Part shown: piece after piece, positions 1 to 64,000 of the stretch
Position numbering within the stretch: the first letter of the stretch is position 1
Layout: the number at the start of each line of letters is the position of its first letter
NCBI RefSeq assembly: GCF_964355755.1
Contig: NC_092680.1
Coordinates: forward strand, 16,035,001 to 16,099,000
Direction of reading: 5' to 3'
From: Antedon mediterranea
Taxonomy: Eukaryota; Echinodermata; Crinoidea; Comatulida; Antedonidae
Length of the DNA: 64,000 bases
Made by a program: the position numbers and the translations under genes
Notes under the pieces: model-generated
The model's database searches: none
What the model was told of the DNA's origin: nothing
The model's input: the letters and a program-made list of their open reading frames with translations, nothing else

Positions 1-51
1 GTTTAATATTAATTATCTTGCTGATGCTCAGCAAGAAGGCCTACTAACTAG

Positions 52-584
52 AGGATGAACAAGCAGATAATAGTATAAAAAATGCTGATTTCTTTCTACT
101 AAAATTAAAGGAGAGAAACAAGATTCCACAGGTAAGCCATTTTGCTTTAAAATTACAACAATTATGCATTTTAAACTATTTTTTATTAGAGAAATACGTC
201 TATTTCCTAGGCCTTGCTGGTACTGTTATATACAGGACTATTAGCTATAGTAACTATAGGACTTGGGTACTAGGCCTAGGCCTAGGCATTATACACTCTA
301 AGTTTATGTTGCATTTTTTTTGTGACCAATTTCATTGTATACAAATAACATTTTTTTTGTTAGGCTGCATAGCTCCCCAACTAAAGCACAACTTAGTTTT
401 TAAACATATTAAAACTTGAATATAAAAAATATTAAATCAATATTATTTTCTTTAGGTGGTTGCAGTGCAATCGATTATTCAAAGCACAAACAGTTTGATT
501 ACCCAGATTCTTTCATCAGTTGAAACTGAAGTGCTAACTGCTCTACCGTTGTGTGAATATAAGGATATTGACAATCTATTTTAA
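52..584 (+). CDS. Last two exons of an unrecognised gene (partial)
   Basis: Two exons join in phase 0. The first ends at 131 (CACAG before GTAAGC). The second runs from 456, after a TTTAG acceptor, to a TAA at 582-584. The joined frame gives about 68 residues, including FLLKLKERNKIPQ and ending KDIDNLF. The upstream exon start is uncertain: an in-frame TAA at 45-47 means it begins near 52-54, behind a weak acceptor. The FLLKLKE-type helix followed by a Gln/Ser-rich helix resembles the C-terminus of a large family of uncharacterised, often transposon-associated invertebrate proteins; that is recall, not a search. The last seven codons and the stop resemble a segment of the satellite monomer that follows. 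The rest of the gene lies left of the window. Confidence 0.5.
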
Positions 585-1835
585 GTAAAACATTTCTCAA
601 AATAAGTATTTTTAAGAATATTAAAATAGAATTGACTTCAATTCAAGCAAAAATAGTCTTGATAGGATATAGTATGATATTGACTTCTTATCTTAAGTAA
701 AACATTTCTCAAAATAAGTATTTTTAAAAATATTGCGAATCTCAATTTAAGCAAAAATAGTCTTGATAAGATAGTATGATATTGACTTCTTATTTTAAGT
801 AAAACATTTCTCAAAATAAGTATTTTAAAGAATATTGCGAATCTTGATTCAAGTAAAAATAGTCTTGATAAGATAGTATGATATTGACTTCTTATTTTAA
901 GTAAAACATTTCTCAAAATCAGAATATTGCGAATCTGAATTCAAGCAAAAATAGTCTTGATAGGATAGTATGATATTGACTTCTTATTTTAAGTAAAACA
1001 TTTTTCAAAATAAGTATTTTTTTAAATATTGCGAATCTCAATTTAAGCAAAAATAGTCTTGATAAGATAGTATGATATTGACTTCTTATTTTAAGTAAAA
1101 CATTTCTCGAAATAAGTATTTTTAAGAATATTGCGAATCTTGATTCAAGTAAAAATAGTCTTGATAAGATAGTATGATATTGACTTCTTATTTTAAGTAA
1201 AACATTTCTCAAAATAAGTATTTTTTAAAATATTGCGAATCTCAATTTAAGCAAAAATAGTCTTGATAAGATAGTATGATATTGACTTCTTATTTTAAGT
1301 AAAACATTTCTCAAAATAAGTATTTTAAAGAATATTGCGAATCTTGATTCAAGTAAAAATAGTCTTGATAAGATAGTATGATATTGACTTCTTATTTTAA
1401 GTAAAACATTTCTCAAAATCAGAATATTGCGAATCTGAATTCAAGCAAAAATAGTCTTGATAGGATAGTATGATATTGACTTCTTATTTTAAGTAAAACA
1501 TTTTTCAAAATAAGTATTTTTTAAAATATTGCGAATCTCAATTTAAGCAAAAATAGTCTTGATAAGATAGTATGATATTGACTTCTTATTTTAAGTAAAA
1601 CATTTCTCGAAATAAGTATTTTTAAGAATATTGCGAATCTTGATTCAAGTAAAAATAGTCTTGATAAGATAGTATGATATTGACTTCTTATTTTAAGTAA
1701 AACATTTCTCAAAATAAGTATTTTTAAAAATATTGCGAATCTCAATTTAAGCAAAAATAGTCTTGATAAGATAGTATGATATTGACTTCTTATTTTAAGT
1801 AAAACATTTCTCAAAATAAGTATTTTTAAGAATAT
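566..1835. repeat. ~102-bp tandem satellite, about 12 copies
   Basis: A head-to-tail array of AT-rich monomers of about 102 bp, each carrying GCAAAAATAGTCTTGATA, then GATATTGACTTCTTATTTTA, then AAAACATTTCTCAAAATAAG and ATATTGCGAATCT. Copies alternate between a GATTCAAGTAAAA form and an ATTTAAGCAAAA form, which suggests a two-monomer higher-order unit of about 204 bp. The open frames seen on the minus strand are a by-product of the period being a multiple of three and are not genes. The first partial copy begins inside the preceding terminal exon. Confidence 0.93.
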
Positions 1836-2600
1836 TGCGAAACCTAATTTAAGAAACTTTGTCTTACCTAGAAAAATATTTATTGTTTTAAGTAATTTTT
1901 AGAATTCATCAATCTTGATTTAAGAAAAATTATTCTTGATAGGGATAAATATAATATTGATTTCTTATTTTAAGTAAAATACTTTTCAAATTATGTATTT
2001 TCAAATCTTGTTTTAAGCAAAACTATTCTTAATAAGAAGAGAATGATATTGACTTCTTATTTTAAGTAAAATATTTCTTGTAATAAGCATTTTCAAGAAT
2101 ATTGCGAATCTTGATTCAAGTAAAAATAATCTTGATAAGGGTAGTGTGAAATTGACTTCTTATTTTAAGTAAAATATTTCTCAAAACAAGTATTTTCAAG
2201 ACTATTGCAAAACCTAATTTAAGAAACTTTGTCTTACCTAGAAAAATATTGATTGTTTTAAGTAATTTTTATAATTCATCAATCTTGATTTAAGAAAAAT
2301 TATTCTTGATAGGGATAAATATAATATAGATTTCTTATTTTAAGTAAAATACTTTTCAAATTAAGTATTTTCAAATCTTGTTTTAAGCAAAACTATTCTT
2401 AATAAGAAGAGAATGATATTGACTTCTTATTTTAAGTAAAATATTTCTTGTAATAAGCATTTTCAAGAATATTGCAAAACTTAATTTAAGAAAATGTGTC
2501 TTTTCTAGAAAATTATTTCTTGTTTTAAGTAATTTTAAATCTTGACAAGAAAAAAAATACTTATTTTAAGAATTTTTTCTTAAAACAAGATTTTTTTTTC
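1836..2600. repeat. Degenerate extension of the satellite
   Basis: The same words recur with more divergence and altered spacing: TTCTTATTTTAAGTAAAAT, TCTTGATTTAAG, ATTGCAAAACCTAATTTAAG. A larger block is itself duplicated: the segment starting with AACCTAATTTAAGAAACTTT near 1840 recurs near 2210, so this part has a ~370-bp higher-order unit. It ends in a run of TTTTAAG/CTTGTTTTAAG fragments near 2590. Confidence 0.8.
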
Positions 2601-4560
2601 TTGCTTAGAATTTCAAATTTTGCTGTGTACACGAAGAAACGGTGCGACGTTATACTCAAATATTTATCTCACATCACAGCAGATTGTTTTTATTGGGTTG
2701 GCAATATCACGTGGTTTTATTATTATTATCCTAATTATTATGATAGCTGTTTCATGGACCAGGTGTCATAAAAAGAGATTTACCCACGTCACAAGCGAAA
2801 CAGAAAATTCGAAACTATCGACACGCGAGTGCCGAGTGTGCTCCATACCCCACTAGATACGAATAAAGGTGATATTGTTTCTACAAATGTAGACATATTT
2901 TATCCAGAGAGAATTTATCAACATCACGTATTGTCACCTTATTATCCGAATACCATATTCAAAGTTTAAAACATCAAGAGTGTAACGACAACCCGCGAAA
3001 TGCCGAGTATCAGGTGAACAGGTGAAACTAGATTATTTGTAGAAATATTGGATAAAGTTATGCTTATCAGCACGACGCATCGTCACCTTAATATACAAGT
3101 ATACCAGATAGGCCTATATAAATGATTTAAAAGTTAAAAATAAGTATTGACCATGATGATGTTTGTTTTTCTTGTAAATACCGACATCGTATCGGAAACA
3201 CATCGGTTGAATAATACCACTAGGTGCGCCGCACCTGGATGTGGTGTTGTGTGTTTTTATAAAAGCCGTCAAACAACAATATTTTATGAAAAGCATTAGT
3301 TAATGGCACGGCATTGTAGATTCAAATTGATGTTAAGTTTACATTAACACTTGTTCACAAAGGCTTTATGAAAACCAACAAAATAATAGAATAAGCGTCT
3401 TCCTGAAACATCATGATATAGCACCACTTAATAGCTCTTATTTTATAATTGACAACAATTAATACATCTGCTTAAATAATTCATTGCTCGATTTGGTTTG
3501 CCCAAACAGATAATATTTTACACAGACAATTCAAGTAACTCATTTTTGAATTCATAAATTAATGTAGCCCAGTTTCCGACTTTGATAATTACCGTTAGTT
3601 CGTGTATTTTTAATTTAAATGTACTGTTTGTAATAATAAATTGTTGATCATTATTAATACAATTATACTAATATACAAGTGTATGATAGGCATATTTGAT
3701 AACTAATAAGGGAATTTTACCTTACTTATATTGATATAATAACTGTTAAAGCTTTACATTATTAACACTTTTAATAGCAATTTTAGCAATTTAACTCGTT
3801 GGAACATTATTTTTAAGTCTAGTAACCGTCGTAATGTCTTGAAATAGGAACTAATTTACGCATCAGTTTTTACACGTTTGGAAACTGTTTGTAGTCTGTG
3901 CTATGACAGGAGAGGATTAATGTATATGACATTCACTTATATAATGCTCTGCAGTTTAACTGACAACGTAGATATTGAATCTTCTAAAGACCCACAGTAG
4001 CGTATTACAGCACTTAACATGGTCAGCACACTTAGAGACTACCTTTTTTCTTTATTGTGACGTAGATCTGTTTGTTGTTTGTACTACACTTTATCTTAAC
4101 GTCCCTTGAGGTGGAGCAGGCATTCGCAAAGAGTTAAAAAACACATTTAATAGGGATGAACAAGACGGCGAAGACTGTCTCTTGACAGCACCCCATCTAC
4201 CAAACTTTTACCTTACCACTGAGACAAAAAATACACTAATTTAATCAGGATTACATTGGTGTAGCATTAACAATTTTTTACTTAGTGGCGTAAATCCCTC
4301 TAGAAGAAAGAAAAAGTATAATACCGCCCTCTATCATCAAAAGCTACTGCGCGTTATTCGTGCGTAACAACTGTATTAACAAGAATGTATTTTTGTTTTT
4401 GTTTAGATTCTTGAGACTACAGACTTTTAATTTAACAATGCATTAATTAACAATTTTTTCTTATGTTGTATTCATAATAGCTTTTATTTAGTCAAATAAA
4501 ATTAATTGTGAATTGTTAATAATAATAACTATTGCATTGTATTTGTAATTCCATATTTAA
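2601..4560. other. No gene seen
   Basis: AT-rich sequence with only short open frames (longest 78 codons at 2620-2856). No protein family, tRNA or clear terminal repeats were recognised. A phrase of about 15 bases around CGTCACCTTA recurs near 2930 and 3083. Confidence 0.5.
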
Positions 4561-4566
4561 TAATAA

Positions 4567-5532
4567 TTTTTTTTTTCAATATTTTTCATTTCATTCATTT
4601 CATTTCATTTATTTATTTCACTTTACAAATATATAAATATAAAGTGGAGGAGCTTAAAAGAAAGCAAAGCTTGTGGTGAATAGGCTCCTCAAAACAAAAC
4701 AAATAAAATATAATAATATAACACAATTAGAAACTCCAAAAAAAAACAACAATTAAACTAATATCTTTTCTCTAACACATAAGTTTAACATGTTTAGAAC
4801 TAAAAAAACAAGTAAAAATAGATTATATAAATTATTTAAGAAATATCAAATATATCAATAATAAAAGAATTTACAAAGAACCTTCAACCAATAATAGTTT
4901 AAATTGACGTTTAAATAAAGCACAGTTATGAGATTTTTTAAGAGATAAAGGAAGAGAATTCCAGAGTTTAGGTCCAGTATATACAAGGGTATTCATTTTA
5001 AGTCTAGTTCGAGTAAATGGCAGGTGATACTGATCTTTTTGCCTTGTTTGGTGAGTGTGGTATTGTTTATTTTGAGTGAATTTACTGGATATTATAGGTG
5101 GTAAATGTCCAGCGGTTAATTGAAACATGATGACACCAACATTAAATCTATAGAGATCCTCAATTTTTAATATTTTATTTTTTTGAAAGAGATCTTGGGT
5201 GTGAGCACGAAAAGTTACCCCTGAGATAATTCTGACAGCTCGTTTCTGGATTAATAAAATTTTAGTAATAATTGATTTTGAAGCATTTCCCCAAGCAAGA
5301 ACACCATAATTTAAGTACGATAAAATAAGAGTAGAATATAAAATATTAAATACTTTTTGAGGAAATATTGATTTCAATTTATACATCATGCCAACATTTT
5401 TTGATAATAATTTGCAAAGGTAATTAACATGGGCTTTCCAGTGAAGTCTGTCGTCAATAAATATACCAAGAAAATTTGTGTTGGTTATTTGATTAATAGG
5501 AACATTGTTGAAAATAATAATAATATCTTTTT
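4567..5532 (-). mobile_element. 5'-truncated non-LTR retrotransposon (LINE), reverse transcriptase C-terminus
   Basis: The minus-strand frame reads NFLGIFIDDRLHWKAHV, then LILSYLNYGVLAWGN, then LLIQKRAVRII and GPKLWNSLPL. This is the thumb and C-terminal order of Jockey/CR1-type reverse transcriptases. The frame opens before the first Met (5389) and is coherent back to about 5530. The protein ends at 4871. A ~300-bp 3' UTR follows with a hairpin (GAGGAGC paired with GCTCCTC, 4646-4690) and a tail of AATGAAATG-like repeats at 4567-4625, typical of microsatellite-ended LINEs. The catalytic YxDD region is absent, so this is a dead 5'-truncated copy. Confidence 0.88.
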
Positions 5533-5559
5533 TTTCCTACGTACAATTGTATATGTTAT

Positions 5560-7065
5560 ACCTTATCTTTGTAATACAATATTTTCAGTCTTGTTCTGCC
5601 TTTGTAAGGTGTTTATATACTAGAATAACTAAAATAATATATACATATAAGAACAGTTTTGTTTAAATCTTTCGTTATTGCAATTTCATGTTTCTTTATA
5701 AAGCATTATCATCGATTTTCTATAATCTAGGCCTATAACTATAATGTGAAGAAAATTAATTAATATACTACCAGGAAAAACGTAATTAAACATCAAAACA
5801 AATGGTTGTTACTAAGTTAATCTTATGCCTGACAAACATATACCGTTCTGTCCACTATTATATGTACGTATTCTTCGCGGCGCGGTGTCTTTTAACAAAA
5901 CATTTTGAGGAAGAAGCTAATTGTCCAATCGAAAATCAGTTTAGGGGGCATGGTCGTGTCGCAGCCACAATATAAAAAGACACATTAAATAGATGAAACC
6001 ACAAATTTAAATGGACTCATCCCACCAATGGTTTAAAATATTAAAACTTTTGAAAAACCAAACGTTTTCGTTCTATTGTTCAAAATGTTACAATGCAGTT
6101 TTAATACATCAGAAGCTACATATATTATTGGTGTGGCTTTAAACTGATGACGCAACAGAGTAAACAAAATAGTCGTTTCTAGTGAATGCATTCAAATGGC
6201 ACGGTTTATAGTTTACGCAGTTTAAAAAACAACCGCACGTTACGCAGTTTAAAAACTAACCGCAATGTGACCATATTTCATTTGCTAAGTGCTTACCGTT
6301 GTAATCTAGGTTAAGCCTATGCTAATAGACATAAATCGTAAATTCCAATGTTGTTTTTACATCATTATTAAGAGCCTACTGATATGGTACGATGAACTAC
6401 TCAAGGAGCCTAGAGTACAATAGTAATTAATATGATCTTACGTTTTGTACTCTCAAGCGTTATTTCAAATATCAAAAAGATATTCCTGAGAATAGTGTAC
6501 TTCTCAAAGAAAGTTTAATCTGTCCTATTTCATTTTCGATTGAATCCGATACCAATTAATTTTCTGTCACAATCAATGCTTCTTTTCATGGTATAATCAG
6601 GCAGGTTTTTTGGGGAAAATATTACCTTTATTCCGTTGAAATAAGCACTCAATGTGAAAAAAAATATATTTCTAAATTTTGAAAAACGTTACAGTAAACT
6701 TATAATTTTTCTTTTCTAAATTAGTAATTCCTATACGGTAGGAGATAACGCTGCTCTAGCGGATGTGAAACTAACTTTATTAATTAACAATAATATTGTA
6801 TTAATATGCCTATCTATAATACAGTAGTACAGTGTTTAAATAATTTGTTTCACCTTGGTTTTACTAAATATAGTATCTATTGTATTTATAACAAATAATG
6901 ACAAACATCATAATGAAGATAGTAACAATAAATATCGATATATCGTAAATTTGTTATTCTGAACATTATTATAATTTGTAATTTGCTATATTTAAAGATA
7001 TTTTGTCCCCTGAAACAATATTTGTTCAACATTCTTTTTTCACGTTTACCAAAAATTTTATCGAA
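5560..7065. other. No gene seen
   Basis: AT-rich, no coding signal. A small tandem duplication of the phrase TTACGCAGTTTAAAAA lies at about 6215-6265. Confidence 0.5.
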
Positions 7066-7074
7066 AAAAAAACA

Positions 7075-7240
7075 ATAATTTAAAGCAATTGTCAAAGTGG
7101 CTTTCAGCCAATGTGTTTGGTTAAATGTAATCGTTTATTTATAAGTGTGTTTTTTTTATATACGGAAGTGATTAACTATCAAAACCAAAAATATTAAAGT
7201 CTTTTTTTTATTAATCTTTATTTTTTTGGGGGACAGTACT
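7075..7240 (-). mobile_element. Degenerate MITE of the AGATGTATTGTCCCCC family
   Basis: Matches the intact element at 25.2-25.5 kb through TGGCTTTCAGCCAA near 7100, GGAAGTGATTAACTA near 7166, AAGTC followed by T-rich sequence, and a TTTTTTTGGGGGACA end near 7225-7236. The other terminus is missing. The strand is arbitrary. Confidence 0.55.
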
Positions 7241-8400
7241 CCATTATTTTGTTAAAAAGTTTCACCACGTAGTACTGTAAATATTGTGATTAAAACATAA
7301 AGAATATGTTGTTTCAGCTCTTCTTTTATAGGCTATATCAATTTAGCGACAAATCATGTTCCCTCAGTAAATATTTAAACACGTTCTTAATGTCAATAAG
7401 ATGAATAGGCGACTGTAGTATTTGAATTCTTAATAGCCTAATTAACTAATATCGCTAATTCAAATTGTAGATTACGTCGGTGTTTTTTTTTTGTTTTGTA
7501 TTTTCATTTTGATACATTTCTAAAACCATCCTTCCGCATTACGTATTTCACAAGTCGATTTTCTATACAAGAGAGTATGCCTAAAATTGGCCTACAAATG
7601 GCACACATAGACAGTTATGCCCTGTTTAAGAACCTATCAGTTACATACAGTTACAAATATAGTATCGTATTTATTCGAATAAAAACGCTCCGGGTACGGG
7701 TGGTGGCCGGGTGATGAAGTAAAGAAACTTAACATGACTTTGCGTCATCAATGCATCAAATAGTGCGCGTGAAATCTACGTACGCACTTGGTTACGCGTG
7801 CTTCTTATTGGATAACCCGTTACCAGGTAATATGCGCATAGCAATTGTTGTGAAAATAAACACAGCAACGTACCTACACATTACACGTTAAGGTCTACAA
7901 CAAAGTCAACTATATTATATTTACGAAGTTATTTTACTCATTTTTAGCTGTTTTTTCAAAGGTAATTTTTGTAAAAGTACAAAATAATATTGCATAGACA
8001 TACGGTACATATAGTAATATGCCTACACATTAAATTAAAAGTTTAAAATCGCAGAAAGATAAATAATAATATGCAACCATGGCGTAGGTTATCTTGGACA
8101 AAATATCTAACTATCTATAGTGTGTTTATCCATGATTTAACTAGTTACTCTATTCCGTTTGATTATACACTGATTACACTGGACAGGAACACATGTGACA
8201 CACTTCCATTTAGGAAAATATGTGCTACTGATTTAATCTAAATACATGTAGTAGCTATTGGATTGTGGAGGTTAAAGGTATTTAGGTTCACGAAGAGTTT
8301 ACATTTTAGTGAATTATATAATTTAATTAGTAGCATTAAAACTACAAAACAATTATTACGTATGTAGGTCAGATGAAAAGGTTATACACTTTCATAAAAT
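7241..8400. other. No gene seen; short AATAAACGC-type repeat near 7670-7712
   Basis: The phrase TATTTATTCGAATAAAAACG near 7666 resembles the AATAAACACCCC repeats in SIRT6 intron 6, so it may be a fragment of the same family. Nothing else was recognised. Confidence 0.4.
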
Positions 8401-8402
8401 AT

Positions 8403-8502
8403 TTAAAACTAGGTTAACCATGGGTTAACATATGTTTTTTAAACTAGGTTAACCATGGGTTAACATATGTTTGTTAAACTAGGTTAACCATGGGTTAACT
8501 AT
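8403..8502. repeat. Three copies of a ~37-bp unit with a near-palindromic core
   Basis: The phrase AAACTAGGTTAACCATGG followed by GTTAAC occurs three times at a period of about 37 bp. The core GTTAACCATGGGTTAAC is a near-perfect inverted repeat centred on CCATGG. Spacing is regular and the copies are almost identical, so the triplication is recent. A cluster of protein-binding sites is possible but only inferred. Confidence 0.9.
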
Positions 8503-9399
8503 TGTGTTTGGTTTGTGTATGTATTAACATTGTATGTTATATATACACTACCCACACGGCATATCAAACTACACTATTTATGGTCATCGACTAATGGTTA
8601 GGTACAGTACTTAGGCCTAAAATGTGTACAATCCCTAAAAAAGGGATCATACAATATGCAATCATATGAGATGAAATTACAAATACATTTGTTATTCATA
8701 TAAAATGACATTCTAAAATTACAGGAATTTTCAAGATGCCAATTCTTCGGAAGAAGAATAAAGTCAATGTTATGACCAATAAAAGAAGTGATGATGCGCT
8801 CCAACAGTAAGTTAAAAATCTCGAAATTATATTAAAACATACTACAATTAAATAACAGTATTAACTACAATGTGCAAAAGCTTTTTTTCTTTTTTAACTG
8901 GTGGTCACGACTTAAAGTTGTCCGCAACTTATTTTGACCTCCATCCGCACATTTTTGATGTTTTTCTTGTTTATTATAATTTTCTTTTTGCAATTTGTAA
9001 TTTTTATCTTTTATTTTAAAATGTGTGGAGAAACTAATAAAACAAACAAACAAACAATGTCTATTTATAAAGTCAAGGGTAAACATAATTATAACATTTC
9101 CTCATTAATCACATGATTCAATTCAAAGACACAAAGCATAATAATCTATGAGACAAATAGGAAACTTAATATATAAATAATACCGTATATAAAGAGATAT
9201 ATGTTTATTATATATTATATAATTAAGTTTCAGAATATCACCCTGGCGCAGAAGGGGGGGGGGGGGGTGGTGGTGGCTAGGCGTGCGATTCAGAATTAAT
9301 TTGGCGTCTGTGGTGTTAATAATATACTTAATATATATATTTTTTTAAGAGAAATTGATTACAAAGTAAAAAATTAGTATGTAACCATGTGAAATAACG
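8503..9399. other. No gene seen; G14 run at 9254-9267
   Basis: AT-rich apart from a run of 14 G followed by TGG repeats. A GTGAGT donor-like site at 9400 could end a 5' non-coding exon of the kinase gene, but no promoter was identified. Confidence 0.4.
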
Positions 9400-9477
9400 G
9401 TGAGTGAATCTCACAAAAGAAAAAAAACAAAAACAAATAATGATAATAACAATTATTGGTTTTGTTTATCTTCGCAG
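9400..9477 (+). other. Possible 78-bp 5' UTR intron of the kinase gene
   Basis: ACG before GTGAGT at 9400, and a pyrimidine-rich TTTGTTTATCTTCGCAG ending at 9477. Both ends suit a small intron just upstream of the coding ATG. No transcript evidence. Confidence 0.35.
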
Positions 9478-9511
9478 TGGAAATACAGAATCAAAATCAA
9501 AAAAGACGTCG

Positions 9512-11236
9512 ATGTTTCTTCGTATTTTAAACTGCATTTTTGGAATGTGTTTAATCCGCGGTACTTCAACAACGAATGAGCCATATGAAACAAACAAGAC
9601 AGATGCTGTCCATGAAAGAGAAAAGATACCAATTGATGGAAAACAAAATACAATGAACGATGCACTGTATGATGCTGTGAACCCAAGCTTAAGCTCACTG
9701 CCAATCATAGGCAGAGTAGAAATGAATTCCTGTAGGCCTAATGCGGGTAGAAAGAACCTTGTTGTCACTTCTCTGTTTGATACTCTCAGGCCGGACATGA
9801 ATATGCTGCCAAGTATAGATGAAATAGATGTGTTTACCAATCTAGTTACAACATTATGTCGTCAAGGTGAAACAATTAATGATGAGGCAAAATCCAAATT
9901 AATGTTGGCAAATCCGTTTATCACACAAGCCAAGTCATCAGCAGCTAAGAGGAATGTTGCTAATATAAACCTAAGTAAAAATAAGAAAGTAATGCATTAT
10001 AATTCTATTGTACCAGCCACATCACGCTTATACAAGGATAGCCGAAATGTACTTATTGGAAATAGAAAAACCATCACAAAATGCGATATACAACAAAGAC
10101 AAGGGGCTACAGTGAACATTTGGAAACACTTAGAGAATAGCATCGGCCTAAAACATGGAAGCAGAAGCGCAACTAAAAAGCCAACTGGTGTAAAGGCTAA
10201 GGCTGTATTCAAACAAAACGCTACGTATAACGTTAATCAGGTACAGGGAGGAAAATGGTCGTGGACGCAGACGAAAGAGTACATGGCGCTAGAATCGATT
10301 TTGACTCGTAAAATCAAGAAAGTTCCGGTATCAACGTTGGAACCAGTTATGTCTAATGGAGTCCCCGTTCACCTAGGAAAAGGATCTTTCGGAAGCGTAG
10401 ATTTAATGAAATGGACATCAAAAAAGAACGAAAAGATAGTAGCTGTGAAATCAATCACTCCACCAGCTAAGACGGTTACGCTATCAAAGAAAGAAAAATG
10501 CATGAAAACGGCACTCATAGAAGCAAAGGCGATGCAACATCTCTCCGCCTGTAGAGCATTTCCAAAGGTATACGCTGTCAGTTTCGCAAAGGATCATGAA
10601 ATGAAAATTATAATGGAATTTATTGGTCACGGTACCACCAACGACAGTTGCACGTTATTGGATGCAATGTTTGACAATACTTCAATTAAATCAGGAATAC
10701 AATGGCTCCGAATCATGAAAGACATTGGCAATGGTGTGGCCTTCATGCACAGAAAAGGACTTCTACATAACGACCTAGCATTGAGAAACGTATTGATTAC
10801 AAAATATGAGCTGAGATGGTGTGCCAAAATAATTGATTTAGGAATGGTATCGTCTGTGAACGCACCTCGAAGAAAATCCTACAATAACTGCGATACACCA
10901 TCAGGGATTGCTTACCAAATAGATAAATGGTCAGAAATTGCGCCAGAATTTTTTCAGAACGACAATACAATTGAAAGCAAAGCAACTGATGTCTATTCTG
11001 TTGGAATAATATTTGGAAAGGTCGGATATTTTAAGAAAATTCTAGGATTACAGGAGCTTGGAAAAAAGATGATTGATACGGATTCAAAAGCTAGACCATC
11101 AATGGCATTGGTAATGAAGTTGTTAAACAGATTGATTGCGATGGAGATTAAAGGACAATCAGCGAAGATAGGAGGAGGAGGAGGAGGAGGAGGAGGACGT
11201 GAGGCACTACACAAAGTATTTAGAAGAGTTAGATAG
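9512..11236 (+). CDS. Protein kinase with HND catalytic-loop variant, single coding exon
   Basis: A 574-residue protein if begun at the ATG at 9512. The open frame extends further left without an upstream ATG that suits a transcript, and a good acceptor (TTATCTTCGCAG) ends at 9477, so I place the coding start after it. Residues 1-285 are unrecognised, with a hydrophobic N-terminal stretch (MFLRILNCIFGMCLI). The kinase domain follows: GKGSFGSV glycine loop at 289, VAVK lysine at 313, HNDLALRN catalytic loop at 419-426, IDLG metal-binding Asp at 442, APE at 477-479, DVYSVG at 493, and the ARPS arginine at 528. The normal HRD Arg is Asn here, but the catalytic Asp, Lys and metal Asp are all present, so it may be active. 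The LALRN pattern leans to the tyrosine-kinase/TKL side; substrate specificity is unknown. A Gly9 tract near residue 554 comes from a GGA microsatellite. An AATAAA lies at 11315. Confidence 0.85.
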   Translation: MFLRILNCIFGMCLIRGTSTTNEPYETNKTDAVHEREKIPIDGKQNTMNDALYDAVNPSLSSLPIIGRVEMNSCRPNAGRKNLVVTSLFDTLRPDMNMLPSIDEIDVFTNLVTTLCRQGETINDEAKSKLMLANPFITQAKSSAAKRNVANINLSKNKKVMHYNSIVPATSRLYKDSRNVLIGNRKTITKCDIQQRQGATVNIWKHLENSIGLKHGSRSATKKPTGVKAKAVFKQNATYNVNQVQGGKWSWTQTKEYMALESILTRKIKKVPVSTLEPVMSNGVPVHLGKGSFGSVDLMKWTSKKNEKIVAVKSITPPAKTVTLSKKEKCMKTALIEAKAMQHLSACRAFPKVYAVSFAKDHEMKIIMEFIGHGTTNDSCTLLDAMFDNTSIKSGIQWLRIMKDIGNGVAFMHRKGLLHNDLALRNVLITKYELRWCAKIIDLGMVSSVNAPRRKSYNNCDTPSGIAYQIDKWSEIAPEFFQNDNTIESKATDVYSVGIIFGKVGYFKKILGLQELGKKMIDTDSKARPSMALVMKLLNRLIAMEIKGQSAKIGGGGGGGGGREALHKVFRRVR

Positions 11237-11314
11237 AGATGTAATTGGATCAAGGGAATAAGAAATAACACAGACAATTCGGAGAGTAATAACGAGATGA
11301 CTATGACACTATTG

Positions 11315-11320
11315 AATAAA
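11315..11320 (+). terminator. Polyadenylation signal AATAAA of the kinase gene
   Basis: A canonical AATAAA about 80 bp after the stop, followed by T-rich sequence. Confidence 0.5.
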
Positions 11321-11324
11321 TTAG

Positions 11325-12165
11325 TGATTTTTTAAATATTATGTGCTCACTTTACTTCGTTTCGTTTTTCGTTCACGTCATCAAAACAAATGCTTAATAT
11401 GATTAGTTTGATTTACAGATTGAACCTTGATATATATATATTAACAACGGGTTTTATTAGGTAATTTATGCGAAGAGAGATGACGCATTATTATCAAATT
11501 AAAATACGACAATGACCATTATCGTTATAACATGATGTCATTGTCTTTAAAAAGAAAATGCTAGTACACAATAATGTATCTTTATGAGTTAAATAGGCGG
11601 GGAGCTGGGTTAAATAATAAATTGCAACGATTGCAATATTCGCTACATTCAACTAATCCAAACAATTTATAATTTAATATTGCAGATACTGATCGTATTT
11701 TGGACGCGAAATTATATGGTGCATACTAACTACAGGTTAATTGTGTTCGAATGTTTACAAAATATGAACGTCCAATAAAGGTCACGATTTTATCACTAAA
11801 ACTAATACTGGTACGTAGTATGTAGTGTTGTTATAACGTAATGGTTGTCGGCCTAAATGCGTGACGTTAAATTAATAATATTCAAATAATGATCGTCTGT
11901 CTTGCCTGCTACGGTACCTGACCTAAGTTTCAGTTCAACTGCATTAAAAATGAATAAAGAAAGTAGATAACCATGCGAGCCACCACCCATACGTTAGTTT
12001 AACTAACAAAGTGAAATAAGTAACGTCACAACACAAGCTTTAGGAGAATGAATCATACGTTAGGCGCATTTCCTGCGCACCATTGATACCGAGGAAAAAA
12101 AGGTTTCTTCTTAGTAGTGTGCTAAAATGTTTAGACACAGTCACTTCCTAATAATTAACATGGAG
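11325..12165. other. No gene seen
   Basis: AT-rich intergenic sequence with no family or repeat recognised. Confidence 0.4.
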
Positions 12166-12169
12166 TATT

Positions 12170-12269
12170 CTTATGCAACAACCTGAAGGAAACATAAGAT
12201 CTAGAGGGGGAAACAAGAGTAGACTAGCAGCAGTCTAGAAATTGACAACCAACTATCCGAACACCGGTA
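12170..12269 (+). other. Possible non-coding first exon ending in a strong donor
   Basis: A GC-richer purine stretch ends GAACACCG before GTAAGTATT at about 12270, a near-consensus donor with no coding frame before it. The next plus-strand gene whose coding exon starts at an acceptor is the Ig receptor at 20.7 kb, so this could be its 5' UTR exon. This is inference only. Confidence 0.2.
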
Positions 12270-12779
12270 AGTATTTATACAGAATGTTTTATATGTTGTC
12301 GCTTAGTTAACTGTGTTAGGCCCGAAACATCGACTTGTTTATTATTCGTAAGGATGTCTTTGTTTTTATCTTTCTTTATCTTTCTCTTTGTTTTGTTTTA
12401 AGGTTTACATTTATTGCTAGATATTGAATGAGTTTGAGTTGGTAATTTGTTATATATAAAAAAAAGCGAAAGGATAAGTACTATTTAATATTGGTAGCCT
12501 ATAAGGTCATACTGCTGCTGTCGTATTTGTATTTATATACAAGTTGTTGTGTGTGGTGTGTGTATTATATTGTTTATAAGTGGTAGGCCTACATCACTTA
12601 AAGCCAACAACAAAATAATGTTTAACATTGCCATAAATTTAAATCTTTTCGGAATCAACACGTTAATAACACACACATTATTATGTGCTTAATATGATAA
12701 CTAAACTTTCCAGTATTTTATTATTCAACTTCTGTTTCCAATAATAGTCAATATAAACAATTAATTTTTATTTTTATCA

Positions 12780-12930
12780 TTACTGTAAATAATCATTGTA
12801 TATATTTTATAATTTATATTTATATTGGTCTTGTTTTTTTTTGTTGTAAAAATCTACTGTAATATTATACCTTATTGTGGTTACCATTATAACAAATGTA
12901 CGATTGATTGAATAAAGTTCACATATATAT
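12780..12930 (+). mobile_element. LINE 3' end fragment
   Basis: A T-rich stretch leads into a TGATTGAATAAAG tail, the form typical of short-repeat-ended LINE 3' UTRs. There is no coding part. Confidence 0.3.
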
Positions 12931-15900
12931 ATTCGATTATTATATGGAAATGTAAATAAGGCTGATGGAAATTCAAAGGTAGGGCCTATTTTAATAGTCG
13001 TCTGGGTGTTTGAGTGACACCGGAGCTAGGCCTTATAGTGTAATTTAGGTACCACTCAGCGGTGTCAGTGTCTTTCCCCATACATTTTGTCCAAAATATC
13101 CTCTTGCCAGAATTAGGGTTCACGCCATTGAATTTTCCAAGGTAGAGTAAAATATTTGCCATGTGGGTCGGGAATGATAGTCAACAATGGTGTAATGTAA
13201 TCTATTGTAAGTATTTCTGTTACAATGAGGACATCCCTTCTGAATGAATCAGTGTCGGTGATGATAGAGACTTGAATTCATTAATTTAATTTACTTTAGG
13301 CCGGAATTAGATTAGGTATCATGAACGGAAACTCATGTTATAATCGACTGCTTAATAAGACCCAAGGGCGTAGGCAGACAGTTGTTTTGGGGGCGGGGGT
13401 CACAAGTCCTATTCAGGGGTCTCTACTACCGGTACTACATTTTGAAGGTCCAAAGCTTAAACACTTACTAACATAATCCAATTTAAACATTAAAACACAA
13501 TTCTATATTATAAACCCCACCTAAAAGATTTGTGTGTAAAAAAACGTAAGCCTGGATGCGAATATTATCAGAGAGAATCTTTGTTTTAACCGACTACGGT
13601 GTGGTTACGCAACAGTAACTTGAACATAAAATATTATAGGCTTAGGCCTACTATAACTTGATAGTATTTAATTTTCCTTTTTACCATGGAGTTAAGTAAT
13701 AATTTTAACTACGAAAAAGAACAACAGCTTATCTCAAAATACATATTTCTTTTCCCGTCCTGTCGCGCCACGCGCAATAAGACGAAGTATTGCATAAATC
13801 ATATTTTCAGTATATCTTCCTTTAAAACAATCACCAGTTATCGAAGATGTAATGAATACATTGGCATAACTACCATTAGGGAATAGAATTATACTTATCC
13901 CAAGTGCCTCATATTACACGAATTGGCAAAGTATTACCGCCAACACTTGTGAATCTAATTAGACAGGAAATCATTTATGGAAGGAAGGGCCAACTGGTTC
14001 TCCGATTCGTCTAAAGTTGGTATTGTTATCATGGCTCAGCATCCAGGATGTTATGTATAAGTTTTCCTAGAGGATTCGGCTGTTGTATTTACAGTTTAAG
14101 AATACAAAAGCACATAAATCAACAGCACATTAGTACAATAGTTTGCAAGATATTTCCGTCATTTCCATGATAAGTAAGCGTTCACTTATCTTATTCTAAT
14201 CTGTGACCTATCTACAGATCTCTAGCATCTTAAACCAATAAAGACAACCGTATCAAACAATCAATCTCATCAACAAATACACAGTAACAAAAAGGAGTAC
14301 CAAAAGAAGATAAAAGGGATCTCTAGAAACCCCAAGGGCTTTAAAAGCTATGATTATAATACTTGGTCTTGACTTAATTTTTTTTACTTTAGGACTAAGT
14401 AATGTTATTATTGATTTTGATTCAATAGGCCATAGGGGATGGATCTACAAAATGTGTCTCACACACTTGCCATAGAAGACAGTAATGCATCTAGTGGCAG
14501 CCAGTTGTATGATATAGGCCTAACGCTTTAGGCCTAATCAACCGAATACTATTATTACACACTGTACCTACATGATGCGTTAGATCATGCCATTCAATGT
14601 TTTTAATACACATAAACACTACAATAAAATTCATTCCAAGTTAATAATAATATTAATACATGTTCGGAACAGTATGAAAACACTTTCTAATGAAATGTGC
14701 ACAATCTACTGCCTGATGAAAAAAAAAGCACCGCATTGGATTTGGACACTGTTTTCCTGGTATCATGATTTGTAGGCATGTACAACACCATCAGGTCTAT
14801 AGTACATAGTGCAGGATGTTAAATACACTGTTTGGTTGATTTATTAGTGAAATATCTGTTAATAAAACGTCTAAATAAATATTTATGGCCGTCAATGTAG
14901 ATTAGTCTAGCTCATCAGCCATCTCTAATGAGTTAACATACTAAAATTACTCGAACATCAATACCTTTTCTGACATTTCTGTGGGATCGTTATTACATCA
15001 AATTAATACAATTTATCTATTTTCGATATTTTTGAAATATTTAAAATCGCGCGGTTTCAATATTTTCACAAGAAAATTTACTCCTTGACCTCATAGTCTT
15101 ATTTTCTAGTCGCTAGGTGGCCTGGAATGTATTATTGAATGTGTATTTATGTCGGACTTGTGACGACTTTGGTGGATGTACAGCATAGGCTGGTTGCTGC
15201 CTGGAATATGCGGAACTAGTACAGGTGTTTTTAAAATTGAGGGCGCCAAACAAATCATTTACGTGATCAAAATACAGGTGGCACAGGTACAGGTGAAATG
15301 CATTGCATGCCTCGCTGGCTCGCACTTTAACAACTATTGATTTGAAACAAGAAAAAAAATACTAGCTGAATTAACACAGGGAAGAATGAAGTTATGTAAT
15401 TTCACTTTTTATACTGAAAGTGAAATTGTCTGTGTCTGGTCGGGTGCATAATCAGTAATCATTCTCCTTTGTCCTACAGTATTTGCACCTTCCTTTCTAT
15501 AAATCCTAGGATACGTCACATCTGTAATGATTAATAATTCATAGGACAACCAAGTATTATGTATTAATGTCTTCATCGCCTTCAGTATCATTCGAACTGT
15601 GCATTTATTTGACAGCGGCTTTAACAAGATCTTCACATTCAACTTTTTTATTTTGGTAAACCTGGCCTAACACTACATAAAAGGAAACTCAACATCAACT
15701 TCTCAGCAGGTCGATCAGCAACTGTAGTTAGAGAATGAAAACAAAATTAAAGAATAAAATGTATATATCCTTTAAGCAACCTATTTTACTATGTTTATTC
15801 ACAATTTCTATCTAATACGACCTTGTAAATAACAATATTATTGACTCAATGTTCTAACAACAAACGGAAATCCGAGTTGGCAATGTGTGAATATATATCA

Positions 15901-16545
15901 GGGATTTATATAATAACTTATTGTTTATGAAACGCGAACATTTTTATTGCAGCATGTTCAAGGTTTTAAGCATGAATTGAATAAATTCAGCTATTTTTTT
16001 TTCAACACTAATTTTTGCTCTTTTTTTCTTTCTGTTAACATCTACGTATGTTTCATGTTATTCAGAAACTAAAATAAAACGTAAACATACTAAATTCAAA
16101 CTATTGGGATTTGGTCCAGTACCTCCTGTGGAGGTAAAAGGGACAGTCATCTACCGCACCACCAAGAGACACGTGGACTATACATACGTAAAGGGAAACG
16201 AATTCAAACAAATGCATTTCGTACAGTCTCTTGTGTTTTTAAAATAATTTGTTGCTGGGAAATGTTTCTATAAATATCATTGTTGTAATTATTGGATTAC
16301 ATCAATAGCTTAAAGTATTACGTTGTATAACAGTACAGAATAAATATTTATTTTACTGTCACATTGAGTGCAATTATGTGCATCTAGTGTCAAATGTCCA
16401 AGCAGGTGACAAATAATAAATATTTTTAAAACCTCTGCAATGCAACATTAATAAACTCAGCATTGATTCAAATGAAAAAGTAAGACCATTTCAAAGGAAA
16501 GTGGAATTTTCTTGAAGTAGGCATAATGAAGAAAGCACTCAATTA
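12931..16545. other. No gene seen
   Basis: AT-rich. Open frames here are 60-77 codons and look like chance. Many AGGCCTA words; no terminal repeats or RNA gene recognised. Confidence 0.4.
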
Positions 16546-16549
16546 CATC

Positions 16550-16701
16550 ATTCTTGATTCTCGTTTTGCAACATCGGTTTGTTCTTTGTTTTGTTTTTAA
16601 ATGTAAATATGTATATGTTTGTATGATGTAGTATGTTTAAGCGGATATTAGCCCTTGATGGAATTTGCAGCAATAAAGAAATTGAATTGAATTGAATTGT
16701 T
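16550..16701 (+). mobile_element. LINE 3' UTR fragment with GAATT-type tail
   Basis: A stretch reading TTAAGCGGATATTAGCCCTT, then GGAATTTGCAGCAATAAAG, then TTGAATTGAATTGAATTG. A 3' UTR ending in a short tandem repeat is usual for CR1/Jockey-like LINEs. No ORF remains. Confidence 0.5.
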
Positions 16702-19130
16702 GGGTTTTTTAAAAGAAAATTATATAACAAACGAAGCTATTTTCAATAAATAATAGAATGTCAATCCGATTACACAATTTGCACGTTCAGTTATCATGAT
16801 AATGGTTTTGATAATGCAACGTGGGTTTTTTAAGTTGTCCCCTTATCCGTTACTTGTTCCTATGGTTTTTTTCAGGATGTCACACAGTTTTAAATATATA
16901 AATTCAATATAGGCCTACAACCAGCAAATATGGTTTAGTCTTAACAGTTTTTATTCAATATCGATATACAGTATATCATCAAATGTAATACAGACTACAT
17001 CTCTGGCTAAGTGCCATAATAATCACAAAGCAATTCTACGAAACTTTTGAGATATTTTAATAATTGTACAATTGTTTAAAAATTGTATTCTCTCTCAAAT
17101 TCAAAGTTCTCAAATTTGTTTTACCCTTTTCCTCCTGTATGCATGCGTGTACTGGGAGGGGACTATTATGAAAAAGGAACATCTTATTAAGGATGTGGGT
17201 TATAGGGAGAATTAGTGAGAAATGGTTGTTGACCTGATAATCAAAGTGTTACAATAACACTGTCATTATTGTTAGGCCTAAAATGTATTTAATCAATTAC
17301 CGTATAATTATAATTTTACCTTTAAAAAAATGTGTTATTGGGTATATTCTGTTTATGTTAAATTAAATCAAATATAATGTTTTTTTTCATTTAACATTCA
17401 AGTTAACATATTATTTCTTACGAGATGTTCTCTTGTTTCTGAGAAATATAATAATAAATCATCATCATCATCATGTATATAATATGGTAATGTACAACAA
17501 CAAAAATGAAAAGGGAAAAAAATCCAGGAAGTAAACTGTCTATAGATAATTTTGTTTACAACTTAGTAACGACGAATATAATCATCAGTATCGATATTTA
17601 AATTGTTGCTATATCTCGTGTTATAATAGATATTAACTAATATTTCTGTTAGAACCAAACATAATCGGTATCTAAATTTCTTTTGGAAGTTGCCGGATAA
17701 ATAAGAGTAGAAGCGTGGGCTAAGTCGTGTGTCTTCGGATGTGAGTCACACTGGATCCTTCTTGCTGTATAGTAAAAAAAATGAATGAAAAATGACAGCC
17801 GTGTGGCTTATGATTTACTTGGATTGGCTCAACACATCAAAGCAATAAATAATATACAAACAGCAAGGTCTATATCATAATAAATGCATGCTAGTCTTAT
17901 GAGTGAGGGTATTACATTATTACCATGGAATTTACATCGAGACATTGAACGCGTGATAGGCATTATACTGTATTATTAAGCCAAATTTCAAGGTGAGTTT
18001 TGCGTGGTTTCCACGGTATAATATGAAAAATATACCAATACCAATGTTTTGTTTTTAAAGGTAGACATTATTTATGTATTAGTCGGTTTGGTACACTGAA
18101 GTGTTGTTGCTGACTGTATCCCCTTTGTTTCTGAAGATTAGCAACTAAGAAGGATGTGGGCGGGTGGGTGCCAACAAAAACGATGTTCATAAATAATTAT
18201 ATATTGGCTCCTTGGTATAATTATTACATTCATAAAAACGCAATATACACTATAAGAGCATGGTCTAAGTCGGTGATATGGATATTATAGCCTAACTAAT
18301 GTTATCCTAGAGCTGGACCTCTGCAGAATTAGTGTCGTGTTCTCCAAACTCCTGACCGGACAGAAAAATTTAGCCATATTTATTTATTTATTTATTTATT
18401 ACGGTATAAACAACAATATTAATTTAAATTTAAACTACAATGCAAGATAGCACATATATAAAAATAGTAATGAACACAGTTCAACTGTACAAACAGACAA
18501 GACATACACAGTTTGTTTTTTTTTTTGGACATATTTTAGGCCTATTAACAAAAAATATACCGGAATTAAAGGATATCTTTAGTCAAGACAACAATCAAGT
18601 TTCTTCATTACTACAGCATCCGACCTTTACCAATAATCTGACCTTCATTTGAACCAATCTAACATTTGTATTTAATATATAGACCTAAAAGCCATATACT
18701 ATCTTGATCCTAAAATAGATAATTAATACCTGCTATAAGTTCACATTTCCTTATTATCCACAATGAAAAAATCACATTCAAGATGTATGTTCATAATTAA
18801 TCATTCAGGTTTCAAAATCTAAGGAAAAAAATCAACCTAACCTATTGAAATTAATCATAGGAAACACACTTGTGTTTATGCTAGGCCTATCAACTGGAAC
18901 ATTGTGTCATTGAAAGTTTCTTTGGCCAACAGAAAATATTTAACACAAAAAAAACACATGCAGAATGGTATAAACAATGACCTTATCTTTTAAAATAAAA
19001 TATAGTTCATAAATGTGTTGATGATCATATAACTTTATGTATCTGTAACAGTTTAATATCAAAATTTATGTAAAGTAATTAACGATATCTTACTACAGCG
19101 GAAGAAGTTAAAAAACGTGCAAACGCGAAT
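16702..19130. other. No gene seen; TTTA microsatellite at about 18378-18400
   Basis: AT-rich, with an ATC repeat near 17458-17474 and a TTTA repeat near 18380. The 70-codon frame at 18440 has no recognisable content. Confidence 0.4.
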
Positions 19131-19139
19131 CTATAGCTC

Positions 19140-19405
19140 ACTATGTCGGTCGGTCGGTAAACACCAACTCATTCATATGTTTTTCTTATTTTGACACTGG
19201 ATATTATTACTTAGAGGCAAATATAAATGTTTTAAAACAATTTTTAACATTTTTTCAGCAATTTCGGTTGGTCGGTCGACTAACTCATATTCATATTTTG
19301 GTCGTCATTTTGGATATTTGGATATTAATACTTGGAGGCAAATATATATATTTTCAGCAATTTCGGTCGTTTGGTCGGTCAGTCAACACTAACTCAAATT
19401 TGCGC
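19140..19405. repeat. ~115-bp tandem repeat, about 2.3 copies
   Basis: Each unit begins with GGTCGGTCGGT or GGTTGGTCGGTCG, runs through AACTCATTCATAT-like sequence and GATATT.ATACTT.GAGGCAAATATA, and closes with TTTTCAGCAATTTCGG. Starts are near 19145, 19262 and 19362. Confidence 0.75.
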
Positions 19406-19644
19406 AGCGATGTATAATATGTAAAATGTTCCACAATTGGCAGCACTATAAAAGCATAAACACATCTGTCTGAAATGCTATATTACTGGCCTTCAATCCT
19501 GTGAAATATTTACTGATCAATTAACTTAACTCTATATTTCACAAACATACAACAACAAAGTAAAGCATTTAATAAAGCAATGCAAAGTTTTAATAAAGTT
19601 AATCACTTCCATAGAACAGTCTTTATTTATAAAAAGACAAAATA

Positions 19645-19845
19645 AACGGTTAAATTTAACCAAACCCCCATTGACTTACAGTCATTTTAAAAATGTTTAG
19701 ATTTAAATTTAAAGTTTTTAGTTAAATAATTGTATTTATTATCCAATTTTTGGTCAAAGTGAATAACTATTACGAAACATCAAAATGGCACATTTAACAA
19801 AACACTTTTTTTCAGGGGGGGGGGGGGGCAATCTTTAAGTGGACA
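19645..19845 (-). mobile_element. Degenerate copy of the AGATGTATTGTCCCCC MITE
   Basis: The stretch GGTCAAAGTGAATAACTATT and then CATCAAAATGGCAC (19752-19790) is the reverse complement of the left half of the intact MITE at 25.2 kb. It ends in a G14 run at 19815-19828 where the family normally has GGGGGACA, so the run may be an expansion of that terminus. Confidence 0.55.
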
Positions 19846-20640
19846 ACTATAATATGCATATTATTATCCCTTTCTTGCTGTCTCTTCTATTGTTTAATTT
19901 TACCGTCCAAATCTGATGATAAATGTTCTATACTTACTGGTATTAATATTACGTTATCAATTAGCATTATTTAAGTATGTATGTATTAGGATTTTACAGG
20001 GAATAGTGAAATTACACCCTTCCCTGGTTGTTTTTTAATGTGTGCCCATGGGCTTATTTCTAATGTGACAAGCCGTTATCAGGGAAATAGTAGCCTATTT
20101 TTAATATCTTAAAAATAATTTTTACTTTTAATGTGTGAATATGTTGTGCATTGGGGTAGCTCCATATACACAGTCCTACTGAATACCAATAACGCGTCAT
20201 TTGAAATAAAACCTCGGAGAAAGTATTTTATTTTTATTCAGGTTTATACAATAAAAAAACACGCAGCCCGAAGGCTGAAATTGTTGATTTACAAAAATAT
20301 ATATATAAATATATGGAAACATAAACATTAAAAAAAATACAAAAATTTATACAAAACATTAAAAAATTTGAAAAAATCAGTTAAAAAAATAAAATTATGT
20401 TATGTATAGTTAGTATAACAATTCTTATACATGACATAAGCCCCATCCACGGAATTATGTAGCTTAGTGTGTCACCACGTCCCATAATATCCTTCTTATC
20501 CGAAGGACAGACTTTCGCGAATTGTTTATTATCTATGAGCTGCTATAGTTCAATAGAAGTAATACCTGTATTACTGTTATAACCACAAAGATTAATTTGT
20601 AATTGTGACGCTTAAAGTGACGACACAGAAAAGGTGGAGC
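19846..20640. other. No gene seen
   Basis: AT-rich, strongly A-rich at 20280-20400. It lies upstream of the Ig receptor; no TATA box or clear promoter recognised. Confidence 0.35.
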
Positions 20641-20773
20641 GAATTGTTATATAGGTACTTAAACGGTGTTTTCTGTTATTTTTCAGAATCGTGTTATTGT
20701 TAATGGTGTGTGTCATCGCTGTGTGCAGGGACGTTATTATACAAAAGTGCTCGATTACAGTTTATACAACAAA

Positions 20774-22933
20774 ATGTATTGGAATGGAGTTATTATCACA
20801 CTTCTTCTTCTATTACCTTATAAGGCGAACGCAATTGCTATTCTTGAACCACTGATAGACACTGACGTTATCATTGGTGATACCGTTACATTAAGTGGAA
20901 CGGTAACGGATAACCCTAACATCCCAGTATCTTGGAGAAGTCAACTGGAAAAAACAGACAAATGGGAAGTTCTAACGTATGGAGCGTTCATATTTTCAGC
21001 AAAGTCTGATATTCGCAAACGATACAAAATCCAGGTAATTGGAGAGACCTACAACCTAATAATTTCAAATGTTGAATCGGGTGATGCGGGGGTATTTGAA
21101 ATTGGTTACATAACTGGCGGTACATTCTTTCCTCTGGATTCTAATGTGTTAAGCGTCTTAATACCACCTAATGCAGGATTCCCTGTTTGTGAGGCTAGTC
21201 CCGCAGGAAATGAGTACCTTGTAGGACAAATACTAACATTAAAATGTCAGACTGAGGGAGGAACGCCTGAGCCTGATATAGTATGGCTAAGGAATGATGT
21301 TGAGCTGGAAAGGATAAGCTTAAATAATTCCCTTTCTCGTGAAGTCAGACTTACAGAATTTGATAATGGAGCGTTGTTTGAGTGCCAACTCGATGGTCCT
21401 GCTGTTACTGAAACACTGAGTTGTGAAATAAGTCCTACTGTCGCAAAACCAATGGTAACTTTAGGCCCATCTGTAGTAGTGATTGATGAAGGACGCGATG
21501 CTGTTTTTAACTGTACGGGACAAGGGGTACTATCCCCTACATTTTCATGGTCATTTCCAACTGAAATCATACAAAGTAGTCGTTTCAAAATTGAAAATGG
21601 TGCGACCAGGTTAACCATATTAAAAACCACGATGTCAGACAACAATGCAGTTGTAAGATGTGAGATGAACAGTTTTGGCAAAGTCGTAGCTGGAAGGAGC
21701 GCAACACTTTTGATTCGGCCAAAGACAACTACAATGCAACCGACAACGGTAGCCACAACCGTACGGACAACAATAGCTTTAACTACAACACAACCAACTA
21801 CAGTATTTCCAACAACTACTCCTCTGAATGTAATTGTAACAACAATACAACCACCAACAGATTTGGTTAAAACAAGCCAAACCAATAGAGCAACTACAAT
21901 CAGAATCAGGCCGATGACAACCAGTTCAAAACCGACAAACAAAGCAACGACATCTTTTAAAACTACTAATTCCATAACAGAAACACCAACTATCACTGCT
22001 TATACGTCATCACCCAAAAACATATATATTACCACTGTTGACAGTATATCTTCTTCTCCATCTGTTTCTGCTGATGGAGGGGTAACACAGGAAAAGGGTG
22101 ATAATGGGAGAAAGAACCGACAACATCTTGGACTTATATTTGCAGCTGCTACTGCAGTACTCATTGTTCTAACTATTGTCATATTTTCTGCGTTTTGTTT
22201 AGTTGTCTGCAAGACTCGGGAAAAAAAAGACTCGTTTAATGTGAGTAATAACGCATCATCGCTGGCGGGAACTGGTGGTGGATCACCTTATAATAATGGC
22301 ATATTTCGCAATACCTCAGAATATCATGACGACGAATTAACTGGTACCATCAGTAGCCAACGAGAAAGCCAGGCTAGCGCAACAGAATCGGCTACAGGGG
22401 GTACTCAACAACACCCGACATATCCAGAAAATCTGTATACACTGCCAGCAAAATTAGGCAAGACGACTAAGATATACCACCCAGCATCCAGCTCTCAGCC
22501 CGACTTCAGCACCTTTCGGCTTGTAGACGAAAGTTTGCGTAATAACAAAGCATTAAGTTCAAACTCACTTGGCAGACGTCCAAAACCGGTGCCGGCACCG
22601 AAGCCTCCTCGATCGTACGGAGACTATGAGAATGTAAGTCGTGGTAACCTTAATGACAATGTAATGGAATCTAATTTTAGTGAGATCGCAGTTGTCGCAC
22701 ATGAGGATACGCCATTGCAGAGTGCAGTTGCTCCAGACCCTATCGAGACCTCCCCAATCTACGAAAACGGAACTGATATCCGCAATGCTGCTTTAGTAAA
22801 TTCATCGTCTCCAGAAATTCCCAAACAACCTAGTCCCGATGTTTCACCAACAAGTTCAAGCATTAATTACACGTATGAAGACGTATTAAAAATAGCAGAC
22901 TCTTTCTTAAATGATTTGGAACAATTTTCATAA
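20774..22933 (+). CDS. Type I transmembrane Ig-superfamily receptor, mucin-like stalk, tyrosine-motif tail
   Basis: 719 residues from the ATG at 20774 (context CAACAAAATG), chosen because a signal peptide follows (MYWNGVIITLLLLLPYKANA). The frame is open further left, but a TTATTTTTCAG acceptor ends at 20685, so the 5' part is probably UTR. Order: signal peptide 1-20; Ig-like domain 1 at about 24-131 with no cysteine pair; Ig 2 at 133-220 with C158/C204 plus a second pair C139/C217; Ig 3 at 225-314 with C247/C296; Thr/Pro-rich stalk 315-440; membrane segment about 452-479; basic stop-transfer (KTREKK). The ~240-residue tail has a proline-rich SH3-type site (RPKPVPAPKPPR, 602-613), two Y-E-N motifs (Y618, Y663) of the pYxN Grb2-type, and YEDV at Y701. 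All coding sequence is in one exon. I infer a cell-surface adhesion or immune-type signalling receptor; ligand and orthologue not recognised. Confidence 0.87.
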   Translation: MYWNGVIITLLLLLPYKANAIAILEPLIDTDVIIGDTVTLSGTVTDNPNIPVSWRSQLEKTDKWEVLTYGAFIFSAKSDIRKRYKIQVIGETYNLIISNVESGDAGVFEIGYITGGTFFPLDSNVLSVLIPPNAGFPVCEASPAGNEYLVGQILTLKCQTEGGTPEPDIVWLRNDVELERISLNNSLSREVRLTEFDNGALFECQLDGPAVTETLSCEISPTVAKPMVTLGPSVVVIDEGRDAVFNCTGQGVLSPTFSWSFPTEIIQSSRFKIENGATRLTILKTTMSDNNAVVRCEMNSFGKVVAGRSATLLIRPKTTTMQPTTVATTVRTTIALTTTQPTTVFPTTTPLNVIVTTIQPPTDLVKTSQTNRATTIRIRPMTTSSKPTNKATTSFKTTNSITETPTITAYTSSPKNIYITTVDSISSSPSVSADGGVTQEKGDNGRKNRQHLGLIFAAATAVLIVLTIVIFSAFCLVVCKTREKKDSFNVSNNASSLAGTGGGSPYNNGIFRNTSEYHDDELTGTISSQRESQASATESATGGTQQHPTYPENLYTLPAKLGKTTKIYHPASSSQPDFSTFRLVDESLRNNKALSSNSLGRRPKPVPAPKPPRSYGDYENVSRGNLNDNVMESNFSEIAVVAHEDTPLQSAVAPDPIETSPIYENGTDIRNAALVNSSSPEIPKQPSPDVSPTSSSINYTYEDVLKIADSFLNDLEQFS

Positions 22934-23640
22934 GCTGTTTATTGACCTAAATACGAGGAAAGGAATGGAAAAATAGACTTAACCTTTTGCCGTATGGTTA
23001 CACTGCAAATTCATACTTGATCGAACTGGAGATTATTCTGGATTATTAAATTATTTATTGAATTTGCGTTTTTCTCTTGACCATTTTTTTATCTCGATGT
23101 TGCAATAACTTTTGTTCTCAAATTAAAAACTGTTGACCAAGTCCAAGGTCAAGAAGAGACAAGAGAAAAACTACGTTTAAGTTATACTAAGTGCATACGT
23201 AAAACGGATTATTTGGTCCTTCAGCCGTACACTTGAAACAATAACAGTATTTAGGCCTACTAGTGTGCCTTTCTTTTTATTTTGTAACAAATAGTAAAAA
23301 CAGTACATAGCTCCAGGTGGTGGCAGTCTTTGTAATGAACAATATGTTATAAACTATTCGATTTTGAAATGCCTAAGGAATAGCGACATCGTCATTCTTT
23401 ATCTGTTAATATTTCCAATGATAAAGTTGTCGCAATGCAATACAACAACAGTAATGATTAGGCCTAATCAATTATAAGATAATGTTGCTATTATTTAATT
23501 TATTAGAGTACCATTTATAACGTTTGTACTGCATGATGAAAATTACGTTTACGATTACGTCACTTGTACTGTAAGTAACTTTCTGTAAAACATAGTATTG
23601 TGTAAGCATACTATAACATGGATATAAGTTATTAACGTAA
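22934..23640. other. 3' flank of the receptor gene; local inverted repeat
   Basis: An ATTAAA at 23045 is a possible poly(A) signal. The phrase TTTTTCTCTTGACC (about 23069) and GGTCAAG with CAAGAGAAAAA (23148-23170) form an imperfect inverted repeat about 100 bp apart. No gene. Confidence 0.4.
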
Positions 23641-23644
23641 TACT

Positions 23645-24245
23645 TATTTATAAATAGTGGAGCTAACGCCTTATAGCGGTGTATCTAATGCAATTGATGC
23701 CTTTAGTGGTGTATCTAGCTAACGTGTAGTATTAAACGCTGATGTATTAAAGTGAGGTATTTAACGCCTATAGACGCTTTAAAGTGCAGCTAACTCTACC
23801 TTATAGTAGTGATTTCAATGCAATAGAAGCGCCTTCTATGGTGTTGTATCTAACGCTAATAGACGTTTATAATGACGTGTCTACGCTAGACGGTTTCTAG
23901 TGCGGCTAACGCTATAGACGCCGTCTGGTCAGTTAACAATTTTAGATGAAGCGAATACAAATCTAAAAATGTAAAGGAATATTGTTAAACAACAAATTCA
24001 TTGTACAGAATGATAGTTATTAATGAAGCCAGTGCTATATACGCCTTCTAGTGGTGTATCTAACGTTAGAGACGTCTTATAGTGATGTGTTTAACGCCAT
24101 AGACGTTTCATAGTGATGTACCTAACGCTAGACGCTTTTAGTGCAGCTAACGCTATACGCATTTAGTCTAGTCTAGAACGTGTTAACCATTTAGAAGAAG
24201 CGAATAAATATCTAAAAATGTAAAAGAATATTGTTAAAATTCCTA
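23645..24245. repeat. Degenerate ~25-35-bp tandem repeat with a ~245-bp duplication
   Basis: Variants of TAGTGGTGTATCTAACGC and TAGACGCTTTAGTGCAGC recur about 18 times with irregular spacing. A larger unit is duplicated: GAAGCGAATA, ATCTAAAAATGTAAA and GAATATTGTTAAA occur at 23947-23988 and again at 24193-24234, and TTGTACAG..TTAGTTATT near 24001 recurs near 24351. Confidence 0.75.
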
Positions 24246-24259
24246 TGTAGGCCTATATA

Positions 24260-25203
24260 TTTATTATTAATGTAATGCGAAATGAATTTTAACTTAATTA
24301 GTGTGTAAATAGATTGATTGATTTCCACAAAAAAAAACAGAGAAAATGCATTGTACAGGAATTTTAGTTATTGGTGAAGTTTACAATTGATTTGTAATTC
24401 AATCAAATTTGTTTATAATTAAATATGAGTTATTACGTTTTTGAACTTATTTTGTATTGATTGTTGTTAAAAACACAGTTGTGAATGAATATGATAACGT
24501 AAGTGCGCTGTATGTGTTTTAAAACGTTCTTTCCAATCAAACTATTTCATAGAAGTTTCGTCATGTAAGCTGATATAAGTGTTATAATAACCGCGCTAAG
24601 CCATGTATTAAATAAATGTGGACGATCTGGCCTAATTTTACTTAAGTGCTGAATGGTATTCGAAAAAAATATATATTCTTGAAAAGGCTGTCTAAACAAA
24701 TCGTATATGCACACCTCTTTGTAAGGAAAACATTGAAATCATAAAAACAAAAAATAACTTGAAATACTAATAAAGCCTACTATAGTTGTAGGGCTATCTA
24801 TACAGTGACCGTGTTGTACGCTGAACTCGAACAGTTAAAATGATGTGTACCAATTACTAGGGGCCAGAGGCCTAAAGTAAATAAAGTCAGGCGATAAGCC
24901 TGAATGAATGAATTGCACAAAAATACTATAAAAGCAAGAAAATAACGTATTCCTTTATAAATAAAAATTGCTTTGTAGTTCGTTCGTAAGGATCGAAAAT
25001 AATAAATATGATAAATTCCATCGTTTGTACATTAACGAACACAGATATGATTTTGTAAAGAGAAGGGCGGACGCCTTTTGTGTATTTGTTCTGCCCCAAG
25101 TGTACTTGATGGGTTGACACGAAGCGAAACTGTATGGCATTTTCCACCGAAATAGGGAGAGACTTGTGTTTTGCGATAAATAAGACGAAAAAAAAAACTG
25201 TTA
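24260..25203. other. No gene seen
   Basis: AT-rich. A tail-like phrase AAATAAAGTC...TGAATGAATGAATTG near 24880-24915 could be a LINE remnant. Confidence 0.35.
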
Positions 25204-25517
25204 TTAAAGATGTATTGTCCCCCTGTTTCTTTTTTTAATATGCCATTTTAATGTTACATATTAGTTATTCACTTTGACAAAAAATTGGATTGAAAAAAAA
25301 TCATTTACCTGAAAAAACTGTACTTTAAAGCAAAAAATAGTCAAATTGGCTGCCAGCCAAACTAAGGTTATTGGTTGAATTTGAGTAAAAACATTATTTC
25401 TATTGGATTTTTTCTATGGAAGTGAATAACTTTATTATAACTACAAAATAGCCTATTCAAAGTCCGATTTTATTAATTTTCATTTTTCATGTTTTTTGGG
25501 GGACAAAACATCTTTAA
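25204..25517. mobile_element. MITE with TTAA target duplication
   Basis: 306 bp (25208-25513) flanked by TTAA on both sides. The left end AGATGTATTGTCCCCC and right end GGGGGACAAAACATCT are inverted repeats with one mismatch in 16. There is no ORF. TTAA duplication is the piggyBac hallmark, so this is probably a non-autonomous piggyBac-like element. Degenerate relatives lie at 7.1, 19.7 and 28.0 kb. Confidence 0.85.
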
Positions 25518-27980
25518 CATTTCTAACATAAAATATCAATAAACATCATTAAATTACACAGTCGTACTAAAAAGATACATTTTATGCAACTGTTTTTTCC
25601 TAAAATGTTGAAATAAATTCAATTATCCTTTGATGATATGGTTTACTGTTCAAATGGCTAGTTATTCTCCAAGGAAGGTATACAATTTTTAGAATAATCC
25701 CTAAATTTAACGGACATGTAATAAAATCTATAGTATGCCAATCAATGATCTGTTAATACGTTATTGTTATTATGCAACGTTAACTACTCATTTGCATGCA
25801 TGATTCGAGCACATGTTATCTTTCTTACAGGTTAGGCGGGTTAGACCAGACTCATTCATAATGTATACGTATTTCAATACTTTATTTTCGTTGTGTTAAT
25901 TGATTGTTATGCAATTAAGTCTAAAAGTTAGACTATATGGAAGTCTACTTATGCTGTACTAAATACATCTATAATTTCAATTTTAAATCACATATTTTGG
26001 CTAATTGAATTTGATTGTTTACATTGAATTAAAACAATCGTTTATATGTGTTTAAAGGAAGTCTGGTAGTGCTAAAAAAAAATTAGTTAGGGTATAGTAA
26101 AGGGAAATTGTAATTTAACTGCACCCGGTTTTGCAATAAAATATGGCACTAATTAAAACAGATATTGTTCTTTATAACGAAGTGCAGTGTGGGTAAAATA
26201 ATGATGCCCTGATCACAATATCAAGCGAGTACAATAATTAGGCAATATATGTAAACGTTTAGGAGTACGTTTTTAATCTCTTGAGTGGGTCTATCCTGTC
26301 CTTATACCATGGTAAAGAATTAGAAATGTTGAGTGTTTAGTAGGCTAGATGATAGTCAAAACTATTATGTTACTGCTGTTATGTTACTGTTTTCTGCAAA
26401 ACGTCGTGAGGTGCCGATTAATCGTACGATCAAAACGGTACTGGGTAAGATCAACTAGCGTGCGTGTTCCCACCTAATTATCCATTCATAGAAGTACTGA
26501 TGAAGATATCAATCTGTGGCGACAATAGAATGGACCGGAGACCTGGCTATCTTCGACTTTTAAATAATAGAAAGTTTAGAAAAAATTGTGTTAGGGTACA
26601 AATGTACGTAGGCCTCGTATGATGTGTATGTTTATTGAAAAATGGTAATAGTTTTCTAAATCAATTTTTACAAGTTGTGATGAGAAAACTGATATTTGAT
26701 CGTTAGTTGACGTGTACTAAAGTGAAACATAAATAAAATAATAACAATTGTTAGTAAGATATAAGGAAAAAAGGCAAAGAAATTATGGGGCGACTGTACC
26801 AGAATATACAACAATAAGTATTGTAAGGTTAGAATACTAAAAAATTTAGGCGATCTTGTCAAAGGTCAAGCGCCTTCAGTCTGCCACGTTTCAATATTCA
26901 ATATTGAACTTGATTTTTCAACAATTGCATATTTAAACATGTTAAAGTGTAAACACACTGCAGTAAATTCGGTAGGTAATTTTGATTTTGTCCCATACCG
27001 TGCATTCCTTATGATCAATTAGGTTTAAATTAGGCAAATAACGAGGAAACACTTAATGAGATCAAGTAAAGTATTGGTTTACTTACTGAATTACAAATAC
27101 AATACTTATGATCATGATGAAATTAAATTGCATAAGTACTAACTTACATACATTTTTGTTTAATATACAATTTACAGTTCGACAACAAAATTATTATCAG
27201 CGGAACGAGATACAATTAGCACTTTTAAAAGCTATAAACTTTTGGTTTATTAGTATGCAAATTGGAATGCGCCCTCTATATCGTCACACATCGGTACCAA
27301 GTGTTTCTAAAAAGAAGTATAACTTTATAAAATGTGTGTATATATCCATAGTTTTGGCATGGTAATAAGTCCCTATGTGCTTGATAGCTCCAAACCCATA
27401 TATTCAGATTCGAGAGAAAACTGTGTTCTTAAATTCAAATTAAATAGGCCTACAGAAATTACCAATGTAATGCAGTGCAAAGCAAGTACAGTGAAATCGT
27501 ATAGTAGGCTATCGCTGATAAATAACAATCACAATAGGCGGAATTCATTAAATCCGATCGTTGTGATACCGATTTCAGTTAAATACTTCCATTCGGTATC
27601 ATTCATTCAAACATGTAGTAATAATAATCATGTCTGCAAAAATTATATAAAAACTGACATAAAAACTAAAATATTTGTAAAGAATACATTTATTGAAATG
27701 TCAATTAAACATCTAAATGCGACATATTTCCACGAATCATCCTTTTGCCTGATGGAATTTGTAGAATATGATTTATACCAAAGGTCGACAATTCTTAAGA
27801 ACCTAACCAATTATTAATTTCAATGCCAAATAGATTACATTTTTTTCCTACATAACTACGAGATTCGTCATAACGTAATGTTGTTGTTGAACGTTAAAAA
27901 CAGTGAACCATTCTATGAAGAATGTCGCCTGTTCAAGCGGCGGTAGTTACATTCAGCCATGCTACGATGTATAAATATAA
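25518..27980. other. No convincing gene; 161-codon open frame at 27332-27817
   Basis: AT-rich. The 161-codon frame is long for this composition, but its product shows no motif, signal peptide or domain that I recognise, and no splice or promoter context stands out. I treat it as probably chance. Confidence 0.3.
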
Positions 27981-27982
27981 CA

Positions 27983-28015
27983 CTTTTTTAAAAGATGTAT
28001 TGTCACCTAAAAACA
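27983..28015 (+). mobile_element. Terminal fragment of the AGATGTATTGTC MITE
   Basis: TTTTTAAAAGATGTATTGTCA matches the left end of the element at 25.2 kb, with CC changed to AC after GT. The body is not obvious beyond this point. Confidence 0.45.
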
Positions 28016-28124
28016 TGAGGAGAAATTTGCATTTATTTACGAAATATTTGCACATAAATTACAACAGTTTCAAAACGTGGATTGCAAATTCAACTGCTTA
28101 GAGTCTGACGCCTTGATCAACTAG

Positions 28125-28500
28125 CGCATTCGTTTTAAAATCCTGTTGCTGACATATAAGGCCATCAACGGATGTGCTCCAGCCTACATATGTGACATCA
28201 TTACTCCGTCAACCAACTCTTCGCTTCGTTCATCCAGCAGACTTCTTCTAAAACCTGGACCCCGTTCCAGAACTCGGTTTTACGGTGATCGTGCTTTCGC
28301 TGTCGCAGCCCCAAAACTCTGGAACACTCTACCACTCGAAATACGCTCATCAAAATCTGTTATCACATTTAAAACTAAACTCAAAACTCATCTCTTCAGA
28401 GAAGCATAATCGCACGCTACTACTTGCACTGATCTTGGAAAACACAGCGCTTTGAAACCTTTGTCTCTTGCGCTTTATAAATGTTATTTATTATTATTAA
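28125..28500 (+). mobile_element. CR1/L2-like LINE 3' fragment
   Basis: The frame reads RIRFKILLLTYKAINGCAPA, then FYGDRAFAVAAPKLWNTLPL and FKTKLKTHLF, the classic end of CR1/L2-type reverse transcriptase proteins, stopping at 28409. The 3' UTR ends CTTGCGCTTTATAAATG and then TTATTATTATTA. That tail resembles the end of the tRNA-derived SINE at 62.4 kb. Only the C-terminus survives. Confidence 0.9.
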
Positions 28501-29690
28501 AATGTTATTTATTAACTAAACGATTTAAAACATCTAATACCGTCCCCCATTACTATTGAAAATCTGGTTAATATAAAAGAGTAGGCATAAAAGCCAGGGA
28601 GATAAACTCTTTTATTTACCTAAACTATACGAGGTCGATACCTTTATAAGGATTATAAAAGGTCACTATGTCAAACCAATGTATACAAAACAGTTTTATA
28701 ATTGTATCACTGTTTATTTATTTATTTTTTAGTAGGTGGTAAACACAAACAAATGTACAAACCCAACATACAATACCAAGTATAATATACAAAAGATTGT
28801 TTACTGATATTGCTGCACGCACTAGGAATTAACAGTGATCTGACAATAATATAACAGAACGATGGATTTGGATCGGACTTAGCATACCATTGCCAAATAA
28901 TATGATCACTAGGTACGTTTAAATACAGAGACAAACACTAAAACCTGGAATGGCCCATTTAAGTAATCTTTTTCTGTTGAGTTTATTGACTTGAAGTATT
29001 AAATATATTTCTTTTATATAGTAAAACTCCAGTGGCACATCAAGAGGGTATGCAGCATAATATAAGCACACTATTTTTCAATATTTGGTTTGTTATGGTG
29101 TTTTGGGCAGATGGACTTCGAAATTGAAATACAGTAGAAAACCTCCTTTTGGACACCCATTCAGAAGACACCCTAGTTAGGGTACACTTCCATTGAAATA
29201 AATATCACAAACAAACAGATGTTCAGTAAACAATAATATTAATAAACAATAACATTTTTTAAATGTTATTTTTTTTAATGGGGTACATGGTCCCTTTAAA
29301 AGTTCTGAGCTATGCATAGCACAACTTCTTAAATACCTCCTTATACCGATATACATTTTTGTGAAAAATAAAAATATATATATATATTTTTTTACAAAAT
29401 ATATTTACACACCAGCTGTTGACCAATCGTAGTGTGTGAATTGCCCTATCTCTGTTTGTATTCTAATAGACTATCATTATATGTACAATCAACCTTAACA
29501 ATAAATATAAGTACAGCACAATACTTGGAAAAAAAACAATCACAATTAGATAAATCGGAATTATAACTTTTAGATAGATAAACTCACACAAACTGAAGTG
29601 TTTAAAACCATTTAGGGCACAACATATCTGTTAAAAGGTTAAACGTATTTATTCTGGTCCTCAAGCTTAACTGGAAATTGACGAAATTCG
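28501..29690. other. No gene seen; GGACACC-type repeat fragment near 29135-29210
   Basis: The phrase AAACCTCCTTTTGGACACCC...AAGACACCCTAGTTAGGGT resembles the sequence at 33.12-33.24 kb, so both are probably remnants of one repeat family. There is an AT dinucleotide run near 29370. Confidence 0.4.
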
Positions 29691-29915
29691 GATTAGGCCC
29701 TCCACTGACCAACAGCAGCTAGTAGTACAGCGCCTATCAGATCAGAACACTAGGAGACGATCTTTTTGAATAGTGTACCAAGTTCTTTAAAGTGAACCAT
29801 CACTTTCCGGTATATACAGCACCCGCCATTATTCCCAGGCGGTCTCTCTTCCAGAACGCATTTGGGCCTAATGTTGATTAACCTGACCGGTGTTTCAACG
29901 CAGTATAGCCGTATG
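29690..29915 (-). mobile_element. 5S rRNA-headed SINE
   Basis: Read on the minus strand, 29815-29910 resembles eukaryotic 5S rRNA: the reverse of TACAGCACCCGCCATTATTC and CAGGCGGTCTCTCTTCCAGAA corresponds to the 5S 3' half, and CAGTATAGCCGTATG to its 5' end. It is too diverged to be a working gene. A non-5S body continues to the left and contains GTGTACCAAGTTCTTTAAAG, also found in the tRNA-headed SINE at 62.6 kb. It sits just past the XPA poly(A) signal. Confidence 0.75.
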
Positions 29916-29960
29916 TTGTTTTTTCAATTTTTAATAACATATTATTCCAACATAATTTAA

Positions 29961-29966
29961 TTTATT
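29961..29966 (-). terminator. XPA polyadenylation signal
   Basis: AATAAA on the minus strand, 28 bp after the XPA stop codon. Confidence 0.6.
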
Positions 29967-29993
29967 ATTTACTGTACTAAACCTATAAATATT

Positions 29994-32900
29994 TCACATC
30001 TTTTCATATGTAAGTTTATGACCACACTCGCATTCCTTGCTGTACATGTCATTCTCCTCATCTATACAAACTTCCTCTCCGTAACTATGGTGATGCTCTG
30101 ACAAATCTCTAGTCCAAAGGCTAGTTCGAACTTCCTTTCTAAGAGCTATAAAGACAATAGTTTTTTGTGGATGTAAATTTGCTGAGCTGAGGTTGGCAGA
30201 GTTACCTAACTTCTCCACCCAGCCTAAATCTTATCTTGAGGCCTTCAGCTCAGCCTTACGCTTATTTTAAGGCCTTCCACCCAGCCTAAAGTTTATCTTA
30301 AGGCCTTCAACCCAGCCTAAAGTATATCTTAAGGTCTTCCACTAAGGCTAGGCTTATCTTAAGGCCTTCCACCAAGCCTAAAGCTTATCTGAAGGCCTTC
30401 CACCAAGCCTAGGGCTTATCTTAAGGCCTTCCACCAAGCCTAAAGCTTATCATAAGGCCCTCCACCAAGCCTAAAGCTTATCTTAAGGCCTTCCACTAAA
30501 GCTTATCTTAAGGCCTTCCACCCAGCCTAAAGTTTACCTTAAGGCCTTCAACCTAGCCTGAATTTTATCTTAAGGACATCAACCTAGCCTAAAGCTTATC
30601 TTAAGACCTTCAACTAAAGCTTATCTTAAGGCCTTCCACCCAGCCTAAAGCTTACCTTAAGGCCTTCAACCTAGCCTGAATCTTATCTTAAGGCCTTCCA
30701 CCAAGCCTAAAGCTTATCTTAAGGCCTTCCACCCAGCCAAAAGCTTATCTTAATGCCTTTCAACAAGCCTAAAACTTATTTTAAGGCCTTCCACTAAGGC
30801 TAAAGCTTATCTTAAGGCCTTCCACCCAGCCTAAAGCTTACCTTAAGGCCTTCAACCTAGCCTGAATCTTATCTTAAGGCCATCAACCTAGCCTAAAGCT
30901 TATTTTAAGGCCTTTCAACCAGCCTAAAGCGTATTTTAAGGTCTTCCACTCAGCCTAAAGGGCTTATCTTAAGGCCTTCCACCAAGCCTAAAGCTTATCA
31001 TAAGGCCTTCCACCCAGCCAAAAGCTTATCTTAAGGCCTTTAAACAAGCCTAAAGCTTATCTTAAGGCCTTCCACTAAGGCTAAAGCTTATCTTAAGGCC
31101 TTCCACCTAGCCTAAAGCTTACCTTAAGGCCTTCAACCTAGCCTGAATCTTATCTTAAGGCCATCAACCTAGCCTAAAGCTTATTTTAAGGCCTTTCAAC
31201 CAGCCTAAAGCTTATCGTAAGGCCTTCAACCTAGCCTGAATCTTATCTTAAGGCCTTCCACCCAGCCTAAAGCTTATCTTAAGGCCTTCAACCAAGCTTA
31301 AGGCTTACCTTAAAGCCTTTCACCCAGCCTAAAGCTAATATTTTGACCTTCCATCTATCCTAAAGATTACCTTAAGGCCTTCCACCAAGCCAAAAGCTTA
31401 TCTTAAAGCCTTTCACCTAGCCTAAAGCTTATCTTAAGGCCATCCACCCAGCCTAAAGCTTACCTTAAGACCTTCCACCTAGCTTAAAGCTTACCTTAAG
31501 GCCATCCACCCAGCCTAAAGCTTACTTTAAAGCCTTCCACCCAGCCTAAAGCTAATTTTTTGGCATTCCACCTAGCCTAAAGCTTACCTTAAGGCCTTCC
31601 ACCTAGCCTATAGCTTAGCTAAGGCCATCCACACAGCCTAAAGCTTACCTTAAGGCCTCCCACCTAGCCCAAAGCTTATCCTAATGCTTTCCAACCTAAG
31701 AAACATCTGTTAGCTGAAAGTACTTTTTGTATATTTCATGCCTAACTTTTGGATATCCACCGCTTTTTCTTTCTAACTACATCCAAAATGAATGGCATAA
31801 AACCATTAATATTATATACATATATATATTTTTGTAGTGTAGTGAAAAAAACCTTAAAAAGAAGTCCACAAATTACCTTGTATTTTTTTGTTAAATTTCT
31901 TTCGTTTTGCCTTCTCTTGATTGTCTACTCGTTTCTGCTTTTCCTCTTCAATTGCCTCAAAACTTTCCCATATTGATAACGCCTTTTCTTCTACCTGTGT
32001 AGTACACAACAGTTGTATTACTTGATTAGACAATTCCATATTTAACAATAGAGAATGAATATCAGGTGTTAAGTCCATTATGATTAAGGCCAATTTACAT
32101 AAACAACCGGTAATAACAATATAGGATCTACGTTATTCATTATGACCATTTACACGAAAAGCTGAGCAGACGGACGGTTTGCCGCTGAGAATAGATACTG
32201 AATCTACATGGGACAAGCTAAACAGTTTTCTGCTTACCGTTACCGCTCGTCTGTGTAAATTGGCCTTTAGAATGTTGTCAACTAAAATGTGTTGTATAAG
32301 AACAGCTTATTATATATAGCACATAGTTTTTCACTTTATTTGTATACCTTATATAGGCATCAATGCTCAATTGCAGGGAATAATTTCGCCAGTGTAGCAT
32401 AGCAAAAAGCTATACAAAAAAACCTTTTTGCTACACATTTCTACAATTGTGTAGCAAAAAATACAATACAAAACTATGTTTCTTAACTAAAAAATCATTT
32501 TGATTAGCAATTTTGCTAAACAAAATTTTCAAATGAAATTTTTCCCCGAATTGTATACTTTTTATAGTTATTGTACGGTCGAGAAAATATAATGCTTTGT
32601 TAAAGATTGAAGCGTTGAATCATGGCTTCCCACTCATTATTACAATTTTGTTTTATGCCATGTTATTTAAACATAATCAGTGTATCTAATGCTATTAATA
32701 GGCCTATCTAAAAATACTATATACTATTGTAATAAGACTTTGTTTATGTTAAGCATCTTGTGAATGTTTGTCTTGTGAACAGGATTGCCACCTTAAGAAG
32801 GATAGTTAATGAATTCGCTAATGGTTATCCAATTTGTCTAAATGTATAATAACAAAAAAAATATATAAAAAAATGATTTACCTGTTTTTTTAGATATAAT

Positions 32901-35753
32901 TTCATGTCTCCCCATTTGGAATTGTGAGGATTTTTTCTAAGAATGTACTTTAGTATTGGTTCCCGTTTATCTAAGTCTACATCCTTTAATAGGTAGTGGT
33001 TCCTTGCATCTGTCTTTGTAATCAGTTCATGCCGATCATCTTTATTTCTGTAGGGAGAAAAATTAGTAAAGTTTAAGGTTGTTTGAACTGACAATAAATA
33101 TTGGTACTACAGTAGAGTTAGGTCATTTGAGCATATTGAGGGAACACCTCTATTAAGGGGGCACTTTTCTGTTAAACGAAAAAGAGACAAGTAACCCCTT
33201 ATTAAGGGGAAACCCCTATTAAATGGACACGTTGTTGGGTCCCCTTAACCCTTTCACTGCACAAATGTTCTAAAACAAAATGTTCATTTTGACATCAATT
33301 CAGATACAATCAAATTTCATTTGGTAAAAAAGTAATAAGAAATATTGCAACTCTTTAAATTAAAGATTAATAATGTTGATACCGTATGATAACAAGATCA
33401 TATATTTTTATTCTTTCAACATTCTAATACAGTCTATCTAGAAAAGACGTCATCATGCTGCCTTGAAAAAAGGCCCTCTCTTTTCAAAGAGAGGGGCCTT
33501 GACATGGACTTCTTTTCGAGGTTTTAAGATACTTAAATTAAAAATTCCAACAAACCTGCAATCATCACAAATATGTTGATCAAAATGTTTTACAAGGTAA
33601 GAATCACGGAAGCCTTGTTGACAGTCTATACAGGAATAAGGATCAGACGTTAAATCAGGTGCTGTCAAGAAAACATACAGGAAACTTTTGGTTAATGAAA
33701 TTTGTTTATTGCCAACATCTGTCACAAACTAGAATGTCAATAGTTTTATTTCACCGGAATTATGGATGAAACTAAGCGAGAATTGTTAAAGCACCTTCAG
33801 TGGTTCTATCATTGATCAAGGGCTACTCTCATCAAGGGCTCACCTTGACAAGAGGAAAGGCATGGGCCAATACATCTGAGGCCAATACATCTGAGGCAGA
33901 TACTAGATGCAGGGGCTGCCATAAGAGTCACCAGTGCTGATATCAAATGCATAATGGGACCCCAGCTCCATACAGCACCCAATATTCCCAGATGATCTCC
34001 CATCCAAGCTCTAACAAGGCCTTGTTACTTAACTTGCTGATCTGACAGGTGTTTCAATGTGGTAAGCCATAAAAGAAATACTGTGATATTATAAAGATGT
34101 TTAGGCCATCCAAAACATAGTATTAATATTGTAATAATATGGAAAAAATTGTTTCCTTGTTTAAATAGATATAATTTTTTAGAAAAATGAGAAAAGAAAA
34201 ATACATAAAAATGAAAAACAAACCAACATTTCTAAATACTGCAACAATTATAAAATAAACAAACAATTTTCATTTTTATTTTCTTAATTGAACACAATGT
34301 GTAAGTGTGTATGCGCAAGCCATCACTTACGGCCAAATTACTTGCGTTCTTGTACTACTTATTTGTATGGTTTACATATGACAAATTGACTCAGACAATT
34401 ATACACTGCACTGTACTTAATAATAACATGATTTTCTATAAGTTAGCTCTTCTTATAAACAATATATAAAAAACACTCATTCCAGCTCAGCTGAACACTA
34501 AATGCCTGCAGCATTTTTTGAAAGCTTTTATTTCCAGATCGTTCATTCGATGGAAAATCCAAACTATTGCTTGTGATTGGTCAACTCGCTTACGTTAGGC
34601 ATACCGTACACTCTCACATTGTGTTCAATCGTGAACCAAGCTTAAGTAGGTAATACTATAAATATCACAAAATTCTAGTTATTATTAAACATATTATTAC
34701 CTGGTTCATGAACAATTTTAATAGGGGCTTTTTCGATTTCTTCATCCAGATCTTCTTCCAAAAGAAATCCAGCCCCTGTATCAATGAAACGTTTGCCTTG
34801 TACCACACTTTTCTCTCCTGCTGGTACAGCAGCACTGATCCTGTAAACAAAAAGATATTAAATAATCATGTTAGTATCTTAGATGACTAAAATAACTGAA
34901 ATCTATGGGGCGCCATATGCAGCAAAAGTATCATGCTAAAATGTGTAAATTTTAAAATACTATACATGTCTAATTTCTTAAAACGTAAAACGCATAATTG
35001 TTAAAATTTAAGTGTAGGCTGACAATACATATGAAAATGTGATGCATGATTGCTTAGATCTGTATTTTAACAACAATTTAGACTGTAAGTTTGAGGGATA
35101 TCTATATTTTAAAGGAGGATGAGGATGTGATTGTAATATCCGAGTCCTCTTGGACATTTCTATTTGAGGGACGCCCCATAAAAGATGACTAACGTAACAG
35201 TATTGGCCTAAACCTTAGATTAAGGGCCTTCCACACCTGTTCCGGCACAGTTTCTGATCAGCGCTGGGAAATCAAACCAAAAACGGCTATGCTTCTATTG
35301 ATTGGCACATAGCCGCATGGAGCATCCCGTTGATTTGATTTACCGGAACAGGTGTAAAAAACCTTAAAGTCCAGGATTATCTTGAAAACTTGAACAATTG
35401 AAATGGTGGCCTGAGGTAAGTTTTTTTTGACAACTTTAAAAAAGACTATGAATATTCATTTGGTATCAAATTATTAAAATGCAATGTATGTATAATTAAT
35501 ATAAAATTAATACAGTGATTTAAAAACAAGAAAAAGAATTAATAGATCTAGGCCTAGTTAGTAGATTAATTATGATGATTTACGTTTTTTCAGCTTTTTC
35601 TTTTGGATATGGTCTTGCTTTCAATCTAGCATTACGTAACATCAATGCACGCTGTCTATTTCTCTCAATCTTAGCTCTTTGCTTATCTGATAGTTGATTT
35701 GTCTCAATTGTATCGTGAGCGACACCAACTGAATTTTCTTCAATTGACGCCAT
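29994..35753 (-). CDS. XPA: XPA, nucleotide excision repair damage-verification protein (complete)
   Basis: Six coding exons on the minus strand: 35753-35584, 34840-34701, 33661-33556, 33047-32882, 31994-31877, 30145-29994 (stop included). All junctions are GT-AG and phases match, giving 283 residues against 273 in human. Landmarks in order: [20 protein letters not shown] (N-terminal RPA-binding region), [16 protein letters not shown], a C4 zinc finger C114-x2-C117-x17-C135-x2-C138 with the human spacing, [30 protein letters not shown] (DNA-binding domain), and the C-terminal [12 protein letters not shown] that in the family contacts TFIIH. In NER the protein scaffolds RPA, TFIIH and ERCC1-XPF at lesions in the nucleus. 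A TTTCTTTCCAG just before the start codon suggests an upstream 5' UTR exon. Introns carry a minisatellite, MITEs and a 5S SINE, but the coding sequence is unbroken. Confidence 0.97.
30220..31695. repeat. 31-bp minisatellite in XPA intron 5, about 47 copies
   Basis: The unit reads roughly AAGCTTATCTTAAGGCCTTC then CACCCAGCCTA, 31 bp, repeated for about 1.47 kb with point variants and a few short units. Groups of units recur (for example the TTCAACCTAGCCTGAATCTT variant at about 30665, 30855, 31130 and 31225), which indicates higher-order duplication. It begins about 75 bp from XPA exon 6 and ends about 180 bp from exon 5. Confidence 0.96.
32084..32269. mobile_element. Harbinger-type MITE in XPA intron 4
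   Basis: 180 bp (32087-32266) bounded by AGGCCAATTTACA and its exact inverse TGTAAATTGGCCT, with TTA on both flanks (32084-32086 and 32267-32269). A 3-bp TTA/TWA duplication fits the PIF/Harbinger superfamily. No coding capacity. It lies about 90 bp upstream of XPA exon 5. Confidence 0.8.
33110..33245. repeat. Remnant of a GGACACC/AAGGGG repeat in XPA intron 3
   Basis: Alternating AACACCTCTATTAAGGGG, CCCCTTATTAAGGGG and CCCCTATTAAATGGACAC phrases, with an internal palindrome. It resembles the fragment at 29.13-29.21 kb. Confidence 0.5.
33800..34075 (-). mobile_element. 5S rRNA-headed SINE in XPA intron 2
   Basis: On the minus strand, 34070-33970 follows 5S rRNA: GATCAGCAAGTTAAGTAAC, then CTTGTTAGAGCTTGGATGGG, then AGATCATCTGGGAATATTGG and GTGCTGTATGG. 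This includes the internal-promoter region, but with many substitutions. The body extends left to about 33800, with a short duplicated phrase GGCCAATACATCTGAGG. Confidence 0.82.
35220..35367. mobile_element. Short MITE with TTAA target duplication in XPA intron 1
   Basis: 140 bp (35224-35363) between TTAA copies. Ends are inverted repeats sharing ACACCTGTTCCGG. Non-coding; probably a piggyBac-like derivative. Confidence 0.7.
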
Positions 35754-35924
35754 ATTTCTAGATAAGCTGGAAAGAAAAGATGGAAATGAATGTTACAATC
35801 TTGATATTCAACGATGAGTCAATTGCCCTTTTACAAACTTCTCCAGGAACTTGTCTTCATTAATCGTGACTAGATTGGCCTAGGCTTAGCCATAGATACA
35901 GGTCAACCCGTAATACCCATCCAT

Positions 35925-36030
35925 CATGCCAACTCGTACCCAAATATTGGCTTACACTCGTACCCACAATTTTGGCTTACTCGTCGTACCCATCATATGG
36001 ATGAGCTGGCCCGTACCCATATTTTTAAAA
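35925..36030. repeat. Short tandem repeat, about 3 units
   Basis: CTCGTACCCA.AATTTTGGCTTA-like units of about 25-30 bp recur three times upstream of XPA. Confidence 0.6.
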
Positions 36031-36701
36031 AGTATATTTACATTACATTTAAAACCAGCTAGGAGGCCTATTACTACTACTAGGGCCGGGCCTACCGGTA
36101 TCGGATCATCTCGGTCGCGTTTCATTTCGGTCGCGCTTCCGGTAAATCGAACTTCCGGTGATTTCTATGGAACACCGCTCAATGCAGTACTGTACACTGT
36201 AAGCTCTAAGATCGAAGTGTAGTTCTATTATTTTTTAGGTGTTTATTTAAAAATGATTTTATATAATAATCATTATATTTAAATAAATATTGTAAAAACA
36301 GTATGTTATTAATATTAGTTTAACGTTTTTTTAAATGTTTTTATAAGCATTATATTTTGATATATTTTGTAAATATTCTATTTGTTTCTGACGGGAAAAA
36401 TAACATACAAACACACTTTACACTTTTGTCAATGATCATTCAATCTTTTTATTTTTAAAACAAAAACATATACACAAATTTACATATATTTAAAAACAAA
36501 ACATAGATACGTTAATGTAATGCAAAACAAACTCGTTTCACACTGTTTTTCAATTCAATCCTTTTATTTTTTAAACAAAAACGCATATACAAATGTTTAC
36601 ATTCATCATTCAAATTGAAACCTTTTTATTTACATCTACAAACGATATTTTATTTATCTAGGTATTTAATATTTTATTTATTAGCAATATTTACATCTAT
36701 C

Positions 36702-38155
36702 TCATCTACAAATCGCAAACATCATTTGATATAACGCGCAATCCAGCGTAAGGAGCGATCTCTCTGATCGTTGGCCTGCGCGATACTCGTCCCAGAGGCG
36801 TAAGAGCGTTCTAGTTGCACGTCGTCGGTAAGCTTGTCGCTGAAGCCGGTCAACATCTTCGCGATGAACTAATTCCATTGTGATGTGAACATTCTGACTC
36901 TCTTCATGCAGCAGCCCGATTAAGAGGTAGAGTTGAAGTTTTGCTGAAATAACAAAAATAACGATATACTATAATTATCATGAGCAATTAACAACATAAT
37001 ACATAATATTATAATTGAAAAGTAATTTTCTTACCACGTCGTCCTTTTCGATTCAGTCTGTTGTGATACGGGTGTCTCGAAAACAGAGACCAGAGACCCA
37101 GGGTCTCTGTTTTCGAGAAAATCTCGAAAACAGAGACCCCCACTAAAACGTCTCAATATTACGTAATATAGGGGTCTCTGTTTTCGAGATTTTCTCGAAA
37201 ACAGAGACCCCCACTAAAACGTCTAAATAATACGTTATATAGGGGGTCTCTATTTTCGAGAAAAACTCGAAAACAGAGACCCCCTATATAACGTATTATT
37301 TAGACGTTTTAGTGGGGGTGGAGTCCCCACTAAAACGTCTCAAGAATGACGTATCAGTAATAAACGGTAACTGATATGCCGATCAAAGAACATGCCGCAA
37401 CGATAAGAAGAGATTTACGAATTCTTGAACGCGTGTAAAAAGACTGTCATTTTGGAATACAAGGTCGACGTCCTAGAAGTAAGATGTATAAATGCATGCT
37501 GTGCCTTTTAGAAGCTAAAAAGCGGGAGATTATTTAAAAAGCTGACACTAGTTTCGTAACATTTATTTACAAGCATAAAAGATAATAACGTACAATGCAA
37601 TAACAAAATGGTATGAGGTCAGACTTTGAGGCAGACTGGAGGATAAAGACAAATATATTGTGTTGGGCGAGCCTTAAAAAAGAAATGAATAAAAAAAAAT
37701 AAAAAAATTGATAAATAAACAAACATAAATTCACGGTTTTTGCGATAAAAGTTGGGTGTTAATAATTTATGACCAAGCTTGGTGGGTATTTGCAACACTC
37801 TTAATAAACAGGGATTATATTAGGGGGTCTATAATGAGACGTTTTAGTGGGGGTCTCTGTTTTCGAGTTTTTCTCGAAAACAGAGACCCCCTATATAACG
37901 TAATATTGCCATTGAGACGTTTTAGTGGGGTCTCTGTTTTCAAGAAAAACTCGAAAACAGAGACCCCCTATATTACGTAATATTGAGACGTTTTAGTGGG
38001 GGTCTCTGTTTTCGAGATTTTCTCGAAAACAGAGACCCTTGGTCTCGGGTTTCTGTTTTCGAGGTCTCTGTTTTCGAGACACCTGTTGTGATACCCCTCA
38101 AGGTCGGTGTTGGTCCTCGTTGTCAACAGACAATATGGTTTCATTCTATTCAACA
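36702..38155 (-). pseudogene. MULE transposase C-terminal exons, interrupted by an insertion
   Basis: The last exon (36943-36702, acceptor TTATTTCAG, stop TGA) reads LQLYLLIGLLHEESQNVH, then RRRATRTLLRLWDEYRAGQR. The preceding exon ends at 37035 with a GTAAG donor, and phases fit. That exon continues up to the target duplication at 37059-37069 and resumes beyond the foldback element at 38084-38140, carrying RTNTDLEGYHNR on one side and the RLNRKGRR context on the other. The RTNxxLEGxHNRLNR signature followed by LHEE...LWDEY is the C-terminal pattern of Mutator-like transposases of animals. The catalytic domain is not visible in the window, so the element is not autonomous now. Confidence 0.78.
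37059..38094. mobile_element. Foldback element with modular hairpin arms, inserted in the MULE exon
   Basis: About 1,014 bp (37070-38083), flanked by direct repeats TGTTGTGATAC at 37059-37069 and 38084-38094. Ends are GGTGTCTCGAAAACAGAGAC and its inverse. Each ~260-bp arm is an array of one hairpin module: GGGTCTCTGTTTTCGAG, a short loop, CTCGAAAACAGAGACCC, alternating with spacers such as CCACTAAAACGTCTC and ATATTACGTAATATAG. The central ~490 bp is unrelated AT-rich sequence with no clear ORF. A 9-11-bp duplication is the Mutator range, so this may be a non-autonomous MULE-mobilised foldback. Confidence 0.88.
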
Positions 38156-38599
38156 GCACGAGACATAATGCGAAACATCAATGCATTATGCTTTTAAAAA
38201 ATGTTACATTACATACATAATCGTAATAATATCTTTCAATCAGTGCAATATAGTGTATACAAAAGCTCAGTAAAGTCTCTCACTGATTTTAACTGGCACC
38301 AAACAAATATTCCCAATTTACTCATTCATAATTATTAACATATTGGAGTCGTCTTCGTAAGCTACTTGTTGTGTCCTTAAAATATAGATAAAAATCGTTA
38401 CAAATGCAAACAGGTTTATAAATTCGAACTGCTACACGTACCGAGTGCTGAAAGAGAGTTAAATCTCAATCCTATAATAGCATCCATTTTCGTATGCTTT
38501 ATTATTATTTATTGACGCGCCATACACCACGATCGATATTGTTGAAAATTGACCTTAATTGACACGCGACCGAAATGAAACGCGACCGAGATGATCGTA

Positions 38600-39655
38600 A
38601 TTCGGCCTACCTAGGCCTAGCCTAGTTAGTAGGCCTCTAGGCCTAGGCTAGGCCCCTTGCCTTAGGCCCCGGCCGGCCGGCTGAAAGGAGTGATCATGGC
38701 AAAAACGTTGCCGTGTTGTTAAATAAGCAATCCTAAAACCTAAATAAAACTTACTGACAATGTGGTATTAGATCCCCTTTATTCGCAGTTTTGATCAGTT
38801 TCCCCGAAGGGATGATGCCTAGCCTAGTCAAGAACCTCTACTAGAGGACTAGGCCTAGGCTATAAGGTTTCTATCTATATCTATTATTAATATAGGCTAT
38901 GAGTTTATTTTATATGGGACGCCGACAACGCCTTTTAGATACAAGAATAGATTTGGCTAAGAGTTGCCTCATGCTAGGCTGAATAATCTTCATGAATAAT
39001 AAACAGCTCATTGCGTAACTATATCAGAGATTTTATTATGGTCAAGTTTCGTACAGTGACACTATTTCACAAAAATGATATCCATAAGGTGTGATAATTA
39101 TTATAAATTTCAATATATGTGCAATATTTGTATACAGTATGATAATAGTTGTTATGCGCTGACTGATAAATAGATCTATAGTTATAGTATATTGTATTAT
39201 ATAACAATGAATTATTGTAAATCAAAATATAATGTATATGCTTACATTAATGAATGAATAAAGATGAAAGAGACCCATCTGGCGACGAGGGTGTATCCCA
39301 TACTTCGGTTTGGTTTTAACTTTGTAATGTACATTAATTGTTATTTAATCATATAATTGATGTGAATCTTGAAGACAATATTAAAGTATGTTCAGAATGT
39401 ATTTATCAATATAACACTAGGCCTATTACATTTCATCACAGTATTTAAATAAACCACAATCATTCAAAATCATTTATCATTATTATAACGAATCTCAATT
39501 TGTAATACTGAATATAAACCCTGTATGTATGTAATCAACATAGTTTCTATAATTTATTAACCTACTGACCTCAGACTGTGTAATATCATTTAAATATCCA
39601 TTGCCTATCATTACGTGCAATAAAGTGGGCTCATCGCCACAAAAGAGAGAAAAAA
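38600..39655. other. No gene seen; dense AGGCCTA cluster at 38605-38670
   Basis: About 65 bp is almost entirely CCTAGGCCTAG-type words. A TGAATGAATAAAG phrase near 39250 may be a LINE tail. Confidence 0.4.
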
Positions 39656-39660
39656 AGACA

Positions 39661-40493
39661 TACATATGGAACGCCGTTTACGCAACATTTCGATGATATG
39701 AATTTTATGACGCGATATGTGAATGAAATGCATCGATATGAATTAAATGGTGCGATATATGAATGAAATGTTTTGAATTGAATGCTTTGAATTGAATATT
39801 TTGAATGAAATGTTTTGAATGAAATGTTTTGAATGAAATGTTTTGAATGAAATGTTTTGAATGAAATGTTTTAAATGAAATGTTTTGAATGAAATGTTTT
39901 GAATGAAATGTTTGAATTGAATTGAAAAGTCAAAGTATTGGTGGCGTATGTCATTCTCGCTCGCGATTATTTTCTCAACCTCTTAGGCCTAAGCCTGGGT
40001 ACCCTCATCTCCTTTCTTCCACGCTGCCTAGCTTTACAGAGAATCCTAACAGACCTGGGTTCGGAAATATGTATTCAAATGTTTCAGGTCTGTTAGGGAG
40101 TCTCTGTAAAGGATTCATATTGATGACAGCGTTGAAAGGAGATGTGAGGGTACCCATGCTTAGGCCTATTAAGAGGTTGAAAAAAAATTGCGAGCGGGAA
40201 TGACATACGCCGCCAATAGCTTGACTTTTCAATTCAATTCAAACATTTCATTCAAAACATTTAATTCAAAACATTTCATTCAAAACATTTCATTCAAAAC
40301 ATTTTATTCAAAACATTCAATTCAAAACATTTCATTCAAAACATTTCATTCAAAACATTCAATTCAAAGCATTCAATTCAAAACATTTCATTCATATATC
40401 ACGCCATTCAATTCATATCGATGCATTTCATTCACATATCGCGTCATAAAATTCATATCATCGAAATGTTGCGTAAACGGCGTTCCATACATA
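39661..40493. mobile_element. 821-bp giant palindrome (foldback element)
   Basis: Runs from TGGAACGCCGTTTACGCAAC at 39667 to its exact inverse ending at 40487, with TACATA direct repeats on both flanks (39661-39666, 40488-40493). The two ~395-bp arms are near-complete inverted copies that meet in a loop of roughly 30 bp near 40070-40095. Each arm contains a 14-bp minisatellite (GAATGAAATGTTTT units) and a conserved ~130-bp inner block. Open frames on both strands reading KSQSIGGVCHSRS or KSQAIGGVCHSRS arise from the symmetry and I do not treat them as genes. Confidence 0.92.
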
Positions 40494-40910
40494 CAGTGCA
40501 GACTTGGAAAACAAATTTGAAAATTGAATTCAAATCCTCTCGATTTGAAAGCGATGAACCAAATTTAAATCAACATCACAGATCAGAGGTCGTGTTTCCG
40601 CAACCAAAACAAAACATATCGGTTGTTTAACCACTCGAAAATTAATTTAAAACAAATTGTGCATGTTCAAACCGTAACACTAAGCGTCTAATCACAACAG
40701 AACAATTTGTTCTTCGGGTTAATGTTAAAAATTATCGCATTTATCTGTTAATTCTCTAAGATTTTTTGAGTCCCTAAGTATGCCTACTGCAATGTTTACA
40801 ATATTTACCACCACCAATATACTATTTTCACCTATAACCATAGTGCTAAAATAGAAACATCATCAGTACGTTATGCTTCTTTTCAAAATGAATTTTGGCT
40901 CCCTCATATT

Positions 40911-41357
40911 CTAAGGTGCCACTGGAATTATTTCAAGAAGTTCTTTCTTTGAAAATTGTCCGTCTTTATTGACATCATATAAGTCTTTCATCATCGCTGC
41001 GTAATCTTCAATTTGACTCATTGTAACGCCCTGAAAGCAGAAGAAATATTCAAATTCACATTTATTCATCAATAATTATAAGTATTTACATTGTTACATT
41101 GATCTTACAGAGACAAGTAAATGTCTGTAGTCGTAAGACTCTTTGGAAAAAAAAATTATCACAAAGAAATACATAAAATGAGATTTTTAAAATAAACACA
41201 ACAGGCAAAGAACATGAATTTTAAACAGCCATGTGATATCTGACATTTAAATAATTAAATAATTCGAAACGATAAGATGAGGAAATCTATATAAATTTTC
41301 TCTTCGGAGATCCTGCTTCGTGGTTAAAATAAATGCCGTTTACGCAACATTTCGATG

Positions 41358-41388
<31 letters not shown>

Positions 41389-44300
41389 ATTCAATTTTCA
41401 GGTACAACAATACATGACAATACAGCGGTGCAGCACCCTGAGGATTGCCATGAGTGCAAAGCACTATTATCGAGATGGCTCTCCATATACTGCACTAGAA
41501 CATATAAGACAAACATATACACAAGATGCTCTACATAAACAAAGACTTATTATTAAGTCTTTGGGAGTGGAGTTGTAAATTGTCATGAGAAAAAAACCCT
41601 GACATATGACAGGACTTGAACCCAGGACCCTTAGATTGGTAGCCAAGCATCATAACCACCAAGCCACAGCTTGGTCTCAGATCTGAATTTTCTAGACACG
41701 TGCACTATGTTCGCCGACCGTTCATTTTATTCCACTGCGACTATCCATCCCATTCACCGTCTAGTTCCATTTACTAATTTGTTTAAACTTTTCAATAGGT
41801 TAGATTAAAAAAGCACCAGTTGAGTTTCTACTTACGTCGTATTGTTTATTCAATAGATCATATAGAAATCCTATAATTTCGTCACCATTTATGGTATCAT
41901 CATTATTCTAAAAACAAAGAAAATTATTACAACCATGTTTATTTTCGTTTCTGTTCTACGCATGGAAAAAATGTCTAGGCCCATATGAACTTCAAAGACC
42001 GAAACATAAAGTAAGAATAAAGAAACACACATAGGCTATTTCGTTTCCTTGTGTAGATAGTTCGTCTTACGTTGTTGTCAATCCAGGGCAGTATAAATAT
42101 GTTGTTAGTCTAGTTTGCCATTTTGTTTAAAATAGATTCACAGTTAATTATAATCTAGCATCTAGTATGTTTTACATTAACTTGTAGATTAACAACTTAA
42201 TGCCTGCACTTACGTAATCATAATGTTTAAACATTGATTCGAATTCAGTCAAGGTAACTCCTGAATTCTGAAAAAAAAATATTTTAGACATTTGTATAAG
42301 CGGTGATATTACATGAAGATCAGAGCGCTTTCTTTATGGATATATTGATTTATTTATAAATCGGTATCTTTATTTCAATAATATCAACAACAACAAAAAA
42401 ATCAAAAACAAAAACAAAAAACAGCATGATAATTATGCCATGGCAACAAATTAGTTGAATTTGGACACTTACTTACATTTGTTAAAATATAGGCAGAGAA
42501 GAAAAATATAAACCAGATAGGCCTATACTATGTTCAATAGACTCAGTCAGAGAAATGTTGTGGCCTAAGCTTTAAACACTCAAGCACACCTTGAGGAGTA
42601 GTCTTAATTGTTTGGTTTGTTTTCCATACTATGTGGCATTTGACCACAAGTTATGAACACCACATAAATGGGAGGTGGTACCATATAATGACCTAGTCTT
42701 TCAGAGGACGGACGGACCCCTCACCCTACCTATATGATCCTCTATTCCTAAACCCTCCTCCCAGCTGGCACCACCAATGTTGTAGTATATTGGTATGACA
42801 GTACATATGTAAATGATCTGATTTATAAGAAACCGTCGTCCTATGCATTAAGCATAGGACTGTGTTGTCCTATATTATAACAATAGGGATATATCTAGAT
42901 AAACCTATTTCACACTACCTGGATTTTTCTAGATTTTTAGTATGTTCATATAGGGACCTTATAAAAATGCACTGTGGTGAAATAAATTCTGTTCAGTGCA
43001 GATAGATTATTACATACCGCAATGAATTATAATTGTTTACTATCATGACATCTTTAAAAGTTTAAAAAACGATGCACTGTCAAAGGACTTTAATATATGA
43101 CCATTTTAAAGAAGAAAGTTAATGTTAAGTTTGTTATTTCGGCCCAAGAAAATGTCATAGTTTGTTTTATTATCGAAATAGTTTTTTTTTTAAATTTAAT
43201 ATGCAATTAATGATGACTTAATCAACTTTTTCATTCATACATAATAATATGATACATACACTTCAAGAAAATGAAATGCAAAATAGAGGTTCCCGAGAAT
43301 TCTGACGATCTATATTAATTTTAAAATTTGGCATATTTTCACCATTTTGTTAACTTACACGTGTAGGCTAGGCAATCTATCATTTTGAGTAAAACAAATT
43401 GCAAACAGATATTTTTCTTTTTTAAATGGTCACATATGATGATCAAAATTTGAGCATCACACTTCTGTCACTCATCCCGATAATATGCAAATTAGCTTAA
43501 ATATGCAAATTACAGTGTTACCATATCTAAAAAATTACCAGTCCGAGAGAGTTGATTTATATTTGCTGTAATACAACATTTTACGAAAAAAATTACCGGA
43601 AGTACAACGTTTGACCCTCGACACCTTTTCTCAATATTGCATATAATGAAATTAAAATGTCTGTAGATACTTTGTTCTGCCCTCATATGGCTTAGATACA
43701 AGTTTCTCTAATAGTCATCATAGGATTGTTAAGTAAATCTCAAAATCATCAAATAGACAAAATGTATGTAGGAATTCATATCTACAACAATTCAACAGCT
43801 TCCATAATAAATTGTAATCATGCGGGTCACTTTTCATTCCGAGGAGCTATGACGGATTGATATATACTACTGTATAGATGCAAGTCATGGTCTTCTTATT
43901 TTTTCATATGATGACGTAATACAATTTAAAATGTTTGTATTGTAACTCATGTAAAAGAGAATTGATTGAGAAAACATATTAAAATCTAGGAGAAAACGGG
44001 AAACGCATTAGCGCTGTGTGCTCTATTTAATTGGATTAACTAGTACAAAAGTGAAAAAAAAATCCTATTTTAAAAATTTGAGTGGCCATATGGTGAGAAC
44101 ATCCATTGGGTACAACTTTTACATCAATTGATACATAAAACTCATCAGCTTGATGGGGTTAACCAGCCATCCTGAGGAGCTATAACTGATTAAAAATAGG
44201 TATATATAAATTTTGTATAAATTTGCATTAAATTACCTATTCTTTAGCACAAGATTATTAAAGTTTAACGTGCACGTGCGTCGTTAATTTGCAATTAAAG

Positions 44301-47300
44301 TTCACCAAAATGAATGAAATCTACTACAAAAGGAATGAAAAACAAAAATAAATTGCAAAAAAAAACCTTTTTTCTACGCTTTTTACGAGCTGCGCATACA
44401 AGTGCGTGCACAATTAATTTTGCGCATTTAAAAATTTAAAATACGCGTAATTTTTTATGTAGCACGCCATTTTTATCATGTCAAAAGTTGCTCCATATTA
44501 TGAAATACACTTTCGTAAAATTTCATTAAAAAATAATGTTTTTTTCAGAATTTATGAGCAACCATAAATATTTCATAAAATCGGGCGTAACTTGCGCTAG
44601 ACGACTCTAACGTCATATAACGAAGTTTCTTGAACATCTACAGCTACAGGTCAATCTTATGACAAAGTTATACAATATTATTTTGACAAGAATTAGAGAC
44701 ACACGACGGACACAATTTTGGAAAGAAAGAAGTATAAGATAGAAAAAAAGATCCTGACAATAACAAGGGGTTATCCGCAACTTATAAAGAAATAAAGACA
44801 CAGAACGATTACAAGCCGAGTGTGAATGATTTTGTATTATAATCTATCTACGACTGATCATGAAAATTCTTTTTATATTTGTTTTTCCAGCTTAATAAAC
44901 AAAAATGTGTTTTCGATTCTAAAACCTGTCGGAGATTTCAAGATGAATACATAATTTACCTCAAACTCTTTAAAAAAATTTTGTTCAACTTCCAACAGCC
45001 TATAAAATAAAACGTTATTTTTAGTATTATAATTATAAGTATCTACATTCAGATTCAAAAAGTATATCAAGTTGGCATTTTGTTATATTTTAAAGTAAAG
45101 GTTTATTTATACTATGTGTTTTCAGAAGAATTTCTCAATGTTACGTTACGTCTTCTTAAAAACGCATTACATAACATCATGTACTGCAAAATTACTTTAA
45201 AATCAACATACAAAAATGTGTATTATTATTGATGCGCTATCCCACTGAAAAAAAACTTATAATATAAGTTATACTGGTTTACACTAAACGAACTATCATA
45301 TTAATATACCAATAGAAGCCAGAAGAAAATATTTTCAATATCTCTATATAAGTGTCATTCTTTATGAGATGCAATTGATGTATTTATACTTTTATGTTTT
45401 AATTTTATGATTTAAATATACTCAACGTGTTTTCCTTACACTGACAATTCCTGAATGCTGATTTTGCCGTCGGAGTTGCTGTCAAACTTCGTAAGCTGAA
45501 AGTATATGAAAGAGAAAAAATATCTCACCTATTACGTTTATTTAAACGTATTTATAGAGGGTAAACCATCCAGCTGAATCAGCTATATCCATGGGCTCTC
45601 TTTAAAATGACAAAATAGAAAACGGCATGAGCGAACTGGAAAACTCATGTGTAGGCCTATGTACCGAAGGGCAAGATTGTTCATAGCCTTGAAAGCTAAA
45701 CAGCCAATCTGGCATTGTACCCTCTGCGAGGGTGTATGCAAAGATTTAGAAGAATACGGTGCTGGTGCGAAGTGGATTTGAGAACTATGAGCATTGCAAG
45801 ACTTTTAAAGTTGTTTAATCTTGTTGATGGTGCTCCTATAAAAGAGTACCTCATAGTTAATTTTAATTCGTAAAAGGCTGTAATACATGTTGTCTTAATT
45901 TTAGTTACTGGTTTTCATTTTACTGCTTCTGTATTTTAATTTTTGTTTGAGTAAAAGATACCACTGAGTGGTTTAAAATATCTTCTCTGTCTGTCAAAGA
46001 TTTGAGATCCCACTTCGTAAATTATAAATATACTGGAAGTATTAAATTGATCTTTTGTTGCGCGTGCGTAGGCCTCCATTTGAGAACTACAGTACTGACG
46101 TTTCTACATACACGCCGAGGCCGAGGGTGTTAACGAGTCTGTGCCAATATATTGATTAGGGTATATCTGCATAAAAACGTTTAATCAGGCGAACCTTCTA
46201 GAATTATACAAACATTTAAAGTTTAATTTAGCCGCTCATGCATCATAAGAATTTATCAAGAATTAACTTTTGTAATATGATACTAAATTTTTTTCTGTAG
46301 GCCTACAGAAAAGAATTTTTTTATAATAACCTTGTATTTCCACAATTTTTTTTAATATAGTTTACTTTTAAATTTCTCTATACCAATTGTTATTATCTAA
46401 TTGTTATAGGCCTATTACAAATATTTTTCTTATATGAGATTTGAAATGAAATACTCCGGAAAAAATATGTGTTAACTTACAATACTGCTTTTAAAATCAG
46501 CTATATTAATCGAATCATCTTTTGGCATTATATCAGCAAGGAAATCCTAGAAGACAACGTTTTAATGATTACACTCTAACATACGCTATATTGAAATAGT
46601 ACATTTGAAATACTTCATTTTTATAAATTGCTCAATTTTACAGTTTGGGCAAACCAACTGATAGTAGTTTCTCTAAATAAATTCGAAATTAACTAAAAGA
46701 AAAATAATATTTTGATAATAATTATCAAAATTGTATTTGATTAAACGGTATAATACAGTAGATAATGGGGGAAGGACACTTGTTTTGCTAATCCATCACG
46801 TGATAATTAAGCACTGTAAGGATTAGCTAATGTTAACATACACTACAAACTATACACTACTAACGTCAAGTTCGGCCTTTTCAATGTAGTTGTTTTTGTC
46901 TTTGTCATACTTTTTCCAAATCTAAAATATTGAAAAAAAGAATGGCGGCCACTGTTAGAATTTGTCTAGACGTAATTTTGACATAAGATAGTACCATCCT
47001 ATAACATTCCATGTCTCATTATCTTCATTTGACCTCAAATGAAACAATCATTTATATGTGTTAGTTTTACAGTCAGTTTTTAAATGTTTTTAAATCTAAT
47101 ATTTTACATTTCATACCATTTTTAATTTATTTTTTTTATTATAATTGTGAGTATCCTAAATTTAAGAAAATAATGAAAAAAAGAAAGTATTATGTGAGAA
47201 ACATGTATTTGTAATAATTATGAACGAATAAAAGTGGTAGGTTACACCACAAAAAAAAGAGAAAAAATCAATAACCTATTAATTAAAATAAAATCAAATT

Positions 47301-50300
47301 ACCTGAATAAACTCAGTGCAGTGAATTTTTGTATTTACATCTTGCTTTGTTGTTGTATACTCCCTAAGATGCAGTTCAACATAAATTATAATTATTGGAA
47401 AAATCATTAGGAAAAAAACATTCTTCTGATATATCAAGTTTGATTATTATAAACATTCTATATACTATTATCTTTTATCGCCATCCTTGTTACGATACAG
47501 AATACAGAATACAGAAATGTATTGGTCCAAAATGAAATTCGTTTTGTTGACCAGCTCACAAAATAATTGATTATAAATATATAAATTGTCATGAATACAA
47601 AAATACAAGATCCTATCAAAATACGAATAAACATCAAACATAGACAAAAATATAAAAAATACTATATCGTAACATACATATATAAAAAATATATATATAT
47701 ATATCATACTAATATCCTAATAAGTAATATGCTCTATTTATCCTTTGCGTTTAATATGGATTTAAAACATAAAAAATGAGTTTTTTCTTGCATATAATTT
47801 TACATGCGTTTTCTCAGTTGAAATCTATATTTAATCAGTAAGTTTGCCCACCTGTCGTTAAAAGGGTACTATCTAGTAAATATATAAACATAATATAGAT
47901 AAATACGGACATAGTGTTTGGCCTACCATCCGAATCGAAAACCCATCGTACAGCACAAACCTTAATAAACTGTTTACTTACGTATTGGGTGTCGCTTCTT
48001 CCCAATTACACATGCTAAAAAACAATAAATATATACTGTAAAATGCATTCTTAATGTAATTGTGAATTAATATACTGCAAGGTGAGGGGGGGGGGGGGTG
48101 TCAAATTAGTGGCCGTTGCAATTCCGTACACTTTAGAACTATGTAACATGATACACAGGAACAATTCCACTTGCATTAAAATAACTTTTGTTTCTTCAGG
48201 AGGAGAATGGCATATATGCAAAAATATGTAAAAATTGGAAATTTATATGGAGGTAATTTGTGACTGGTAAAAGCCATACGGAAATTTCTAAAAATATACC
48301 AGAGGTGTCATTGTATTTCTTAATTTTGCGAAAGCTTTTAACACAATCATGAATCATAAGAATGGAGAAAAGAATGGAACGGTTTGCTAGATTTAGGTCT
48401 ACCACGTGAAAGCGTTTTTGTGTTTATACCGATGTAAAATTTCGCAGCAAGTCCGGTAATCTAAAATGAGTATTTTACACGACGTTTTTCATTTCTTTAT
48501 TCGAATTCATAAAATAACACAACATAAAAAATACAAAGAATGAATTCAGGATAACACAAAAAAGTAACCAAAGGTCAAACTTATTTCCATTGTGGCCCTT
48601 AGAAAATTAACATTAACAAACATTCCTTCACACTGAACTTGTACAAGTGAGAACCATACGATACTACTAGAAGGGAGCGAGCACAAAATACCCGATTCAC
48701 ACATGTAACTGAGCTGTACGGTAACAATTACATCAACATAAAGTTGTAACGCAACATCAGAACAATTTACTTAATCCCTGACGTAAAAGCTATAGTATAT
48801 ATTATTTATAAACAATCATATAAAGTTAAATGCATGCCATCTGTACCAACCACAGTACCACACCTTAATTATTAATTAAAATGTGGAATCAAACATGGAT
48901 AATTAGTATTAGCATTTCAATTCCTAAGAACATTGCAATAATAGATAGACCTCTATCTCAACATTTATTGAATATTTATATATTTGAACCCAATAAAATT
49001 GAACAGAGATATCAACTTACTTTGCCATTTCTTTGTAGCCCAATTTGTTGTCACCATTTTCGTCGCAAGCGTTTATCTGCATGATTTATGAAATAACATT
49101 CATGAGATAAATAATTATTAAACAAACTCGGAGCTAGATGATCTGATCATATGAAGTAATTACTTACAATTTCGGTTTTAATAATATCTTGATCAATACC
49201 AGATTCAGATAAATCCATGACTCTTTTTTCATTAGCGAGACTGATCAGATTTGAAGCAAATTGCTGTTAATAAAAAAATAATAATATTCAATAAACTTTA
49301 ATTTATTTTACTAATATTTATAAATTAATCACTAAGCAATAATCACTATATTTGTAATGACTAGTCTATAATGTTACCAACAATTATTATCTTTAAAATT
49401 CACACAGGCAAACTGTGTACGCTGGACCTTATCCGAGAACACTTGTTATACTACCAGAACTAGGAGTGAGTCGGCCTCGAACCCATACCCATAATATTGT
49501 TGGCTCTTTTAGGTACGGTAGACGGCGCTCTTGTCATAACCGCTTGACTATTTGACTCGATCTTAGCGGACATAATGACATTTGGAGAAATTACAATCTA
49601 TAGAGACGTTGGCTTCTCACTTATATGGCTATGTGTTATTTGGGAATATTTGTGAATTTGGGAATATTTGACGTCGATAATTTATAATTCGGGACAAATT
49701 TCAAGATATGTGACATTTGAACTTTTATGAAATATTATGAATGGTTTGATATTAAAATTATATAGGCCTACTTCCAGTTCTTCAGAAGCAATATATCCAT
49801 CTTGATCAGTATCACTCTGATTCCATATCTTGAAGAAAAAAAATAAACATATTTTGTATTTGATTACGTTTAAAACTAAGTATATGCTTGATAATTGCCT
49901 GTTGTTGTGAACTGTAGTACCTGTAATTATTCCTAATAATAGTTGGCATCCCTCTATTAATCTACCACTAATCCTTATACCCTAAAGGTAAAGGTCATGC
50001 AAGTAGCTTCAATCACTATTGTCGATCAAGTTAAAACATTTGCGAAAGTTGAAGAATCGTGAATTTGGTTTGTTTTGTTGACTTTTTACTGCCTTTAGGC
50101 AGTTATGTCAAGAGACGGAATCATTACAAAATAGTATAAACGCGGAAACCTTGCCTTGCAAATACTAAGGCCGAAAAGTAGGAATTTGTAAACTAGGACT
50201 GGGAGAGAGTCTATGAAAACGTCTGCTGGTAATGTGCATGGACGGTCCATACATATTACACAGACTAAGACGTAACCAAATATAGAATTTCAGACTAAAT

Positions 50301-50966
50301 TTACGTTACACTAAATGTTTACTGATTGTTAAACAAAAATGATTGAGAATAAAATCATTATTTTTCCAGTCAAAAACAAATGGAATCATAATACCAGTGA
50401 CCGAGAATCAGGCACATACAACAGACGTATACGAAAGGCGATATGAATCCGAAGAAAAGGACAAAACTATGAAATTGGAACGATCGGAATCAACTAAGTA
50501 AGAATTGCTCAGAACTAAGCCTATTTACAGCTTTCTGTAAATCAATTTTATGAATAATCGAACATCCGTTAGGAGCGTTAGTGCGTTAACCGCGGTAAAC
50601 TTTGTGTTTACTGCGTTACACGGAGTAATATAATTTTGACACGGCCCCTAACAAAGACATTCAACAATTTTGACTGTTGATTCAGGTCATCGCAGCTTTA
50701 AATTTGATATAAAATTATTTGAAACTAACTTTTTTTAATTTAACCAGTACTGTTTGTGTAAAGAACAACCAAACTGTCAAATTTGTTTTATTCCGATTTT
50801 TTAAAAAGACATTTATAAATGTACTGTTAATTGTTTGTTGCGCTCTGTTGGTTTTTCCTGTCAGGACCCGTGTTAATGCGATTAACAATAAACTTACCAT
50901 GTCAAGATCCGCAGTCGTGATGCCACAGTCTGCAATAAAGTTTGCAATGGTGTATTGACTCGCCAT
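40911..50966 (-). CDS. Six-EF-hand calcium-binding protein, calbindin/calretinin/secretagogin family (complete)
   Basis: Thirteen coding exons on the minus strand: 50966-50898, 49828-49772, 49263-49168, 49076-49021, 48014-47982, 47363-47303, 46921-46865, 46546-46481, 45495-45440, 44999-44960, 42267-42214, 41907-41836, 41030-40911. All junctions are GT-AG, phases agree, and the product is 278 residues (secretagogin and calretinin are 271-276). Six EF-hand loops start at D29, D79, D130, D170, D214 and D258; all have acidic or Asn ligands at positions 1, 3 and 5 and Glu at 12. The linker LLEVEQNFFKEFE matches the LLPxxENFLxxF linker of calbindins. The family buffers or senses cytosolic Ca2+, mainly in neurons and neuroendocrine cells. 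Vertebrate calbindin has two decayed loops; none is decayed here. I cannot decide between calbindin-32-like and secretagogin orthology without a tree. Confidence 0.95.
41332..41361. mobile_element. Isolated terminus of the giant-palindrome family
   Basis: ATGCCGTTTACGCAACATTT then CGATGATAT matches the terminal 30 bp of the 821-bp palindrome and stops exactly at the poly-T of the adjacent SINE. No partner terminus is seen beyond the SINE. Confidence 0.75.
41360..41700 (-). mobile_element. tRNA-derived SINE in the EF-hand gene, last intron
   Basis: On the minus strand the head has a pol III A box TGGCTTGGTGG (41666-41656) and B box GGTTCAAGTCC (41622-41612). A body of about 220 bp follows, ending in a ~29-nt poly-A (poly-T on the plus strand at 41360-41388). 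It is not a functional tRNA: no acceptor stem folds around the boxes. Confidence 0.82.
47494..47760 (-). mobile_element. LINE/SINE 3' end with ATTCTGT tail
   Basis: On the minus strand: GCTGGTCAACAAAACGAATT, then CATTTTGGACCAATACATTT, then CTGTATTCTGTATTCTG. A hexa/heptamer-ended 3' UTR of this kind is typical of invertebrate LINEs. It sits in an intron; no ORF. Confidence 0.5.
49385..49570 (-). mobile_element. tRNA-derived SINE, truncated copy
   Basis: The phrases CTTATCCGAGAACACTTGTT, ACCAGAAC..GGAGTGAGT and GCCTCGAACCC (reverse of B box GGGTTCGAGGC, 49484-49474) match the SINE at 62.4-62.8 kb. The A box region near 49540-49550 is degraded. It lies in EF-hand gene intron 2. Confidence 0.75.
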
Positions 50967-51284
50967 GTCTACACTTCTAATGTAGTTTGTGCTAATCTAA
51001 TTTAAAGAAACACAAGTTATGAATGTATCATACTTAAACATTTTGATTAAACTATATGTTATCCTTTTACAGCAGTGTATGAACTTTAAAACTTGAACGA
51101 GGCCCAATTTACCTTTTGTTACCTTTAGTATAGCAACTAAAATAAAACGGATGAGAGAACAAAGAACGCAACATATAAATAATAACAAGTTATACTAACA
51201 ATGATAATAATAATATAATATAAGGAACATTTATAAAGTGCTATTTACCGAATTCTAACAGCGCAACAAGAAACAAATTACTAT

Positions 51285-52005
51285 TGAAATAGGATCAGTT
51301 TTCAGGAGAGATTTGAATTGGAACGAGGAAGTTAGTTCCAGATCTCTAGTGCCTGCGCAAAGAAGCCCTTAGGCACGGATTTAAAGTTGGTTCTAGGTGT
51401 TGTTAACATAAGATGATCCGTTTTAGAACGAAGACCTCAGCGTAGTGGGACATCTGATTTAATAAGTCCGTAAAGATAATGTAGAACAGTGCTATAAAGA
51501 CACTTTAATAATATAATGAAACTGTTGCAATCTTGTACAAAATACGCTCTTTAACTTGGCAACCAGTTGTGAAAGCAAAGAAGAGACATGATCAAAATTC
51601 CTTGCCTGAAAAAGTTTAGCAGCCCTGTTTTGAAGAAGTTCGAGACGCTTTTTAAGATAGTAAAATATCTTTCTCAGAACAACCATGAAGCAGAGAATTA
51701 CAATAATCAAGACGAGACAAGAATACAGCGTATAGCAGCATGACAGATGGACTGATCATCAATGTACTTTCGGATTTGCTAAATGTTACGACGATTGTGG
51801 TTAATTGATTTGGAGAGAGAAGTAATATTCTCAGACATTCCCCATCAAAAACTACCCCAAGAACCTTGATAGATTTATACTGTTTTACGGTTAAATTGCC
51901 AATTTGAAGAGAGACATTTATCAGCTTTTGCATAATAGTGACGGGACGCCGCAATAAGAAATTGAGTTTTGTCATCACTTAAGACATAACATGTTACTGG
52001 ACATC
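51285..52005 (-). mobile_element. Decayed CR1/L2-like LINE fragment
   Basis: Minus-strand frames, broken by frameshifts, read TKLNFLLRRP, KVLGVVFDGE, AVFLSRLDYCNSLLHG, ELLQNRAAKLF, then an ALEIWN*LPRSNSNLS-like end. This is the C-terminal half of a LINE reverse transcriptase in order. It sits between the EF-hand coding start and its candidate promoter. Confidence 0.82.
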
Positions 52006-52469
52006 CATTGCTCCATTTCGATAATACAATTTGTGAGAATGGCTAACGATTTGTTTGGTTCAAAGGCTGCCAACAAATCCGGCGCAACAACAAATTCATG
52101 AGTTGTCCCATTGTTGAATTGACTAAATTATATAATATTATGCATATAAAAAAGTATTGTACTTACCTCTCCAAAAAAAAAACCCCGATTACCTATTAAA
52201 CTTACAAAATGAATGCTGGTTGTGTGTAAACGTTGCTACTTCATGATTCGTTCAAATTGTATTGATGGATGGCTGTACTGTTCGTTTACCAAACCTTTTT
52301 TAAAGGCGTATATTTTGTTTGGTCTATATTGTTATACAATGAAATTTATAAAGAAACGATTGTTTGCAATATTAACCCTTAGTTCACCTATTTTCTGACC
52401 AAGGTTGAAAAGAATGGATTGAATATAAAGAAACGATTGTTTGTTTTCAACAATCCTAAAGACCTTGGA

Positions 52470-52530
52470 TTTACCAATATCTTTCATTATTTCCTAAACT
52501 GAGAAAGTTACAGTTGAACTGCTTTTATAG
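52470..52530 (-). promoter_or_regulatory. Candidate TATA promoter and first UTR exon for the EF-hand gene
   Basis: On the minus strand, TATAAAAG starts at 52529 in a GC-flanked context, with a TCAGT initiator-like site whose A is at 52500, exactly 29 bp downstream. A GTAAAT donor-like site follows near 52474. The first coding exon at 50996 begins after a TTAAATTAG acceptor, so a spliced 5' UTR is plausible. A CCAAT is present on the plus strand near 52590. Confidence 0.4.
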
Positions 52531-54635
52531 CCGTTCGGAGATTCTTCTCTGGTGATCTGCATACACTGGTGTTCGAAAACACCACCAACCAATGAAACGA
52601 GAAACCTCCAGACACCTGCTTCCAAAAGGTCAGTCGGGGTTTGTCTATTAAAAAATTGCCTTAAGACGACCTAATTTATGGCTTTCGATCTCTGTGGGAA
52701 ATTATCAATTATTGTAGAAACCGATTGTGCACTGCATAGTCCATGGGAGGTATTTTGTTATCCAATATCCTGTATCATCAAAACTATGTTATTCCAAACA
52801 CAGAGATACATTTATACCTCCATGCTCCAAATATGGATAAGAAAATATAAAAAAATACTAATATCGAAGTATAAAATCAATTTATGCATTTTAATAAGTA
52901 AACCGTCTGACACACCCATGTTAACAACTCTCAAGATGCTCTCCAGGTGGCGATTCTGAGATAACAGCGCGTACTTGTAGTCATAAAGTTCCGTTTACTT
53001 TTTTTGTTAACTTATATTTAATGTTACTTTCCATAGACTGGAGATTCCGAAATAAAATATTGATTGAATGAATGAATTAAAAACCTTTGATATTCAAAGA
53101 TGGGATCGAAGAATTTAATTTTGTGAAGTAAATTCTATACTTAATTGTAAATTGTCAACAGACACTGTGCTACAGACCGTGTACCATGTGTTAAAAGTAC
53201 AGCATTTAGGCAGACAGCAACGTGTATGACTTGCTATAGTTTTACAGATAACACCGAGGGACAGAATCGGGTGAATCAGTCGTGCAGACTCATTTTGTAT
53301 GAGTAGTTGTTTGAAGCGCGAATATCAATGAATAGGTCTAATAGGCATTAAATTTAAGAACGGTTTTGCCATCCAGACACGAAGTTCAGAGATAATTGTT
53401 TTCATGCAATTAAATTGATAATTCACTCTAGGTTTAAACGATGGATTCATATGAGTATCATCAGCATAAACATGATAGCTAAGGTTATATTTTAAAATAA
53501 TCACACATAATGTATACCCTAGGCCTACATAAATTGTAAACTATTATAGACCTATTTCAATAAGTAGTCCACTATTTATTTGTTTCGAAATGAAATTAGT
53601 ATTCCGCTTTTAAAAAGGCCAAACTTGTTTGCAAATGTCTCAATAACACCCATAGACATGTCAAACCTGTTCACACCACTTTCAAAAACTCATAAAACTA
53701 AATGGCCCATTAATTGTTATGAAACTGATGTCCCTCTTGCGAAAAAAAAGAGTTACCTCACGAGTTGTGTGCATTGTTATGATTGTTAGTGGGACAATTA
53801 CATGACAATATTTCCGTTGATTTGAGAAACGAGACTTTTGTAAGCGTTTTCAGACTAAAATAATCTTTGCTGTTCCAAAACTAATGTTAGTGTTAATAAA
53901 TAACGTAAAATACAGGGCCCCAATGAGTTCTAGCTGTTTAGGGTGAAGTAAAAGAGCAATAATAAACTATGATAGTGATAATGAAGGATTTGACCTTTAT
54001 AAATACCAGCAAGAAAGTTTCATAAACCAATAATGGTAATTTTATTAGTATAATTCACCAAATCACTGCGTGTTTCTCTGTCCGGTTTTATTTAGAGACT
54101 ATAGGGGTCTTCAAACTCAGGAAGCATCTTTGTATAAGAAAGAACGAGTTTGCGTTATGGTAGGTAATCAAGGAGGGCGTGACCCAAGGCCGTCGATGTC
54201 AAAGGTCAAGGTAAATTTTCAAAATTAGCGCTCCGATCGACCTGAAACCTGAGTAGTAATCATGAGGATATAGAGCGATTATGGATCTGATAAATGCGAG
54301 GTTTTAAACTACATTTAAAACCCGCTCTGGGTGGGTATACTTCCTAGGAATAATAACGTTGTTCTTGTAGGCTAAATAACGCTTTATGCACCTTCACATT
54401 TACCCTGGTCAATTTTATTCAAACATGTATGGAAGCATACTCTTATGTTGCAGCTAGTTAAACGAACTTGAGGGATATAAAAAATATACTAAAATGAGAC
54501 ACGAGTTATAGGAAAGTATAGATAAGGATTGGCACTGATGCAGAATTATACTGTGCAAATCACAATTCTGCATATTTATTTTACCACACTTGTGATGAAC
54601 AGAAAGCTCAGCATTTTTATTGTTATACAGTATAT
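52531..54635. other. No gene seen; LINE tail near 53030-53085
   Basis: GATTGAATGAATGAATT at 53061-53078 follows a 3' UTR-like stretch. A perfect GGTGTTCG/AAAACACC-type hairpin lies near 52570. Otherwise nothing recognised. Confidence 0.4.
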
Positions 54636-54639
54636 TATG

Positions 54640-55125
54640 AATATTTTACTTGCTTCTTTTATAAAGTAAAGGTCAGTCCTACGTACTCTTCTTAATGCGG
54701 GGTGTTTAAAATGCGAGTTAATTTAAAACACCAGTGAAAATTTCACACCTGCACATTGTTGTTTACTCGTTTGGTTTTGACTTGTATTTGGTAATAAAAA
54801 CACATACAATAGAGTGAAATTGAATGCAATGACCATAAAACAATTATATCAATTCAATAAACCTACTTCCCTATAGGTTACGGCCTTGAGAGAGATCAGA
54901 ATTAAAACTACAAAATGACATGAGTTATAATTACTCCTTAATTTTAACCTGGTCTAAATGTTAACAAAAACCGTTTTATTTATCAAAATATTTAATGTCA
55001 TTAGGAGCTTTTTAAATCAGATGAAAGACCACTTCAATTCTTTTCAGATTTTTTTAATTAATAAAATTCCGTTTTATAGAAATTGTAAATTGAGAATAAG
55101 GTACAAACGCACAAGGACAACCCAT
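54640..55125. repeat. Direct duplication, copy A (empty site)
   Basis: From ACTTGCTTCTTTTATAAAG through GGTTACGGCCTTGAGAGAG to GAATAAGGTAC. It is closely similar to 55425-55670 joined to 57259-57470. At the point where copy B carries the transposon, copy A reads GAATTAAAACTAC uninterrupted. Confidence 0.9.
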
Positions 55126-55424
55126 CTAAACACGGCCAACCTACAGTAGTGTATACTGTATCCCATGTGAAAACGTCGAACGTCGAGAAACTCAACAGTA
55201 ACTAATACACTGCCGCCACTGTCACACACAGAAACTGTGCAATTGGGACTGGACCGTTTTAGAGGTGTTTACCACCTGTTGGTCCCGATCATTCACTAAC
55301 AGTGTTAGTGAGAAGTTGAATAAATAAAAATAAAATAAATAAATAATATACGTGGTGTACCGCAAACTTATAATTATATCAACATTTTGATTTCGCCATG
55401 CAAACCTTCAAACAATATTTTACT

Positions 55425-57470
55425 TGCTTCTTTTATAAAGTAAAGGTCAGTCATACGTACTCTTCTTAATGCGGGGTGTTTAAAATGCTAAATATGATTT
55501 AATTTACACCAGTGAGAATTCCACACCTGTACATGATTGTTATTTACTCGTTTGGTTTTAATATAAAAATACAATAGAGTAAAATTAACAACTGCAATGA
55601 CCATAAAACAACTATATCAATTTAATCAACCTTCTTCCCTATAGGTTACGGCCTTGAGAGAGATCAGAATTAAAGGGGGATTCTGGGTTTAAAATTGCTT
55701 TTAAATATCGTTTATTTATTAAATAAAAAATATCATAACAATATAGACATGTCAGAATGAAGAACTAATAACGAGAAATTAAAAAAAATTAATTTCATAT
55801 ACATTTTAGGGTAAATTCATGGAAAGTCTGTTTTTCAGCAGCTTAGGGAAGCTCATTAATATTCATGAGATATTCACAAAATCACGTCATCAGTGGATTC
55901 CAAACTCGCGACGTCATGTACGTTGTGTTTGTTAACTTCAAATCTCTCTCCCCCTGTCAAACGACAACCACCCGATCATTGTGAAATACATTTTTTGTAG
56001 ATTTTCTAAGCTAGGCCTAAAGTGTAATAATAACAGTAGTAGCATATATTTATTTGACATAAATACAACATTTAGTAAAGATTACGGAGTCTTAAATTAT
56101 ATACTATTTTATACCTCGAATAGTACAGATCGTATTATCGGCTTCACGTACTAGGCTAGGCCTAGCCTAAATCATTTGTTTTCATGGGCGAGAGCCATTC
56201 TGACTAGGGATTCCATGCCACGATGGCTACGTTAAAACATTGGGGCCCATCATGGGCCTAGCTAGCCTACTAAACGATTGGCCCATAATAATAAAACTCG
56301 GTGGATTCCAAACCTATCCTATCAACCAAACTCCTAAACAATCTAAACCTAAAACATTCTACAAAATCGGCTGTAAATATTGAGACAAAAAAGGTACGAT
56401 CGCCGTCCGCACGTATGGTGTCCCGATCGTCTAAAAGTAGGCCTAAAATAGGCCTAGTTTACTCTCCAAAAAAAGCAGATACTGCATCAAGCAAGTAGAC
56501 CAGGTAGTAGGAAGGAGACCTAGCCGATTCGGCCCAGTTAAAAATTGAGCTAGCTAGTGTAGTAGACCCTATATGCGAATTGATACTACCAGGCCTTTTA
56601 CTATAGGCTGCACTACACAAATATTCCAACTCTCTCATTCGAGCTATATTATCTATACCATTCCGGTAGGTCGAGTCGACCTTCAACCAAATACTGTACA
56701 TCGTTCATGTTGTGATTATAGACGGGGTATACTCGACCCGACCAGTTTGGTATTGTATACTGTATCTGCTTATCACGTGACATGCCAGGCATGGGCAGGT
56801 AGAGCACGTGTGTATCGTCGTCTCGCTCTCCTCGCTCAGCAGGAATGCATACGTTACGCTTCATTGATTTTGAAGGCTTTCCCTAAGTCAGTGCGAAAAT
56901 CGGCAAACGTAAAGTGCAAACATATCTAATTTTTCACTGTTTTGATGAATTTTCATAGAAAATTGACTTTATAAATAGGAAGACCGACTAAAATTACATT
57001 AGATAAGTATAATTTCACAAAAGTAATTAATATGGTTAATGATAACGAGTCGTCGGAACATTGACCATTTCACGAATTTCCTATTCTGTAAACACAGTGT
57101 CATATCGCCGTAGCTGCACTTGCAATCTGGCCTCATTTCACAGCCTTCGTTCTGCTTCACTGGGCGCTTATATAAATTGAAACTTTTACCGTTCAAGAGA
57201 CAAACAAATATATTTTACATTTTTTACTATTCATTTTAAACCCGTAACCCCCCTTTAAAACTACAAAATGAAATGAGTTATAGAAAAATCCTAAATTTTT
57301 CAATTTAAATTGAAAACCGTTTTATTTATCTAAATATTTAGGCCTAATGTCATTAGGAGCTTTTTAAATCAGATGAAAGACCACGTATTTTTACCGTCAA
57401 AACTCTTTTCAGATATTTTTAATCAATCAAATTGCGTTTTATAGAAATAGTAAATTGAGAATAGGTGAGT
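55425..57470. repeat. Direct duplication, copy B (split by a transposon)
   Basis: The left part is 55425-55673 and the right part 57255-57470; together they match copy A. Further shared sequence (CGACCCAAGGCCG...GATGTCAAAGGT) occurs near 54181 and 57487, so the duplicated unit is larger than the obvious block. Confidence 0.9.
55670..57258. mobile_element. 1,581-bp TTAA-flanked piggyBac-like element
   Basis: Element 55674-57254 with TTAA on each side (55670-55673, 57255-57258). The ends AGGGGGATTCTGGGTTTA and AGGGGGGTTACGGGTTTA are inverted repeats with a few mismatches. The paralogous copy A shows a single TTAA, confirming the boundaries. Inside are CACGTCATCAGTGGATTCCA-type sequence, a 65-codon basic frame (56301-56498) and a 118-codon frame (56573-56929), neither recognisable. 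No transposase is visible, so it is non-autonomous. Confidence 0.9.
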
Positions 57471-57499
57471 ATAAATCCGATATCGAAGATTGCGCGACC

Positions 57500-59160
57500 C
57501 AAGGCCGTTCGATGTCAAAGGTAAATGTAAATTTTCAAAATTTCTCAGGTGGTTGCTTGGTGGTCGGTAAAGATTGCATTCATTGGTTATAGGCCTACCG
57601 GTACCTAGTATCTCTTGAAAGCTATTTAGTGCAACTTATTAATGTAGCCTTTTGAGGGGTTTGATGACTTTTTTTGACTTTTATTTATCCAACTATCACT
57701 TAAAATGCAATTTGTTTTTAATGTTTTAATTGTGAACAATAATTTACCCTTACTTGCTACTCTGTGTCAGAGATGCAATCCAAACCACCCTCCAGTAAAT
57801 GGTTTTGAAGATCTTTACAAAAATTAATATAAACTAAATTTTAAATAAGTATTAGACCATGACTAATATGTATTTATGACTGCTTTTAAGCACTGTATTT
57901 CTCTACATAGTATTAGTAAAATGTGAATATATATTACTGAATAAAAATGTGAATGAAGAACGCTGAATGAAAATCGCTGGAAAAAAATTGTAAAAGTAGA
58001 TTCGATAAATTAGTTTTTGATCTACTTACCAATAATTGCAACGCGAAAACCAGAGTAATGTACATATTTGATGATTATAGACTCTTAAGGAAGACTAAAA
58101 TAAAATCATACTATTTAAGCACTATCTGTAGGGAACTCGCCAGGTGTGGTTAGGGAATAGACCTAGAGGGCGTACTATTGTGAAATATATGAATTTGGTA
58201 ACGTATATTTACGGAACACAATGGTTGTCACCCTTTTTATTCCTATAGAACGTTATAGAATAGATATTTTTATAATAATATACTTGTATTACAGTAGTTA
58301 CGTGAGAACAAAATATACCTAAAATGTACGGCATTAGGAAAACTTCACCAGTGTAAACAAATAAGCTATAAATCCCAGAAATGTTGTGTATATGTCCTTC
58401 CAAATTTGAGAGAGTAGGATGCGAGTTATGAATCACAGTAACATCATTCTTCAGGATTTTTTCTTGTGTGTGAGTTCATCCCACTTTCATTTCAATTCCC
58501 TGTTATGGATATATCGTGTATATGTACATTTGTGACAACTAATTATATATTCTTTCATTTGTATGTTATACAACAATTTTTACAAAATACCGTACATGCA
58601 TATTTACATAATAAGATTCTGTCAATCATACTAGCTGGTAGGCTACCCGTCCAAAGGACGGGCACCTTCTTTTAATGATTTTAAGGTTCGGGAATCGAAA
58701 AGATAGTACAGTAATAGTACAATGCAGTATACACACATCTATAAATGAATGTATAGTGCCGAAAGGGACATTGTACACCATTTATAGAAAGAAGATACAG
58801 GTAATATGCATAATTATTTATACTAGATGGTACGCGAGAGATGCGAGCGTACCATCTAGATCGTGTCAACAGATGGTTTTCGAATACACAATAATTTCAT
58901 ATGTATTTATTGTCAAAATGTGTTATACACTACATCCACAGTATTGCAATACTATTATACCTAAAGGTTTAAGTTTATCCCCCAAGGGCCCATACATTTA
59001 CCTACTTGTGTTATACCAAATACTTATACTGGGGAATTAGATTAGAGATTAGAATGTCCCATTCATTCACCAAGCAATCTTTTTGTATAAACGTATAATT
59101 AAATCTATCAAAATATTTTTTTTTTAAAGAAACTCGGCTTGTCTTCAACATTATGATGCT
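57500..59160. other. No gene seen; two perfect hairpins
   Basis: GCCCGTCC/GGACGGGC-type hairpin at about 58645-58663, and a perfect 13-bp stem CTAGATGGTACGC / GCGTACCATCTAG at 58823-58835 and 58847-58859 with an 11-nt loop. Open frames overlapping them look like chance. Confidence 0.5.
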
Positions 59161-59264
59161 GTACTCGAGAGCTGTTTAACCGGGCCTATAGTTACTATAG
59201 AGAGCAGGCCAGGGAACTTTGCTAGACTTATTTGTACAGCCGTCGATTATTTTACATTTTAAGC

Positions 59265-59376
59265 AGTGCGCCACGTGCGTCGAGAAGTCGGAGCAGAAAA
59301 AAAAACATCATCTCAAAAAACCTGCTTACAATAATTATTGATTTAGTATATTGGGCCTATATGCTTAGAAAAGAAG
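59265..59376 (+). promoter_or_regulatory. SIRT6 5' flank with E-box
   Basis: A GC-richer patch with CACGTG at 59272-59277, about 100 bp before the ATG. No TATA box. The role is inferred from position only. Confidence 0.3.
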
Positions 59377-62300
59377 ATGTCAGTTAACTATGCCGAAGGA
59401 CTGTCACCATATGATAATAAAGGAAAATGTGGAATGCCAGAGGTATTATTTTAATTCTTTGAACGTGTTTTATTTCTAGGCCTAGGCTCTAAAATCAAAT
59501 CTCTTTTACCGAAGACCAAGTAAAATACCCGACCAACGTAAGCCTACTGAGTGTCGCCTCGAAATTCTAGGTCGTTTCGCCCAAAATATTCTTTGGAAAC
59601 CAGCAGTGTGGTTGCGGTTGTGACTATTTGACAACAGCAACTTTCTCGGAGGAGAATTCGGAGAATATCTAACATTTATTTGCCTCGAAATGTACCATCA
59701 AATACATCATTGTCATTAGCTGATGATTACCACACTGAAAGTGAATAATAATGACAGTACATATTAAAACATTATTATTGAGTAAATAAAAAAATGTAAA
59801 GATGTGTAACACTAACAGTAACTGGAGTGATGATATGTATGTATTTTGAAAAACATTTACATAGGCCAAGTGGCTTCCATATATTTACATGCACTATGGC
59901 CATTGCATTGGAAATAAATATAATAAAATGTATTTAGGTGGTATTTTTAAAAACATTTTAATTTATATGTGTGATGTTGTTGTAAAGCAGTACTCGCATT
60001 CAATTAAGTATAAAGTCCTAATAATACTAATAGTAATACTAAGGCCTAGTACTATCCTATTTTGTTTAATGTGTTACAGGTTTTTGACAGTATTGAAAAA
60101 TTAGATGCAAATGTAAAACAACTTGCAGAATGGATTTCTGATAGTCAGAATGTTGTTGTTCACACAGGTGCCGGTATCAGTACCGCTGCAGGCATTCCTG
60201 ACTTCAGGTATTTTCAAATAATCTTATAAGCTCTGTCTACACTATCAAACTTTATGTTATAAAACAATGTGATGTGCTCATATATGCATACACAGTACTG
60301 GTAAGAAGACATTTCTCACATGTTTTGAACGAGTGTTGACCAAGCGTTGTTCTAGTATTGCTAGCGATGTTCACGAGTGTCGCTTCCTCGAGTAATAGTC
60401 CCATTAAGGTCACAATCCACGCATAAACTGCATTATCAAGCAGCAATTTCTGGTTAGCAGTTTATCCCGATGTCATTGTCTTTCGTGTTTTATGTCATTA
60501 GCGTGAAAAACTAGGCCGTTTATTATTTTAGAAATAGCATATTACACTTTTTAAGGCCCTTTATTTTATGCACACTTTGTTCCAAGAGGGAAAACTCACT
60601 GTTCTCTGGAAAGGTGACTATAAAACAAGAAAAACAAACACAAGAAGGTCACCCTAACAAAATGCTCATGAAACAAGTGTTTTTGAGTGACACATTTGAC
60701 TGAGTTTGAACCCATGACTCATGAATCGAAGCTGGACATTCAAACCATCAAACTGCAACTCCACTCCATCCAATACACTACATCTGTCAAAATCGAAATG
60801 TTTATTAAGCAAATTAAAATACACAATTATTCTTTGCTTTGTTTGGTTTTTCAAAAGGGGTCCAAAAGGTGTTTGGACGTTAGAAAAACAAGGCAAAAAG
60901 CCTGATGTCAGCATTACATTTGACGGAGCTAGGCCTACGCTTACTCACTTAGCACTGCTGGGTCTTGAAAGAGCAGGAGTGGTCAAGTATGTTATCAGTC
61001 AAAATGTAGATGGTTTACACCTCAGATCAGGGTTTCCAAGGTTAGTAATATGCTGCAAAGTTTGGTATAATTTATTTATTATTAAGAAACAGATCCGATT
61101 AAGAAGTCGTCTACTAATAATTGCAATTTATCCAGATTGTGTTGTATATACCCATTGTTTACTATGGTAACTATCAATGCTGATGCACAATGGTTTATAA
61201 AAGAGCACCCTCTATGTTTGGATTACTTGTAATATTATAGAGACCTCCAACCTCTATGGCTTTGCTATAGTTTCCTCCCTATATTCCTGTTTTAATAAAA
61301 ATTAGAACGCTAAAAGTAAAGGAAAAGGAATAGTTTGTTGGCAATTAAATACCAAGGAGCTAAATTATGGAATTCAATCCATGTAGATATTAAAAATGCA
61401 TCTACAACTTCTAAATTTAAATTAGTATACAAGAACTACTGTATTTACTTTCAAGATATGTTTTATAATAATTTTTTTTAATTAAGATTGGATAATATGG
61501 TTTAAATAGAAATTGTAGCTTTGTTTTCTTTTATTTTTTATTATTTTATGTATATTTAATTTTCATTTTTCATATTTGTAGTTATATTTTGGGGTCAAAC
61601 TTAAAGTCTTTCTGGCTTATATGACTCTCCCCCCCCCCCCCCCCACACATGATTACTTCATTGCATTTATTATCATGTCATGTTATAATATTGTGGAAAT
61701 AAATGAAATTGAATACTGTAATTAATATATTGTTTACTGATATTTTTTTTTTTTTACAGAAGCAAGTTATCAGAACTTCATGGCAACATGTATGTAGAAG
61801 AGTGTGATAAATGTTGCAAGTAAGTACTGTTAATGTCAACTATTTTAATTGATTTCTTGTTTTAACATTACCTATAAAAATTCTTGAATTTGAACACATC
61901 TCAAACAAAACGGCAGTATTGACGGCCTGGTGTGTGCTAGTATTTTCCAAGATACTGACTATTGTTCCCAGAGAGATATGGCACACCAACCTACACCAAG
62001 TACTTATTAGTTGAGTCATGTATAAGATAGAATTCAAAATTAATCACAAGTGCATTTAGTGTTAAGTAACCTTCTGTTGGTTGACAGTAAGTCATTGTTA
62101 AATCTGATAAAATCAGGACAGAATGTGCTGCTGCCCTTTATAAGAAAAATATGAGAGAATAATATTATGAAGTTTTTAAAATGTTAATTTAAATTAAAAT
62201 TATATTATTGCAGTTTTATTTCAAATGATGATGATGATTTCATTACTTTTTTTTTCAGGCAGTATGTTAGAAAATCAGCAGTACCAACATTGGGACTGAA

Positions 62301-63720
62301 GCTCACAGGGAACAATTGTACACAAACCAAGTCTAGAGGGCGCTGCAGGTTTGTAATATTTTTTCCAGGGGATATTCAATATTATGAACTAAATTTGTAT
62401 GCACACTTATTATAATAATAATAATAATATATACGAATTTGTAAAGCGCCAATTCCTGCAACAAAAATCAAAGGGGCTGTGGACTTAGATGTTACATCTT
62501 TTCAACAACTTTCTTCTTCCCTAAGGGTCATATTGTGTCATCGGCAGCCAACTACGGCGCCATTACGTCTGTCCGCGACAGTGTGTGTGTATGAATTAGT
62601 ACACCGGGGTAACCCCCTACTCGTCTCGAAAGATGTACTAGGTTCTTTAAAATGCACATGAGCCAGATGTACACTGGACCTACGGTTTATAGTCCTTATC
62701 CGAGAAGACTTGTTCTACAACCAGAACCATGGAGTGAGTGAGCCTCGAACCCTTGCCGATGTTATGGCTATGGATTACGGTTCCACTGTCTTAACCGCTC
62801 GGCCACGCTCACTCACTTATTCTTAATGACCTGTTTAGTAAGATAAGTGTTCTCTCTGTATCACTTGCAGTTTACAAATTAGTCATATTTCTATAATAAA
62901 CATACATTACAGTGTAAAGTCATTGTGCTTGGTTCACACTAGATACACAATGCAATGCATGGATTAACCCCTTGCATCCTTCTGTTACATCCTAGTGGGA
63001 ACCAAGCTTTATTGATTAACCTAGTTATTAAAACCATAAACAAGTTGCATATAACATTTTCTTCAACTACTCTGTATTTTAGAGGAAAACTTCGAGACAC
63101 AGTCCTAGACTGGGAAGATGCTTTACCGGCCAGGGATCTTGAGCTTTCTGAACAACATTCCAGGTATGTAAAGGTTACATGTGGGTCGACTGTTGAACTT
63201 CATATTATATTCATTCGAATATACGCCCCTCTTTTGAATAAACACCTCCCTTAAATAAACGCTCTCCCCCACCCCATAGAGCATCATTTTTAGTAAACAC
63301 CCACCTCGAAAAAATGCCCTGGGGCTTTTATTTATTTTCTTTGAATAAACACCCCGACACATGCATTATATACACAAAATTGTATTAAAACATATTTCTA
63401 TTTGTAGTAGAATTCATTGATTGATATGACCTACAATTTACCAAGCATTTTGATACATTTTGTACTGTATTTTTTCACTTCTTAATATTAAATGTGTTGT
63501 AATTTTTAATCACCAACAAAAATATACGCCTCCCCCCAATTTAACACCTCCCTCAATGTTAATCAGTTGTTGCACAGTATTTTCTTTTTAATTTAGAGAC
63601 GCTGATTTGTCATTGTGTTTGGGAACATCGCTTCAGATTGTCCCAAGTGGAAATTTACCCCTCCTAACAAAGAAGAACGGTGGTAAATTAGTTATTGTAA
63701 ATCTGCAAGCCACTAAACAT
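59377..63720 (+). CDS. SIRT6: SIRT6, NAD+-dependent protein deacylase (3' end beyond window)
   Basis: Seven coding exons: 59377-59442, 60080-60207, 60858-61040, 61760-61819, 62259-62348, 63083-63163, 63597-63720. All junctions are GT-AG and in phase, giving 244 residues, and the last exon ends in a GTAAGT donor, so more exons lie to the right. The N-terminus [19 protein letters not shown] is near-identical to vertebrate SIRT6. Landmarks: [17 protein letters not shown] loop at 51-64, [24 protein letters not shown], catalytic His133 in LHGNM, zinc cysteines C141/C144 and C166/C175, LDWEDALP, and [18 protein letters not shown]6 acts on chromatin (H3K9/H3K56 deacetylation, defatty-acylation, mono-ADP-ribosylation) in DNA repair and metabolism. 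The missing part would hold the end of the Rossmann fold and the basic C-terminal tail. Confidence 0.97.
60540..60780 (-). mobile_element. tRNA-derived SINE in SIRT6 intron 2
   Basis: On the minus strand, B box GGGTTCAAACTC (60713-60702) with an A-box-like TGCAGTTTGATGG about 35-45 bp upstream. The body runs left to about 60540. It is a different family from the 62.6-kb SINE. Confidence 0.6.
61320..61715 (+). mobile_element. LINE 3' fragment in SIRT6 intron 3
   Basis: The frame reads [20 protein letters not shown], then [10 protein letters not shown], the end of a LINE reverse transcriptase. A T-rich 3' UTR follows with a C16 run (61629-61644) and a GGAAATAAATGAAATTGAA tail. Confidence 0.7.
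62395..62822 (-). mobile_element. tRNA-headed SINE in SIRT6 intron 5
   Basis: On the minus strand, A box TGGCCGAGCGG (62805-62795) and B box GGGTTCGAGGC (62752-62742). A ~300-bp body includes GTGCATTTTAAAGAACCTAG, and the tail GGCGCTTTACAAATTCG ends in TTATTATTA at about 62410-62430. The body phrase is shared with the 5S-headed SINE at 29.7 kb and the tail with the LINE at 28.1-28.5 kb. Confidence 0.88.
63215..63560. repeat. AATAAACACCCC-type repeat remnants in SIRT6 intron 6
   Basis: GAATATACGCCCCTC, GAATAAACACCTCCC, AATAAACGCTCTCCC, GAATAAACACCCCG and AATATACGCCTCCCC recur, separated by unique sequence. Probably a fragmented MITE family, with a relative near 7.67 kb. Confidence 0.55.
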
Positions 63721-64000
63721 GTAAGTTTAAATATTAACTTTAAGACACTACAATTTTTTTTTTCATTTCATTTATTTTTGTCTCCATAAAAATAAAGTAT
63801 AAAAAAACTGATATATGATTTGATTAATTAATTGATGTCGGATGTAATTCTGTGGTACTATTGATTGTTTGATTGATTGGTTAATATACAAGGTCAGAAT
63901 ATTTATAATAAGTTCTAGAATGATTTAACTAGGGCCACAACTAATACAAATACAAAATATTTGTGCAGAATATGAATGCTCTGAATAACAGAGTGTAGTA

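Follow-up and report, generated by a model that had tools for sequence, protein, structure and literature searches.

Duplicated site upstream of a SIRT6-like gene

The window, i.e., the complete stretch of 64,000 nucleotides analyzed here, contains a SIRT6-like sirtuin gene with several exons on the forward strand (59377-63720), which was recognized with human SIRT6 as query. About 2.1 kb separate its start codon from the upstream insertion described below. Further repeats in the window comprise a minisatellite of 31-bp units in about 48 copies (30214-31696), an array (37076-38063) whose palindromic GGGTCTCTGTTTTCGAG...CTCGAAAACAGAGACCC units are arranged in inverted fashion and a large inverted repeat (39665-40489) with 309-nt arms that are 95% complementary, lie 207 nt apart and consist partly of 14-bp tandem repeats. 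The latter looks like another palindromic transposon.

Upstream of the gene, reading of the region as well as repeat search revealed a host duplication of about 460 bp (Table 1). Copy 1 is whole, while the second related stretch (55414-57463) is split by an element of 1,581 bp that is bordered by TTAA duplications, exactly as described in the initial annotation.

Table 1. Features of the duplicated site and of the inserted element. Coordinates refer to the window; aa, amino acids.
Feature	Position	Strand	Evidence or remark
Copy 1 of the host duplication (empty site, as before insertion)	54640..55098	+	48/436 substitutions vs. copy 2; copy 2 is its only counterpart in the genome
Unoccupied TTAA target, copy 1	54902..54905	+	Sequence GAATTAAAACTAC at 54899-54911
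Host duplication copy 2, left arm	55414..55673	+	84% gapped identity to 54640-54906
Left TTAA target-site duplication	55670..55673	+	Sequence, repeat search, alignment to copy 1
Putative non-autonomous Kolobok/T2-type DNA transposon (MITE), exactly 1,581 bp	55674..57254	+	No ORF >123 aa
Left terminal inverted repeat AGGGGGATTCTGGGTTTAAAAT	55674..55695	+	Repeat search, end-pattern matches
Right terminal inverted repeat AGGGGGGTTACGGGTTTAAAAT	57233..57254	-	Family form AGGGGGGTTCCGGG; one change in the window copy
Right TTAA target-site duplication	57255..57258	+	Sequence, repeat search, alignment to copy 1
Host duplication copy 2, right arm	57255..57463	+	78% gapped identity to 54902-55098

With the element masked, copies 1 and 2 align through the junction without a single base gained or lost around the TTAA, and the junction ...GATCAGAATTAAAACTACAAAATGA... 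is common to copy 1 and the flanks of copy 2. The insertion thus brought in the element and one additional TTAA without loss of sequence, and the earlier statement that its boundaries are proven within the window is borne out by the empty paralogue.

The two related stretches might also be seen as one whole and one interrupted copy of a dispersed repeat instead of products of a local duplication. The neighborhood is indeed more complex than expected for one clean tandem copy, as a 51-bp stretch located upstream of copy 1 (54177-54226) recurs with 92% identity downstream of copy 2 (57492-57542), which suggests an older, more complex rearrangement or a lost third copy. When copy 1 was used as query against the whole genome of 354 Mb, however, only three matches were obtained, all of them at this locus, namely the query itself plus the left and right arms of copy 2. 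A dispersed repeat is therefore highly improbable, and we conclude on a local duplication, the copies of which are offset by about 0.77 kb and out of register.

Relative age of duplication and insertion

The arms of the duplicate differ at 11% of the aligned sites (48/436, K2P 0.119), and the duplication was dated by half of this distance, i.e., about 6% per branch. The element, on the other hand, differs at only 14 of 1577 sites (0.9%) from the majority sequence of its subfamily, which was built without the window copy. The resulting ratio of insertion age to duplication age amounts to 0.15 (bootstrap 0.07-0.26), a value that assumes similar neutral rates, with any constraint on the duplicate only pushing the duplication to an older date. 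Divergence between the copies had been proposed at the outset as a means of dating both events; the insertion is younger than the duplication, as had been claimed, and about 15% as old.

The reverse order would imply that the element predates the duplication and that copy 1 lost it afterwards by precise excision, such that the empty copy is secondary. For piggyBac elements, excision that restores the TTAA is established, and a comparable process would leave an identical empty site. An element already present before the duplication should, however, not be younger than the latter (about 6% per branch), which is far above the divergence from the subfamily majority that was found. The values of 0.9% for the element versus 11% for the duplicate rule out the precise loss of an older copy from copy 1, and we give this scenario virtually no credence. 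Insertion after duplication, in turn, constitutes an exact and dated event for which the empty copy provides an internal control. It is a clear instance of an ordinary process and leaves the general picture of DNA transposons unchanged.

Termini, target site and family of the element

The element begins with AGGGGGATTCTGGGTTTAAAAT and finishes with ATTTTAAACCCGTAACCCCCCT. Its inverted ends are imperfect and comprise 22 bp (88% match across 26 nt, including the TTAA), with AGGGGG..CCCCCT (RR..YY) as termini. In agreement with the initial annotation, in which no transposase was visible, the longest stop-to-stop frames span only 123 amino acids in the window copy and 102 amino acids in the subfamily majority sequence, and the element is therefore very likely non-coding. 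It exhibits the features of a MITE, i.e., lack of a transposase, high copy number, uniform length and inverted ends.

With regard to the occurrence of related elements, the end pattern TTAAAGGGGGRTTCNGGGTTT yielded 544 exact matches in the genome versus none for a control with the reversed pattern, and chance is thereby excluded as their origin. Using the element as query, at least 42 places were found at full score (470 candidates), and the 28-bp A-end is present in 286 exact matches, which puts the size of the family at roughly 300 or above. Among 26 extracted full-length copies (1,542-1,618 bp), 25 have TTAA at either border and the remaining one has ATAA/TTAA, end positions are identical throughout the alignment, and AG..CT is present in all cases, so that a test for copies with other ends or lacking TTAA turned out in favor of the boundaries originally proposed. 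AGGGG is found next to the TTAA at both ends of the element, and the bases adjoining the TTAA vary among insertions elsewhere in the genome, which identifies TTAA and not TTAAA as target and assigns the adjacent A/T to the element. The flanks differ among the 26 copies apart from four on C9 with one common flank. Two subfamilies are 4.7% apart, and divergence from the respective majority sequence is just 0.25-1.1%, pointing to recent amplification. As judged from sequence, the elements form a candidate new family of a known transposon type.

Kolobok elements have TTAA in common with piggyBac, but carry 5'-RR and YY-3' termini (PMC9587614), while the combination of TTAA with AGGRR marks T2-MITEs and the autonomous Kolobok elements listed for Xenopus all possess AG ends (PMC6004289). 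In the family studied here, we found the 4-bp TTAA duplication, 5'-RR...YY-3' termini and an AGGRR terminal motif adjoining the TTAA. Since these ends and the target site match the published marks, the element in the window is probably a non-autonomous transposon of the Kolobok/T2 type, an assignment that is based on termini and target site. With the T2-MITEs of Xenopus (PMC6004289), which have a different host, it has in common the TTAA target, the AGGRR motif at the termini, non-autonomy, high copy number and young subfamilies.

In the initial annotation, the ends had been described as piggyBac-type. The TTAA target-site duplication is in agreement with such an affiliation, and 37 matches to piggyBac (PF13843), several of them intact, are present in the genome. 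However, this duplication is common to Kolobok and hence does not discriminate between the two superfamilies, whereas RR..YY termini are the opposite of piggyBac according to the criterion given in PMC9587614. Furthermore, the ends of the MITE differ from those of a young, 99.5% identical piggyBac pair in the same genome, which features CACATTGACTGCC/CACGTTCACTGCC ends with TTAA followed by CACATTGACTGCCAAG and CACGTTCACTGCCACG. A non-autonomous element of the piggyBac type is thus very unlikely, and the superfamily had to be corrected to Kolobok/T2, illustrating that TTAA by itself does not imply piggyBac.

Kolobok transposases and probable mobilization in trans

One THAP locus (L068, G000:C3:9457200-9464200, at 730-6036) resides inside an element of 5,299 bp that is bounded by TTAA/AGGAATCCAGTATTAT and AGGAATGCAGTATTAT/TTAA and starts with TTAA/AGGAATCCAG. 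In addition to a THAP domain, the element encodes a transposase exon, where we read a DIFHV (DxxH) motif as well as a TTDRH stretch, and it is apparently a complete autonomous THAP-Kolobok. The exon occurs in five essentially identical copies in the genome, indicating that L068 has probably been active recently. About 100 matches related to this exon are scattered throughout the genome and include six copies of an intact frame of 616 aa; together with the five essentially identical exons, the latter document the presence of intact Kolobok-type genes. Among the five THAP loci read, L068 is the only full Kolobok, another one carries the gene for a THAP/DDE_Tnp_4 protein, and the others are incomplete. 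Readable ends of Kolobok-type elements start with AGGAATCC or AGGACAACTG. THAP-Kolobok elements such as XKol (PMC6004289) and L068 resemble the MITE in TTAA duplication and AG..CT ends, but encode a THAP-DDE transposase, and the terminal repeats of L068 coincide with those of the MITE in the first AGG only.

Of the two genome searches originally suggested, the one for ends was successful as described above, while no transposase-bearing element was found with AGGGGGRTTCYGGG ends or with the 22-bp ends of the MITE. For 266 exact MITE ends with known coordinates, which amount to about half of the exact ends in an assembly that contains gaps, the 40 kb on either side include none of the 94 Kolobok, PF20700 or THAP matches. 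The MITE accounts for nearly all ends of this kind, and patterns excluding its own subterminal bases gave just four and one matches, arguing against a second population of elements with its terminal repeats. MITE ends are present at none of the five THAP loci read, and PF20700 ('Mutator') loci, which are Kolobok-like by their CxxH motif, do not have TTAAAGGGG ends within the stretches read.

Most likely, the MITE is mobilized in trans, the Kolobok transposase responsible being rare, unlisted, lost or able to accept different ends. That it was moved by a transposase from elements with terminal repeats differing beyond the first few bases, i.e., by cross-mobilization with very loose end recognition, is conceivable though rather unlikely; in this case, a large MITE burst would have occurred without a matching autonomous element in the genome.

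Taken as a whole, we consider a local duplication with later insertion of a Kolobok/T2-type MITE moved in trans highly probable. An intergenic stretch of about 460 bp, situated about 2 kb upstream of the SIRT6-like gene, was duplicated locally. Much later the non-autonomous transposon, a member of a family of about 300 copies in young subfamilies, inserted into the downstream copy, presumably by the cut-and-paste mode typical of its class, and the TTAA at this site was duplicated in the process. As the element lacks its own transposase, a DDE transposase of the Kolobok type presumably moved it in trans, and intact, near-identical THAP-Kolobok elements are present in the same genome. A young high-copy MITE family thus coexists with several intact, near-identical THAP-Kolobok transposases in one genome, which lends itself to studies on the pairing of individual Kolobok transposases with the MITEs they mobilize.

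A number of further arrangements of MITE ends were encountered. Pairs of ends 3.2-4.4 kb apart (L014-L017, L039) were considered as autonomous elements and rejected, as they represent MITEs split by extra DNA without a recognized transposase; in one of them (L015, G000:C1:8628420-8632650) the insert carries a 625-aa frame that is retrotransposon-like by eye. The ends at G000:C4:2894040-2898760 (L064) were likewise dismissed, as they belong to two complete, full-length MITEs arranged head to head, about 1.2 kb apart. The four copies with the same flanks on C9 (L053-L056, at 17.229, 17.246, 17.746 and 17.762 Mb of G000:C9) apparently go back to one insertion that was later multiplied by segmental duplication, an order opposite to that in the window. 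At G000:C3:28166881-28166942, only some 60 bp separate the two MITE ends, apparently as a result of extreme internal deletion, and at G000:C7:27950497-27950536 the terminal 18 bp plus TTAA occur twice in tandem at one end.
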